A DNA stretch of 41,636 nucleotides from Terriglobia bacterium (lineage in GTDB: Bacteria > Acidobacteriota > Terriglobia > 20CM-2-55-15): assembly GCA_036496425.1 (NCBI GenBank), contig DASXLG010000241.1, positions 1 through 41,636 of the forward strand. Reading direction: 5' to 3'. A program made the translations under genes and the position numbers. The notes under the pieces were generated by a model. It made no database searches. It had not been told where the DNA came from and was given only the letters and a program-made list of their open reading frames with translations. This document shows positions 1-41,636 of the stretch, in pieces; the stretch's first letter is position 1; every line of letters starts with the position of its first letter.

Positions 1-267
1 CATTGTGAAACGGACGACGCGGCCTTTCGGGACGTTGGGTTTTTCGCTGAAGGCCGGGTCGGGTGCATAAGGCGGGGCGATCCGGAAATTGCCGTCGACG
101 TCCAGACGCACGGGCACCAGGGGCGGCGCCGTCGACGGCCGGGGCCCGGACGGCTGCGGCGCTGCGGTCGGTCCTCCCCGTTGCGCGTAAAGGCCCACAG
201 TCAGCGCCGCGGCAGCGATGAAAACGACAAACAAAAGATGAATGCGCCCTTTTCCGGGATTCGGCAT
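1..267 (-). CDS. Secreted esterase-family protein, N-terminal part only
   Basis: The first 89 codons of a minus-strand gene run off the left edge. The start ATG has a good ribosome site (TGGAGG) six bases upstream. Residues 1-28 form a signal peptide (basic start, hydrophobic core ending in an ALTVGLYAQ-type cleavage region), followed by a Pro/Ala-rich linker. After this comes LDVDGNFRIAPPYAPDP and then a PKGRVVRFTM stretch. From memory, that layout resembles the N-terminus of secreted enterochelin-esterase-like (Fes/esterase D family) alpha/beta hydrolases in Acidobacteriota. The catalytic domain lies outside the window, so the enzyme class is an inference. The gene is divergent from the sugar dehydrogenase at 405. 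Confidence 0.55.
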   Translation of the reverse strand, partial: MPNPGKGRIHLLFVVFIAAAALTVGLYAQRGGPTAAPQPSGPRPSTAPPLVPVRLDVDGNFRIAPPYAPDPAFSEKPNVPKGRVVRFTM

Positions 268-404
268 CGAAAACCTCCAGTTCAGATGTGCATGAATGTG
301 GGTGTCAGCAAATCATAGATTCGCCGCCTTGGCAAGACGGCGTCTGCGTTTCACTTCGGAGATGCAGCGTAGTAATATCGCCTCCGACCCAAAGGTGCAC
401 ATTC

Positions 405-1613
405 ATGAAACGTTGGATGGTATTGGCGGCAATCGTCATTTCGGCGAGCGCCCTGGCCCGGCAACAGCAGCCCGTTCCGCGCCCCGACATTTCGGTGCCG
501 CCGCTGGGCGCGGGACCGTTCGTTTTCGACACGGCCGAGCAGCATAAGATCCACGTTGTTGTGGTGGCGAAAGACCTCTCACATCCGTGGGGGATGGTCT
601 TCCTGCCGGATGGCGCCATGCTGATCAGCGAGCGGGCCGGCCGGCTGCGCATCTTGCGCAATGGCGTTCTCGATCCCAAGCCGGTTCCCGGTGCGCCCGA
701 GGTCCGGGCGCAGGGATTGGCGGGTCTCATGGATATCGCGCTGCATCCGCGTTTCGCCGAAAACAAATGGCTCTACTTCACGTATCACAAAGCGAACCCG
801 AATCCTGCGCCGAATGCGCCCGCAAACAGTCCCGGTGTGATCACGCTGGCACGCGGCCGGTGGGCGGGCGACAAGGTCGAGGATCTGACGGACCTCTTCT
901 CGTCGATTCCGGATAACAATGCATCCCGGATCGCCTTCGGAAAAGACGGAATGCTCTACATGTCGGTCGGAATCGCCGATCCGCCAAACGCGGCGCGCGC
1001 CCAGGACCCGAACGACCTCGCTGGCAAGGTTCTGCGCCTGAAGGATGACGGGACCATTCCGCCCGACAATCCCTTCGTGGGCAAAGCCGGCTACAGACCG
1101 GAAATCTTCACGATGGGCCATCGCAACCCGATGGGGTTGATCCTTCATCCGCAAACCGGAGCCATCTGGGAGAACGAGGACGGACCTAACGGCGGCGACG
1201 AAGTTAACATTCTTCAACCGGGCAGGAACTATGGCTGGCCAGTGGTCAGCGACGGCAGAGCCTATGCAGGTCCGCGCGTTACCGAAAAGCCGTGGCAGGA
1301 AGGCATGGAATTGCCGCTCGTGTTCTGGGTGCCTTCGATTGCGATTTCCGGAATGGCGGTTTACACCGGCGACCGGTTTCCCAACTGGAAAGGCAATGCG
1401 TTCGTCGGCTCGATGCGGCAAGGCGAAATTCCAGGCACCGGACACCTGGAGCGCATCGTCTTCAATGACAAAACTCAGGAACTTCGCCGCGAGCCCATGC
1501 TCGTCGAACTCCGGCAGCGAATTCGCGACGTGAGGCAAGGCCCAGACGATCTTCTATACCTCCTCACCGAAGAGAATCAGGCCGCGCTACTGAGGATCGA
1601 ACCGGAAAATTAG
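405..1613 (+). CDS. Secreted PQQ-dependent sugar dehydrogenase (GSDH family)
   Basis: This 402-residue protein has a clear signal peptide (MKRWMVLAAIVISASALA), which is why the start is placed at 405 and not at an upstream in-frame ATG at 288 that adds 39 residues of non-signal sequence. The mature part is a six-bladed propeller of the soluble glucose/sorbosone dehydrogenase family. Recognisable stretches include LSHPWGMVFLPDG near residue 59, GLAGLMDIALHP, a DNAS-RIAFGKDGMLY blade, GHRNPMGL and NEDGPNGGDEVNIL followed by GRNYGWP. Family members oxidise aldose sugars in the periplasm with bound PQQ and calcium. No PQQ synthesis gene is visible here. The length fits the family (about 350-400 residues). 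The exact sugar cannot be read from sequence. Confidence 0.9.
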   Translation: MKRWMVLAAIVISASALARQQQPVPRPDISVPPLGAGPFVFDTAEQHKIHVVVVAKDLSHPWGMVFLPDGAMLISERAGRLRILRNGVLDPKPVPGAPEVRAQGLAGLMDIALHPRFAENKWLYFTYHKANPNPAPNAPANSPGVITLARGRWAGDKVEDLTDLFSSIPDNNASRIAFGKDGMLYMSVGIADPPNAARAQDPNDLAGKVLRLKDDGTIPPDNPFVGKAGYRPEIFTMGHRNPMGLILHPQTGAIWENEDGPNGGDEVNILQPGRNYGWPVVSDGRAYAGPRVTEKPWQEGMELPLVFWVPSIAISGMAVYTGDRFPNWKGNAFVGSMRQGEIPGTGHLERIVFNDKTQELRREPMLVELRQRIRDVRQGPDDLLYLLTEENQAALLRIEPEN

Positions 1614-1652
1614 GTTTGAGAACTCCTCCGGAAATCGGTTGCGGCGGACTGA

Positions 1653-2507
1653 CTATGCCTGGATGCTTCCTCGAGCCCGGATGATTCCCGCGATATAAAC
1701 GATCGCGAGAACCACGAGACACAACTCTCCGAGGCGAACATAGGTCTGCATCATTCCTGGGATGGTCCAGCCATAGTTCTCAACCAGCTGGCTCGGGTCG
1801 GTCTGAGTTCCTTCCTGAACACCGAATGGAATGTCTTCCTCGCGGCCTGACCACGTATGAAAAGCGTCCATGAATGCGGCAGCGCCGATGACGACGAACC
1901 CCCAGCGCAGTTCATTCTGATAAACGGCGGTATCTCTGCGCACGTACAAGCTCGTCATCAGCAGAGTGCCGAGGACCAGCGCGCCGCCATCTCCTCCGAA
2001 AATGATAAGCGCCTGCGCGCGGGCCCACGGCAGGTGCCGACAGTACAGGTGGACCAGGAACAGCAGAACGCTGACGGCAATCAGGTACCGGCGATCACTC
2101 TTCCAGCCCCAGGCGCCGAGCGCCGCAAGCCCCCCGATCACCACCAGCGATACCCACAGTTCCCTTTCCTCCGACACCGGTGTAAACCAGATACCGGGAG
2201 TCGCGCTGAAGCCGCAGAACCAGGCCGTCACAGCGTGCCCGGTTTCGTGGACGAGCATGGTCAGAAGCCGGACCAGAAAGGGAAAAACCGCGACACCGGC
2301 GCGGGCGACAAGCAAGGCCAGCGGAATCCCAAGCAGCCGGCATTGGAATTCCTGACGAAGCTCCTTTTGCAGTTCGGGATCCTCGACTGCAGGCTTGGCG
2401 GGCTTTGGAGCTTCCGTATGGGGATGGTATTTCGCGAAAACAATGCCGCAACGGTGGCATTCGACCGCTCCGTCTTCGTTTTCAAAATGACATTTCGGGC
2501 ACTGCAT
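1653..2507 (-). CDS. Membrane protein with zinc ribbon and HExxH motif
   Basis: The 284-residue protein starts with a four-cysteine zinc ribbon (C3, C6, C17, C20 in MQCPKCHFENEDG...CHRCG). A charged Pro-rich linker and several hydrophobic segments follow. The first or second membrane segment carries HETGH at about residues 87-91, in the context LVHETGHAVTAWFCG. That is the pattern of M50-like intramembrane zinc metallopeptidases, but no second metal-ligand motif (NPDG or similar) is evident, so protease activity is uncertain. The start is placed at the ribbon (ATG 2507). A longer frame to 2579 would begin inside a palindromic repeat and has no better ribosome site. The product is probably an integral membrane protein with a cytoplasmic zinc ribbon. 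Confidence 0.7.
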   Translation of the reverse strand: MQCPKCHFENEDGAVECHRCGIVFAKYHPHTEAPKPAKPAVEDPELQKELRQEFQCRLLGIPLALLVARAGVAVFPFLVRLLTMLVHETGHAVTAWFCGFSATPGIWFTPVSEERELWVSLVVIGGLAALGAWGWKSDRRYLIAVSVLLFLVHLYCRHLPWARAQALIIFGGDGGALVLGTLLMTSLYVRRDTAVYQNELRWGFVVIGAAAFMDAFHTWSGREEDIPFGVQEGTQTDPSQLVENYGWTIPGMMQTYVRLGELCLVVLAIVYIAGIIRARGSIQA

Positions 2508-2569
2508 CAGACAAGATACTTGTGGGCTGCGCAGGATGCCAAGATCCAATCGAATTCCACCGAAACAAC

Positions 2570-2588
2570 GGGCGGTCATAGACCGCCC
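2570..2588. repeat. Short perfect palindrome (GGGCGGTC hairpin)
   Basis: GGGCGGTC, three bases (ATA), then GACCGCCC gives a perfect 8-bp stem with a 3-base loop. It lies just upstream of the zinc-ribbon gene on the minus strand. The same GGGCGGTC core recurs in a longer stem at 34088-34120, so this is probably a dispersed REP-like element and not a gene-specific site. Confidence 0.6.
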
Positions 2589-2605
2589 CTACAGAAGAAC
2601 ATACT

Positions 2606-2776
2606 TCAGGTCGGTTTCGTGATCGGCGGCACGGGCCGGCCTTGTTCGCGCAGAAGCTTCAGCGCGTATTCGTCGGCGTCCGGTTTATCACAAATCTCGG
2701 AGTACCGCTCCTCATCGCTCAAGACCAGCATGTGTTGCAGCTCCCCTTCCTGCAGCCGGTGGAGTGTATCCTCCAT
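2606..2776 (-). CDS. Small hypothetical protein, possibly frameshifted
   Basis: A 56-codon frame (MEDTLHRLQEGELQHM..., ending PPITKPT) directly follows the TIGR03435 gene on the same strand. It is acidic and helical-looking with no recognised domain. The same frame stays open upstream of its ATG, giving TPACPCDAGELSELF before it, but without a start codon. In the next frame a TTG at 2843 with an AAGAGAAG ribosome site gives MKKLESFHAGL. Joining the two by removal of one base near 2812 would give a single protein of about 78 residues. The gene may therefore be broken, or the sequence may carry an error. No function is assigned. Confidence 0.35.
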   Translation of the reverse strand: MEDTLHRLQEGELQHMLVLSDEERYSEICDKPDADEYALKLLREQGRPVPPITKPT

Positions 2777-2857
2777 GAAAAGTTCGGAGAGCTCGCCGGC
2801 GTCGCAAGGACAGGCCGGCGTGGAACGACTCCAGCTTTTTCAAGCGCTTCTCTTAAC

Positions 2858-3787
2858 TCAATTCTCGATCGGCTTTTGAGCCGATTCGACGACGAGGACC
2901 TCGATCGGCACTTTGACGGATTCCAACCTCAAGCCGAGTTGCTGGATCGCCGATGCAAGCGGCGGGACCGGATCGGTTGCGGCCGGGACTGTTCCCGGTT
3001 CGCCTCGCTGCGGCGGTACCGACCAGCGGTCCGGGCCGAACTGGAATTTGAAGTCGTACAGCTCTTTCAGATTCGTTTTGTCGATAACCGGGCGGCCGCT
3101 GTCGTTCGCCGCAACCATCAACAACATGTTTATTTGTACCGCGTTTCCAGTTACCGTCACCGATCCCGGCGCATACTGAAAACTGATAATGCCCCGCATT
3201 TTTGCCAGATCGAACGGCGCGACGCGCTGACCGGGAACAGGTGGTGGGGTTACCGACGCCGGTGGAGCTGTCGTTGGTGGAGGACACAGGACCGGTGCGT
3301 TGTTTCCGGCCGGATTGAGCGGCGTCTGGTCCGCAGAGAGCTTGAATTTCAGCCCTTCCTTCGCAACGACCAGGTCGTAACTCGGAGTTTCTCGCGGCTC
3401 CGTGTGCGCTTTCAGGTGAAACCGGTCCTCGAGCATCGATTGAATCATGAGCGCATACCGGGCTCGATCGATCGGGCCGTTGCTGCAGTCGGCCTTCGCC
3501 TCGATGTCGAACATGTCCGTATCCAGCCATGGCGGCCCTCCGATGATGTCGAGCTGACGGTTGGTTCCAGGGGCCGCCGGATACGCGGTCTGCAGCAGCG
3601 ATTTCAGTGTCGTCCTCGACATCACGAGACGGTCTCCCCTCGGACCGCTGCTGCCACGTTGTCCATTTCCCGGCGCGCTCGGCTTGATGGAGACAACATC
3701 GAAGGAGAACTTTTGCGCTTGAACTGCGACTCCGGCCGTGAGTAAAGCTGCGGCGGCAAAAACTGCAATCGGTTTGCCGAGATACAT
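2858..3787 (-). CDS. TIGR03435 family secreted protein
   Basis: The 309-residue protein matches TIGR03435, a family expanded in soil Acidobacteriota and of unknown function. Visible family features are a signal peptide (MYLGKPIAVFAAAALLTAGVAVQAQ), the opening FSFDVVSIKPSAP, RGDRLVMSRTTLKSLLQTAY, GGPPWLDTDMFDIEAKA, the MLEDRFHLKAH stretch with ETPSYDLVVAKEG, and the C-terminal VEVLVVES...KPIEN-type tail (here PIEVLVVESAQKPIEN). The start at 3787 is chosen because AAGGGGAA lies about 12 bases upstream and the signal peptide begins there. A longer frame from 3820 adds only 11 residues. Members often occur as multiple paralogues. The relic at 4031-4085 suggests that a second copy once lay beside this one. 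Confidence 0.88.
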   Translation of the reverse strand: MYLGKPIAVFAAAALLTAGVAVQAQKFSFDVVSIKPSAPGNGQRGSSGPRGDRLVMSRTTLKSLLQTAYPAAPGTNRQLDIIGGPPWLDTDMFDIEAKADCSNGPIDRARYALMIQSMLEDRFHLKAHTEPRETPSYDLVVAKEGLKFKLSADQTPLNPAGNNAPVLCPPPTTAPPASVTPPPVPGQRVAPFDLAKMRGIISFQYAPGSVTVTGNAVQINMLLMVAANDSGRPVIDKTNLKELYDFKFQFGPDRWSVPPQRGEPGTVPAATDPVPPLASAIQQLGLRLESVKVPIEVLVVESAQKPIEN

Positions 3788-4165
3788 ATAAGCAAGATTC
3801 CCCTTAACCACTATAGACACCAGGGCTCATCCGTTGGTTCGCCCATCGAACTCGATAACTGGAAATGGGTGTGGATAAATATACAAGGGTCCGTGCGGCA
3901 GCGGAAAGAAATATAAGTTTTGCTGTCAACGGAAGCATACGGATCTCGCCGGTCTGTCCAACCTGGACTTGATCGAAAGGGCCGCCGACTTCCCGATCTT
4001 CCGCTGCCTCGCCAGCGATGATCAGTTCACTTAATTTTTCAGTTGGCCTCCGAACGTTGTCTATCACCAATACGTCTTCCTTTACGATGCCTCTTCTACG
4101 GAAAACGCTTTGCCGGAACGACGGCAACGAGGCAGGCCGGTTATCCGCATGTTAAAATTCATAAT
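3788..4165. other. Gene-poor stretch with a TIGR03435 relic
   Basis: This roughly 380-base stretch separates the TIGR03435 gene from the toxin-antitoxin pair. Apart from the relic C-terminal tail (4031-4085, minus) no convincing gene is visible. The immediate upstream of the antitoxin is AT-rich (TTAAAATTCATAATATG) and could hold a -10 element so close to the ATG that the message might be leaderless. That is only a suggestion from base composition. Confidence 0.5.
4031..4085 (-). pseudogene. Remnant of a TIGR03435 C-terminus
   Basis: Read on the minus strand, this segment gives VKEDVLVIDNVRRPTE followed by a run of five A bases. TIGR03435 proteins typically end in a motif like VDVLVIDHVEKPTEN followed by stop, and the intact neighbour at 2858 ends PIEVLVVESAQKPIEN. 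If the A-run had four bases instead of five, the frame here would read RPTEN followed at once by TAA at 4031-4033. So it looks like the last 17 codons of a lost paralogue whose stop was shifted by one base in a homopolymer. No upstream body of the gene is recognisable. Confidence 0.5.
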
Positions 4166-4405
4166 ATGAAAACTATTGCAATAACGATGGATGAAAGCCT
4201 CATCCACCGTGTGGACCGGCTATTGTCTTCCAAAGGTGCGGCGAAGACGAACCGGTTGAGGATTGTCCGGGAGGCGGTGATGGATTACCTGTCGCGCGTC
4301 GAGCGCGAAGCGGAACAAGAACGCGAGAAGAACATATTCCGCAAGAACCGCGAAAAATTAGCAAAACAGACCGCCGCCTTGGTGAAAGAGCAGGCCAAGC
4401 CGTAA
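4166..4405 (+). CDS. Ribbon-helix-helix antitoxin
   Basis: This 79-residue protein begins MKTIAITMDESLIHRVDRLL, a beta strand followed by helices typical of CopG/MazE-like ribbon-helix-helix DNA-binding antitoxins (residues 1-47). A very charged helical tail (EREAEQEREKNIFRKNREK) is of the kind that wraps a toxin. It lies directly upstream of a MazF-like reading frame, the normal antitoxin-first order. In such operons the antitoxin dimer binds its own promoter and neutralises the toxin. No clear ribosome site precedes the ATG. Longer forms starting at 4043 would run through the TIGR03435 relic and are unlikely. Confidence 0.8.
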   Translation: MKTIAITMDESLIHRVDRLLSSKGAAKTNRLRIVREAVMDYLSRVEREAEQEREKNIFRKNREKLAKQTAALVKEQAKP

Positions 4406-4731
4406 AACGTGGCGAGATTTACCGGTCGCTGGAGAAACTTCCCGAACGTGGGAACAAACCGGGATTCTATGTCGTGGTCTCACGGGATTTCATCGCCGCG
4501 AATGACGACGTCGAGACGGTGGTGTGCCCGCCGGTTTACAGCGAGATTCTCGATATTCGGAGCGAAGTTCTGGTTGGAGCCGACGAAGGACTCCCCCGGG
4601 ATTGTGGGATCCGTTGCGATTTCCTGGCCCTCATGTTTAAGAGAAAATTGACATCTTTCGTGTCGACGTTGCCTGCACGGAGACAATCGGAATTGGACGC
4701 CGCCCTCTGCTACGCTCTTCAGCTTCGATAG
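4402..4731 (+). pseudogene. MazF/PemK-like toxin lacking a normal start codon
   Basis: The frame reads VKRGEIYRSLEKLPERG..., then GFYVVVSRDFIA, TVVCPPVYSEILDIRSEVL, GLPRDCGIRCDFLALM and a final helix. This is the MazF/PemK endoribonuclease fold over about 109 residues, near family length. The expected start overlaps the antitoxin stop. In many such operons this junction is GTGA, but here it is GTAA (4402-4405), so the toxin frame has GTA where a GTG start would sit. No ATG, GTG or TTG occurs in frame until GTG at 4474, which would remove the first strand and conserved loop. It is either a start-loss pseudogene, translated from a non-standard codon, or a sequence error. The antitoxin is intact. 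Confidence 0.65.
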
Positions 4732-4735
4732 AAGC

Positions 4736-4778
4736 TAAAATAAAAAAAGCGCGCCGCGGGTTTTTGCCCGCGGCGCGC
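4736..4778 (-). terminator. Strong Rho-independent terminator (minus strand)
   Basis: A perfect 12-bp GC stem (GCGCGCCGCGGG at 4749-4760, CCCGCGGCGCGC at 4767-4778) has a six-base loop. On the minus strand it is followed by TTTTTTTATTTT. It starts ten bases after the stop of the small minus-strand frame at 4788 and would end transcripts coming from the MerR/thioredoxin-relic side. On the plus strand an A-rich run precedes the stem and no T-run follows it, so it is directional. Confidence 0.9.
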
Positions 4779-4787
4779 CCAAGTGAG

Positions 4788-4955
4788 CTACTTCGCCAGC
4801 TGCCGCCCATCGGCATACGTGTAGATGTAACTGCCAAAACAGACGTTGGCCGGTCCCCACATGGGCGGCTGCGCTCTCGTGGCCTTCGCCATCATATTGG
4901 CGATGGCGAAGCAGTCGGTGGGCACCCCCATCATTAACAAAGGAGTCCGGGTCAT
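4788..4955 (-). CDS. Small hypothetical protein before a terminator
   Basis: This is a 55-residue frame (MTRTPLLMMGVPTDCFAIAN...GRQLAK) whose stop lies ten bases before a near-ideal terminator on the same strand. That position is the main argument that it is, or was, the last gene of the MerR-led transcription unit. There is an in-frame stop immediately upstream of the ATG, so no longer form exists. The ribosome site is weak (GTGAAGA). The sequence has two cysteines, several methionines and aromatic residues near the end, and no domain that I recognise. It could be a real small protein or the tail of a degraded gene, as the neighbouring thioredoxin relic is degraded. Confidence 0.4.
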   Translation of the reverse strand: MTRTPLLMMGVPTDCFAIANMMAKATRAQPPMWGPANVCFGSYIYTYADGRQLAK

Positions 4956-5094
4956 TCATAGAGTCTTCACGGCGCCGTCAACGCCAGTGATAGCTGAAAC
5001 CAATTGAGACACGATGAAGATGGTATGCGCAGCCGCCGCAGCAGCAGCAACTGCGTTCACTGGAACAGTAGTCGATATCAGAGTTATGCCGGCG

Positions 5095-5328
5095 GAATTC
5101 CCAGTTGATGCGACCGCCTCTCAAAATCGCCTAGCTTCTCGACAGAGTACGGATCCCATGCGCGTAAAGCTGGAATTTCGTGTCATCAAGCTTCGAGTGG
5201 ACAGGCGCCACCTGTCGGCACCCACCTCACCCTTGAGCCCAAACGTCGACGAGCAGCGGAACGTTTGACTGCACGACGTCAGCGTCGGAATTAGTATCGG
5301 TAAAGGTTAGCGTGTTCTGATCTGCCAT
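5095..5328 (-). pseudogene. Thioredoxin relic with UGA at the active-site cysteine
   Basis: The ATG follows the MerR stop directly (TAAATG) with a strong GGAGG site. Translation gives MADQNTLTF..., then NVPLLVDVWAQG and a TGA stop (5229-5227). The same frame continues GGCRQVAPVHSKL, then AHGIRTL, a TAG, and AILRGGRINWEF. These blocks align in order with thioredoxin: VLVDFWA, WCGPC, CRQVAPV, the YGIRSIPT region and the LFKGGR strand. The TGA sits exactly where the first cysteine of WCGPC belongs. About 14 residues between the APV and GIR blocks are missing, and a second stop interrupts the cis-proline region. I read this as a decayed trxA-like gene in the MerR operon. A selenocysteine reading is discussed under findings. 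Confidence 0.7.
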
Positions 5329-6444
5329 TTAATCCTCCGTTTTCGCGTATATCCGCGCTTCAGCGGACGCGACAGCCTTATCGATAAAGTTGGCGGCCTT
5401 ATCGAATCGTTCGCCAGTCACCATGGAAAGAGCTTCCTCCAGCCAGCGTCGCGTAGCTGTCCAGTTCGGGCGGTCTGCCCACGTCTTGATCAATCCCGCT
5501 TTGACTCCCGGATCGCCGCCGCTGGCAGCATCCAAGTGAGCCATCCAGCGTATGGCTAGCCTCTTTCCGTTCTCGCCTGCGGGATCCTCGCCAAGAGAGG
5601 ATTCAATTTCGCGGAAGATATCGACTCGGCTCTGCCACATCACCGAATACAGCGCAGGGTCTTTCCGGATTTCTACCATTTTGGCCCAGGCCTCTTCGCT
5701 GAAGTATTTCTTCCGCGAGGAGAGGACCGCCCGTTGGAGGAATCCGCTGACTTCCTCCAGATTGAACTCCGCGATTCTGCGCTTCATGGAGGGCGGCCAA
5801 TTTTCCCGGTCCAACCAAGCCGTGGGGGAGTGGGTTTGGAGTTCGGGGTCGCCACTGTCGGCCCTTACGGCCAGCTTCAGCCAACGGTCCGCCAACTCTT
5901 GTGGTGCGTCGCTCGCGGGGTCTTCTCCGAGGGCTGCATCAACGTCGCGATAAAGTTCCTGCCATTCGCGCGACGGTCCCTCCTCATAGAATCGCCGGCG
6001 CTTCTCCCATGCTTCTTCCGTGCTGTAGTACTTCTTCATGACTTCGATGTCCTCTTGCATGTCGATCACCTCTATGATTTTCTTCAGAATCGCCGCGTCC
6101 GCTGGTCTACCTGCCCGAATCGCGTCTTCGGCCACGCAGATCGCGCGGACCGCACGAGACAGAAGGTGTTCCTTCTGCTCCAGCGCCTTGCGCTGCATCC
6201 GCAAAGCGGCCGGCAATTCGAGCGCCGGCCGATCCAATATGATTTTGATTTGCCTTAAAGGAACCCCGAGAAACTTGAGCGCGATGATCTGTTCGAGCCG
6301 CTCCAAATCGTGTTCCGCATATGTCCGGTATCCACCATTTGTTCGTCGGGGCTTTAACAACCCCAACCTATCGTAATGGCGCAGGGCCTTAACCGTAACA
6401 CCGGCAAGTTCGGCGAATTCATGGATGTGAAAAAACCGGCTCAA
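5329..6444 (-). CDS. MerR-family regulator with tandem TipAS-like region
   Basis: This is a 371-residue protein. Residues 1-70 are a MerR winged helix-turn-helix (FHIHEFAELAGVTVKALRHY, then GLLKPRRTNGGYRTY). A coiled-coil dimerisation helix spans about 75-125. The remainder contains two related helical units (YSTEEAWEKRRRFYEEG and YFSEEAWAKMVEIRKDP, each followed by a GEDPAS/GEDPAG loop) resembling the TipAS ligand-binding domain, duplicated. Such regulators bind drug-like or peptide ligands and activate promoters with over-long spacers. The start is TTG with GGAGGTGA five to six bases upstream. It is directly coupled to the thioredoxin relic (TAAATG), so its presumed target gene is broken. 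Confidence 0.87.
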   Translation of the reverse strand: MSRFFHIHEFAELAGVTVKALRHYDRLGLLKPRRTNGGYRTYAEHDLERLEQIIALKFLGVPLRQIKIILDRPALELPAALRMQRKALEQKEHLLSRAVRAICVAEDAIRAGRPADAAILKKIIEVIDMQEDIEVMKKYYSTEEAWEKRRRFYEEGPSREWQELYRDVDAALGEDPASDAPQELADRWLKLAVRADSGDPELQTHSPTAWLDRENWPPSMKRRIAEFNLEEVSGFLQRAVLSSRKKYFSEEAWAKMVEIRKDPALYSVMWQSRVDIFREIESSLGEDPAGENGKRLAIRWMAHLDAASGGDPGVKAGLIKTWADRPNWTATRRWLEEALSMVTGERFDKAANFIDKAVASAEARIYAKTED

Positions 6445-6748
6445 ACCGTCACCTCCGCGACCATACTCAGCTTTGACCTAAGGTCAGGGTCAAGCCCAAT
6501 TTTACTTCGGAGCGAATCGTACTGTCGGGGATTCCTCCTCGCGATGCTTAAGGGTGAGTTGATGATAAATCGGGCGAACGCGCAGTTCACTTTGAGCGAT
6601 CGAAAAACCGTGACGGGCGCTTTATTTCAAAATGTTCCAGAACGGGGCAAATACGACCCTGTTTCCCGGGTTGCGAGGATTCCGGGATTTTACAGTCTAA
6701 GAAACCGCGAACCTCAAACGTTATCTCTATGAAGGCGGAAAACAGCGG
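6445..6748. other. Divergent intergenic region MerR / sigma factor
   Basis: About 300 bases between the divergent MerR and ECF sigma genes. The MerR-proximal end holds the regulator's promoter and operator (6463-6493). The rest shows no convincing gene. A 62-codon plus-strand frame from 6544 lacks a ribosome site and recognisable sequence. I see no unambiguous promoter for the sigma gene. Confidence 0.5.
6463..6493 (-). promoter_or_regulatory. MerR-type promoter with operator dyad in a 19-bp spacer
   Basis: Reading on the minus strand, a -35 TTGACC (6493-6488) and a -10 GAGTAT (6468-6463) are separated by 19 bp. Centred in the spacer is the perfect dyad TGACCTTAGGTCA (6486-6474). An over-long spacer with a central palindrome is the signature of MerR-family autoregulated promoters, where the bound regulator twists the DNA to realign the two boxes. 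It lies about 20 bp upstream of the MerR start. Confidence 0.8.
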
Positions 6749-7261
6749 TTGAGAGAAACGCCAGAATCCGACTGGGTTGTCGAGGCCCTCGGCCTTTATG
6801 AAGCACGGCTTCTCCGGTATGCCACATGGGTGCTGCGAGATCCCGACCTTGCACGAGATGTTGTCCAGGAGACGTTCCTGCGGCTCTGCCGGGAACAGCC
6901 GTCGACTGTCGGCGGCCATCTCGCCCAGTGGCTGTTCACGGTCTGCCGCAATCTCGCCTTCGACACGCGCAAGAAGGAGGTTCGCATGGCTCCGCTCGAA
7001 GAAGTTCAGACCACTGTCGACGCTGCGATTCATTCCGGCATCGAACAGCGTGAAACCGTGGGCGAGATCTTTAAACTGCTCGAAGACCTGCCGAAGAACC
7101 AACGGGAGGTTATTTACCTGAAGTTCCAGTGCGACCTGAGTTACAAAGAAATCAGCGAAGTCACCAAACTCTCCGTCACCAACGTCGGGTTCCTGATTCA
7201 TACAGCCTTGAAAACCATCCGCAAGCGCGTGCTTTCCGAGCCTGCAAGGAGGAATCCATGA
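6749..7261 (+). CDS. ECF-family RNA polymerase sigma factor
   Basis: This 170-residue protein is of ECF sigma size. Region 2 is seen in YATWVLRDPDLARDVVQETFLRL and WLFTVCRNLAFDTRKKE. Region 4 is seen in LPKNQREVIYLKFQCDLSYKEISEVTKLSVTNV, followed by the ALKTIRKRV recognition end. The start is TTG with a purine-rich GGCGG upstream. No in-frame ATG is available, and an ATG 20 bases upstream is out of frame. The stop overlaps the start of the next gene (ATGA), a translational coupling usual for a sigma factor and its membrane anti-sigma partner. Target promoters are not identifiable from this window. Confidence 0.9.
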   Translation: MRETPESDWVVEALGLYEARLLRYATWVLRDPDLARDVVQETFLRLCREQPSTVGGHLAQWLFTVCRNLAFDTRKKEVRMAPLEEVQTTVDAAIHSGIEQRETVGEIFKLLEDLPKNQREVIYLKFQCDLSYKEISEVTKLSVTNVGFLIHTALKTIRKRVLSEPARRNP

Positions 7262-9636
7262 CACGCATCAATCCAGACGATCCCAAATGGACCGCATACA
7301 TTCTCGGCGAGCTGAGCGATTCCGAACGCGCCGCCGTCGAAGCCGCACTGGAAGCGTCGGAGGAAGCCCGCACTCTGGTCGAAGAACTCCGTTTCGCGGC
7401 GGAGCTCACGAAAGCGGAATTGACGGAACAGGCGCCGGTCCGTCCGCTGACGGAACAAGAGCGCGAATCCATCCGCGCCGCGGCAGGCGTGGAAAGACCG
7501 CGAAGATGGTTCGGTGCGCGCCCGATGGCGTGGGCGGCAGGCCTGGCCGCCGCAAGTATCGCTCTGACCGTGGCCTTGATGCCACACCATGCGCAACAAC
7601 AACATACCGCGGTACCTGTTCAGACAGCGCAATCGATCGCCGTGGAGCAACCAGAGAAACAGCCGGAGAAGACTTTCCGGGATGAGCATGCGTCATTGCC
7701 GATCACGAAGAAGCAGGCCATCACTTCGACCGCGGCTGATGGAACGCGGGCTCGAGATATCGCGTCCGCCGAACCCTCACATAGCGAGAAAGACAAGACT
7801 TCGGATGCGGCCGGCCGGATCTCTGGAACTGTAAATGATTCTGCCGCTGCCCGGATTCCTGAAGTTGTTGTGACGGCGAGGAACACACAAACAATCTCCG
7901 GCACAAGTGCGGATACAAATCAGCCGGGAACTGCGGATTCAATTTCAATAAGGACGGCTCCAGTTGCCGGTCCTGGCGTTGGCGCCGGACGCGGAGGAAC
8001 GGCTGGACGTGGAGCTCAAGCAGCTCAAGCAGCTCAAGCAGGCCAACAGGGCCAGCAGGGTGCGATTGCAAAACAAGCACTTGCGCCGCCTGTGCCGTCC
8101 ATGACGTTTATGCCACGGACGGCGGCGCCGGCCACCGAAACTCCTGGAACCGTTGGCGGAGCCGCTCCGGGTCTGCCTCGAGTCTTTGATCGCATCTTCC
8201 CACGGCCGAATATTCCCGGCGAGGCTTACAACGCCGTCACGGACAATCCCTTTCTCAACGTCGATCAGAATCCGCTCTCCACTTTTTCAATCGATGTCGA
8301 TACGGCGTCGTATGCGAATGTGCGGCGCTTTCTGAACCAGAACCAGCTGCCGCCGCGCGATGCTGTGCGGATCGAAGAAATGATTAACTACTTCCCCTAC
8401 GACTATCCGCAGCCTTCGGCCGGCAATCCGATTGGAGCGACGCTGGAAGCGGCGGCAGCGCCGTGGAATCCCCAGCATCGCCTGGTGCGGATCGCGCTCA
8501 AAGCCAAAGACGTCGATGTGCGGCGAAGGCCGCCCAGCAATCTGGTGTTTCTTCTGGACGTGTCCGGATCGATGCAGCCTGCGGAGCGCCTGCCGTTGTT
8601 GAAGCAAGGCATCCGGATGATGGTGGATCAGCTGACGGCAAACGATCGCGTCAGCGTGGTCACCTATGCCGGGACGACGGGCGTGGCCCTGCAGCCCACA
8701 GCCGGAAATCAGAAAGACACCATTCTGGGACTGATCGACAGCCTGGAAGCCGGCGGCTCGACGAATGGCGGCTCGGGTATCCAGCTCGCGTATCAGCAGG
8801 CAACTGCGAATTTCATTCCGAACGGAGTGAATCGCGTGATTCTTGCGACGGACGGCGACTTCAACGTGGGCATCACCGACAGGAATCAACTAGTCCGCAT
8901 GATCGAAGACAAAGCCAAAAGCGGCGTGTTTCTGACCGTGCTGGGTGTTGGAATGGGAAACTACAAGGATGCGACTCTCGAAATGCTGGCGGATAAAGGC
9001 CACGGCAACTATGCCTACCTCGACACCGTCAACGAAGCGCGAAAAGTACTCGTGGATCAGATGAGCTCCACGTTCGTGACGATCGCGAAGGACGTGAAGG
9101 CGCAAGTCGAATTCAATCCTGCCATCGTCGGCGCGTACCGGTTGATCGGTTATGAAGACCGCGCGTTACGGCCTGAGGACTTCAATAACGACCTGAAAGA
9201 TGCGGGCGACATGGGCGCGGGCCATACTGTCACGGCGTTGTATGAAGTCGTACCTCGAGGAGTGTCGATCGATTCACCCGGCGTGGATCCGCTCAAATAT
9301 CAGCAGCCGGCCGCGGCACCGGCGCCAAAGAGCGCATCGAATGAAATGCTGACCGTCAAAATCCGCTACAAGGAACCGACGGCCAGCGACAGCAAGCTGC
9401 TGGCATTCCCTCTGGTCGATCGCGAGCAGGCCTTCAGCCGGGCGAGCGCGGACTTCCGGTTTGCCGCCGCGGTCGCCTCATTCGGGATGCTCCTGCGGGA
9501 CTCGCCGTACAAAGGCACGGCCACATTCGATTCCATGCTCGCCATTGCCGAAGACAGCATGGGCTCCGACCGCAACGGCTATCGCCGCGAGTTCATGCAG
9601 CTCGTCGAGCGCGCCCGTCAGATCCGGGGACGTTAG
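7258..9636 (+). CDS. Anti-sigma-like / VWA (YfbK-type) membrane fusion protein
   Basis: This is a 792-residue protein. Residues 1-88 look like a cytoplasmic anti-sigma N-terminus ([25 protein letters not shown], a zinc-less zf-HC2-like helix pattern). One membrane segment follows (about 90-108). An extracytoplasmic Gln/Gly-rich linker then contains a fragment like a carboxypeptidase-regulatory domain ([20 protein letters not shown]). From about residue 320 it matches YfbK-type proteins: [21 protein letters not shown] and the VWA domain with MIDAS DVSGSM near 430. A C-terminal DUF3520-like part ends in [14 protein letters not shown]. It is coupled to the ECF sigma gene by a 4-base overlap, so it probably holds the sigma factor and senses an envelope signal through VWA. 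Confidence 0.85.
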
Positions 9637-9662
9637 GAACAGGCCTTGTGTACAATGTCGAT

Positions 9663-10064
9663 ATGACAGACAAAATCCAAAAATCCGAAGAGGAATGGAA
9701 GAAGGAACTGACGCCTGAGCAATATCAGGTCTGCCGGATGAAAGGCACGGAACCGGCGTTCACCGGAAAGTATTACAAGACGAAGGATCCGGGAGTTTAT
9801 CTGTGCGCCGCCTGCGGGAATCAGTTGTTCGATTCAGACACCAAATACGAATCGGGAAGCGGCTGGCCGAGCTTCTACAAGCCGATCGGCGAGGAGAATG
9901 TCGAGACCGAAAACGACGACAGCCATGGAATGGACCGGACTGAAGTGATGTGCAGCAAGTGCGGCGCGCATCTGGGGCACGTATTCCCCGACGGCCCGCG
10001 GCCGACCGGCCTGCGGTATTGCATCAACTCCGCCTCATTGAAGCTGGATCCGAAGAAAAAATAA
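9663..10064 (+). CDS. msrB: Peptide-methionine (R)-S-oxide reductase
   Basis: A 133-residue cytosolic MsrB that reduces the R-epimer of methionine sulfoxide, with thioredoxin as the usual reductant. It shows the structural zinc cysteines in two CxxC pairs (LCAACG about 48-51, MCSKCG about 97-100), the substrate-site GSGWPSFY, the HLGHVF histidine motif, and the catalytic cysteine in RYCINSASL (C120). The start at 9663 ([14 protein letters not shown]) is the usual MsrB N-terminus. A GTG 15 bases upstream is less likely. It lies 26 bases after the VWA gene. It is apparently a single-domain enzyme without MsrA fusion. Confidence 0.96.
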
Positions 10065-10067
10065 AAA

Positions 10068-10119
10068 ATCAGCCGCAAAAAGCACGCAGGAATCCTTTTG
10101 TGCCTTTTGTGGCTAATTT
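10068..10119. repeat. Imperfect inverted repeat, CACAAAAGG family
   Basis: The right arm CCTTTTGTGCCTTTTGTGGC is followed by TAA. The left arm is a diverged copy of its reverse complement (TCAGCCGCAAAAAGCACGC). It fills the gap between msrB and the transporter and could act as a transcript stem-loop. It belongs to the same family as the perfect copy at 22664-22714. Confidence 0.75.
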
Positions 10120-10137
10120 CCCCTGTAGAATCTCGCG

Positions 10138-11379
10138 ATGCGTCTACAGGGAGTCCTCGGCATCATTGTTTTTCTCGCGATCGCATGGCTGATCAGCGAG
10201 AAACGTAAGCTCGTCAAACTATCCACGATCGCCGCAGGCGTGGCGGTTCAGTTCGCGATCGCGGCTCTGCTTCTGTACGTGCCGTTCTTTCAAAGATTCT
10301 TTCTCCTCCTGAATAATGTCGTACTGGCTCTGGATTCATCGACCAGAGCGGGAACGGCATTCGTGTTCGGCTATATCGGCGGCGGCCCGCCGCCGTTCAT
10401 GATGTCGGATCCCGGCGCGAACTTCGTTCTGGCGTTCCAGTCGCTGCCGCTCGTTCTGGTGATCGGCGCGTTGTCTTCGTTGTTTTTTTACTGGAAGATC
10501 CTGCCCTACATTGTCCAGGCATGCTCGTTGGTATTGCGAAAGACGCTGCACATCGGCGGCGCGCTCGGGATTGGAGCGTCGACCACAATTTTCCTCGGCA
10601 TGGTGGAAGCGCCGCTCGTGATCAAGCCGTATCTCAAGAACATGACGCGAAGCGAGCTGTTCTCGCTGATGACGGTCGGCATGGCCTGCGTGGCGGGGAC
10701 GATGATGATCGTCTATGCGACGATTCTTAACGGCATTGTTCCGAATCCGCTCGGCCACATCCTGGTCGCATCCTTTATTCATGTGGCGGCCGCGGTCACC
10801 ATCGCCCGCGTCATGGTTCCGGAGACCGGAGAAGAGACGGCCGGCAGCCTGATTCCGCAGCGCAACGCCACGAGTTCGATGGACGCGATTGTGAAAGGCA
10901 CCTCGGACGGCCTGAACCTTCTGTTCAACATTATCGCCATGCTGATCGTCATCGTGGCGCTGGTGCAGCTCGCAAACGTGCTACTGGGAGTTCTGCCGAA
11001 TTTTCTGGGCCAGCCGATCACCCTGCAGCGGATTCTCGGATTCATCATGGCTCCGGTTGTCTGGTTGTTCGGCATCCCCTGGTCGCAGGCGCAGATCGCG
11101 GGGTCGCTGATGGGGACGAAAACCATCCTGAACGAACTGCTGGCGTTCATCGATATGTCGAAACTGCCGGCAGGGACGCTCGATCCCCGGAGCCGTCTCA
11201 TCATGACCTATGCGCTGACCAGCTTCGCGAACCTCGGCAGCCTCGGAATCCTGATTGGCGGACTGGGCAGCCTGACGCCGGAACGCCGCGATGAAGTGGT
11301 CGCGATGGGCATGAGCGCCGTCGTCGCGGGAACGCTGGCGACCTGCATGACCGGCGCCGTGGTGGGGATCCTTCTCTGA
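10138..11379 (+). CDS. CNT-family concentrative nucleoside transporter
   Basis: This is a 413-residue, strongly hydrophobic protein of the CNT (NupC-like) family, which import nucleosides with sodium or protons. Family marks are the N-terminal membrane pair, GTAFVFGYIGGGPPPF, the long loop GASTTIFLGMVEAPLVIKPY, the re-entrant GTKTILNEL motif (about residues 325-333) and TYALTSFANLGSLGI. The length is normal for bacterial members. The start codon follows a repeat element with no obvious ribosome site (CTGTAGAATCTCGCGATG). Which cation is used cannot be decided here. Confidence 0.93.
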   Translation: MRLQGVLGIIVFLAIAWLISEKRKLVKLSTIAAGVAVQFAIAALLLYVPFFQRFFLLLNNVVLALDSSTRAGTAFVFGYIGGGPPPFMMSDPGANFVLAFQSLPLVLVIGALSSLFFYWKILPYIVQACSLVLRKTLHIGGALGIGASTTIFLGMVEAPLVIKPYLKNMTRSELFSLMTVGMACVAGTMMIVYATILNGIVPNPLGHILVASFIHVAAAVTIARVMVPETGEETAGSLIPQRNATSSMDAIVKGTSDGLNLLFNIIAMLIVIVALVQLANVLLGVLPNFLGQPITLQRILGFIMAPVVWLFGIPWSQAQIAGSLMGTKTILNELLAFIDMSKLPAGTLDPRSRLIMTYALTSFANLGSLGILIGGLGSLTPERRDEVVAMGMSAVVAGTLATCMTGAVVGILL

Positions 11380-11404
11380 ACGCGAATTCCGGATAAAGGC
11401 CCGT

Positions 11405-13660
11405 TCACGAGAATGAGGGCAAATTCACGCGCTTGATGATCTCAAGGAAGCGGGGATGCGAACGCAGTGGCGCAAAATGAGCGGCCGATGGCATAAAGCC
11501 CAGCCACGGATCGCAGTCCTCGACGCCGGTGTCCAGCCAGTCCAGGGCGCGCTCCGTGTTACCCAGCGCCACGGCACAAAGCGCCGGCGCAAATGCGCAT
11601 ACAAACCTGTGGCGCCGCGTCTCTTCCCATTCCGCCAGCAGCCGCTCGGCTTCGGCGCGGCGTCCTGCGCGCACGTAAGCGAAGCCGAGATAACCCATAA
11701 AACCCGGAGTGGTCGGAATGGACTGCCGCGCCTTCTCCAGCCATTCCACGCCTTCATCCAGGCGCCCGAGACCCGAGTAAGCTTCACCAAGCATCGCGAG
11801 GGACCCTGCATTGGCGTTGAGATCGCACGCATGGATGGCATGCCGAAGGGCATGCTCATAGCGGCCGCGGTTGATGTTCAAAAAAGCCAGAAGATAGTGC
11901 GGGAGGGAAGACAGCGGATCCAACTCCAGGGCCTTATGGTAGCTTCGCTCGGCTTCGTCCAGCCGCCCATTCGTCAACCAGATGTTGCCGCCCCAAACGA
12001 AATACCAGAAAGTCGGCGGCAAATGTGCGGCCTCCCTGATTTGAGCCAAAGCTTCGGTCCAGCGATGCTCGTAGAAGCCATGAACCAGGCACAGAGCTGC
12101 TTGAGCCGCGCCGAGATCCTTATCCGCGGCGACCGCGTGCCGGGCGGCGTCCAATGCCTGAGACATATCCTCGCCGGGCAGACCGAACGCGCTCATGCTC
12201 CTGTGAATGTGGAATTCCGCCAATTGCACCCAGGCCCGGGCATGGCCGGGTTCGATGGCGACGGCCTCTTTGAGATACTCGCGGCCTTCGGCCATGTTGT
12301 CCGGCGTGAATTGGCGGATGTGAAAGACTCCCTTCAGGTACAGACTGTGGGCTTCCAGATTTTCCGTGTAATGCTTCACCAGCGGAACCAGCGGCCCGCC
12401 GGCCCCGGCTTCAAATCTTACTTTCAGCTTCTCGACAATTGCCTGAGCCACTTCATCCTGAATGACGAATATATCGGTCATGTCGCGATCGTAGCGTTCC
12501 GACCAGAGTTGCGATGCGTCGGCTACATTGATCAGTTGCGCAGTCACCCGGACGCGGCTCCCGGCCCGCCGCACGCTGCCTTGCAGGATATTGTTCACTT
12601 TGAGTTTCTCGGCGATCTCGCCGAGCGCATGCTCGCGCCCGCGAAACGCGAATGCCGAAGCGCGGGCGATCACACGCAGTCCCTGGAGTTGGGTAAGCGC
12701 GTTGAGGATATCTTCCGCGAGGCCGTCGGAGAAGTATTCATTTTCCTTGTCGGAACTCAAGTTCGAAAAGGGCAACACCGCAATCGAAGGAATTGTGGTT
12801 GGTTCACAAACCGCCGAACCCGTTCTGCCGAGATCTTCCAGCGCCAGTTTCAAATCCAAGGCGGTCTGGAAACGCTTGTCCGTTTCTTTGCGCAGGCATC
12901 TGGATACGATGCGCTCGAGATCGCCTGGAATCTGCGGTGCGGCTTCGCGTAACGGCCGCGGCTCCTGGCTGACGATGGCCGCAAGCGTGGTTATTGCATT
13001 GTTGGAGCGAAACGCCCGCTGGCCTGTCAGCATTTCGTAAAGCACAAGGCCGAGCGAGAAAATATCGGAACGCGCATCGACCGGACGGCCCACAGCTTGT
13101 TCGGGAGACATGTAGGCGGCGGTACCGAGAATTACGCCCGGTTCCGTCTCCGCCGTCACCGCGCTGCCGGCCGTACCACCCTGATCGTCGAGTTTGGCCA
13201 GACCGAAGTCCAGAACTTTGATGACGAGATCGGCCGTCAGCATAATGTTCGCCGGCTTCAGGTCGCGATGGACGATGCCCAGGGCGTGAGCCTTAACCAA
13301 CGCCGCGACGATCTGATGGGCATGAGCGATGACGGTCGCGGCGTCCCATCCATCCGGCGGAATGGCATCGCACAAGGTCTTGCCGTCGACGTATTCCATG
13401 ACGATGAAGTGGAGTGCCTCGTGCCGGCTGATGTCGTGGATGGCGACGACATTGGGATGATTCAGTTGCGACGCAGCCCGCGCCTCGCGCAGGAAGCGCT
13501 GCAAACGCTCCGGATCCAGCGTTTCCGAAGGCAGTACTTTGATGGCGACATCGCGGCCGAGACGGTTATCTCGCGCGCGATACACTTCACCCATGCCGCC
13601 CGCGCCAAGCGGCGCGAGGACTTCATAAGGACCGAGACGCTTGCCGCTGGAGAGAGCCAT
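11405..13660 (-). CDS. Ser/Thr protein kinase with TolB-like and TPR regions
   Basis: This is a 751-residue protein. The kinase domain covers about residues 11-275: glycine loop GAGGMG (19-24), VAIK lysine (K41), HRDLKPAN (131-138), DFG (151-153) and an APE-equivalent TAAYMSPEQ. From about 285 comes a TolB/CadC-like domain ([50 protein letters not shown]). TPR-like repeats fill the rest ([19 protein letters not shown] and similar). No membrane segment separates the parts, so the protein is probably cytoplasmic. The start at [15 protein letters not shown] matches the common N-terminus of this family. In-frame ATGs further upstream run antisense to the phosphatase gene. Its end faces the transporter convergently. 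Confidence 0.9.
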
Positions 13661-13790
13661 CGTTTCGTTTTGCCGCATGCTCATCGGGCCGCATGATACC
13701 ACTCCGTTCTTGTACCTCTTGTGCTCATCGAGTCCGCTTCTTTCTGCCTGCCCAACGGACAGAGTGCCCGGCGCGACTCCATCAGCGTTG

Positions 13791-13819
13791 TTGACAATGC
13801 AGCAGTGGCACTCTAGGAT
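13791..13819 (+). promoter_or_regulatory. Sigma70-like promoter of the phosphatase gene
   Basis: A perfect -35 box TTGACA (13791-13796), a 17-bp spacer and a -10 TAGGAT (13814-13819) lie 12 bp before the ATG at 13832. The spacing to the start implies a very short leader. No ribosome site is visible between the two. Confidence 0.65.
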
Positions 13820-13831
13820 TCGCTGCAAGCG

Positions 13832-14863
13832 ATGAAGACGCTTCGATTTGCGTTCACGATTCCGCTCTTTTACCTTCTCCTTTCCGCCGCGGCGCCCGCT
13901 GCGCCAGAGCGTGTCGTCGCGATCGGCGATATTCACGGCGATTTCGACGCCTTCACCGGCATTCTGCAGCGTGCGCACCTGATCGATCCGATGCTCCGCT
14001 GGGCGGGGGAGAACGCCACGCTGGTTCAATTGGGCGATTTCCTCGATCGCGGTCCGAAAGCCCGCCAGGTTATGGATCTGCTGATGTCGCTTCAGAAAAG
14101 CGCGCCTCGTCAGGGCGGCCGCGTCATCGTCCTGATGGGAAATCATGAAGCGATGAACCTCTACGGCGACTTCCGGTACGTAACCGCAAACGACTATGCC
14201 TCATTCGCTCAGGACCGCGTTTCGGCAAAACGCCATCAGACCCTCTACCCCGGCCGGCCGGCCGGTTTCTCCGAACGCTGTGAGGCTTTGAGTGCCGACG
14301 GCATATACGGCAAGTGGATCCGCACATTGCCGGCCATCGTGCGGATTAACGATTCCATCTTTCTCCACGGCGGCATCAATCCCGAACTCGCTTCATCTAC
14401 GGTTGAGGAATTGAACAATTCGATCGCGGCAGAGATTCGTTCGTTCGACGCATTCAAAGACTATATGGTTCATCGCAATCTCGCCCAGCCCTGCAGCACG
14501 CTGGACGAATTGATCTCAGCAGCCCGCAACGGAATCAAGCAGGCAAAAGGAAAAGACGGCGACCGGATGAAAGCATTTCTGACGTACGCCACCTGGCTGA
14601 GCATCAACCCCAACGGGCCACTTTGGTTTCGAGGGTATGCCGAATGGACGGATGCCGAGGGCGCTCCTCAAATCGAAAAACTGATTAAGGCGTTTGACGT
14701 CTCGCGATTCGTGGTCGGACACACGCCTCAACCCGGAAATATCGTTTCCCGCTTCGACGGCAAAGTCTACCTCATCGACACCGGAATGCTTTCCGGTTAC
14801 GTCCCCGGCGGCCGGGCATCGGCACTGACCATTCTGGATGGAAAAATCACTTTCATTTATTAA
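13832..14863 (+). CDS. Exported PPP-type metallophosphoesterase
   Basis: A 343-residue protein with a signal peptide (MKTLRFAFTIPLFYLLLSAAAPAAP) and the full calcineurin-like metal site: GDIHG (32-36), GDFLDRG (68-74), GNHE (103-106), then an HGG motif and GHTPQPG near the end. This order and the exported location fit the Shewanella-like (PPP-like) protein phosphatase group. The substrate, a phosphoprotein or a small phosphoester, is unknown. It is divergent from the Ser/Thr kinase at 13660, which is suggestive, but the kinase is cytoplasmic and this enzyme is exported. Its 3' end overlaps the transporter gene by 26 bases. Confidence 0.88.
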   Translation: MKTLRFAFTIPLFYLLLSAAAPAAPERVVAIGDIHGDFDAFTGILQRAHLIDPMLRWAGENATLVQLGDFLDRGPKARQVMDLLMSLQKSAPRQGGRVIVLMGNHEAMNLYGDFRYVTANDYASFAQDRVSAKRHQTLYPGRPAGFSERCEALSADGIYGKWIRTLPAIVRINDSIFLHGGINPELASSTVEELNNSIAAEIRSFDAFKDYMVHRNLAQPCSTLDELISAARNGIKQAKGKDGDRMKAFLTYATWLSINPNGPLWFRGYAEWTDAEGAPQIEKLIKAFDVSRFVVGHTPQPGNIVSRFDGKVYLIDTGMLSGYVPGGRASALTILDGKITFIY

Positions 14864-17207
14864 TCGCGTATTCAATCTGCGGCCGGGTGATTTCGCCCGT
14901 GCCCTGCCTTTATTCGTCTATAACCTCCTGATCATCACCTTTTACGCAATGGGACGGGCCGCTCGAGTCGCGATATTTCTCGACCATTTCAAAGCCGTGC
15001 AGCTTCCATATGCCGACATGTCGGTTGCAGTGGCCGCCGGTTTTATCGTCGCCCCGTATATTCGCGCAGGGCGCCGTGCCAGCCTGCCGACACTCCAGAC
15101 GGGCTGCCTGCTTTTGTTCTTTGCGAACCTGATCGGCTTCTGGTGGGGACTTCACGTTCGGAACTGGACCTGGCTGGCGCCGGTCTTTTATGTCTGGGTT
15201 GGAATCTGCGGCGTTCTGACAGTGGCGCAAGTATGGACGCTGGCAAATTTCGTGTGGAACACGAGGGAAGCCAAGCGGCGGTTCGGAATGCTGGCGAGCG
15301 GAGGTATTGTCGGCGGCATCGCCGGAGGCTTTCTGACCAGCTGGATTGCCCGCCATCATGGGACGGACGCGCTGCTTCTCTGTATGGCGGGCATCCTGCC
15401 CGTCTGCGTCGCGCTTATCCGGGTTGTATGGAAGCAGAAGCAGGAGACCTCCGGCGATCCTGCTGCTGCCGATGATAGTGAGACACCGCGCAGCCTCAGC
15501 GACAGTTTCCGGCTGGTCCGCCAATCGCCGCACCTGAAGACGATCGCAGCGCTGATATGTCTTTCGTCGATTGTGACGACCCTGGGGGGCTGGCAGCTCA
15601 ACGCGATCGCCAAGGACACACTCGTCAAAAAGGATGTGATGGCGGCGTTCCTCGGATCGTTTACCTTCTATGCCGGGATCGCTTCACTGGTGGCGCAATT
15701 GCTGCTCACGACCAAGCTGTTACGCCGGTTCGGTGTTGGAGTGGCGCTGTTGATCCTGCCGCTTTCGCTGGCTGGGGGTTCACTGGCTGTCCTGACCTGG
15801 GGCACGTTGTGGGCTGCCGCGATCCTGAAGGGCAGCGACGGAGTCTTCCGTTATTCCATCGACACATCCGCCGTTCAACTCCTCTACTTGCCGATTTCCG
15901 GACGAATCAAGGTTCAGGTGAAATCTTTCATCGATACCGTCGTCTGGAAATTCGGCGATGGGCTGGCCGGACTGACGCTCCTGGTGCTCGCGACGACTCT
16001 GCATTGGACTCCGCGGCAGATCAGCTGGGTCAATCTTTTCCTGCTCGCGGTCTGGATCGCAGTGGCTGTGATGGCGCGCAGGCAATATGTCGCAACTCTG
16101 CGTGAAAATATTCAGCAGGTTCGGATCCATCCGGAGCAGGAGTTGGTGCCGGTCGTGGATCGATTTGCCACGAACGTTTTCGCCGAGAAACTGAACTCGA
16201 ACGATCCGAATGAAGTTCTCTACGCATTGAGTCTTTTCGAGATGGGGCAGCAGGCCAAAGGGCATTCCGCAATCCGCGCTCTGCTGGAGCATCCGTCTCC
16301 ATACGTCCGGACCAAGTCGCTGTCGATTTTGAATAACGCGAATGACCACGCCGTGCGCCACCAGGTGCGCGGGATGATGTACGACAAGGATCTCGCGGTG
16401 CGGGCGGAAGTCCTGCATTATCTCAGCCGGCACGATGAAGCCGATCCGCTGACCTATGTCGAGCGGCCGCGGGATTATTCGGACTTCGCGATCCGATCCG
16501 CGACGTTTCTGTTCCTGAACCGGCCGGGTGAGGGCCAGAACACTCCGGTGGCAAGAATGATTCTCGACGGTATGGTTACAGATCTCGGCAATCCGGAATT
16601 GACGGCGGACGCCGTTCGGACACTCACGCAATTGGGCGACGATGCCATCGTCTCGTTGCACGACCATCTGGCCGACACCGCAGTGCCGGTAGAGATCAGA
16701 ATCAGGATTCCGAATATTCTCCTGGAGATCGGCACGGACCCGGCGGCGGCGTCCCTTGCCGAAAATCTCATTCAGCCGGATCCGGACTTGCGGACGAAAG
16801 TGATCTCCTCACTGAACAAGCTTTGTGATGACAGGGGACGCCTCGCCGTCGACCGCAGTTTGGTCGAATCCGCCATGACCGCCGAAATGATGGGACATTA
16901 CCGGTCGTACCAGATTCTGGGAAAACAGAACAGCGGCTCGAGCGACAAACTCAAACAATCGATGGCGGCGGAGCTGGAGCGGATTTTCCGCTTGATGAAA
17001 CTGCTTTTTCCATCGCTCGATCTTCAAAATGCCTACGACGGAATTCAGTCCAGCGATCAGACCCGGCATGCGAATGCCCTGGAATTCCTCGACAATACGC
17101 TGAACCTGCACCTGCGCGCTCGTCTCGTGCCATTGATCGATAGCGAGGTCACCCTCCAGGAGCGAGTGCGGCTCGCCGACCGGTTCCTCGGCTTTACCTC
17201 GGCCTGA
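14838..17207 (+). CDS. Npt1/Npt2-like transporter with HEAT-like C-terminus
   Basis: This is a 789-residue protein. The first roughly 420 residues form about a dozen membrane helices (MFS-like/ADP-ATP translocase-like fold, e.g. FALPLF..., LASGGIVGGIAGGFLTSW, the FIDTVVWKFGDGLAGL segment). The remainder is soluble and built of helical repeats (ALLEHPSPYVRTKSLSIL, DKDLAVRAEVLHYL, AVRTLTQLGDDAIVSL) like HEAT repeats. This matches bacterial proteins annotated as Npt1/Npt2 family nucleotide transporters fused to HEAT repeats, but transport of nucleotides has not been shown for such free-living homologues as far as I know. It is translationally linked to the phosphatase by a 26-base overlap. Confidence 0.78.
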   Translation: MEKSLSFINRVFNLRPGDFARALPLFVYNLLIITFYAMGRAARVAIFLDHFKAVQLPYADMSVAVAAGFIVAPYIRAGRRASLPTLQTGCLLLFFANLIGFWWGLHVRNWTWLAPVFYVWVGICGVLTVAQVWTLANFVWNTREAKRRFGMLASGGIVGGIAGGFLTSWIARHHGTDALLLCMAGILPVCVALIRVVWKQKQETSGDPAAADDSETPRSLSDSFRLVRQSPHLKTIAALICLSSIVTTLGGWQLNAIAKDTLVKKDVMAAFLGSFTFYAGIASLVAQLLLTTKLLRRFGVGVALLILPLSLAGGSLAVLTWGTLWAAAILKGSDGVFRYSIDTSAVQLLYLPISGRIKVQVKSFIDTVVWKFGDGLAGLTLLVLATTLHWTPRQISWVNLFLLAVWIAVAVMARRQYVATLRENIQQVRIHPEQELVPVVDRFATNVFAEKLNSNDPNEVLYALSLFEMGQQAKGHSAIRALLEHPSPYVRTKSLSILNNANDHAVRHQVRGMMYDKDLAVRAEVLHYLSRHDEADPLTYVERPRDYSDFAIRSATFLFLNRPGEGQNTPVARMILDGMVTDLGNPELTADAVRTLTQLGDDAIVSLHDHLADTAVPVEIRIRIPNILLEIGTDPAAASLAENLIQPDPDLRTKVISSLNKLCDDRGRLAVDRSLVESAMTAEMMGHYRSYQILGKQNSGSSDKLKQSMAAELERIFRLMKLLFPSLDLQNAYDGIQSSDQTRHANALEFLDNTLNLHLRARLVPLIDSEVTLQERVRLADRFLGFTSA

Positions 17208-17309
17208 ATTTGGAGCATTCATTCGCGAGGATGCCCGGCTTGCCTATTGAGTAAATCGATTACTTTGAGTAACCTTCGCGGTTAACTTCAGACCAATAAG
17301 GAGAACGCA

Positions 17310-18689
17310 ATGCATAAAAACGTAAACGCTGCGCGCCTGGCGGTGGCGACAGCCGTCGCATGCGTGTTCATCGTGACGGGAATCGCGCAAGCGCAACTTC
17401 CCGCACAGGTGGAGGCAGAGCTTCGGAAACTTGGACCGGTGGTCGAGCCCGGCTGTACGGCGAAACTCATGCGGCCGCTGTTCGCGACAAAGAACGACTA
17501 CAACACGTATTGGCCGGTCGACGCGGCCACGCCTAACAAAAATGTGAGGCTTTATCCCGGCGTAACGCTGATGCGGGATGTTTCCTACGGTCCCGAGGCA
17601 AAGGACGTGCTTGATGTCTTCGTTCCAGATAAAGGGCCTGCCAATCGTACTGTTTTGATCTATATCCCCGGCGGCGCCGGCAACAAGATCGAGCAGCAGG
17701 CGGTGGAAGGCAATCTCTTCTACGACAACGTCGGGAAGTGGGCGGTCGACAACGGCATGGTCGGCATCACGATTCAGCGTGGCGGAACGGCGGCCGGACA
17801 GAACATCGCTCTTGCCGTCGATTGGGTGAAAGCCAATATCGCGAAATACAAAGGCAATCCCGACAGCATCTTCCTGTGGGCGCACTCGGCCGGCAACGGC
17901 CCGCTTGGCCAATACATCGGACGGCCCGATCTGTACGGGCTGGGCGTGAAGGGCGCAATCTTCATGTCGGGTAATCCTCCGAATCCGAACCCGCCTGCGG
18001 CAGGCGCCGGCGGCGGACGCGGTGCCGGCCGTGGCGCCGGTGGCGGACGTGGCAGCGCGGCGGGAGCCGGCAGCGGCGGACGCGGCGGCGGATTCGCTCT
18101 GGGTGGAAATGCGAACGGTATGATCGGCACCAGCACGTGCACCAACACGGGCGGAGCCGGGAGTTCGGCGGGCGTGATCCGCGGACCGAGCAGTTCCCTT
18201 CCGGATCAAGGCGCCGCGGCGGCCCAACATCGCAAAGACTGGGCGGGAACGTCTCCGTGGCGTTGGGATGGAAATAAATGGGTCTCGACCGGCCAGCAGA
18301 CAACTCCGCCAGCGGCGGCGAACGCGGGCCGTGGCGCCGGGGGCGGCAGGGGCAGCGGCGGCGTGTTTCAAGTTGGCGGCGGCGTCAGTTCACCGGGTTT
18401 ACCTGCATCCTTCACAACCGCGGATGGCATCAAGACGACGCGCGCGGCCCTGGCTTTTGCCTGGGCTGAACTCGATGCCGGTTCGGCCGAAGGACCACCG
18501 ACCGCAGTGAAGAACATTCACGACGAGCTTTGCAAGCTCGAAGGCCCGAAAGCAAAGGACGGCGTCGGCCATTGCCCGACCATGATGTGGTTCAAAGGCG
18601 AGAGTCACATGTCCGAGGTTTTTTCGGTCGGAAGCATCGATAAAACGGTCTCCGGACCCGTCCTCGCATTCATCAAAAAGGAGCAGTAG
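17310..18689 (+). CDS. Secreted alpha/beta hydrolase with Gly/Arg-rich insert
   Basis: This 459-residue protein has a signal peptide ending in GIAQAQ and a good GGAG ribosome site. The fold is carboxylesterase/BD-FAE-like: LDVFVPDKGP, YIPGGAGNK (oxyanion-hole region) and nucleophile-elbow AHSAGNG (Ser near residue 193). A candidate catalytic His lies in KGESHMSEVFSVG near the C-terminus. Between the Ser and His halves is a roughly 140-residue insert of low complexity (GRGAGGGRG-type repeats in two blocks), absent from standard family members. The substrate is unknown. The stop codon lies inside the first bases of the inverted repeat at 18687. Confidence 0.82.
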   Translation: MHKNVNAARLAVATAVACVFIVTGIAQAQLPAQVEAELRKLGPVVEPGCTAKLMRPLFATKNDYNTYWPVDAATPNKNVRLYPGVTLMRDVSYGPEAKDVLDVFVPDKGPANRTVLIYIPGGAGNKIEQQAVEGNLFYDNVGKWAVDNGMVGITIQRGGTAAGQNIALAVDWVKANIAKYKGNPDSIFLWAHSAGNGPLGQYIGRPDLYGLGVKGAIFMSGNPPNPNPPAAGAGGGRGAGRGAGGGRGSAAGAGSGGRGGGFALGGNANGMIGTSTCTNTGGAGSSAGVIRGPSSSLPDQGAAAAQHRKDWAGTSPWRWDGNKWVSTGQQTTPPAAANAGRGAGGGRGSGGVFQVGGGVSSPGLPASFTTADGIKTTRAALAFAWAELDAGSAEGPPTAVKNIHDELCKLEGPKAKDGVGHCPTMMWFKGESHMSEVFSVGSIDKTVSGPVLAFIKKEQ

Positions 18690-18769
18690 CCGCAGATGAC
18701 GCGGATGACGCAGATCGAGCATCACAAGCGTTGATGCCCCATCTGCGTCATCCGCGTCATCTGCGGCTA
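18687..18769. repeat. Perfect 29-bp inverted repeat, GATGACGC family
   Basis: The left arm (18687-18715) and right arm (18741-18769) are exact reverse complements of 29 bases, with a 25-base loop. Each arm begins TAGCCGCA and then has the 9-bp unit GATGACGCR repeated. The hydrolase stop TAG is the first triplet of the left arm. A second copy of this family is at 28142-28224. The stem would be a very stable RNA hairpin between the hydrolase and the downstream operon. Confidence 0.95.
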
Positions 18770-18826
18770 AATAGCCTCTTCTCTGCTGCTTCCCTTCCTG
18801 TTAGTTTTCAGAGACAATTGGTGCCA

Positions 18827-21331
18827 ATGCTCCTCATTGCCATTCTTCTGGCCGCGGCTCAATCCGCGGCGGCGCAGACGGCGCCCCGGGCGATGCTCGA
18901 CACGTACTGCATCACCTGCCACAGCGACAAATTGAAGACGGCAGGCTTATCCCTGGAGTCCATCGACGTCAGTAAACCCAGCGCGAATCCGGAAGTCTGG
19001 GAAAAGGTGATCGGGAAATTGCGTGCCGCCTCGATGCCGCCGCCGGGCAGACCCCGCCCGGATGCCGCGGCCTATCACGCGATGGCCGTCTGGCTGGAGA
19101 ACGAAATCGATCGCGACTGGCTGGCCCACCCCAACCCCGGACGCATCGGAGCAGTCCATCGCCTGAATCGCACGGAATACAACAACGCCATCCGGGATCT
19201 CCTTAAGCTGGATGTCGATGTGAAATCGCAACTGCCCGGAGACGAAACCGCGGACGGCAGTTTCGACAACTTCGCGGATTCCCTGACCATCTCGACCGCG
19301 CACATGGAGCGCTATCTCTCCGTCGCGCGGCAGGTGACGCGCCTGGCAACCGGCCTCCCGCCGACCCTTCCAACCGTCGACCGCTTCGAGATCAAGCTGC
19401 ATGTCCTGCAGGATGACCGCCAGGATGAAGATCTTCCTCTCGGTTCGCGTGGCGGAATGGCGATCCATTACAACTTCCCGGTCGACGGCGAATACTCGAT
19501 CAAAGTCCGCCTCCAGCGGCAGTATCAGGACTACATCAAAGGCATGGGTTGGCCACAGCAGCTCGACCTTCGTCTCGACGGCCGTCTTCTGAAGCGCTTC
19601 ACGGTCGGCGGCGAAGCGAAGGGCCGTGCGGCCGCGGCGAGCTATGAAGGCGATGGCGAGCCCGGCTTCGCCGGCGACGACTCGTGGGAAAAGTACATGC
19701 AGATCGGCGGAGACGCCGGTCTTGACGTCCGCATTCCCGTCGGAGCCGGTCCGCATGTGGTGGGAGTTTCGTTTGTCCGGGAAATGTGGGAACCGGAAGG
19801 CCTGACTCAGCCGATCCAGCGCGGGCGCGTCATCACGAACGATGCGGTCTACATGGACTTCGCGAACGTCGGCGCGGTCCAGATCGGCGGTCCGTATAAT
19901 CCCGCCGGCATCGCCAAGGACACACCGAGCCGGCGCGCCATCTTCGTATGCCGGCCGAAATCCCCTTCCGAAGAAACGGCGTGCGCTACAAAAATTCTTT
20001 CCAAAATGGCGCGCCTCGCCTATCGCAGGCCGGTCAAGCCGGCCGATGTGAGCACGCTTCTCGACTTTTTCAACAGCGGCCGCCGCGAAGCGCAAGCCCG
20101 GCAGGGCGCAGCCTCAAGTCGCGACGCGCAAGCCCGGCAGGGCGCAGCCTCAAGTCGCGACGCGCAAGGTAAAGACGGCGGCAGCTTCGATGCCGGCATC
20201 CAGTTCGCTCTCGAACGGCTGCTCGCCGATCCGGACTTCCTGCTGCGGATTTACCGCGATACCCGGCAAAGCGAAAACATCTACAAACTGAGCGATCTCG
20301 AAGTCGCCTCGCGCCTCTCGTTCTTCCTGTGGAGCAGCATCCCGGACGAGCGCCTGCTCGATCTTGCGGAAAAGAATCAGCTGACGAATCCCGACACGCT
20401 CGAAAAAGAAGCCCGCCGGATGCTGGCCGATCCGCGCGCCACCGACTCTCTCGTCAACAACTTCGCATCGCAATGGCTGAACCTGCGGCGGGTCGAGGAG
20501 TCGGTTGTCGATCCGGAGAAGTATCCGAGCTATGACTTGAGCCTGATTCAGGGTTTTCAGCGCGAAACGGAATTGTTCGTCGGCAGCACCATCAAAGACG
20601 ACCGCAGCGTGCTGGAGTTGCTGAACGCCAATTACACCTTCGTCAACGAACGGCTGGCGCGGCATTACGGAATTCCCGGCGTTTATGGAACACGCTTCCG
20701 CCGCGTGACGCTGCCGGATCTGAATCAGCGCGGCGGTCTGCTTGGACAGGGTTCTCTGCTGGTCACGACGTCGTATCCGGATCGAACGTCGCCCGTGTTG
20801 CGTGGAAAGTTTCTGCTCAACAACATCTTCGGTCTGCCGATTCCGCCGCCACCGCCGGGCGTCGACACCAATCTCACGGAAAACAAGGCCGGAGCAGCGC
20901 CGAAATCCATACGTGAAAGGCTGGCACAGCACCGGACGAGTCCCACCTGCAACAACTGCCATTCGGCGATTGACCCGCTGGGATTCGCGCTCGAAAACTA
21001 CGATGTCATCGGGGGCTGGCGAACGATCGATGAAGCCGGCAAGCCCGTCGATGCGACCGGCACCACGCCGGGCGGGAAAAGCATTCAAGGCCTTCCCGGA
21101 TTGCGTGCTTTGCTTCTGGAAGATCCCGAGCAGTTCCCGCGGACGGTGACGGACAAGTTGATGGCATATGCGCTGGGACGGCGCGTGGAATATTACGATC
21201 GTCCTTCAATCCGCAAGATCGTGCACGATGCGGCGGCTCAGAACTACAAGTGGTCGGCAGTCATTATCGGTATTGTGAAGAGTCCCGCATTTCTAATGCG
21301 GGAAAAGGAACCACAGAAGGGACAAATATGA
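18827..21331 (+). CDS. Planctomycete-type cytochrome (DUF1587/1592/1588/1585)
   Basis: This is an 834-residue exported protein. The start ATG at 18827 gives a signal peptide (MLLIAILLAAAQSAAAQ). Longer frames begin inside the upstream repeat. A c-type haem site CITCH lies near residue 30. Then come DUF1587 (HRLNRTEYNNAIRDLL), a beta-rich region (VDGEYSIKVRLQR), DUF1595 (MARLAYRRPVKPADV), DUF1592 (SDLEVASRLSFFLWSS), DUF1588 (GLLGQGSLLVTTSYPDRTSP) and DUF1585 (KLMAYALGRRVEYYDRPSI). A second haem motif CNNCH precedes DUF1585. Such proteins are thought to be periplasmic redox proteins. It overlaps the DUF1552 gene by four bases, its standard partner. An in-frame 36-bp tandem duplication sits in the DUF1595-DUF1592 linker. 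Confidence 0.92.
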   Translation: MLLIAILLAAAQSAAAQTAPRAMLDTYCITCHSDKLKTAGLSLESIDVSKPSANPEVWEKVIGKLRAASMPPPGRPRPDAAAYHAMAVWLENEIDRDWLAHPNPGRIGAVHRLNRTEYNNAIRDLLKLDVDVKSQLPGDETADGSFDNFADSLTISTAHMERYLSVARQVTRLATGLPPTLPTVDRFEIKLHVLQDDRQDEDLPLGSRGGMAIHYNFPVDGEYSIKVRLQRQYQDYIKGMGWPQQLDLRLDGRLLKRFTVGGEAKGRAAAASYEGDGEPGFAGDDSWEKYMQIGGDAGLDVRIPVGAGPHVVGVSFVREMWEPEGLTQPIQRGRVITNDAVYMDFANVGAVQIGGPYNPAGIAKDTPSRRAIFVCRPKSPSEETACATKILSKMARLAYRRPVKPADVSTLLDFFNSGRREAQARQGAASSRDAQARQGAASSRDAQGKDGGSFDAGIQFALERLLADPDFLLRIYRDTRQSENIYKLSDLEVASRLSFFLWSSIPDERLLDLAEKNQLTNPDTLEKEARRMLADPRATDSLVNNFASQWLNLRRVEESVVDPEKYPSYDLSLIQGFQRETELFVGSTIKDDRSVLELLNANYTFVNERLARHYGIPGVYGTRFRRVTLPDLNQRGGLLGQGSLLVTTSYPDRTSPVLRGKFLLNNIFGLPIPPPPPGVDTNLTENKAGAAPKSIRERLAQHRTSPTCNNCHSAIDPLGFALENYDVIGGWRTIDEAGKPVDATGTTPGGKSIQGLPGLRALLLEDPEQFPRTVTDKLMAYALGRRVEYYDRPSIRKIVHDAAAQNYKWSAVIIGIVKSPAFLMREKEPQKGQI
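20090..20168 (+). repeat. Perfect 36-bp tandem duplication inside the DUF1592-group gene
   Basis: Two identical 36-bp units (20090-20125 and 20126-20161) plus seven bases of a third. They encode AQARQGAASSRD twice in a linker between DUF1595 and DUF1592. Because the unit is a multiple of three, copy-number change keeps the frame. Confidence 0.95.
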
Positions 21332-22653
21332 ACTTCCTTGAATCGAAGTCGTTGTCGCGCCGTACTGTTCTGCGCGGAATGGGCGCCGCGGTTGCACTGC
21401 CCTTCCTGGACGCGATGATTCCCGCAGCAAAGGCTGCGTCGAAGCCGGCGAACCGTTTCCTGACCTTCTATGTGCCGAACGGCATGGCGATGGAATACTG
21501 GTCGCCGAAAGGCGAAGGCAGCACGTTTGAACTCTCGCCGATTCTCGAACCGCTCGCGCCATTCAAGGATCAGATGATCGTGTTGTCCGGAGTGCATGCG
21601 AGCTGGAATTACATTCACGCGGGGGCTTCCGGCTCGTTCCTGACCGGCACGCCGCGCGGCGGAAAGAACGAGATCGAGATCATTGCCGATGTCTCCATCG
21701 ACCAGCTCCTCGCGCGGCATTACAGCAGCGAAACGCAGGTCGGATCGCTGGAACTATCGTTGGACACGCCCGCCAATGCCGGCGCCTGCACAGGCAATCT
21801 GAGCTGCGCGTACACGCACACGATTTCCTGGCGGAATCAGACGCAGCCCCTGCCGATGGAATACAACCCCCGCGCGGTTTTCGAGCGGCTGTTCGGCGAC
21901 AGCGGCAAAACCGATTGGCCCGCGCGTGAAGCGCGTATGATGCAGCACAAAAGCATCCTGGATTCGGTGATGACCAAACTCTCCAGCCTGAAGCAGGAAC
22001 TGGGTCCGCAGGACCAGGCGAAGGTCAGCGAATACACCGACTCGATCCGCGATGTCGAACGCCGCATTCAACGGGCTGAGGAACAACGTGATATTCCATT
22101 GCCCGCTGTCGAGCAGCCCCAAGGTGTGCCGGCGGTGTTCGAAGATCACCTGGCGGTGATGTTGGACCTTCAGCTTCTCGCGTTCCAATCGGATCTGACG
22201 CGCGTGATTTCGTTCATGATCGGAAAGGAACAGAGCGCGAGACCGTATCCTCAGATCGGCGTACCGGAAGCACACCATCCGCTGTCGCACCACGATAATG
22301 TTCCGGAGATCGTCGCGCAGATGTCGAAGATCAACCGCTACCACGCCGAATTGTTTTCGAAGTACCTCGCGAAACTGCGCGCCACACCCGACGGTGATGG
22401 GACCCTGCTCGATCACATGATGATCCTGTACGGCTCGGGCATTTCCAACAGCACGCGCCACGCGCCGGACAATCTGCCGCTCCTTCTGATCGGCGGCGGA
22501 GCCGGCCGGCTGAAAGGCGGCCGGCACATCGTATATAAGGAGAAACCGTCGATGGCCAACCTCCTGGTCACCATCATGGACAAGATGGATGTCCCCGTCG
22601 ATAAAGTCGGCGGCAGCGACGGCAAACTCCAACTCGACGGCGTCGGCATATGA
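21328..22653 (+). CDS. DUF1552 family Tat-exported protein
   Basis: A 441-residue protein beginning MNFLESKSLSRRTVLRGMGA, a twin-arginine signal (SRRTVLRG) followed by a hydrophobic stretch ending around AAKA. The mature part carries DUF1552 features: FLTFYVPNGMAMEYW, LSGVHASWNY, RGGKNE...SIDQLLARHY, SLELSLDTPANAGAC, and at the end GSGISNSTRHAPDNLPLLL. The fold is probably related to sulfatase/alkaline-phosphatase-like DUF1501 proteins. No catalytic role is established that I know of. The gene overlaps the upstream DUF1592-group gene (ATGA at 21328) and the downstream ankyrin gene (ATGA at 22650). Pairing with the cytochrome is a recurring arrangement in Planctomycetes and Acidobacteriota. 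Confidence 0.92.
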   Translation: MNFLESKSLSRRTVLRGMGAAVALPFLDAMIPAAKAASKPANRFLTFYVPNGMAMEYWSPKGEGSTFELSPILEPLAPFKDQMIVLSGVHASWNYIHAGASGSFLTGTPRGGKNEIEIIADVSIDQLLARHYSSETQVGSLELSLDTPANAGACTGNLSCAYTHTISWRNQTQPLPMEYNPRAVFERLFGDSGKTDWPAREARMMQHKSILDSVMTKLSSLKQELGPQDQAKVSEYTDSIRDVERRIQRAEEQRDIPLPAVEQPQGVPAVFEDHLAVMLDLQLLAFQSDLTRVISFMIGKEQSARPYPQIGVPEAHHPLSHHDNVPEIVAQMSKINRYHAELFSKYLAKLRATPDGDGTLLDHMMILYGSGISNSTRHAPDNLPLLLIGGGAGRLKGGRHIVYKEKPSMANLLVTIMDKMDVPVDKVGGSDGKLQLDGVGI

Positions 22654-24062
22654 GAGAAAGAAGATTAGCCACAAAAGGCACAAAAGGGCTCCTGATGTGC
22701 CTTTTGTGGCTAATTCCCTCTTTCGCTGCGGACCTTCGTCCACCCTTGGTAGATGCCGCAAAAAAAGGCGATCGCGAGGCCATCCGCTCTCTCCTGAAAC
22801 AACCCGGAGCCAATGCCAACATCACCGAAGCCGACGGCACAACCGCCCTGCACTGGGCGGCCTACCACGACGATCTCGAAACGGCCGATCTGCTGATTCG
22901 TGCGGGAGCGAAGGCCAATCTCGCCAACGATCTTGGCGCGACGCCGCTTTGGGCAGCCTGTGAAAACGGGAGCGAAGCGATGGTCAAGCGCCTGCTGGCA
23001 GCCGGCGCGAATCCCAATGCGAAGCTGCTCTCGGGCGAAACCCTGTTGATGATTGCTTCCCGGACCGGCAATCCCGCCGTCGTCGAGCAGCTTGCCGCGA
23101 AAGGCGCTGAGGTCAATGCGCGGGCGGCGCGCAACCAGACGGCGCTGATGTGGGCGGTCGCGCAAAAGCATCCGGAAGTGACCAGGGTGCTGCTGGCGCA
23201 TCATGCGGACGTCCACGCGAAATCGGACGCCTGGGATTACGTCATGGCGGTCTCGCCGCACGGTTATCTCGAATACAACAAGGCGATTCCGCATGGCAAC
23301 GACACGCCGCTGCTCTTTGCGGCGCGCGCCGGCGATCTCGAATCCGCGAAAATGCTGGTCGCGGCAGGCGCCGATGTGAATGAAGCCGATGCCTGGGGCA
23401 TCAGTACCACAGTTCTCGCTGCTCACGCCGGGTTCCCCGATGTGGTTGCGTTTCTGCTCGACAAGGGCGCCGACCCGAACGCCGCCAAGGCCGGCTTCAC
23501 GGCCCTGGACGAAGCCATCATGCATCGTGACGAGCAAATGGTCACCGCGCTGCTCGATCACGGCGCGGACGCCAATGCGCCGTTGCGCACGTGGACGCCC
23601 ACACGGCGAACCTCCAAGGATTACAATTACGATCCCGAGCTGGTCGGAGCGGCGCCGTTCTGGCTGGCGGCTCGTTTTACTGAGCCGAATGTCCTGCGCC
23701 TGCTGTTGAAGCATGGCGCCGATCCGCATTTCGTCCATCACGGCGATAAAGTCGTTGAAGGCCGTGGCGGCAATCCATTCGAACACCGCAAAGATGTCAC
23801 TACCCCGCTGATGGCGGCGATGGGGATCGGCGGCGGCGCCGCATGGATCGAGATCGAGCGCGCTCAACGCGAAGCTCTCGCCTTGGAAACTGCCAAACTT
23901 CTGGTAGATTCCGGTGTCGATATCAATGCGGCCAATACCGACGGCAGAACGGCACTTGACGGCGCCCGCACACTGCGGTATCAAAGCGTGATTCAGTATT
24001 TGACGGATAAGGGCGCCAAGGCCGGCACTGGAGCAGGCCGCGGGGCAAGGCAAACCAGATGA
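22650..24062 (+). CDS. Secreted ankyrin-repeat protein
   Basis: A 470-residue protein with about nine ankyrin units (DGTTALHWAAYHDDLETADLL, LGATPLWAACENGSEAMV, NQTALMWAVAQKHPEV and so on), ending in a GAGRGARQTR tail. The ATG overlaps the DUF1552 stop (ATGA), which makes 22650 the natural start. Residues 1-27 then form a signal peptide: basic MRERRLATKGTKG, hydrophobic LLMCLLWLIP and an SFAA cleavage region. These codons coincide with an intergenic-type inverted repeat (22664-22714), so the repeat supplies the signal peptide. A later ATG at 22695 would remove the basic region. The stop overlaps the DUF4159 start. It probably mediates protein binding in the periplasm. Confidence 0.9.
   Translation: MRERRLATKGTKGLLMCLLWLIPSFAADLRPPLVDAAKKGDREAIRSLLKQPGANANITEADGTTALHWAAYHDDLETADLLIRAGAKANLANDLGATPLWAACENGSEAMVKRLLAAGANPNAKLLSGETLLMIASRTGNPAVVEQLAAKGAEVNARAARNQTALMWAVAQKHPEVTRVLLAHHADVHAKSDAWDYVMAVSPHGYLEYNKAIPHGNDTPLLFAARAGDLESAKMLVAAGADVNEADAWGISTTVLAAHAGFPDVVAFLLDKGADPNAAKAGFTALDEAIMHRDEQMVTALLDHGADANAPLRTWTPTRRTSKDYNYDPELVGAAPFWLAARFTEPNVLRLLLKHGADPHFVHHGDKVVEGRGGNPFEHRKDVTTPLMAAMGIGGGAAWIEIERAQREALALETAKLLVDSGVDINAANTDGRTALDGARTLRYQSVIQYLTDKGAKAGTGAGRGARQTR
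22664..22714. repeat. 18-bp perfect inverted repeat, CACAAAAGG family, inside a gene
   Basis: Arms 22664-22681 and 22697-22714 are exact reverse complements (ATTAGCCACAAAAGGCAC and its complement). The left arm contains the 9-bp unit CACAAAAGG twice in tandem. It falls within codons 5-22 of the ankyrin gene. Related copies are at 10068-10119 and 28939-28952. Confidence 0.93.
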
Positions 24063-24892
24063 AGAAAAAGATTTTGATCGTTGCGGTTTTTCTGCTCAGC
24101 GTATCCGCCTTCGCCCAGTTCGGCGGACAACTCGGCGGACGCCGTGGCGGCGGTTTTGGAGAAGGGGCCACGGGCGGACAATGTCTGGTTCCCGGCTACA
24201 GAGGGACCGGCGAAGAAGACCTGCCCACTCCCCGCAAAATGGAGAAGCTCGGTTTTGTATATGCCCGGGTCCGCTATCACCTCCAGCCGTTCTGGCGCGG
24301 CGAAGTCCCCTGGCACCACGACTATCCGGACGGCGACACAATGTTTCCGACATCCCTCGGCCGCCTCACGATGACCGATACGGATTTCAACTCGTTCCAG
24401 ATCGTCGATATCGACAGCAAAGAACTATTCAAGTATCCGTTCGTCTATATGTCAGAGCCCGGTTTTCTCGATTTACTTCCGGCCGACGTCAAAAATCTGC
24501 GGGAATATCTGGATCGAGGCGGCTTCTTATTGATGGACGATTTCCGCGGAAACGAGTTCGACAATTCCCAGTTCGAAAATATGCATGAACAGATCAGGAA
24601 GGTCTTCCCGGACCGTGAGATGGCGCCGGTGCCTCCGACGCATCCGATCTTCCACTCTTTCTATGACATAGAGCCCAATAAAATGCTTCCGCCTTATCGC
24701 ATGTACAACTCCGGCGAACCCCAGTTCCTCGGCATTTCGGATGCAAAAGGTAACCTCCAGGTGATGATCGATTTCAACAACGACATCAGCGAATACTGGC
24801 AGGCTCTGGATACCGGTGCGTGCTCCATTCATGAGGCCGGGGTGGCCGTTGAACTTGGCGTCAATTATGCTGTTTACGCAATGACGCACTAG
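24059..24892 (+). CDS. DUF4159 family secreted protein, copy 1
   Basis: A 277-residue protein with signal peptide MKKKILIVAVFLLSVSAFAQ, then a Gly/Arg-rich stretch (GGQLGGRRGGGFGEG) and a DUF4159 domain. Domain signs are FVYARVRYH, the WHHDYPDGD motif, YPFVYMSEPGF, LREYLDRGGFLLMDDF, HPIFHSFYDI and a C-terminal ELGVNYAVYAMTH. The domain resembles a flavodoxin/GATase-like fold in which the DxxRGG-DDF loop is central. The function is unknown. Its start overlaps the ankyrin stop (ATGA). A paralogue follows 25 bases downstream. It adds a second cysteine (near residue 41) not present in copy 2. Confidence 0.88.
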   Translation: MKKKILIVAVFLLSVSAFAQFGGQLGGRRGGGFGEGATGGQCLVPGYRGTGEEDLPTPRKMEKLGFVYARVRYHLQPFWRGEVPWHHDYPDGDTMFPTSLGRLTMTDTDFNSFQIVDIDSKELFKYPFVYMSEPGFLDLLPADVKNLREYLDRGGFLLMDDFRGNEFDNSQFENMHEQIRKVFPDREMAPVPPTHPIFHSFYDIEPNKMLPPYRMYNSGEPQFLGISDAKGNLQVMIDFNNDISEYWQALDTGACSIHEAGVAVELGVNYAVYAMTH

Positions 24893-24917
24893 AGTTAAGG
24901 TTGGTTGAGTAACTCTT

Positions 24918-25694
24918 TTGAAACGTTTCCTCATTCTGCTTGTTCTGGCTCTACTCTGCGCAGGTCCTGCCAGGTCCGACTGGTACGAACCGGAGCCGGA
25001 ATTTGTCTATGCCCGTCTGCAGTGCACGAACCGCCTGTCTGAAGCTTGGTCAATCTGGCCGAATTACTTTCCGGACAATCCACCCTGGCACCACGACTAT
25101 CCGTTAGCCGATGAGTTTTTCGTCGGGTTGATCCATGAACTTACGGGCGTAAGAGTCTCTTCAAAGTCCTACAAAGTCGTCCGCCTCGACAGCGATGAGA
25201 TCTTCAAGTATCCCTTTATGTATTTGTCCGAACCGGGATTCCTGGACCTGACAGACAAAGAGGTCAAAAACCTCGGGGAATACATCGGGCGGGGCGGGTT
25301 CATCATGGCAGATGATTTTCGTCAGGCAGGCTACGTTTCAAACGTCAATGAACTCGAAGTGTTGCGTCACTACTTGAAGTTGGCGGTCCCCGACCGCGAG
25401 TTGGTGCGGCTCGACATCACTCACCCTATTTTTCACTCGTTTTACGACATCCCTGACCTGAATATGGAGCCTCCTTACGGAAATACGGCGGCGGATCGCG
25501 CCCTGGGCCGTAATTTCTTTCCACAGTTCTGGGGAATGTCCGACGAAAAAGGCAATCTGCAATTGATCGCCAACTACAACAATGACATTGGCGACTTCTG
25601 GAAGTACCTCGACAAAGGCGAGGCGCCTCTTCAGGAAAGCACACGGTCGATCCGGATGGGCATCGACTACGTGATGTACGCCCTGACCCACTGA
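24918..25694 (+). CDS. DUF4159 family secreted protein, copy 2
   Basis: A 258-residue paralogue of the upstream gene with the same blocks in order: FVYARLQCTN, WHHDYPLADEFF, YPFMYLSEPGFLDL, LGEYIGRGGFIMADDFRQ, HPIFHSFYDIPDLN and GIDYVMYALTH. The start is TTG, giving signal peptide MKRFLILLVLALLCAGPARS. It lacks the Gly/Arg-rich segment of copy 1 and differs in the variable middle (NTAADRALGRNFFPQFWGMSD). Tandem duplication followed by divergence suggests the two may form a heteromeric pair, but that is inference. Confidence 0.87.
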   Translation: MKRFLILLVLALLCAGPARSDWYEPEPEFVYARLQCTNRLSEAWSIWPNYFPDNPPWHHDYPLADEFFVGLIHELTGVRVSSKSYKVVRLDSDEIFKYPFMYLSEPGFLDLTDKEVKNLGEYIGRGGFIMADDFRQAGYVSNVNELEVLRHYLKLAVPDRELVRLDITHPIFHSFYDIPDLNMEPPYGNTAADRALGRNFFPQFWGMSDEKGNLQLIANYNNDIGDFWKYLDKGEAPLQESTRSIRMGIDYVMYALTH

Positions 25695-25729
25695 TCCCGC
25701 CCAGAAATTCTGCTAAACTACCGGCTCCC

Positions 25730-26005
25730 ATGGCGACGGTGCGTTTCACCCAGAACATTCAACGACACGTTTCATGCCCGACGCGCGAGGTTTCCGGATC
25801 GACGCTGCGCATCGTGCTCGATGCGTATTTTCAGGAGAATGAACGCGCCCGCGGATACGTCCTTGATGAGCAGGACCGGATCCGGCAGCACATGGTGGTA
25901 TTTATCGACGGCGAAATGGCCCGCGACCGCGATTCCCTCAGCGATCCGGTAAAGCCGAATTCGACAATCGACGTGATTCAGTCATTATCAGGAGGTTCGA
26001 TATGA
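25730..26005 (+). CDS. ThiS/MoaD-like ubiquitin-fold protein
   Basis: A 91-residue protein with a beta-grasp pattern: VRFTQNIQRHV, GSTLRIVLDAYFQENERARGYVLDEQ, RQHMVVFIDGEMARD, then STIDVIQSLSGGSI at the C-terminus. The double glycine near the end is the signature of sulfur-carrier or protein-modifier proteins (ThiS, MoaD, SAMP). Here two residues (SI) follow GG, so processing would be needed to expose it, if it functions as a carrier at all. It overlaps the BNR-repeat gene by four bases (ATGA). No ThiF/MoeB activating enzyme or JAMM protease is nearby. Confidence 0.8.
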   Translation: MATVRFTQNIQRHVSCPTREVSGSTLRIVLDAYFQENERARGYVLDEQDRIRQHMVVFIDGEMARDRDSLSDPVKPNSTIDVIQSLSGGSI

Positions 26006-27123
26006 GCGATCGTTGTTACATTGCGACAAGAAAAGGGCTGTTTACCGTGGATCGTGGAGCATCCAAATGGTCGATCAGCCACGCCAATTTTGTCGGGGAC
26101 AATGTCACGCTCGTATTGCACGACCATCGTAGCGGCAACCTGTTCGCAGCGTTGAATCACGGACACTTCGGAATCAAAGTGCACCGTTCGACAGACCGCG
26201 GTGAGACCTGGCAGGAGATTTCGACGCCCCAGTATCCCGCCATGCCCGAGGGCTACACTCCCAAGATCATTCCCTTCATCAACAAGCCGCTCGACTGGTC
26301 GCTGAAATTGATCTGGGGCCTGGCCGCGGGCGGAGCCGATCAGCCCGGTCGGATCTGGTGCGGCACGATGCCGGGCGGACTGTTCAAATCAGAAGACAAC
26401 GGTGATTCCTGGGAACTGAACCGTCCGCTCTGGGACCATCCGAAGCGCGAAGAATGGGGCCCGAACGGCGCGGAGTGGCCGGGGATCCATTCCATCTGCG
26501 TCGATCCGACGGATTCGAAGCACGTCAGCGTCGGCGTTTCGACCGGCGGCGTCTGGATCACACGCGATGCCGGAAAGTCCTGGTCGTCGACCGGGGGCGG
26601 AATGCGATCCGAGTATGCTCCGCCGGAGCAGCAAGGCGATCCGAACGGCCAGGACGTTCACTGCCTGGTTCAATGCGCCTCAAGCCCCGGCACGTTCTGG
26701 ATTCAGCACCACAATGGAATCTTCCGGTCGACCGACGGCGCCTCCTCATGGACTGAAATCGAGGACGTGAAACCGTCGGTGTTCGGATTCCCGGTAGCCG
26801 TTCATCCGAAAAACCCGGACATTGCGTGGTTTGTGCCTTCAACGAAGGACGAAAAGCGATGCCCCACAGATGGACGCGTCGTGGTGAATCGCACGAGCGA
26901 CGGCGGAAAGACATTTGAAACGCTGCGCCGCGGGCTGCCGCAGGAATACGCCTACGATCTGGTCTACCGCCACGGCCTCGACGTCGACGAATCGGGAAAC
27001 CGGCTGGTCTTTGGCTCAACCACCGGATCGGTCTGGATCAGCGGCGATGGAGGCGATTCCTGGCAGACCGTTTCGTCCAATCTGCCGCCAGTCTATGGCG
27101 TTCAATTCGCCAAAAACTCATAG
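26002..27123 (+). CDS. BNR/Asp-box repeat propeller protein
   Basis: A 373-residue protein without a signal peptide. It carries about six Asp-box motifs (STDRGETWQEI, SEDNGDSWEL, TRDAGKSWSS, STDGASSWTEI, SDGGKTFETL, SGDGGDSWQTV), the hallmark of sialidase-like and YCF48/VPS10-like beta propellers. The catalytic arginine triad and Asp/Tyr/Glu of true sialidases are not evident, so sialidase activity should not be assumed. It starts CYIATRKGLFTVDR. Translational coupling to a ThiS/MoaD-like protein suggests that the two act together. I recall similar pairings in other soil bacteria but know of no experimental work. Confidence 0.85.
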   Translation: MSDRCYIATRKGLFTVDRGASKWSISHANFVGDNVTLVLHDHRSGNLFAALNHGHFGIKVHRSTDRGETWQEISTPQYPAMPEGYTPKIIPFINKPLDWSLKLIWGLAAGGADQPGRIWCGTMPGGLFKSEDNGDSWELNRPLWDHPKREEWGPNGAEWPGIHSICVDPTDSKHVSVGVSTGGVWITRDAGKSWSSTGGGMRSEYAPPEQQGDPNGQDVHCLVQCASSPGTFWIQHHNGIFRSTDGASSWTEIEDVKPSVFGFPVAVHPKNPDIAWFVPSTKDEKRCPTDGRVVVNRTSDGGKTFETLRRGLPQEYAYDLVYRHGLDVDESGNRLVFGSTTGSVWISGDGGDSWQTVSSNLPPVYGVQFAKNS

Positions 27124-27365
27124 TGCCGGCGGTATGAGGCCAGATCCGGCCTGGAGCAGCGCAGCGTGAAAAGAACTCTCTCGAAGGCTTCCGGAGATGC
27201 CCACAACTACAGGCATTTCATGTGTTTAGCACATATTTGACGGCCCGTAAATTTTCGCCCCGACTCCGGGGTGTCGTTTAGGCTAAGATAGGCCCGCCTG
27301 AATCCTGAATCCCAAGCGGATCCCGTTTTCAGGCGATCTGCTTTAAAGAGGTCTGTTTTCGCGTC

Positions 27366-27539
27366 ATGAAAAACCTAACGCAAAAAATAAAAACAAACGA
27401 TCCGACGAAACCCATCTGGTGCGCGCACTGCTACGTGCGGATCGCGCCTTCCGAGCGGCATGCCGTAAAGAGCGGCAAGACTTATCATCAAGGTTGTTAC
27501 TCCAAACTACACGATAAAGACCGGAATTCAGGAAACTGA
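27366..27539 (+). CDS. Small zinc-binding protein
   Basis: A 57-residue frame starting MKNLTQKIKTNDPTKPIW with a C-x2-C...H-x2-C arrangement: CAHC, then about 20 residues later YHQGCY. That is the pattern of a compact zinc finger (LIM- or treble-clef-like half site). The protein is basic and has no signal peptide. The ATG has AGAGG about 13 bases upstream, further than usual. It lies alone between the BNR gene and a convergent secreted protein. Without a homologue search the call rests on the metal-ligand pattern and composition. Confidence 0.6.
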   Translation: MKNLTQKIKTNDPTKPIWCAHCYVRIAPSERHAVKSGKTYHQGCYSKLHDKDRNSGN

Positions 27540-27560
27540 CGGGAGCCCGAACACCTGATC

Positions 27561-28064
27561 TTATTGCGGGGGATCTCGCGTGATCGTCGTCGCATCGAGG
27601 TCGCCGCCGCTGCCGTTTTTCGGCGTTCCGGCGACGGCGATGCGGTCGCCGACGTGAAGATCGGTAAACGTGAGATCCGCGTTCGCCAGCTTGATGACGG
27701 TGTCCTTGCTGACATAAACCTTGTATTCCTTAGGCTGACCGGATTGCGAACCTGAGCGCGATCCGCCGGTGTTGCCTCCGGGATAGCCGCCGCGCCGCCG
27801 CCCGCCGCCGCCGCCGGGAAAGCCGACACCGCCGACACCACCCCCGCCTCCGCCGCCCTGCCGGCGTGTGTTGCCGTTGTTGCTGGGGTTACCGCCCGTA
27901 GCTGCGGACTGGATGTTTCTAACGGTCAGCATCTGCTTCTTTGCGTCAACCTTCGTGATCTCCGCAGTGCCGACAATCTGCGCCTTATCGCTGTTCTTGT
28001 CCTGCGCGGACGCCGGAATCGCGAACAAAACTACTGCGCTCATCGAGATGAGCCATCGTTTCAT
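27561..28064 (-). CDS. Secreted Gly/Arg-rich protein with split OB-like domain
   Basis: A 167-residue protein with signal peptide MKRWLISMSAVVLFAIPASAQ and an excellent GAGGAG ribosome site. Beta-rich halves (IVGTAEITKVDAKKQMLTVRN and YKVYVSKDTVIKLA...DLHVGDRIAVAG) resemble a DUF5666-like small barrel. A Gly/Arg/Asn-rich insert of about 55 residues separates them (GGGGGGGVGGVGFPGG, RRRGGYPGG). The function is unknown. The compositional bias of the insert recurs in other secreted proteins of this window. Confidence 0.7.
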   Translation of the reverse strand: MKRWLISMSAVVLFAIPASAQDKNSDKAQIVGTAEITKVDAKKQMLTVRNIQSAATGGNPSNNGNTRRQGGGGGGGVGGVGFPGGGGGRRRGGYPGGNTGGSRSGSQSGQPKEYKVYVSKDTVIKLANADLTFTDLHVGDRIAVAGTPKNGSGGDLDATTITRDPPQ

Positions 28065-28141
28065 ATCGATTCTCCTCATCAACAGCCATTATAGACGTCC
28101 GCAAAATCAAAACAGGGAGATTAGTGCCGCAACCAAACTTC

Positions 28142-28224
28142 TTTAGCCGCAGATGACGCGGATGACGCACATGGGGCGCAAAAACGAACTTTTGAGGCGC
28201 CCCATCTGCGTCATCTGCGGCTAA
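28142..28224. repeat. Inverted repeat, GATGACGC family, arms differing by one 9-bp unit
   Basis: The left arm starts TTTAGCCGCAGATGACGCG and the right arm is its complement from 28197 to 28224. The left arm carries one extra GATGACGCR unit relative to the right, so the arms pair with a 9-base bulge. The outer 19 bases match the copy at 18687-18769. It occupies the gap between two minus-strand genes. Confidence 0.92.
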
Positions 28225-28232
28225 AACCTTTG

Positions 28233-28979
28233 TTACTTCTTCGGGACGAGCTTAATCTCGAAGAGCTTCGGCCAGAGCTTCCCCGTGACGAAGAGCCGGT
28301 CTGCAGCGGCGTCATAAGCGATGCCGTTGAGCACGGCATCCTGGTTGGTTCGATCCGCTTTAGGAAGGATGCCCGAAAGATCGATCCATCCGAGAACCCT
28401 GCCGTCGGCAGGCGAAATCCGTGCAATCCGGTCGGTCTGCCAGACATTGGCGAAGATCTCACCCTTCACGAATTCGAGCTCGTTCAGTTCCGTTACCGGC
28501 GTGTTTCCGTCCTTTACCGTGATGCGCCGGATCTCTTTCAGTGTGGCCGGATCCCAGACGCGAATCTGGGACGTGCCGTCACTCATAAAGATCTGTTTTC
28601 CGTCGTTCGTGAGGCCCCAACCTTCGCCGGAATACTGAAAGCTTCGCAGCACAGTCAGCTTGGCCTTGTCGTAGACGAAGCCGGTGTTCGACTGCCAGGT
28701 GAGTTCGATGAGTTGATTCCCGACCAGCGTGATGCCCTCGCCAAAAAACGGCTGCGGCACGTCGAAAATCTGGAGGACACGGCCGGTGGTCAGATCGACC
28801 TTACGAACCGAGGAATGGCCGGGAATACCGGTGCCTTCGTACAGGAATCCGTCACGATATTCGAGGCCTTGGGTGAAAGCGTTTTTGTCGTGAGGATAGG
28901 TGTTGATCACGCGGTACGAGTATTGCGGCGCGGGAACCAGCCACAAAAGGCAGGAAAACAGCAGTTGTGAAATCGGCAT
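28233..28979 (-). CDS. Glutaminyl-peptide cyclotransferase
   Basis: A 248-residue protein of the glutamine cyclotransferase (plant/bacterial QC) family, a five-bladed propeller that converts N-terminal Gln of peptides to pyroglutamate. Family marks: YPHDKNAFTQGLEYRDGFLYE, GTGIPGHSSVRKVDL, FGEGITLVGNQLIELTWQ, GEGWGLTNDGKQIFMSDGT, NELEFVKGEIFANVWQTD, LNGIAYDAAADRLFVTGK. The start ATG 28979 is one base after the stop of the E1 gene, so the two are co-transcribed. The signal peptide MPISQLLFSCLLWLVPAP contains a stretch matching the CACAAAAGG-type repeat (28939-28952). Confidence 0.93.
   Translation of the reverse strand: MPISQLLFSCLLWLVPAPQYSYRVINTYPHDKNAFTQGLEYRDGFLYEGTGIPGHSSVRKVDLTTGRVLQIFDVPQPFFGEGITLVGNQLIELTWQSNTGFVYDKAKLTVLRSFQYSGEGWGLTNDGKQIFMSDGTSQIRVWDPATLKEIRRITVKDGNTPVTELNELEFVKGEIFANVWQTDRIARISPADGRVLGWIDLSGILPKADRTNQDAVLNGIAYDAAADRLFVTGKLWPKLFEIKLVPKK
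28939..28952 (-). repeat. Fragment of the CACAAAAGG repeat in a signal peptide
   Basis: Minus-strand TGCCTTTTGTGGCT, followed by GGTTCCC, matches the right arm of the repeat copies at 10068 and 22664 (TGCCTTTTGTGGCTAATTCCC in the latter). It encodes CLLWLVP in the cyclotransferase signal peptide, against CLLWLIP in the ankyrin protein. Chance is possible for 14 bases. Confidence 0.5.
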
Positions 28980-28980
28980 T

Positions 28981-31008
28981 TCAGTATTCGAGAAGTTTCG
29001 TGACCTGGCCCCGCAGATCGTCCACCGACGGCAGCACTTCTTCTTCGAGCGATACGGCAGACGCCACGAAGGAGTCTTTTGCGCCGACGCGAAGCACCGG
29101 CGCATCGAGGTGATCGAAGCAATTTGACGCAATGCGCGCCACCACTTCCGCGCCCCATCCCATGGTTACGGCATCTTCGTGAAGCACGAGAACACGGTTC
29201 GTTTTCCTGACGCTCTCAAAGACCATTTCATCATCCATCGGCACGATTGTCCGGAGATCGATGACTTCGAGGTCAAACTCATCCGCGATCTCCAGGGCAG
29301 TGTACACCGTCGCGCCCCAGGTTACGATGGTGGCCGCATTTCCAGCCCGCCGGATTCTGCCTTTACCGAACGGGACAAGATAGTCCGCGTTCGGTTCACG
29401 TGCTTTGGCCGAAATATGCCGGTACAGCCGCTTGTGTTCAAGGAACAGGACCGGATCATCGCATCGCGCAGCCGTTTTGATCAATCCCTTCGCGTCTTCC
29501 GCATTGCTCGGAAAGACGATGTACCAGCCGGGCGTATGCGCGTAGATCGCTTCGACACACTGCGAATGAAACGGGCCGCCTTTGATGCGGCCGCCACAGG
29601 CCATGCGCACGACAACAGGGTCCGACCACATGCCGTTGCTGCGCCAGCGCAGCGTCGGAATTTCGTTCCGCATCTGCATGAAGCCCGGCCACGAATAATC
29701 CGCGAACTGGATTTCGACGATGGGTTTGTAGCCGTCGATCGCCATGCCTCCGGCGACACCGACGATGCTCGCTTCGGAGAGTGGCGAATTCTGGACGCGG
29801 TCGGGATAAAGATTCGTGAGGCCGCGCGTCACACCGAATACTCCGCCCTTGGGATCCGCGATGTCCTCTCCCCACATCACAATTTTCGGATTGCGCTCCA
29901 TTTCCTCGCGCAGGCCGCGATTGAGAGCCTCCACCATGGAGATCGTATCTTCCGAAACATATCCGGGCGGTTTCTCTTCGAAGAAAGGCGTGCGGTCGCT
30001 ATAGATGTGCGCCGTCACATGTCCGGTTTCCGGTTGTGCCGCGGCGTCGGCTTCATCGGCCGCCTTGCCGACCTCTTCCTGAATGCCGGCCCGCATTTTG
30101 TCCATGTCCTCACGGGACATGATCCGATGTTTGAGCAAATACGTCTCGGTTTGCGCGATCGGATCACGCTCGCGCGCCCGCGCCAGTTCTTCCACACTGC
30201 GATATTTGGTCTGGTCATCCGAAGACGAATGCGATTCCAGCCGCACGACCTCGGCTTCAACCAGAATCGGTCCTCCGCCCTCTCGCATCCGTTCGATCAG
30301 CGGCGGGAGAGTCTGGTAAATCGACTCGTACCAGGTGCCATCCACGTGGTAGCTGGGAAGCCCGAAGCCGGCCGCAATGCGATGAATTTCCGAACTCGTC
30401 TGGGCGTTTTGAGGAACGCTGATCGCGTAGCCGTTGTTCTGTATGAGAAAAAGAACCGGCAGTTCCTCACGGGTCGCCCAGTTCACGGCCTCGAAAAACT
30501 CGCCTTCACTGGTTGCGCCTTCGCCGGATGAAACGTAGACAATCGCGTCGCTGCCGTCTTTGCGGAGTGCCTTCGCCATGCCAACTGCAGGCAGATACTG
30601 CGTGCCGGTACATGCGGTTTGAGAAACCAGATGCAGTTCGCGCGATGAAAAGTGCTCCGGCATGTTGCGGCCGTTCGAGCTGGAATCGCCTTCCCGGCTG
30701 AGCATGTGCAGAAAAATGTCTTTCATCGGCATGCCGAGGGCATAGGCGATGGCCTTCTCGCGGTAGTACGGAAAGAACCAATCATGGCCGGGTTGCATCA
30801 GCATGACCGTTCCAACCTGCACTTTCTCGTGACCGCGGGTTGAGGCAAGAAATGAAATTTTTCCCTGCCGGGTGAGGATCTTCAGGCGTTCTTCAACGTA
30901 GTAAACGCCGAGCATCTTCCGGTAGAGTTCCCGAATCACCGCATCGGGCACGATCCGGTGTTCGGCGCCTTCCTGTAAGTCAGCTGTTCCCATAGACTTC
31001 CTGCTCAT
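28981..31008 (-). CDS. Fused E1 alpha/beta 2-oxoacid dehydrogenase
   Basis: A 675-residue thiamine-diphosphate enzyme in which the alpha (about 1-330) and beta (about 345-675) subunits of a branched-chain-type 2-oxoacid dehydrogenase E1 are one chain. The alpha part has YYREKAIAYALGMP and the ThDP motif GEGATSEGEF...IQNNGYAIS. The beta part has VMWGEDIADPKGGVFGVTRGL, NSPLSEASIVGVAGGMA, QFADYSWPGFMQ and GGRIKGGPFHSQ. It would decarboxylate a 2-oxoacid and acylate the lipoyl E2. E2 and E3 are not in the window. The first motif reads GEG instead of the usual GDG, which I recall in related fused enzymes. It is followed by the cyclotransferase after one base. Confidence 0.92.
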   Translation of the reverse strand: MSRKSMGTADLQEGAEHRIVPDAVIRELYRKMLGVYYVEERLKILTRQGKISFLASTRGHEKVQVGTVMLMQPGHDWFFPYYREKAIAYALGMPMKDIFLHMLSREGDSSSNGRNMPEHFSSRELHLVSQTACTGTQYLPAVGMAKALRKDGSDAIVYVSSGEGATSEGEFFEAVNWATREELPVLFLIQNNGYAISVPQNAQTSSEIHRIAAGFGLPSYHVDGTWYESIYQTLPPLIERMREGGGPILVEAEVVRLESHSSSDDQTKYRSVEELARARERDPIAQTETYLLKHRIMSREDMDKMRAGIQEEVGKAADEADAAAQPETGHVTAHIYSDRTPFFEEKPPGYVSEDTISMVEALNRGLREEMERNPKIVMWGEDIADPKGGVFGVTRGLTNLYPDRVQNSPLSEASIVGVAGGMAIDGYKPIVEIQFADYSWPGFMQMRNEIPTLRWRSNGMWSDPVVVRMACGGRIKGGPFHSQCVEAIYAHTPGWYIVFPSNAEDAKGLIKTAARCDDPVLFLEHKRLYRHISAKAREPNADYLVPFGKGRIRRAGNAATIVTWGATVYTALEIADEFDLEVIDLRTIVPMDDEMVFESVRKTNRVLVLHEDAVTMGWGAEVVARIASNCFDHLDAPVLRVGAKDSFVASAVSLEEEVLPSVDDLRGQVTKLLEY

Positions 31009-31080
31009 AACCCCCGTCCTTCATGCGATCAGGATAATCCCAATATATGTTTGGACGGCACTTTCGCCAGACAAGCGGCG

Positions 31081-32244
31081 TTAATCGAAGACACTTCGGC
31101 CATCAAGCGCAGCAGAAATCTTTTTCTCATGCGCGACCGCGGCTTGGAAATCCGCGTGCGGATCGCAGCGCTGCTCGACGACGCGCACGAAACGATGGAG
31201 GCGTTCGAACCCGCCGATCTTGTCGGTATCTCCGAGTTTTGCGGCATCGAGCGCCGATGAGAGCACGGACAAGGATTCGTCATAGGTTTTCAGCGGAACC
31301 GGAAACGGATGGCGGTCCTTGCCGCCCAGGGCAAACGAAAACCGCGCCGGATCCACGAACCGCGCCGGCGCTCCGTGTACGACCTCGGCAACCAGAGCCA
31401 GTGTCTGCAAGGTTCTCGGACCGAGCTTTTCGAGCAGTAGAAGTTCGGCGAAATTGTGGAACTCGCGTTCATAAGCCACAGCCAGGACAGCGCCAAGCCG
31501 CTTGAGATCCATATCCGAAGCCCGCACATCGTGGCGGGTGGGAACGACGAGACGGTACGCCTCATCGAGAGTCTCCACCGGTTTCTGACGGACGATATCC
31601 AGCAGCGCAAGCTGCGCCGGCCCGGCATGGCCGTCGACCAGGTTCATGATCTCGCCTTGCGGCTCGCCGACGATGCCGGTATGGGGATCGGCGGTAAAAT
31701 CCCGAACCGCTGGAGAATGCCAGTGATACCGCCGCGCAAGACCGCTCGCGTCATTCATGCCCTGCTGCACGACCGCCCACTCGCCCTCAGCAGTGATTAC
31801 AAAATTGTGCAGATAAATCTGGAAGCCGTCGGCGATGGCATTGTTATCGATTCTTGCCGTAAGCCGGCTGGTGCGGACCAGCGCCTCGCCGTCGAAGCCC
31901 TTGCGTTCGGAAATCGATCGTAATTCGTCCGGCGTATTTCGCGAATGCCGCCCGCGGCCGCCGCAAATATAGATGCCGAGTTCGTCTGCGCGGCCCTGAA
32001 GCCCGCGCTTTAGCGCGCCCATGACGGAGGTTGTAATACCCGAAGAGTGCCAGTCCATTCCCATGACCGAACCAAAGGCCTGAAACCAGAACGGATCGCT
32101 CAGGCGGGAAAGGAACTCGGAGCGGCCGTAACGGACAACGATCGTTTCAGTAATCGCTGTGCCCAGTTTCGCCATGCGGTCGGCCAGCCACTGGGGCACA
32201 CGGCCGCCATGCAACGGCAGATCTGCAGTGCCCGAACGTTTCAT
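31081..32244 (-). CDS. DUF763 domain protein
   Basis: A 387-residue protein starting MKRSGTADLPLHGGRVPQWL, the conserved opening of DUF763 proteins found in archaea and scattered bacteria. Other typical stretches are GMDWHSSGITTSVMGALKRGL, GIYICGGRGRHSRNTP, YLHNFVITAEGEWAVVQQGMN, ARRYHWHS and YEREFHNFAELLLLEKLGPRTLQTLALV. The last resembles a DNA-repair-type helix-hairpin region. Function is unknown; a nucleic-acid role has been suggested from such motifs. The start at 32244 is chosen on the family N-terminus. The ribosome site is weak. It is divergent from the rhodanese gene across 59 bases. Confidence 0.88.
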   Translation of the reverse strand: MKRSGTADLPLHGGRVPQWLADRMAKLGTAITETIVVRYGRSEFLSRLSDPFWFQAFGSVMGMDWHSSGITTSVMGALKRGLQGRADELGIYICGGRGRHSRNTPDELRSISERKGFDGEALVRTSRLTARIDNNAIADGFQIYLHNFVITAEGEWAVVQQGMNDASGLARRYHWHSPAVRDFTADPHTGIVGEPQGEIMNLVDGHAGPAQLALLDIVRQKPVETLDEAYRLVVPTRHDVRASDMDLKRLGAVLAVAYEREFHNFAELLLLEKLGPRTLQTLALVAEVVHGAPARFVDPARFSFALGGKDRHPFPVPLKTYDESLSVLSSALDAAKLGDTDKIGGFERLHRFVRVVEQRCDPHADFQAAVAHEKKISAALDGRSVFD

Positions 32245-32303
32245 AGGAAAGATTTTAGCCGCGGATTGGCCCTTAAGATGCGGCAAATCCAAAGGAGGTA
32301 CAT

Positions 32304-32645
32304 ATGGCTTCCAACCGAATATCGCCCGATGAAGCAAACGCCCGCGTGCTGGCCGGTGAGCCCATGGTCTTCGTCGACGCTCGAAACGCAAAGGACTGGA
32401 GCGAGTCCAGCCGTAAAATCCCCGGCGCCATCCGAATCACTGCGGACGATCTTCCAGCCCGGCTCGATGAAATCGATCGCGATGCAACGGTCATCACCTA
32501 TTGCACTTGTCCGAACGAAGAATCCAGCGTCGCGCTGACTCAGGTTTTCAGAGATAACGGCTATCGCGCCTTCGCGCTTCGCGGCGGCTTCAACGCCTGG
32601 GCTGCGGCCGAGTACCCGCTGGAACGGAAACTCAAGGCTGCTTAG
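32304..32645 (+). CDS. Single-domain rhodanese-like sulfurtransferase
   Basis: A 113-residue cytosolic protein with AGGAGG at ideal distance from its ATG. Rhodanese features: ISPDEANARVLAGEPMVFVD, ARNAKDWSESSRKIPGAIRI, the active-site loop YCTCPNEESS (Cys near residue 67) and GYRAFALRGGFNAWAAAEYPLE. It would transfer or sense sulfane sulfur. The loop is acidic and lacks the usual arginine, a variation seen in CPNE/CPND-type rhodaneses. Its end overlaps the convergent Hsp20 gene by 14 bases. Confidence 0.92.
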   Translation: MASNRISPDEANARVLAGEPMVFVDARNAKDWSESSRKIPGAIRITADDLPARLDEIDRDATVITYCTCPNEESSVALTQVFRDNGYRAFALRGGFNAWAAAEYPLERKLKAA

Positions 32646-33174
32646 ACCGGCTCTTTTTGGCCGGAGCTTTGCGCATCGCCGGAGCGCGCTTCGGAGGCTC
32701 CTCCGCGCTGCCTTGTTTGGCTGCGCTGACGTGAACCATCCCCTCTTCGAAATCAACTTTCACCGTGTTGACGTCGATGGGCTGCGGCAACTGGATCGAC
32801 CGGAAGACCGTCGCCGACTTGAAATCGCATAGATGGACAGTCCCGCTCCCGGCATCATGCTGATGCGTAAATTGCGACTTCAACAGGATCTGGTCTGAGG
32901 TCACCATGATATTCACGTCGTCCGGCTGGACACCGGCAACCGCAAACTTCACATCGAACATCCCATCGCGCTCGAGCAGTTCGACCGGCGGCACGGAAAT
33001 AACTTCAGATTCCGCCGCAATCCAGTCGTATAACTCATGTGCATCGGGCGGCCGCCTGTGGGAAAGCTCGAAGGCACGCTGGCGGATGCGGGCCTGGATT
33101 TCTTCGGTTTCAGCGGTGATGGGATCGTTATTATCCAGAACAACGAGCTTGGCAGACTTCTGATCTCTTTTCAT
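32632..33174 (-). CDS. Hsp20-family small heat-shock protein with DUF2934-like N-terminus
   Basis: A 180-residue protein. Residues about 25-58 (IQARIRQRAFELSHRRPP, ELYDWIAAESEV) match the short DUF2934 helix-turn motif. Residues about 60-155 are an alpha-crystallin domain (VELLERDGMFDVKFAVAGVQ, DVNIMVTSDQILLKSQF, VFRSIQLPQPIDVNTVKVDFEEGMVHVSAAK). A basic Lys/Arg/Pro tail ends the chain. It is probably an ATP-independent holdase. The start has GGAGTGA just upstream. Fusion of DUF2934 to Hsp20 seems typical of soil Acidobacteriota, from memory. Confidence 0.9.
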   Translation of the reverse strand: MKRDQKSAKLVVLDNNDPITAETEEIQARIRQRAFELSHRRPPDAHELYDWIAAESEVISVPPVELLERDGMFDVKFAVAGVQPDDVNIMVTSDQILLKSQFTHQHDAGSGTVHLCDFKSATVFRSIQLPQPIDVNTVKVDFEEGMVHVSAAKQGSAEEPPKRAPAMRKAPAKKSRSKQP

Positions 33175-33260
33175 GCTTCACTCCGTGTTCGATCACGAAA
33201 TACTAGAATAGCAAAAGATTTTCCCGGCGTTTGCGGCTAGAATTGGGTGCTTGTTCTTGC

Positions 33261-33347
33261 GGAGAGGTGCTGGAGCGGTTGAACAGGCCGGTCTCGAAAA
33301 CCGGAGTGGGGGTAACTCCACCGTGGGTTCAAATCCCACCCTCTCCG
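33261..33347 (+). tRNA. tRNA-Ser (anticodon CGA)
   Basis: A class II tRNA with acceptor stem GGAGAGG/CCTCTCC, D arm with GGTTGAACAGG, anticodon stem CCGGT/ACCGG with loop CTCGAAA (anticodon CGA, reading UCG), a long variable arm (GTGGGGGTAACTCCAC) and T arm GTGGGTTCAAATCCCAC. The discriminator is G and CCA is not encoded. A -10-like TAGAAT lies at 33238-33243, suitably placed for transcription to begin about ten bases before the tRNA. It is the only RNA gene I can identify here. Confidence 0.97.
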
Positions 33348-33533
33348 CCTTATTACTAGTATTGTCAATAAGTTGTTGAATCTAGAATTCGTCCCACAGA
33401 ATATCGCGATCAGGAAGCTAAACGGAAAGTTCGTATCACTGCAAATGTGCGATTGCAGCCTTTGCGATTGCGGCCTTAGTCGCAGTCTCCGCTCTTCGCT
33501 TCCTCTACGCTTTAAAGATCTGCGAAAACTCTT

Positions 33534-33937
33534 TTTTCAAATAAGTAGCGTCTTTTTCGAATAAGTTGCGTCTTTTTCAAATAAGTGGCGTCTTTTTCGA
33601 ATAAGTCGCTGAACTTTTCAGTTTGTAGCTGCTTTTTCAAAACTTAAGCGTCTTTTTTTGAATCGTCAGTTATTGTTTTGAAAAAGACGCTGAAGATTTG
33701 AAACTTCAGCTTCCTTTTTCGAATAAGTGGCGTCTTTTTCAAATAAGTCGCTGAACTTTTCAGTTTGTAGCTGCTTTTTCAAAACTTAAGCGTCTTTTTT
33801 GAATCGTCAGCTATTGTTTTGAAAAAGACGCCGATGATTTGAAACTTCAGCTTCCTTTTCGAATAAGTGGCGTCTTTTTCAAATAAGCCGCTGAACTTTT
33901 CAGTTTGTAGCTGCTTTTTCAAAACTTAAGCGTCTTT
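33534..33937. repeat. AT-rich higher-order tandem repeat array
   Basis: Two nested periods are visible. A 20-bp unit TTTTTCRAATAAGTNGCGTC is repeated in direct tandem from 33534 (three full copies and a start of a fourth). It leads into a roughly 141-bp unit present about two and a half times: equivalent points GTCGCTGAAC at 33605, GTCGCTGAAC at 33747 and GCCGCTGAAC at 33887, spacings 142 and 140. Each long unit contains stem-loops: CTGAA/TTCAG around 33608, CTGAAG/CTTCAG around 33690, and GCGTCTTTTT paired with AAAAAGACGC. The 20-bp period is not a multiple of three and all frames are broken, so it is non-coding. Base composition differs sharply from the flanks. Confidence 0.93.
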
Positions 33938-34087
33938 TCCTAACTGACTCCTTCACTAACCCGATCGACTCGAACTCTGGCTGTTTTGATAGCACACGGG
34001 GAACAGCGGAGCACCAGTCCGCCGGAAGTTAGTTAGTAACTTAACTTATGTTCCGACTTCTCAGTTCGTTGACGAGAGACCCAAATA

Positions 34088-34120
34088 GGGGCGGTCCATG
34101 GATGTCTATTGGACCGCCCC
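34088..34120. repeat. 11-bp stem-loop downstream of the TonB receptor
   Basis: GGGGCGGTCCA (34088-34098) and TGGACCGCCCC (34110-34120) form a perfect 11-bp stem with an 11-base loop, starting 13 bases after the receptor stop on the minus strand. No T-run follows on that strand, so it is not a standard Rho-independent terminator. It may protect the mRNA 3' end. It shares the GGGCGGTC core with the palindrome at 2570. Confidence 0.75.
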
Positions 34121-34133
34121 AAAATAAGAAAAG

Positions 34134-37100
34134 TCAGAAGTTGATCCGGGCGCTGAGGATGAACCGGCGGGCAGCCGAAGCGCTGGTGATCTGTCCGAAG
34201 GTCGTGGAGTCGATATTAACTGTGGGGGCGCCGAAGTTCGCGTGGTTCAGGATGTTCGTTGCATCCATGCGGACCTCAAACGATTTGCTTTCGGAGATCC
34301 GGATTCGCTTGATCAGGTCGGCGTCCAGCGTAAACCTGCCCGGGCCTTGGATCACGTTGCGCCCGAGCGTTCCGACCTGTCCGGGTTGCGGATTAACCAA
34401 TACGGGATTGCCTTGAGCATCGGTGATCGCGAAGTTGGTGTAACGCGTGTTCAAAGAGTTCGTCGCCGTGACGCCGGCGGCGCCGGGATCGGTGATCTGC
34501 TGGAATCCACTGAAGTAGACAACCCCGTTAGAGCGTTTGGTCACCTGGCCGGAGCTTTTCGGAAAGTTCCCGACCAACATGGGAGTGGCGCCTGAGGTCG
34601 TTTGCCAGATGCTCGACACCGGCGCCGTAATCGAGAGCGGCGAGCCGGAAGTAAAGCCCATGATGGCGCCAAACTGCCACTGCTCCACAAGACGCTGGAT
34701 CCAGCCGTTGGAATTGGCGAAAAGCAGCCTGTTGGGTCCGAACGGCAGTTCAAAAGTACCGTTGCTCGTCACGGCGTGGGTCCGATGGAAACCGAGCACG
34801 GCCTTTTCGAGCGCGAGATTGTTGGGATTGCGTGGCGCAAGCGTCCCCTGTTCGGTTTCGAGGCTGCCGATCGTCCGGCTCCAGGTATACGATGTCTGGT
34901 TCGACAAGCCGTGCGACAGCCGCTTGGTCACCACGACTTGCAGCGAATGGTAGGTCGAACTGCTCGGGTTGCCCTCGATGGTGGCCTGCGCAAACTGCGG
35001 ATTCGTGACCAGCCAGTTCTCCGGGAAGACTCCGCTGTTGCGGACGATTCCGCCACCGCTGCCCGCAATTACCGTGGAGTTATTGGTCAGATAATCCGCG
35101 AGCTGGCCGATGTTGCCGTTGGCGAGAAACACGCGGGTCGCCGTGGAATTCCGCAGCGCGGCCGATCCGGTAAGCGTCGTTCCATTGACGGTGCCACCGG
35201 CGCCCGGCAAGCTCAGTCCATTCAGCAGGAGGTTGAACAAAGGAGAACTGCCTCCGGCCCGTGTCGTGTTGAACGCCTGCAACAACGTTTCCCCGCCAGG
35301 AGCTGTGGCGTTAATATTCTCGACGTTGAGCGGAATCCCGCCGAACAGCTTCGTGCCTTTTGTTCCGACGTACGAGACCCTCAGCGAGGTGCTTGCCGAC
35401 AGTTTGCGGTCGATTTCGAAGTTGATGTTCTGAATATACGGCGCCACCCGATGAGCCGCGAAAGCCGAAATACTCTCGGCCCGCGTTCCGTCGATAGGCG
35501 ACGGCGTGAGCGGAGGAACCGCATAGGGCAGCGGGAAGCTTACATTGGTCAGATCCGTATAGGTGTTGGGTGTGACTGTTGCCCCAAGAGTTCCCGTACC
35601 GGTAAACAACCCCGGCAGCGACCCAGCCACCGAATTGATGCCGCCAGGAACGTTCTTCAACTCGCCGCCCGTGTAGCTGATGCCGTAGCCGGCGCGCAAC
35701 ACGGTCTTGTCCTTTCCGAACCACGGCACCGACCAGCTGAAGCCGAGCGCCGGCGCCAGGTTGTTCCAGTCGTCGTTCCGCAGCTTGATGTTCGGATTCG
35801 GGGAGTCCTTTCCGACAAACTGCACGCGCGTCAGGTTGGCGAGACCGCCGCAGGAGTATCCGCACAGGTTCGCTGCGCCGCCGACAGGCGCTCCGAGAAT
35901 GCCGTTGGCTTCATAGGGAACGCCAAACCATTCCCAGTGAATGCCGAGATTCATGGTGAGTGAAGATGTAACTTTCCAATTGTCCTTGAAGAAGCCGCTG
36001 AATTCGTTGGCATGGTAGTCGAAAAGTTTCAGCGTAACGCCGTTCTGATAGCCCAAAAACACAGGGTTCTTGGAACTGCGCACGACGGCGCCCTCGCGAA
36101 GCGTCCCGACGGATCCGGACAAGTCATACAATAGATTTGCCGCCAGAGTCGCATTCGTTTGCGTCAGACCGGTAACGGTGACGTTAGTGGGATTCGGACC
36201 GGCGCCGAAGATCGCCTGCGGCGTGAAGTTGCTGTCGTTCCAGCCTTGCGAACGGTCGCGCCGGTATTCCGCGCCCGCTTGGAACGCGTGTTTGCCCTTC
36301 GTCCAGCTGATGTCATCGGCGTAGCTCCAGAGCGGGCTGATCGAGCCGCGCGTGGAACCGTCCCCGGCGCTCCAGTTCAGGATGTTCGTGCTGGGAATCG
36401 CCGAATTCGTCGTCGTCGGCTGGAACGGGATACCGTTCACGACCGGAAGCAGTGCGAAAGCCTGTTTCGCTGTCGGATCGGGCGAGGGACCGTCTGCGGA
36501 TCCCTGCCGGCCCACGTACCACGGCGCCCAGCTGGCAATTGACGTTTGGCGCAATCCGACGCGCACTTCGTTGAGAAGAGTCGGCGAAAGAGTCGATGTG
36601 AACGAAAAGTCGTACAAGCGGGGCCATTTGTCGTTCTGGCCCTGGTAGCCGCCCGGCCAGATGGGAAGGCCGGCCTGCGAGGTGTGATCCAGTCCGCGCT
36701 CCCAGGTGTAAACGAAACTGAGTTTATTCGCCGAGTTGAAGTTGTGATCGACGCGCAGGTTGAGCTGGTCGCGATTGTTCTGGTCGTAGGAGTTTCCGTT
36801 CGCCATGTCCTGGCCGCTGATGCGCTGCGTCCATTGATACCCGGCCGTGTTCAGGCCGTCGCCGATCGTCCAGTTGTTCGGCATCGGCATATTGGCCAGC
36901 AGCGTCTTCTGTACGAAACCGGTCGGATCGTAAGTCGGCCGGTTCGCATCGAACGTGAACATATTGATCGTTTTCAGGTCCGCCGCGGTCTGGCCGGCGG
37001 GCGGCAGCGGACTCCCGTCAAAGTTGACTGTCCGCACGGGAGAACTGGCGTTTCCGTTGTTCGCGTTCGCAAAGTAACGGAAGATTCCCTGCCGGGCCTG

Positions 37101-38039
37101 CGGCGTCAGCACCTGTCCGATCACCAACTGCCTGGCCACATCCCTCTGCTCTTCCACCAGAAAGAAGAAAAATGTCTTGTTCTTGATGATGGGGCCGCCC
37201 AGGCGGCCGCCGAACTGGTTGCGGTTTTCCCAGTTGGCCGGCGTGTGGTTGAAGTTGTTGAACCAGTTTGCCGCATCAAGCGCAGAGTTCTGATTGGTCC
37301 AGAACGCGCTGCCGCGGAACTGATTGGTGCCCGAGCGGGTCGACATCTGCACCTGGCCGGAACCACGGCCGGCTGCGGCGTCCACGGTTGCCGTCTCGAC
37401 GCGGACTTCTTCGACGAGATCCGGGCTCACATAGGTGGATGCATACGTGCCCTGATCGTAACGCCCGTTGCTGACGACAAAGCCGTCGCGCGTCATGTTG
37501 AGGGCGCTTGTCCGGCCTCCGGCAAAGTACCCGTCGACGGAACCATCCGACGGGCCCGTTCCGGCCGTTATATTCACCAGATCCATCACATTGCGGCTTC
37601 CCAAAGGAAGGTCGCGGATTTTACTGTCCGGAAGCACATCGCCTACCGATGATGACGATGTCTCAATCTGCGTATCGGCTTCAGCAGTGACTTCAACAGC
37701 CTGCGCAACGGTGCCGACCGACAGCTTGAAATTCAATCGCGCCTGTTGCGACAAGCCAAGCGTCACATTATTGAAAGTCTGAGTCTGAAAGCCGGTAAGC
37801 TCCGCGCTTACTTTATAGTTTCCAGGCTGCAGGCTGGCAAATTGATACGAGCCGGACTCGTTGCTGATCACGGTCGTCACAATGCCGGTTCCGGTGTTTG
37901 CCGCGGTGACGGAGACCCCCGGAATCAAGGCGCCCGACGAGTCGGAAACGGTTCCGCCCAGCGTCGCGTTGCTTGTTTGCGCGAATAAAAATGCAGGAAA
38001 CAGAAGAAACAGGATCGCAAAACACGGGGATCTTTTCAT
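34134..38039 (-). CDS. Oar-like TonB-dependent receptor with regulatory N-domain
   Basis: A 1301-residue outer-membrane protein. The start at 38039 (GGAGAGACC upstream) gives signal peptide MKRSPCFAILFLLFPAFLFAQ. Residues about 22-110 are a carboxypeptidase-regulatory/Cna-B-like domain (ATLGGTVSDSSGALIPGVSV, GSYQFASLQPGNYKVSAEL). A plug domain follows (LPLGSRNVMDLVNITAGTG, VSPDLVEEVRVET, GSGQVQMSTRSGTNQFRGSA). Then a long beta barrel ends in RFILSARINF with the C-terminal Phe needed for barrel insertion. This Oar/CarboxypepD-TonB architecture is greatly expanded in Acidobacteriota and is thought to import oligosaccharides or peptides, or to aid secretion. The ligand is unknown. A long plus-strand open frame opposite its 3' half is a coding shadow. 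Confidence 0.94.
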   Translation of the reverse strand: MKRSPCFAILFLLFPAFLFAQTSNATLGGTVSDSSGALIPGVSVTAANTGTGIVTTVISNESGSYQFASLQPGNYKVSAELTGFQTQTFNNVTLGLSQQARLNFKLSVGTVAQAVEVTAEADTQIETSSSSVGDVLPDSKIRDLPLGSRNVMDLVNITAGTGPSDGSVDGYFAGGRTSALNMTRDGFVVSNGRYDQGTYASTYVSPDLVEEVRVETATVDAAAGRGSGQVQMSTRSGTNQFRGSAFWTNQNSALDAANWFNNFNHTPANWENRNQFGGRLGGPIIKNKTFFFFLVEEQRDVARQLVIGQVLTPQARQGIFRYFANANNGNASSPVRTVNFDGSPLPPAGQTAADLKTINMFTFDANRPTYDPTGFVQKTLLANMPMPNNWTIGDGLNTAGYQWTQRISGQDMANGNSYDQNNRDQLNLRVDHNFNSANKLSFVYTWERGLDHTSQAGLPIWPGGYQGQNDKWPRLYDFSFTSTLSPTLLNEVRVGLRQTSIASWAPWYVGRQGSADGPSPDPTAKQAFALLPVVNGIPFQPTTTNSAIPSTNILNWSAGDGSTRGSISPLWSYADDISWTKGKHAFQAGAEYRRDRSQGWNDSNFTPQAIFGAGPNPTNVTVTGLTQTNATLAANLLYDLSGSVGTLREGAVVRSSKNPVFLGYQNGVTLKLFDYHANEFSGFFKDNWKVTSSLTMNLGIHWEWFGVPYEANGILGAPVGGAANLCGYSCGGLANLTRVQFVGKDSPNPNIKLRNDDWNNLAPALGFSWSVPWFGKDKTVLRAGYGISYTGGELKNVPGGINSVAGSLPGLFTGTGTLGATVTPNTYTDLTNVSFPLPYAVPPLTPSPIDGTRAESISAFAAHRVAPYIQNINFEIDRKLSASTSLRVSYVGTKGTKLFGGIPLNVENINATAPGGETLLQAFNTTRAGGSSPLFNLLLNGLSLPGAGGTVNGTTLTGSAALRNSTATRVFLANGNIGQLADYLTNNSTVIAGSGGGIVRNSGVFPENWLVTNPQFAQATIEGNPSSSTYHSLQVVVTKRLSHGLSNQTSYTWSRTIGSLETEQGTLAPRNPNNLALEKAVLGFHRTHAVTSNGTFELPFGPNRLLFANSNGWIQRLVEQWQFGAIMGFTSGSPLSITAPVSSIWQTTSGATPMLVGNFPKSSGQVTKRSNGVVYFSGFQQITDPGAAGVTATNSLNTRYTNFAITDAQGNPVLVNPQPGQVGTLGRNVIQGPGRFTLDADLIKRIRISESKSFEVRMDATNILNHANFGAPTVNIDSTTFGQITSASAARRFILSARINF

Positions 38040-38209
38040 TGGTCTCTCCACATATCGACAAGTTGCCTGAATATTACCGATTCGCATTCTAATCGAGAAT
38101 CAAAACCCTTGTTGCATTAGTCCACTCTGAGGGAGTAGAAAACCTTTCCGGACGTCGTTTCATATGGCCGGTTTTGGGGTGGCCACCGAGGAACTGGCAG
38201 GAGGAAGAA

Positions 38210-38905
38210 ATGCCTGATAAAACGATCGCGACCAATTCGACCCTCAGGACAAAGTATCTGAATCTGGTTAAAGAGGTATTCGGCCGCTATCGCGCCCAGG
38301 TGGTGAGGGAGTCCGATTATACGGAGCAAGATCTCGGTGATTTATTCGTTATGACGAAGCCGGACGATGATAGCGAGGCACCGCCGCACGGCACAGTCGT
38401 ACTGATTCCAGAGATCCACGAAGATTCGCACGAGGAGATCTATACCCCGGCAAGCCAATTGGCCGGCGTCATAATGTCAGCAGGGGCGGCGCTCAGCGTC
38501 GGGGTGGAGGAGCCGACATACCCGGACCACCATTCATGGCTTCCAAATGTTGCAGCCGACAGCAAGCATCGCCCCGACGTGATCGCGAATAAGAAGAAGC
38601 TGTTTGAAGCCGAGCCGAAGGCCCAGGCTGGCGTAGCGTACCAACTGTACGTGCTGCAAGTGGAGAAGGCCCCCAAGGCACCGGCATTTGTGTGGCACCG
38701 ATTCCCGGCAGAACCCCGGAGGACACATCATGTCAACCGCAATGACGATGCAGTCAACACGGACATGGCGCGGTTGATTGACGAGCAGGCGGCAGCGGAT
38801 CGTATAATCGTTTACCCCGTAGGTGCATACCACCTCGGCAGCGTCCACAATAAGACGTCATTGCTTCAACGCCTATCCACATTGGGATGGGAGCTTGAAT
38901 TTTAG
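38210..38905 (+). CDS. Unknown protein, possible Tiki/EreA-like fold
   Basis: A 231-residue protein with AGGAGG before the ATG and no signal peptide. I do not recognise it firmly. Spaced motifs hint at the EreA/ChaN/TIKI superfamily: VVLIPEIHEDSHEE (compare GExH-type first motif), ALSVGVEEPTYPDHHSW (acidic second motif) and, at the end, RIIVYPVGAYHLGSVHNKTSLL (compare the GxxH-L last motif). Those proteins use two glutamates and histidines for hydrolysis or haem binding. An N-terminal helical part (TLRTKYLNLVKEVFGRYRAQVV) precedes it. The gene is followed after 48 bases by the larger unknown gene on the same strand, so the two probably form one unit. Confidence 0.6.
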   Translation: MPDKTIATNSTLRTKYLNLVKEVFGRYRAQVVRESDYTEQDLGDLFVMTKPDDDSEAPPHGTVVLIPEIHEDSHEEIYTPASQLAGVIMSAGAALSVGVEEPTYPDHHSWLPNVAADSKHRPDVIANKKKLFEAEPKAQAGVAYQLYVLQVEKAPKAPAFVWHRFPAEPRRTHHVNRNDDAVNTDMARLIDEQAAADRIIVYPVGAYHLGSVHNKTSLLQRLSTLGWELEF

Positions 38906-38953
38906 TCATTGTAATGGAGTCGACTCTTTCGAGTCTGGCTGCGCGGCAACGAG

Positions 38954-41485
38954 ATGAAGGCCAATCCGGAAGAAACACACGATAGTCCGGTCAGGATCTA
39001 TGAAGGGGCATCCCTCACGGTCAAAGGCGAGGTTGCAGCAAACCAGGCGGACCTTGTCCAGGACGTCACGTTCAAGTTCTACATCGACGGGAAACCGAAT
39101 ACCGACACCGATAAGACCATATCCATGTCGGAGGGCACAAAAGGCGCCTCTGGAGCCGTTACCGTCACGCACACACTGAATGCCCCTGTCGTACCGGACG
39201 ATAAGGACTTCTACACTCTCGACTATCACGTCTTTTATAACGTCAAGAACAAAGCCGGCGATACGGAACCGCGGGAAACCTTCGCCGTCAAGAAGTTCGA
39301 AGTCCTGCCCAGAACCGCTCAGCTCAAGGTAACTGCAGCGGCAGATGGCTCTGCCCTGGGAAACTTTCAATTCAAGGTGCTTCAAGGCGGGAAACAGTTC
39401 GGCGGCATTCAAAGCACATTCGTGGTGGACACCACGAACGCCAAGGGGGACACGATTCCATCGGGCTCCGCCGAGTTCAATCTGGATTTGAAGCCGGGCT
39501 TCATCATCGTCCAGATGAATCCGTGCGAAATCACAGAGCAGACGGTCACGACCGGACGGAAGAGGGAGGCCAAGGGCGAGATCAAATTCAAAGCCTGTTT
39601 TGTGATGCCGAAGCAGGGGAATGTCCAGCAGTGGGTCAATGAGCCTTCGGAAAATCATGGACAAACCGGACTGGCCAACGAAGTTGTCATCACCGTCGGT
39701 GTCGATGGAGACGAGGACCGCCTGCTCAAAATCGCCAGCGACAAAACCGAAGTCCACTTCCGCGTGACATTTGGACCGGACGATACGGAACAAGTCAAGA
39801 AAAGCGCCCGAAACGACCCCGCTTTTCCCACGAAAGTCGTGAAGGTTTCCGACACCGATACGACAGCGACAATCGAAGAAAAGACGGCCAACACAAAATA
39901 CGAAGGGAAAGTGACGTTACCGGGCGGAACCGGCTCCTTCAAAGTCCAACTTGGGGTCGCCGGAGGTGATACCTGCCTGGTCGAGATTGCCGGATCGGAT
40001 AAGTTCCTGACGGATGCCAACATACTTCCCGATCAGACACTCCGGTTCGAAAACTGGCGCCGCATCTATTACGAGTTGATGGTGAATTACTCACTGACGC
40101 CGCACGTGTTCTCGAGCGAATATCTGGATGAGGAGCGGGAGGTAACAAAGAAAGAGGCCGAGCAGGGCGGGAGAATTAACCTCGGCTATGGCGCCACTGC
40201 CTCTGGTACCTATGACAGCAGATTTCCACAAAGGAATTGCCTGCTCTGGAGCACGAAACTCCGCATGCAGGATCTAGGCAAACACCTGTTCATCGAGTTT
40301 GAACATGCGGGAACTCAGGTACCCCTCTTTGACAAGTCAGACGCGACAACAGTAACCAGGAAATTTCTAGGTTTGCCGGCCGAAAGCGACAACGACCCCG
40401 CCTATGTTCTCACCGGCTATAACTGGCGGGAATTGCCCAAAGAGCACTCCTGGTTCGCAAGAAACCCGGGGAGGACGCTCTACATGACTCCGTGCGATGC
40501 CATGATGCTGTGGCGGAAAGAGACCAAAGAGCCGCAAGCCGCCACGAAGGATTACAGCGGCACTCTGACCACTGCGACCGATTTCATCGATATGGAAGAA
40601 ACGTTTGGCGGACGGTTCGTGCCGGTTTCCGGAGATGATGGAAACGATAGCATCACCGAAATCTCCTGGGTGGCCGACATCACAAAGGATGCTGTCGGCG
40701 CGCCCAGTCTCGAATTCAAAGAAACCCGTTTCGAAAAAATCGGCACTTATGCGTCGACAATGGAGGCCTCGATCACGGACCTGTCGTATACGTCTATCCT
40801 TGTCGATTTCCAGATAGTGGGCGGTAAATTTTCAGCCGATGGGATCGCAGCCTACACCGCCCACATTGGGAATTATCTCAAGACTATACTGTCGGATCCC
40901 GACTCGATCATCGCGAACGGACGCAAAATCACTCTCAACATCACTTTCCCGAAAGACACGGGCTCGGGGGAAGATGCATGCGTCAAAGCGCTCAAGGACA
41001 AATTTACGGAAGCGCTGGCTTCGAGCGGGGCAACTTTGCCCCATCGCGGACTGGACGATAAAGGCGCCCCTCGAACCGGCATATTGTTTCTTCATCAGAT
41101 TACCGACGACAAAACCACTTCACGCAGGTGGCGGTACAAGCTTCCCGAATTCGACCAAGACGGCTTGCCCGGTCCAGGTTCATTTGTCGGACCGCTCGTT
41201 AACAGCACACAGTGCCCCATCAAGATCGACTTTTCTGTACAGCCTCACCAGTCCGCTATAGGGGCTGCGGACGGCAAGCTGCTGGCATGGGTCTACAGGC
41301 CGCCGGCGGGCGACGTGAATCTCCGGCGCCTTATACTCAGGTCTTTCGCGAAGATAAACGATGACAAACGGATTGCTCCGGGGCACAGCGACGGCAATCC
41401 TGGAGATTGTCTGGCGACCGGCGACGTGCTTTGCGATGCCTGCGCTGCGTTCGGAAGATCGGTAAGACTGGACCTGATACCGTGA
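38954..41485 (+). CDS. Large unknown protein with beta-sandwich-like N-terminal modules
   Basis: An 843-residue protein without a signal peptide or membrane segment. The first roughly 350 residues look like two or three Ig-like or Cna-B-like beta modules (VRIYEGASLTVKGEVAANQA, DVTFKFYIDGKPNTDTDKT, AQLKVTAAADGSALGNFQFK, NEVVITVGVDGDEDRLLKI). From about 380 (LRFENWRRIYYELMVNYSL) the character changes to a mixed alpha/beta region containing HLFIEFEHAGTQVP, GYNWRELPKEHSWFARNPG, MTPCDAMMLWRKET and a C-terminal CLATGDVLCDACAAFGRSVR with clustered cysteines. I do not recognise a family. The layout and the cytoplasmic prediction would suit a cargo of a contractile or other leaderless export system, but no such machinery is present here. 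It follows the 38210 gene on the same strand. Confidence 0.7.
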   Translation: MKANPEETHDSPVRIYEGASLTVKGEVAANQADLVQDVTFKFYIDGKPNTDTDKTISMSEGTKGASGAVTVTHTLNAPVVPDDKDFYTLDYHVFYNVKNKAGDTEPRETFAVKKFEVLPRTAQLKVTAAADGSALGNFQFKVLQGGKQFGGIQSTFVVDTTNAKGDTIPSGSAEFNLDLKPGFIIVQMNPCEITEQTVTTGRKREAKGEIKFKACFVMPKQGNVQQWVNEPSENHGQTGLANEVVITVGVDGDEDRLLKIASDKTEVHFRVTFGPDDTEQVKKSARNDPAFPTKVVKVSDTDTTATIEEKTANTKYEGKVTLPGGTGSFKVQLGVAGGDTCLVEIAGSDKFLTDANILPDQTLRFENWRRIYYELMVNYSLTPHVFSSEYLDEEREVTKKEAEQGGRINLGYGATASGTYDSRFPQRNCLLWSTKLRMQDLGKHLFIEFEHAGTQVPLFDKSDATTVTRKFLGLPAESDNDPAYVLTGYNWRELPKEHSWFARNPGRTLYMTPCDAMMLWRKETKEPQAATKDYSGTLTTATDFIDMEETFGGRFVPVSGDDGNDSITEISWVADITKDAVGAPSLEFKETRFEKIGTYASTMEASITDLSYTSILVDFQIVGGKFSADGIAAYTAHIGNYLKTILSDPDSIIANGRKITLNITFPKDTGSGEDACVKALKDKFTEALASSGATLPHRGLDDKGAPRTGILFLHQITDDKTTSRRWRYKLPEFDQDGLPGPGSFVGPLVNSTQCPIKIDFSVQPHQSAIGAADGKLLAWVYRPPAGDVNLRRLILRSFAKINDDKRIAPGHSDGNPGDCLATGDVLCDACAAFGRSVRLDLIP

Positions 41486-41489
41486 CGCA

Positions 41490-41636
41490 TTAGCGCAGTG
41501 CCTGCCCGCCTTGCTTTCCCGTCGGCTGCCCGTCTTTCAGGACCATCGTGCCGTTCACAAATACATACTTCATGCCGGACGCAAGCGAGGTGGGATTGAA
41601 AACCACAATATCGGCGGGCGCCCCCTTCTTCAAGAC
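41490..41636 (-). CDS. Amidohydrolase / D-aminoacylase family, C-terminus only
   Basis: The last 48 codons of a minus-strand gene that continues beyond the right edge: VLKKGAPADIVVFNPTS, then MKYVFVNGTMVLKDGQ and a GKQGGQALR tail. This is the small C-terminal beta barrel that closes the metal-dependent amidohydrolase fold and is typical of N-acyl-D-amino-acid deacylases and related dihydroorotase-like enzymes. The catalytic barrel is outside the window, so the substrate cannot be judged. It is convergent with the unknown 843-residue protein, only four bases apart, and no terminator hairpin is evident between them. Confidence 0.85.
   Translation of the reverse strand, partial: VLKKGAPADIVVFNPTSLASGMKYVFVNGTMVLKDGQPTGKQGGQALR

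Follow-up and report, generated by a model that had tools for sequence, protein, structure and literature searches.

A high-copy palindromic repeat probably encodes the signal peptide of an ankyrin-repeat protein in a Terriglobia bacterium

In Yersinia, a palindromic repeat forms part of the signal peptide of YPO1552, and the related proteins of other genera carry unrelated signal sequences (Delihas 2007, PMC2759123; PMC2229807). In the account of Ogata et al. as cited in PMC2229807, the Rickettsia palindromic elements (RPEs) lie in frame within protein genes. REP elements are palindromes tagged with GTAG/CGTC (PMC3733652). In the Enterobacterales, whole N-terminal signal peptides have been gained or lost between orthologues, and an ISEScan search for the causal transposable elements found none (PMC5952966). 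Short palindromes provide a concrete and testable source for the gain or exchange of signal peptides. Here, we analyzed a 41,636-nucleotide stretch of DNA from a Terriglobia bacterium, hereafter called the “window”. At the 5′ end of its ankyrin gene lies a copy of a high-copy, REP-like palindrome, which probably now encodes the Sec signal peptide of the protein and has displaced the ancestral signal.

The palindrome within the ankyrin gene

The relevant features are as follows.

21328-22653, plus strand: gene for a DUF1552 (HXXSHH) protein, with a TGA stop that overlaps the ATG of the ankyrin gene
22650-24062, plus strand: gene for the ankyrin-repeat protein, with the mature part from about codon 27 and Pfam Ank_2 from residue 33
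22664-22714, no strand: palindromic repeat, read as captured, with perfect 19-bp arms and a 13-nt loop
22650-22727, plus strand: predicted signal peptide MRERRLATKGTKGLLMCLLWLIPSFA, cleaved before A, based on sequence, hydrophobicity, and orthologue comparison
22695-22697, plus strand: alternative ATG within the repeat, with AAAGGG upstream and the product MCLLWLIPSFA, which lacks a basic n-region

The arms, ATTAGCCACAAAAGGCACA at 22664-22682 and TGTGCCTTTTGTGGCTAAT at 22696-22714, occupy codons 5-22 of the ankyrin gene. A previous sequence-only reading had described the ATGA overlap of the ankyrin start with the preceding stop (22650-22653) and an 18-bp inverted repeat in these codons; the overlap and the location are confirmed, whereas the arms are one base longer than stated. 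The left arm encodes the n-region and the right arm encodes the hydrophobic core, while the canonical SFA-A(D) cleavage site is supplied by the sequence just 3′ of the repeat. Read in this manner, the N-terminus (MRERRLATKGTKG / LLMCLLWLIP / SFA-A) follows the Sec pattern, with a core hydrophobicity of 2.66 in a 10-residue window, in agreement with the earlier proposal of a plausible signal peptide with a basic left-arm part and a hydrophobic right-arm part. As RNA, the segment 22650-22730 folds into a hairpin of −43.9 kcal/mol (z −8.65 versus shuffles). The effector-type ankyrin names from NCBIfam were rejected for this protein, as their scores are far under the cut-off and reflect generic ankyrin repeats only.

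Where does translation of the ankyrin gene start? We infer that ATG 22650 is used. Our scan found no clear Shine-Dalgarno sequence before this codon, which relies on the overlap with the upstream stop, and the very stable hairpin directly downstream of it counts against the proposed start. Initiation could instead occur at ATG 22695, which would keep the hydrophobic core and lose the basic part. Alternatively, the repeat might be an untranslated leader, with the ankyrin gene starting downstream at TTG 22746 and its signal peptide lost. The codon-usage caller indeed places the start at 22746, because of the rare codons in the repeat, and the lack of a clear Shine-Dalgarno sequence ahead of 22650 favors the same explanation. 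However, the scan detected no recognisable ribosome-binding site for TTG 22746, and a signal-peptide-like N-terminus occurs at this place in the ankyrin orthologues that we read. Moreover, a basic stretch, a hydrophobic stretch, and SFA-A would have to follow one another in frame, immediately ahead of the conserved RPPL(V/L)DAA, by coincidence. A further ten genes have a core derived from the repeat and lack any other reasonable start. An untranslated leader is thus unlikely. We favor the reading in which the repeat is translated from ATG 22650, and, judging from its sequence, the resulting peptide probably works in export.

A lineage-specific repeat family

A search with TGCCTTTTGTGGCTAATTCC, allowing up to 3 mismatches, yielded 4 matches in the window, as compared to 0.00 expected. 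Two of them lie at the ankyrin palindrome (22698-22717 with 0 mismatches, and 22661-22680 on the minus strand with 3 mismatches), and the others belong to the following features.

10069-10120, no strand: ordinary intergenic repeat copy, lying between msrB and a transporter gene, found by sequence search (match at 10101-10120, 1 mismatch)
28233-28979, minus strand: glutamine cyclotransferase (PF05096) gene, found by profile match
28933-28952, minus strand: right-arm sequence (2 mismatches), forming the hydrophobic core of MPISQLLFSCLLWLVPA, the signal peptide of the cyclotransferase

Both the intergenic copy and the right-arm sequence in the cyclotransferase had been noticed in the sequence-only reading, and they are present as described. 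The cyclotransferase retains a single arm, and the palindrome is gone (fold z −0.47). A second repeat family, CGCAGATGACGCGGATGACGCAGATG with its inverse, brackets the start of a DUF1588-type cytochrome gene at 18691-18766 of the window. If TTG 18731 or the next ATG is used, then the N-terminus of this cytochrome is MPHLRHPRHLRL, with a basic n-region; the family has 49 matches in the fetched loci of the window's genome.

The genome (6.16 Mb, 407 contigs) appears to be of the soil-acidobacterium type, as judged from its gene content, such as Soli_TIGR03435. It contains at least 111 matches to the 20-mer arm pattern, versus 0 for the reversed control, and 17 full palindromes according to a strict two-arm pattern. 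The consensus of 102 aligned arms, GGAGATTAGCCACAAAAGGCACA, consists of a purine-rich lead followed by ATTAGCCACAAAAGGCACA, and lacks the GTAG/CGTC tetranucleotide tag. We fetched about 100 regions around the copies, and called the genes by a simple home-made codon-usage method combined with our own reading. The copies are almost all intergenic, often right behind a stop codon. Within 646 kb of this genome, there are 103 perfect inverted repeats (arms of at least 13 bp), of which 94 are non-coding, 8 are in gene N-termini, and 1 is in a gene interior; as these regions were picked for holding the repeat, the total is enriched in the family, while the split between N-terminus and interior is unselected. 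In four species, inverted repeats scoring at least 12 occur in 6 of 665 N-terminal windows versus 0 of 1329 interior gene windows, and five of these six represent this repeat family.

The congeners have their own subfamily, GCCACAAAAAGGCACAAAA, with 162 matches in G004, 149 in G005, and 149 in G003, and at most 4 in G000, G001, and G002. In the remaining genera of the family, our search found no copy of the window version. We therefore class the element as a lineage-specific, REP-like repeat: a short palindrome with many copies that are mostly extragenic. Rfam yielded only chance matches, far below the threshold, to hairpin microRNA families, and a literal sequence search of the literature for the repeat unit gave no match. 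In a collection-wide scan, a 23-base piece matched at just three loci, all in a single Latescibacteria MAG, and no signal-peptide-like gene start is among them. These loci (L317-L319, OY282377.1), from another phylum, are exact 23-base arm matches within an intergenic repeat with a different continuation.

A RAYT was considered as the mobiliser and rejected, as the sole Y1_Tnp found lacks this repeat at its flanks. This single Y1 transposase gene (L147, G000:C15:13160-13498) is bounded by another inverted repeat, GGGGGCGCACACCTGAATTC, and is apparently an element of its own. Copies at L060, L061, and L063 (starts of contigs C115, C119, and C128) lie less than about 100 bases from contig ends, as if the assembly had been broken by the repeats. 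In the subfamily TGGCTATTCCC, the arms are about 80-250 bp apart.

Predicted repeat-derived signal peptides and their orthologues

In the roughly 100 regions from the window's genome, 15 genes have a predicted signal-peptide core derived from the repeat. Ten are clear, with no reasonable start behind the repeat, and five are probable, with a weaker alternative start behind it.

L045 and L071, clear: PSD/PSCyt proteins
L049, clear: cytochrome c
L051, clear: NfeD1b
L069 (plus strand), clear: periplasmic binding protein of the lipoprotein type, in which the palindrome covers the n-region plus the beginning of the core and is read in a different frame
L074, clear: Vgb/beta-lactamase fold
L091, clear: outer-membrane beta-barrel
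L095, clear: ankyrin protein
L109, clear: LolA-like protein
Window, clear: glutamine cyclotransferase
Window, probable: the ankyrin protein described above
L044, L048 (DUF885), L060, and L062 (aldose epimerase with a lipobox), probable

The count of copies at the 5′ ends of exported genes, suggested on the basis of two cases, thus reveals recurrent and frame-specific capture. The captured proteins are of exported kinds, including PSCyt/DUF1588, NfeD, and the periplasmic binding protein. The automatic “obligate” calls at L061, L063, L084 (both), L107, L069 (minus strand), and L313 were discarded, as reading revealed that they are not signal peptides. The signal peptides at L060 (1-130) and L091 (4000-4180) look as if they were built from two repeat families, with the basic part RHPRHLRLK from the GATGACGCG repeat and the hydrophobic core from the CACAAAAGG repeat.

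When the T-rich arm leads into a gene, two frames are open, PFVPFVANF and LLCLLWLI. The captures are nearly always in the frame LCLLWLI/LCLLCFL, with L069 as the exception among the 15. Where the copy is in the PFVPFVANF frame, the gene's own start comes after the repeat (EF-Ts, acetyl-CoA synthetase Acs, HrpB, M24 peptidase, MFS, and ABC-2), and the genes behind such copies are mostly cytosolic or inner-membrane. The comparison of 15 exported, fused genes with 8 cytosolic, unfused genes gives a Fisher value of 2e-6, which serves as a guide rather than a test because the sorting by the author was not blind.

Could the repeat instead be an operon hairpin between the DUF1552 and ankyrin genes, acting as an mRNA stabiliser, an attenuator, or a partial terminator, with its coding a tolerated side effect? 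The very stable fold fits this explanation, and so does the intergenic position of most copies, often right after a stop codon, which is usual for REP-like repeats. However, a hairpin role leaves unexplained the near-exclusive use of the hydrophobic frame, the restriction of the fused copies to exported-type proteins, and the arm kept without its palindrome in the cyclotransferase. We consider it very unlikely as an explanation in place of capture, with which such a role can be compatible. A chance likeness between Leu-rich signal peptides and the T-rich arm would suit the cyclotransferase, with its one arm and 2 mismatches, but is extremely improbable given the window expectation and the empty reversed control, and is excluded for full palindromes, both arms of which lie in the signal peptides of ankyrin, L049, L051, L069, and L074.

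We favor capture, and the orthologues bear on what the repeat replaced. At the same DUF1552 junction, the ankyrin orthologues in G005 (MTRIIPSLMCLSLCVLVFTQTSHA) and G004 (VQMIAISIAIFVLAAG) have signal-peptide-like N-termini without the repeat, and no significant trace of it was found in either of these signal peptides. An N-terminal sequence shared with repeat-less orthologues had been named as grounds for refuting capture; the sequence is not shared, and a signal-peptide-like N-terminus occupies the same position. The G002 ankyrin (...ATCLLLLLSLSA) contains a remnant of the right arm (15/17 bases, reached in 0/2000 codon shuffles). The adjoining palindrome is a different one, as detected by the inverted-repeat test in the G004, G005, and G002 regions, and more distant ankyrin relatives have unrelated signal peptides. 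Gene-internal matches comprise two true inverted repeats in G002 genes, and the others are runs of N.

NfeD1b carries the repeat in the window's genome and has ordinary signal peptides in G004 and G003, while in G005 another REP family lies in the same place (5 exact copies in G005, 0 in the other three genomes searched). The signal peptide of the cyclotransferase contains a full element of G004's own subfamily (MGTSHKKAQQSQKMFLCLLCLFVAGFS) in G004 and, in G005, a palindrome of the CCACAGA type whose loop holds the ATG; in G001, a left-arm-like sequence lies ahead of the ATG. The palindromic repeats of these two congeners strengthen the cyclotransferase case. In all three genes (ankyrin, NfeD1b, and cyclotransferase), the repeat is in frame in a conserved gene and absent from the orthologues.

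In addition, the cytochrome c homologue in G004 has its ATG inside G004's own repeat copy (MATKGHRTHKDVSILFPSLMFLCFFVAVPFIDALSQA), and N-terminal copies of the family were found in congener regions not picked for captures: L197 in G004 (MTKRNSATKRHKIHKIVLCVFCAFLWLIPLSEAQ) and L219 in G005 (MTKRTATKRHKIHKSILGLLCLFVAITLLGQA). Capture is uneven among the genomes, which counts against the proposal: in G003, 0 of 53 arms are captured. In G061, from an unrelated family of the class (132 matches to TGTGCCTTTTGTGGCCATT), no signal-peptide capture was found in 30 loci, and the matching frame of its variant is broken by a proline. The form AATGGCCAC is the common one in G061. At L332 in G004, the variant AATGGCCACAAAAGG has an ATG at its edge, and such a copy can bring a start codon, a basic part, and a hydrophobic core.

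Because sister species have different repeats at the same gene, the sequences indicate that a given gene's export signal is rebuilt from one repeat or another, depending on the species. The rebuilding may proceed by independent insertion or by the conversion of an old copy.

Proposed mechanism and comparison with known systems

Insertion: We propose that a copy of the repeat inserted at the 5′ end of the ankyrin gene, where it took over the role of the Sec signal peptide. Both open frames of the A-rich arm are basic (EISHKRHKR and KLATKGTKG), and the complementary T-rich arm is hydrophobic, most strongly as LLCLLWLI (mean hydrophobicity 3.14). Owing to the symmetry of the palindrome, both strands read basic and then hydrophobic, which is the order of a Sec signal, and only the frame must fit. 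An A-rich palindrome would hence be a ready-made Sec signal.

Retention: Signal peptides tolerate almost any basic-then-hydrophobic sequence, and owing to this tolerance, insertions would survive in signal peptides and hardly elsewhere in coding DNA.

Outcome: We observe the repeat family, its placement, its frame bias, and its replacement of the sequence found in the orthologues, and the replacement of the export signal is well supported by these comparisons. The sequence-only reading suggested that repeat insertion can create or replace export signals. Replacement holds, but the comparisons do not demonstrate creation, because the families that were hit are already exported in the relatives; the support therefore covers replacement and not the gain of export. 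We regard it as quite possible, though short of probable, that A-rich repeats are mobile, ready-made, orientation-independent signal peptides, that their expansions continually supply the 5′ ends of exported genes, that congeners rebuild their signals from different families, and that a single step could turn a cytosolic protein into an exported one.

Palindrome capture may be a simple route by which bacteria acquire or exchange export signals. Given its complementary arms, an A-rich palindrome is predicted to be able to work as an export signal in either orientation, in one frame out of three. Furthermore, repeat-derived export signals may be concealed or falsely generated when gene starts are annotated and repeats are masked, and standard transposon finders are not designed for short palindromes.

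How does this locus compare with the known systems? The Yersinia RU-2 repeat is 168 bp long, with YPO1552 as the main case and YPO2495 as a weaker one, whereas the repeat here is about 50 bp and affects about 15 genes of one genome. Unlike RU-2, the frame here is nearly constant, and a clear reason for the capture exists in the basic-then-hydrophobic reading of an A-rich palindrome on both strands. The RPEs are likewise in-frame palindromes. They occupy many positions in proteins, mostly as tolerated surface insertions, whereas the insertions here are nearly confined to the signal-peptide region. Like REP elements, the present repeats are short palindromes that occur in many, mostly extragenic copies and form species-specific subfamilies; in contrast, they have no GTAG/CGTC tag, and the sole Y1 transposase is not flanked by them. 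As in the Enterobacterales, whole signal peptides change between orthologues, but the source here is short palindromes. To our knowledge, these are the kind of element that ISEScan was not made to find. The novel points are how many cases occur in a single genome, that a frame rule applies to them, that sister species use different repeat families at one and the same gene, and that the coding of an export signal by an A-rich palindrome has a simple explanation.
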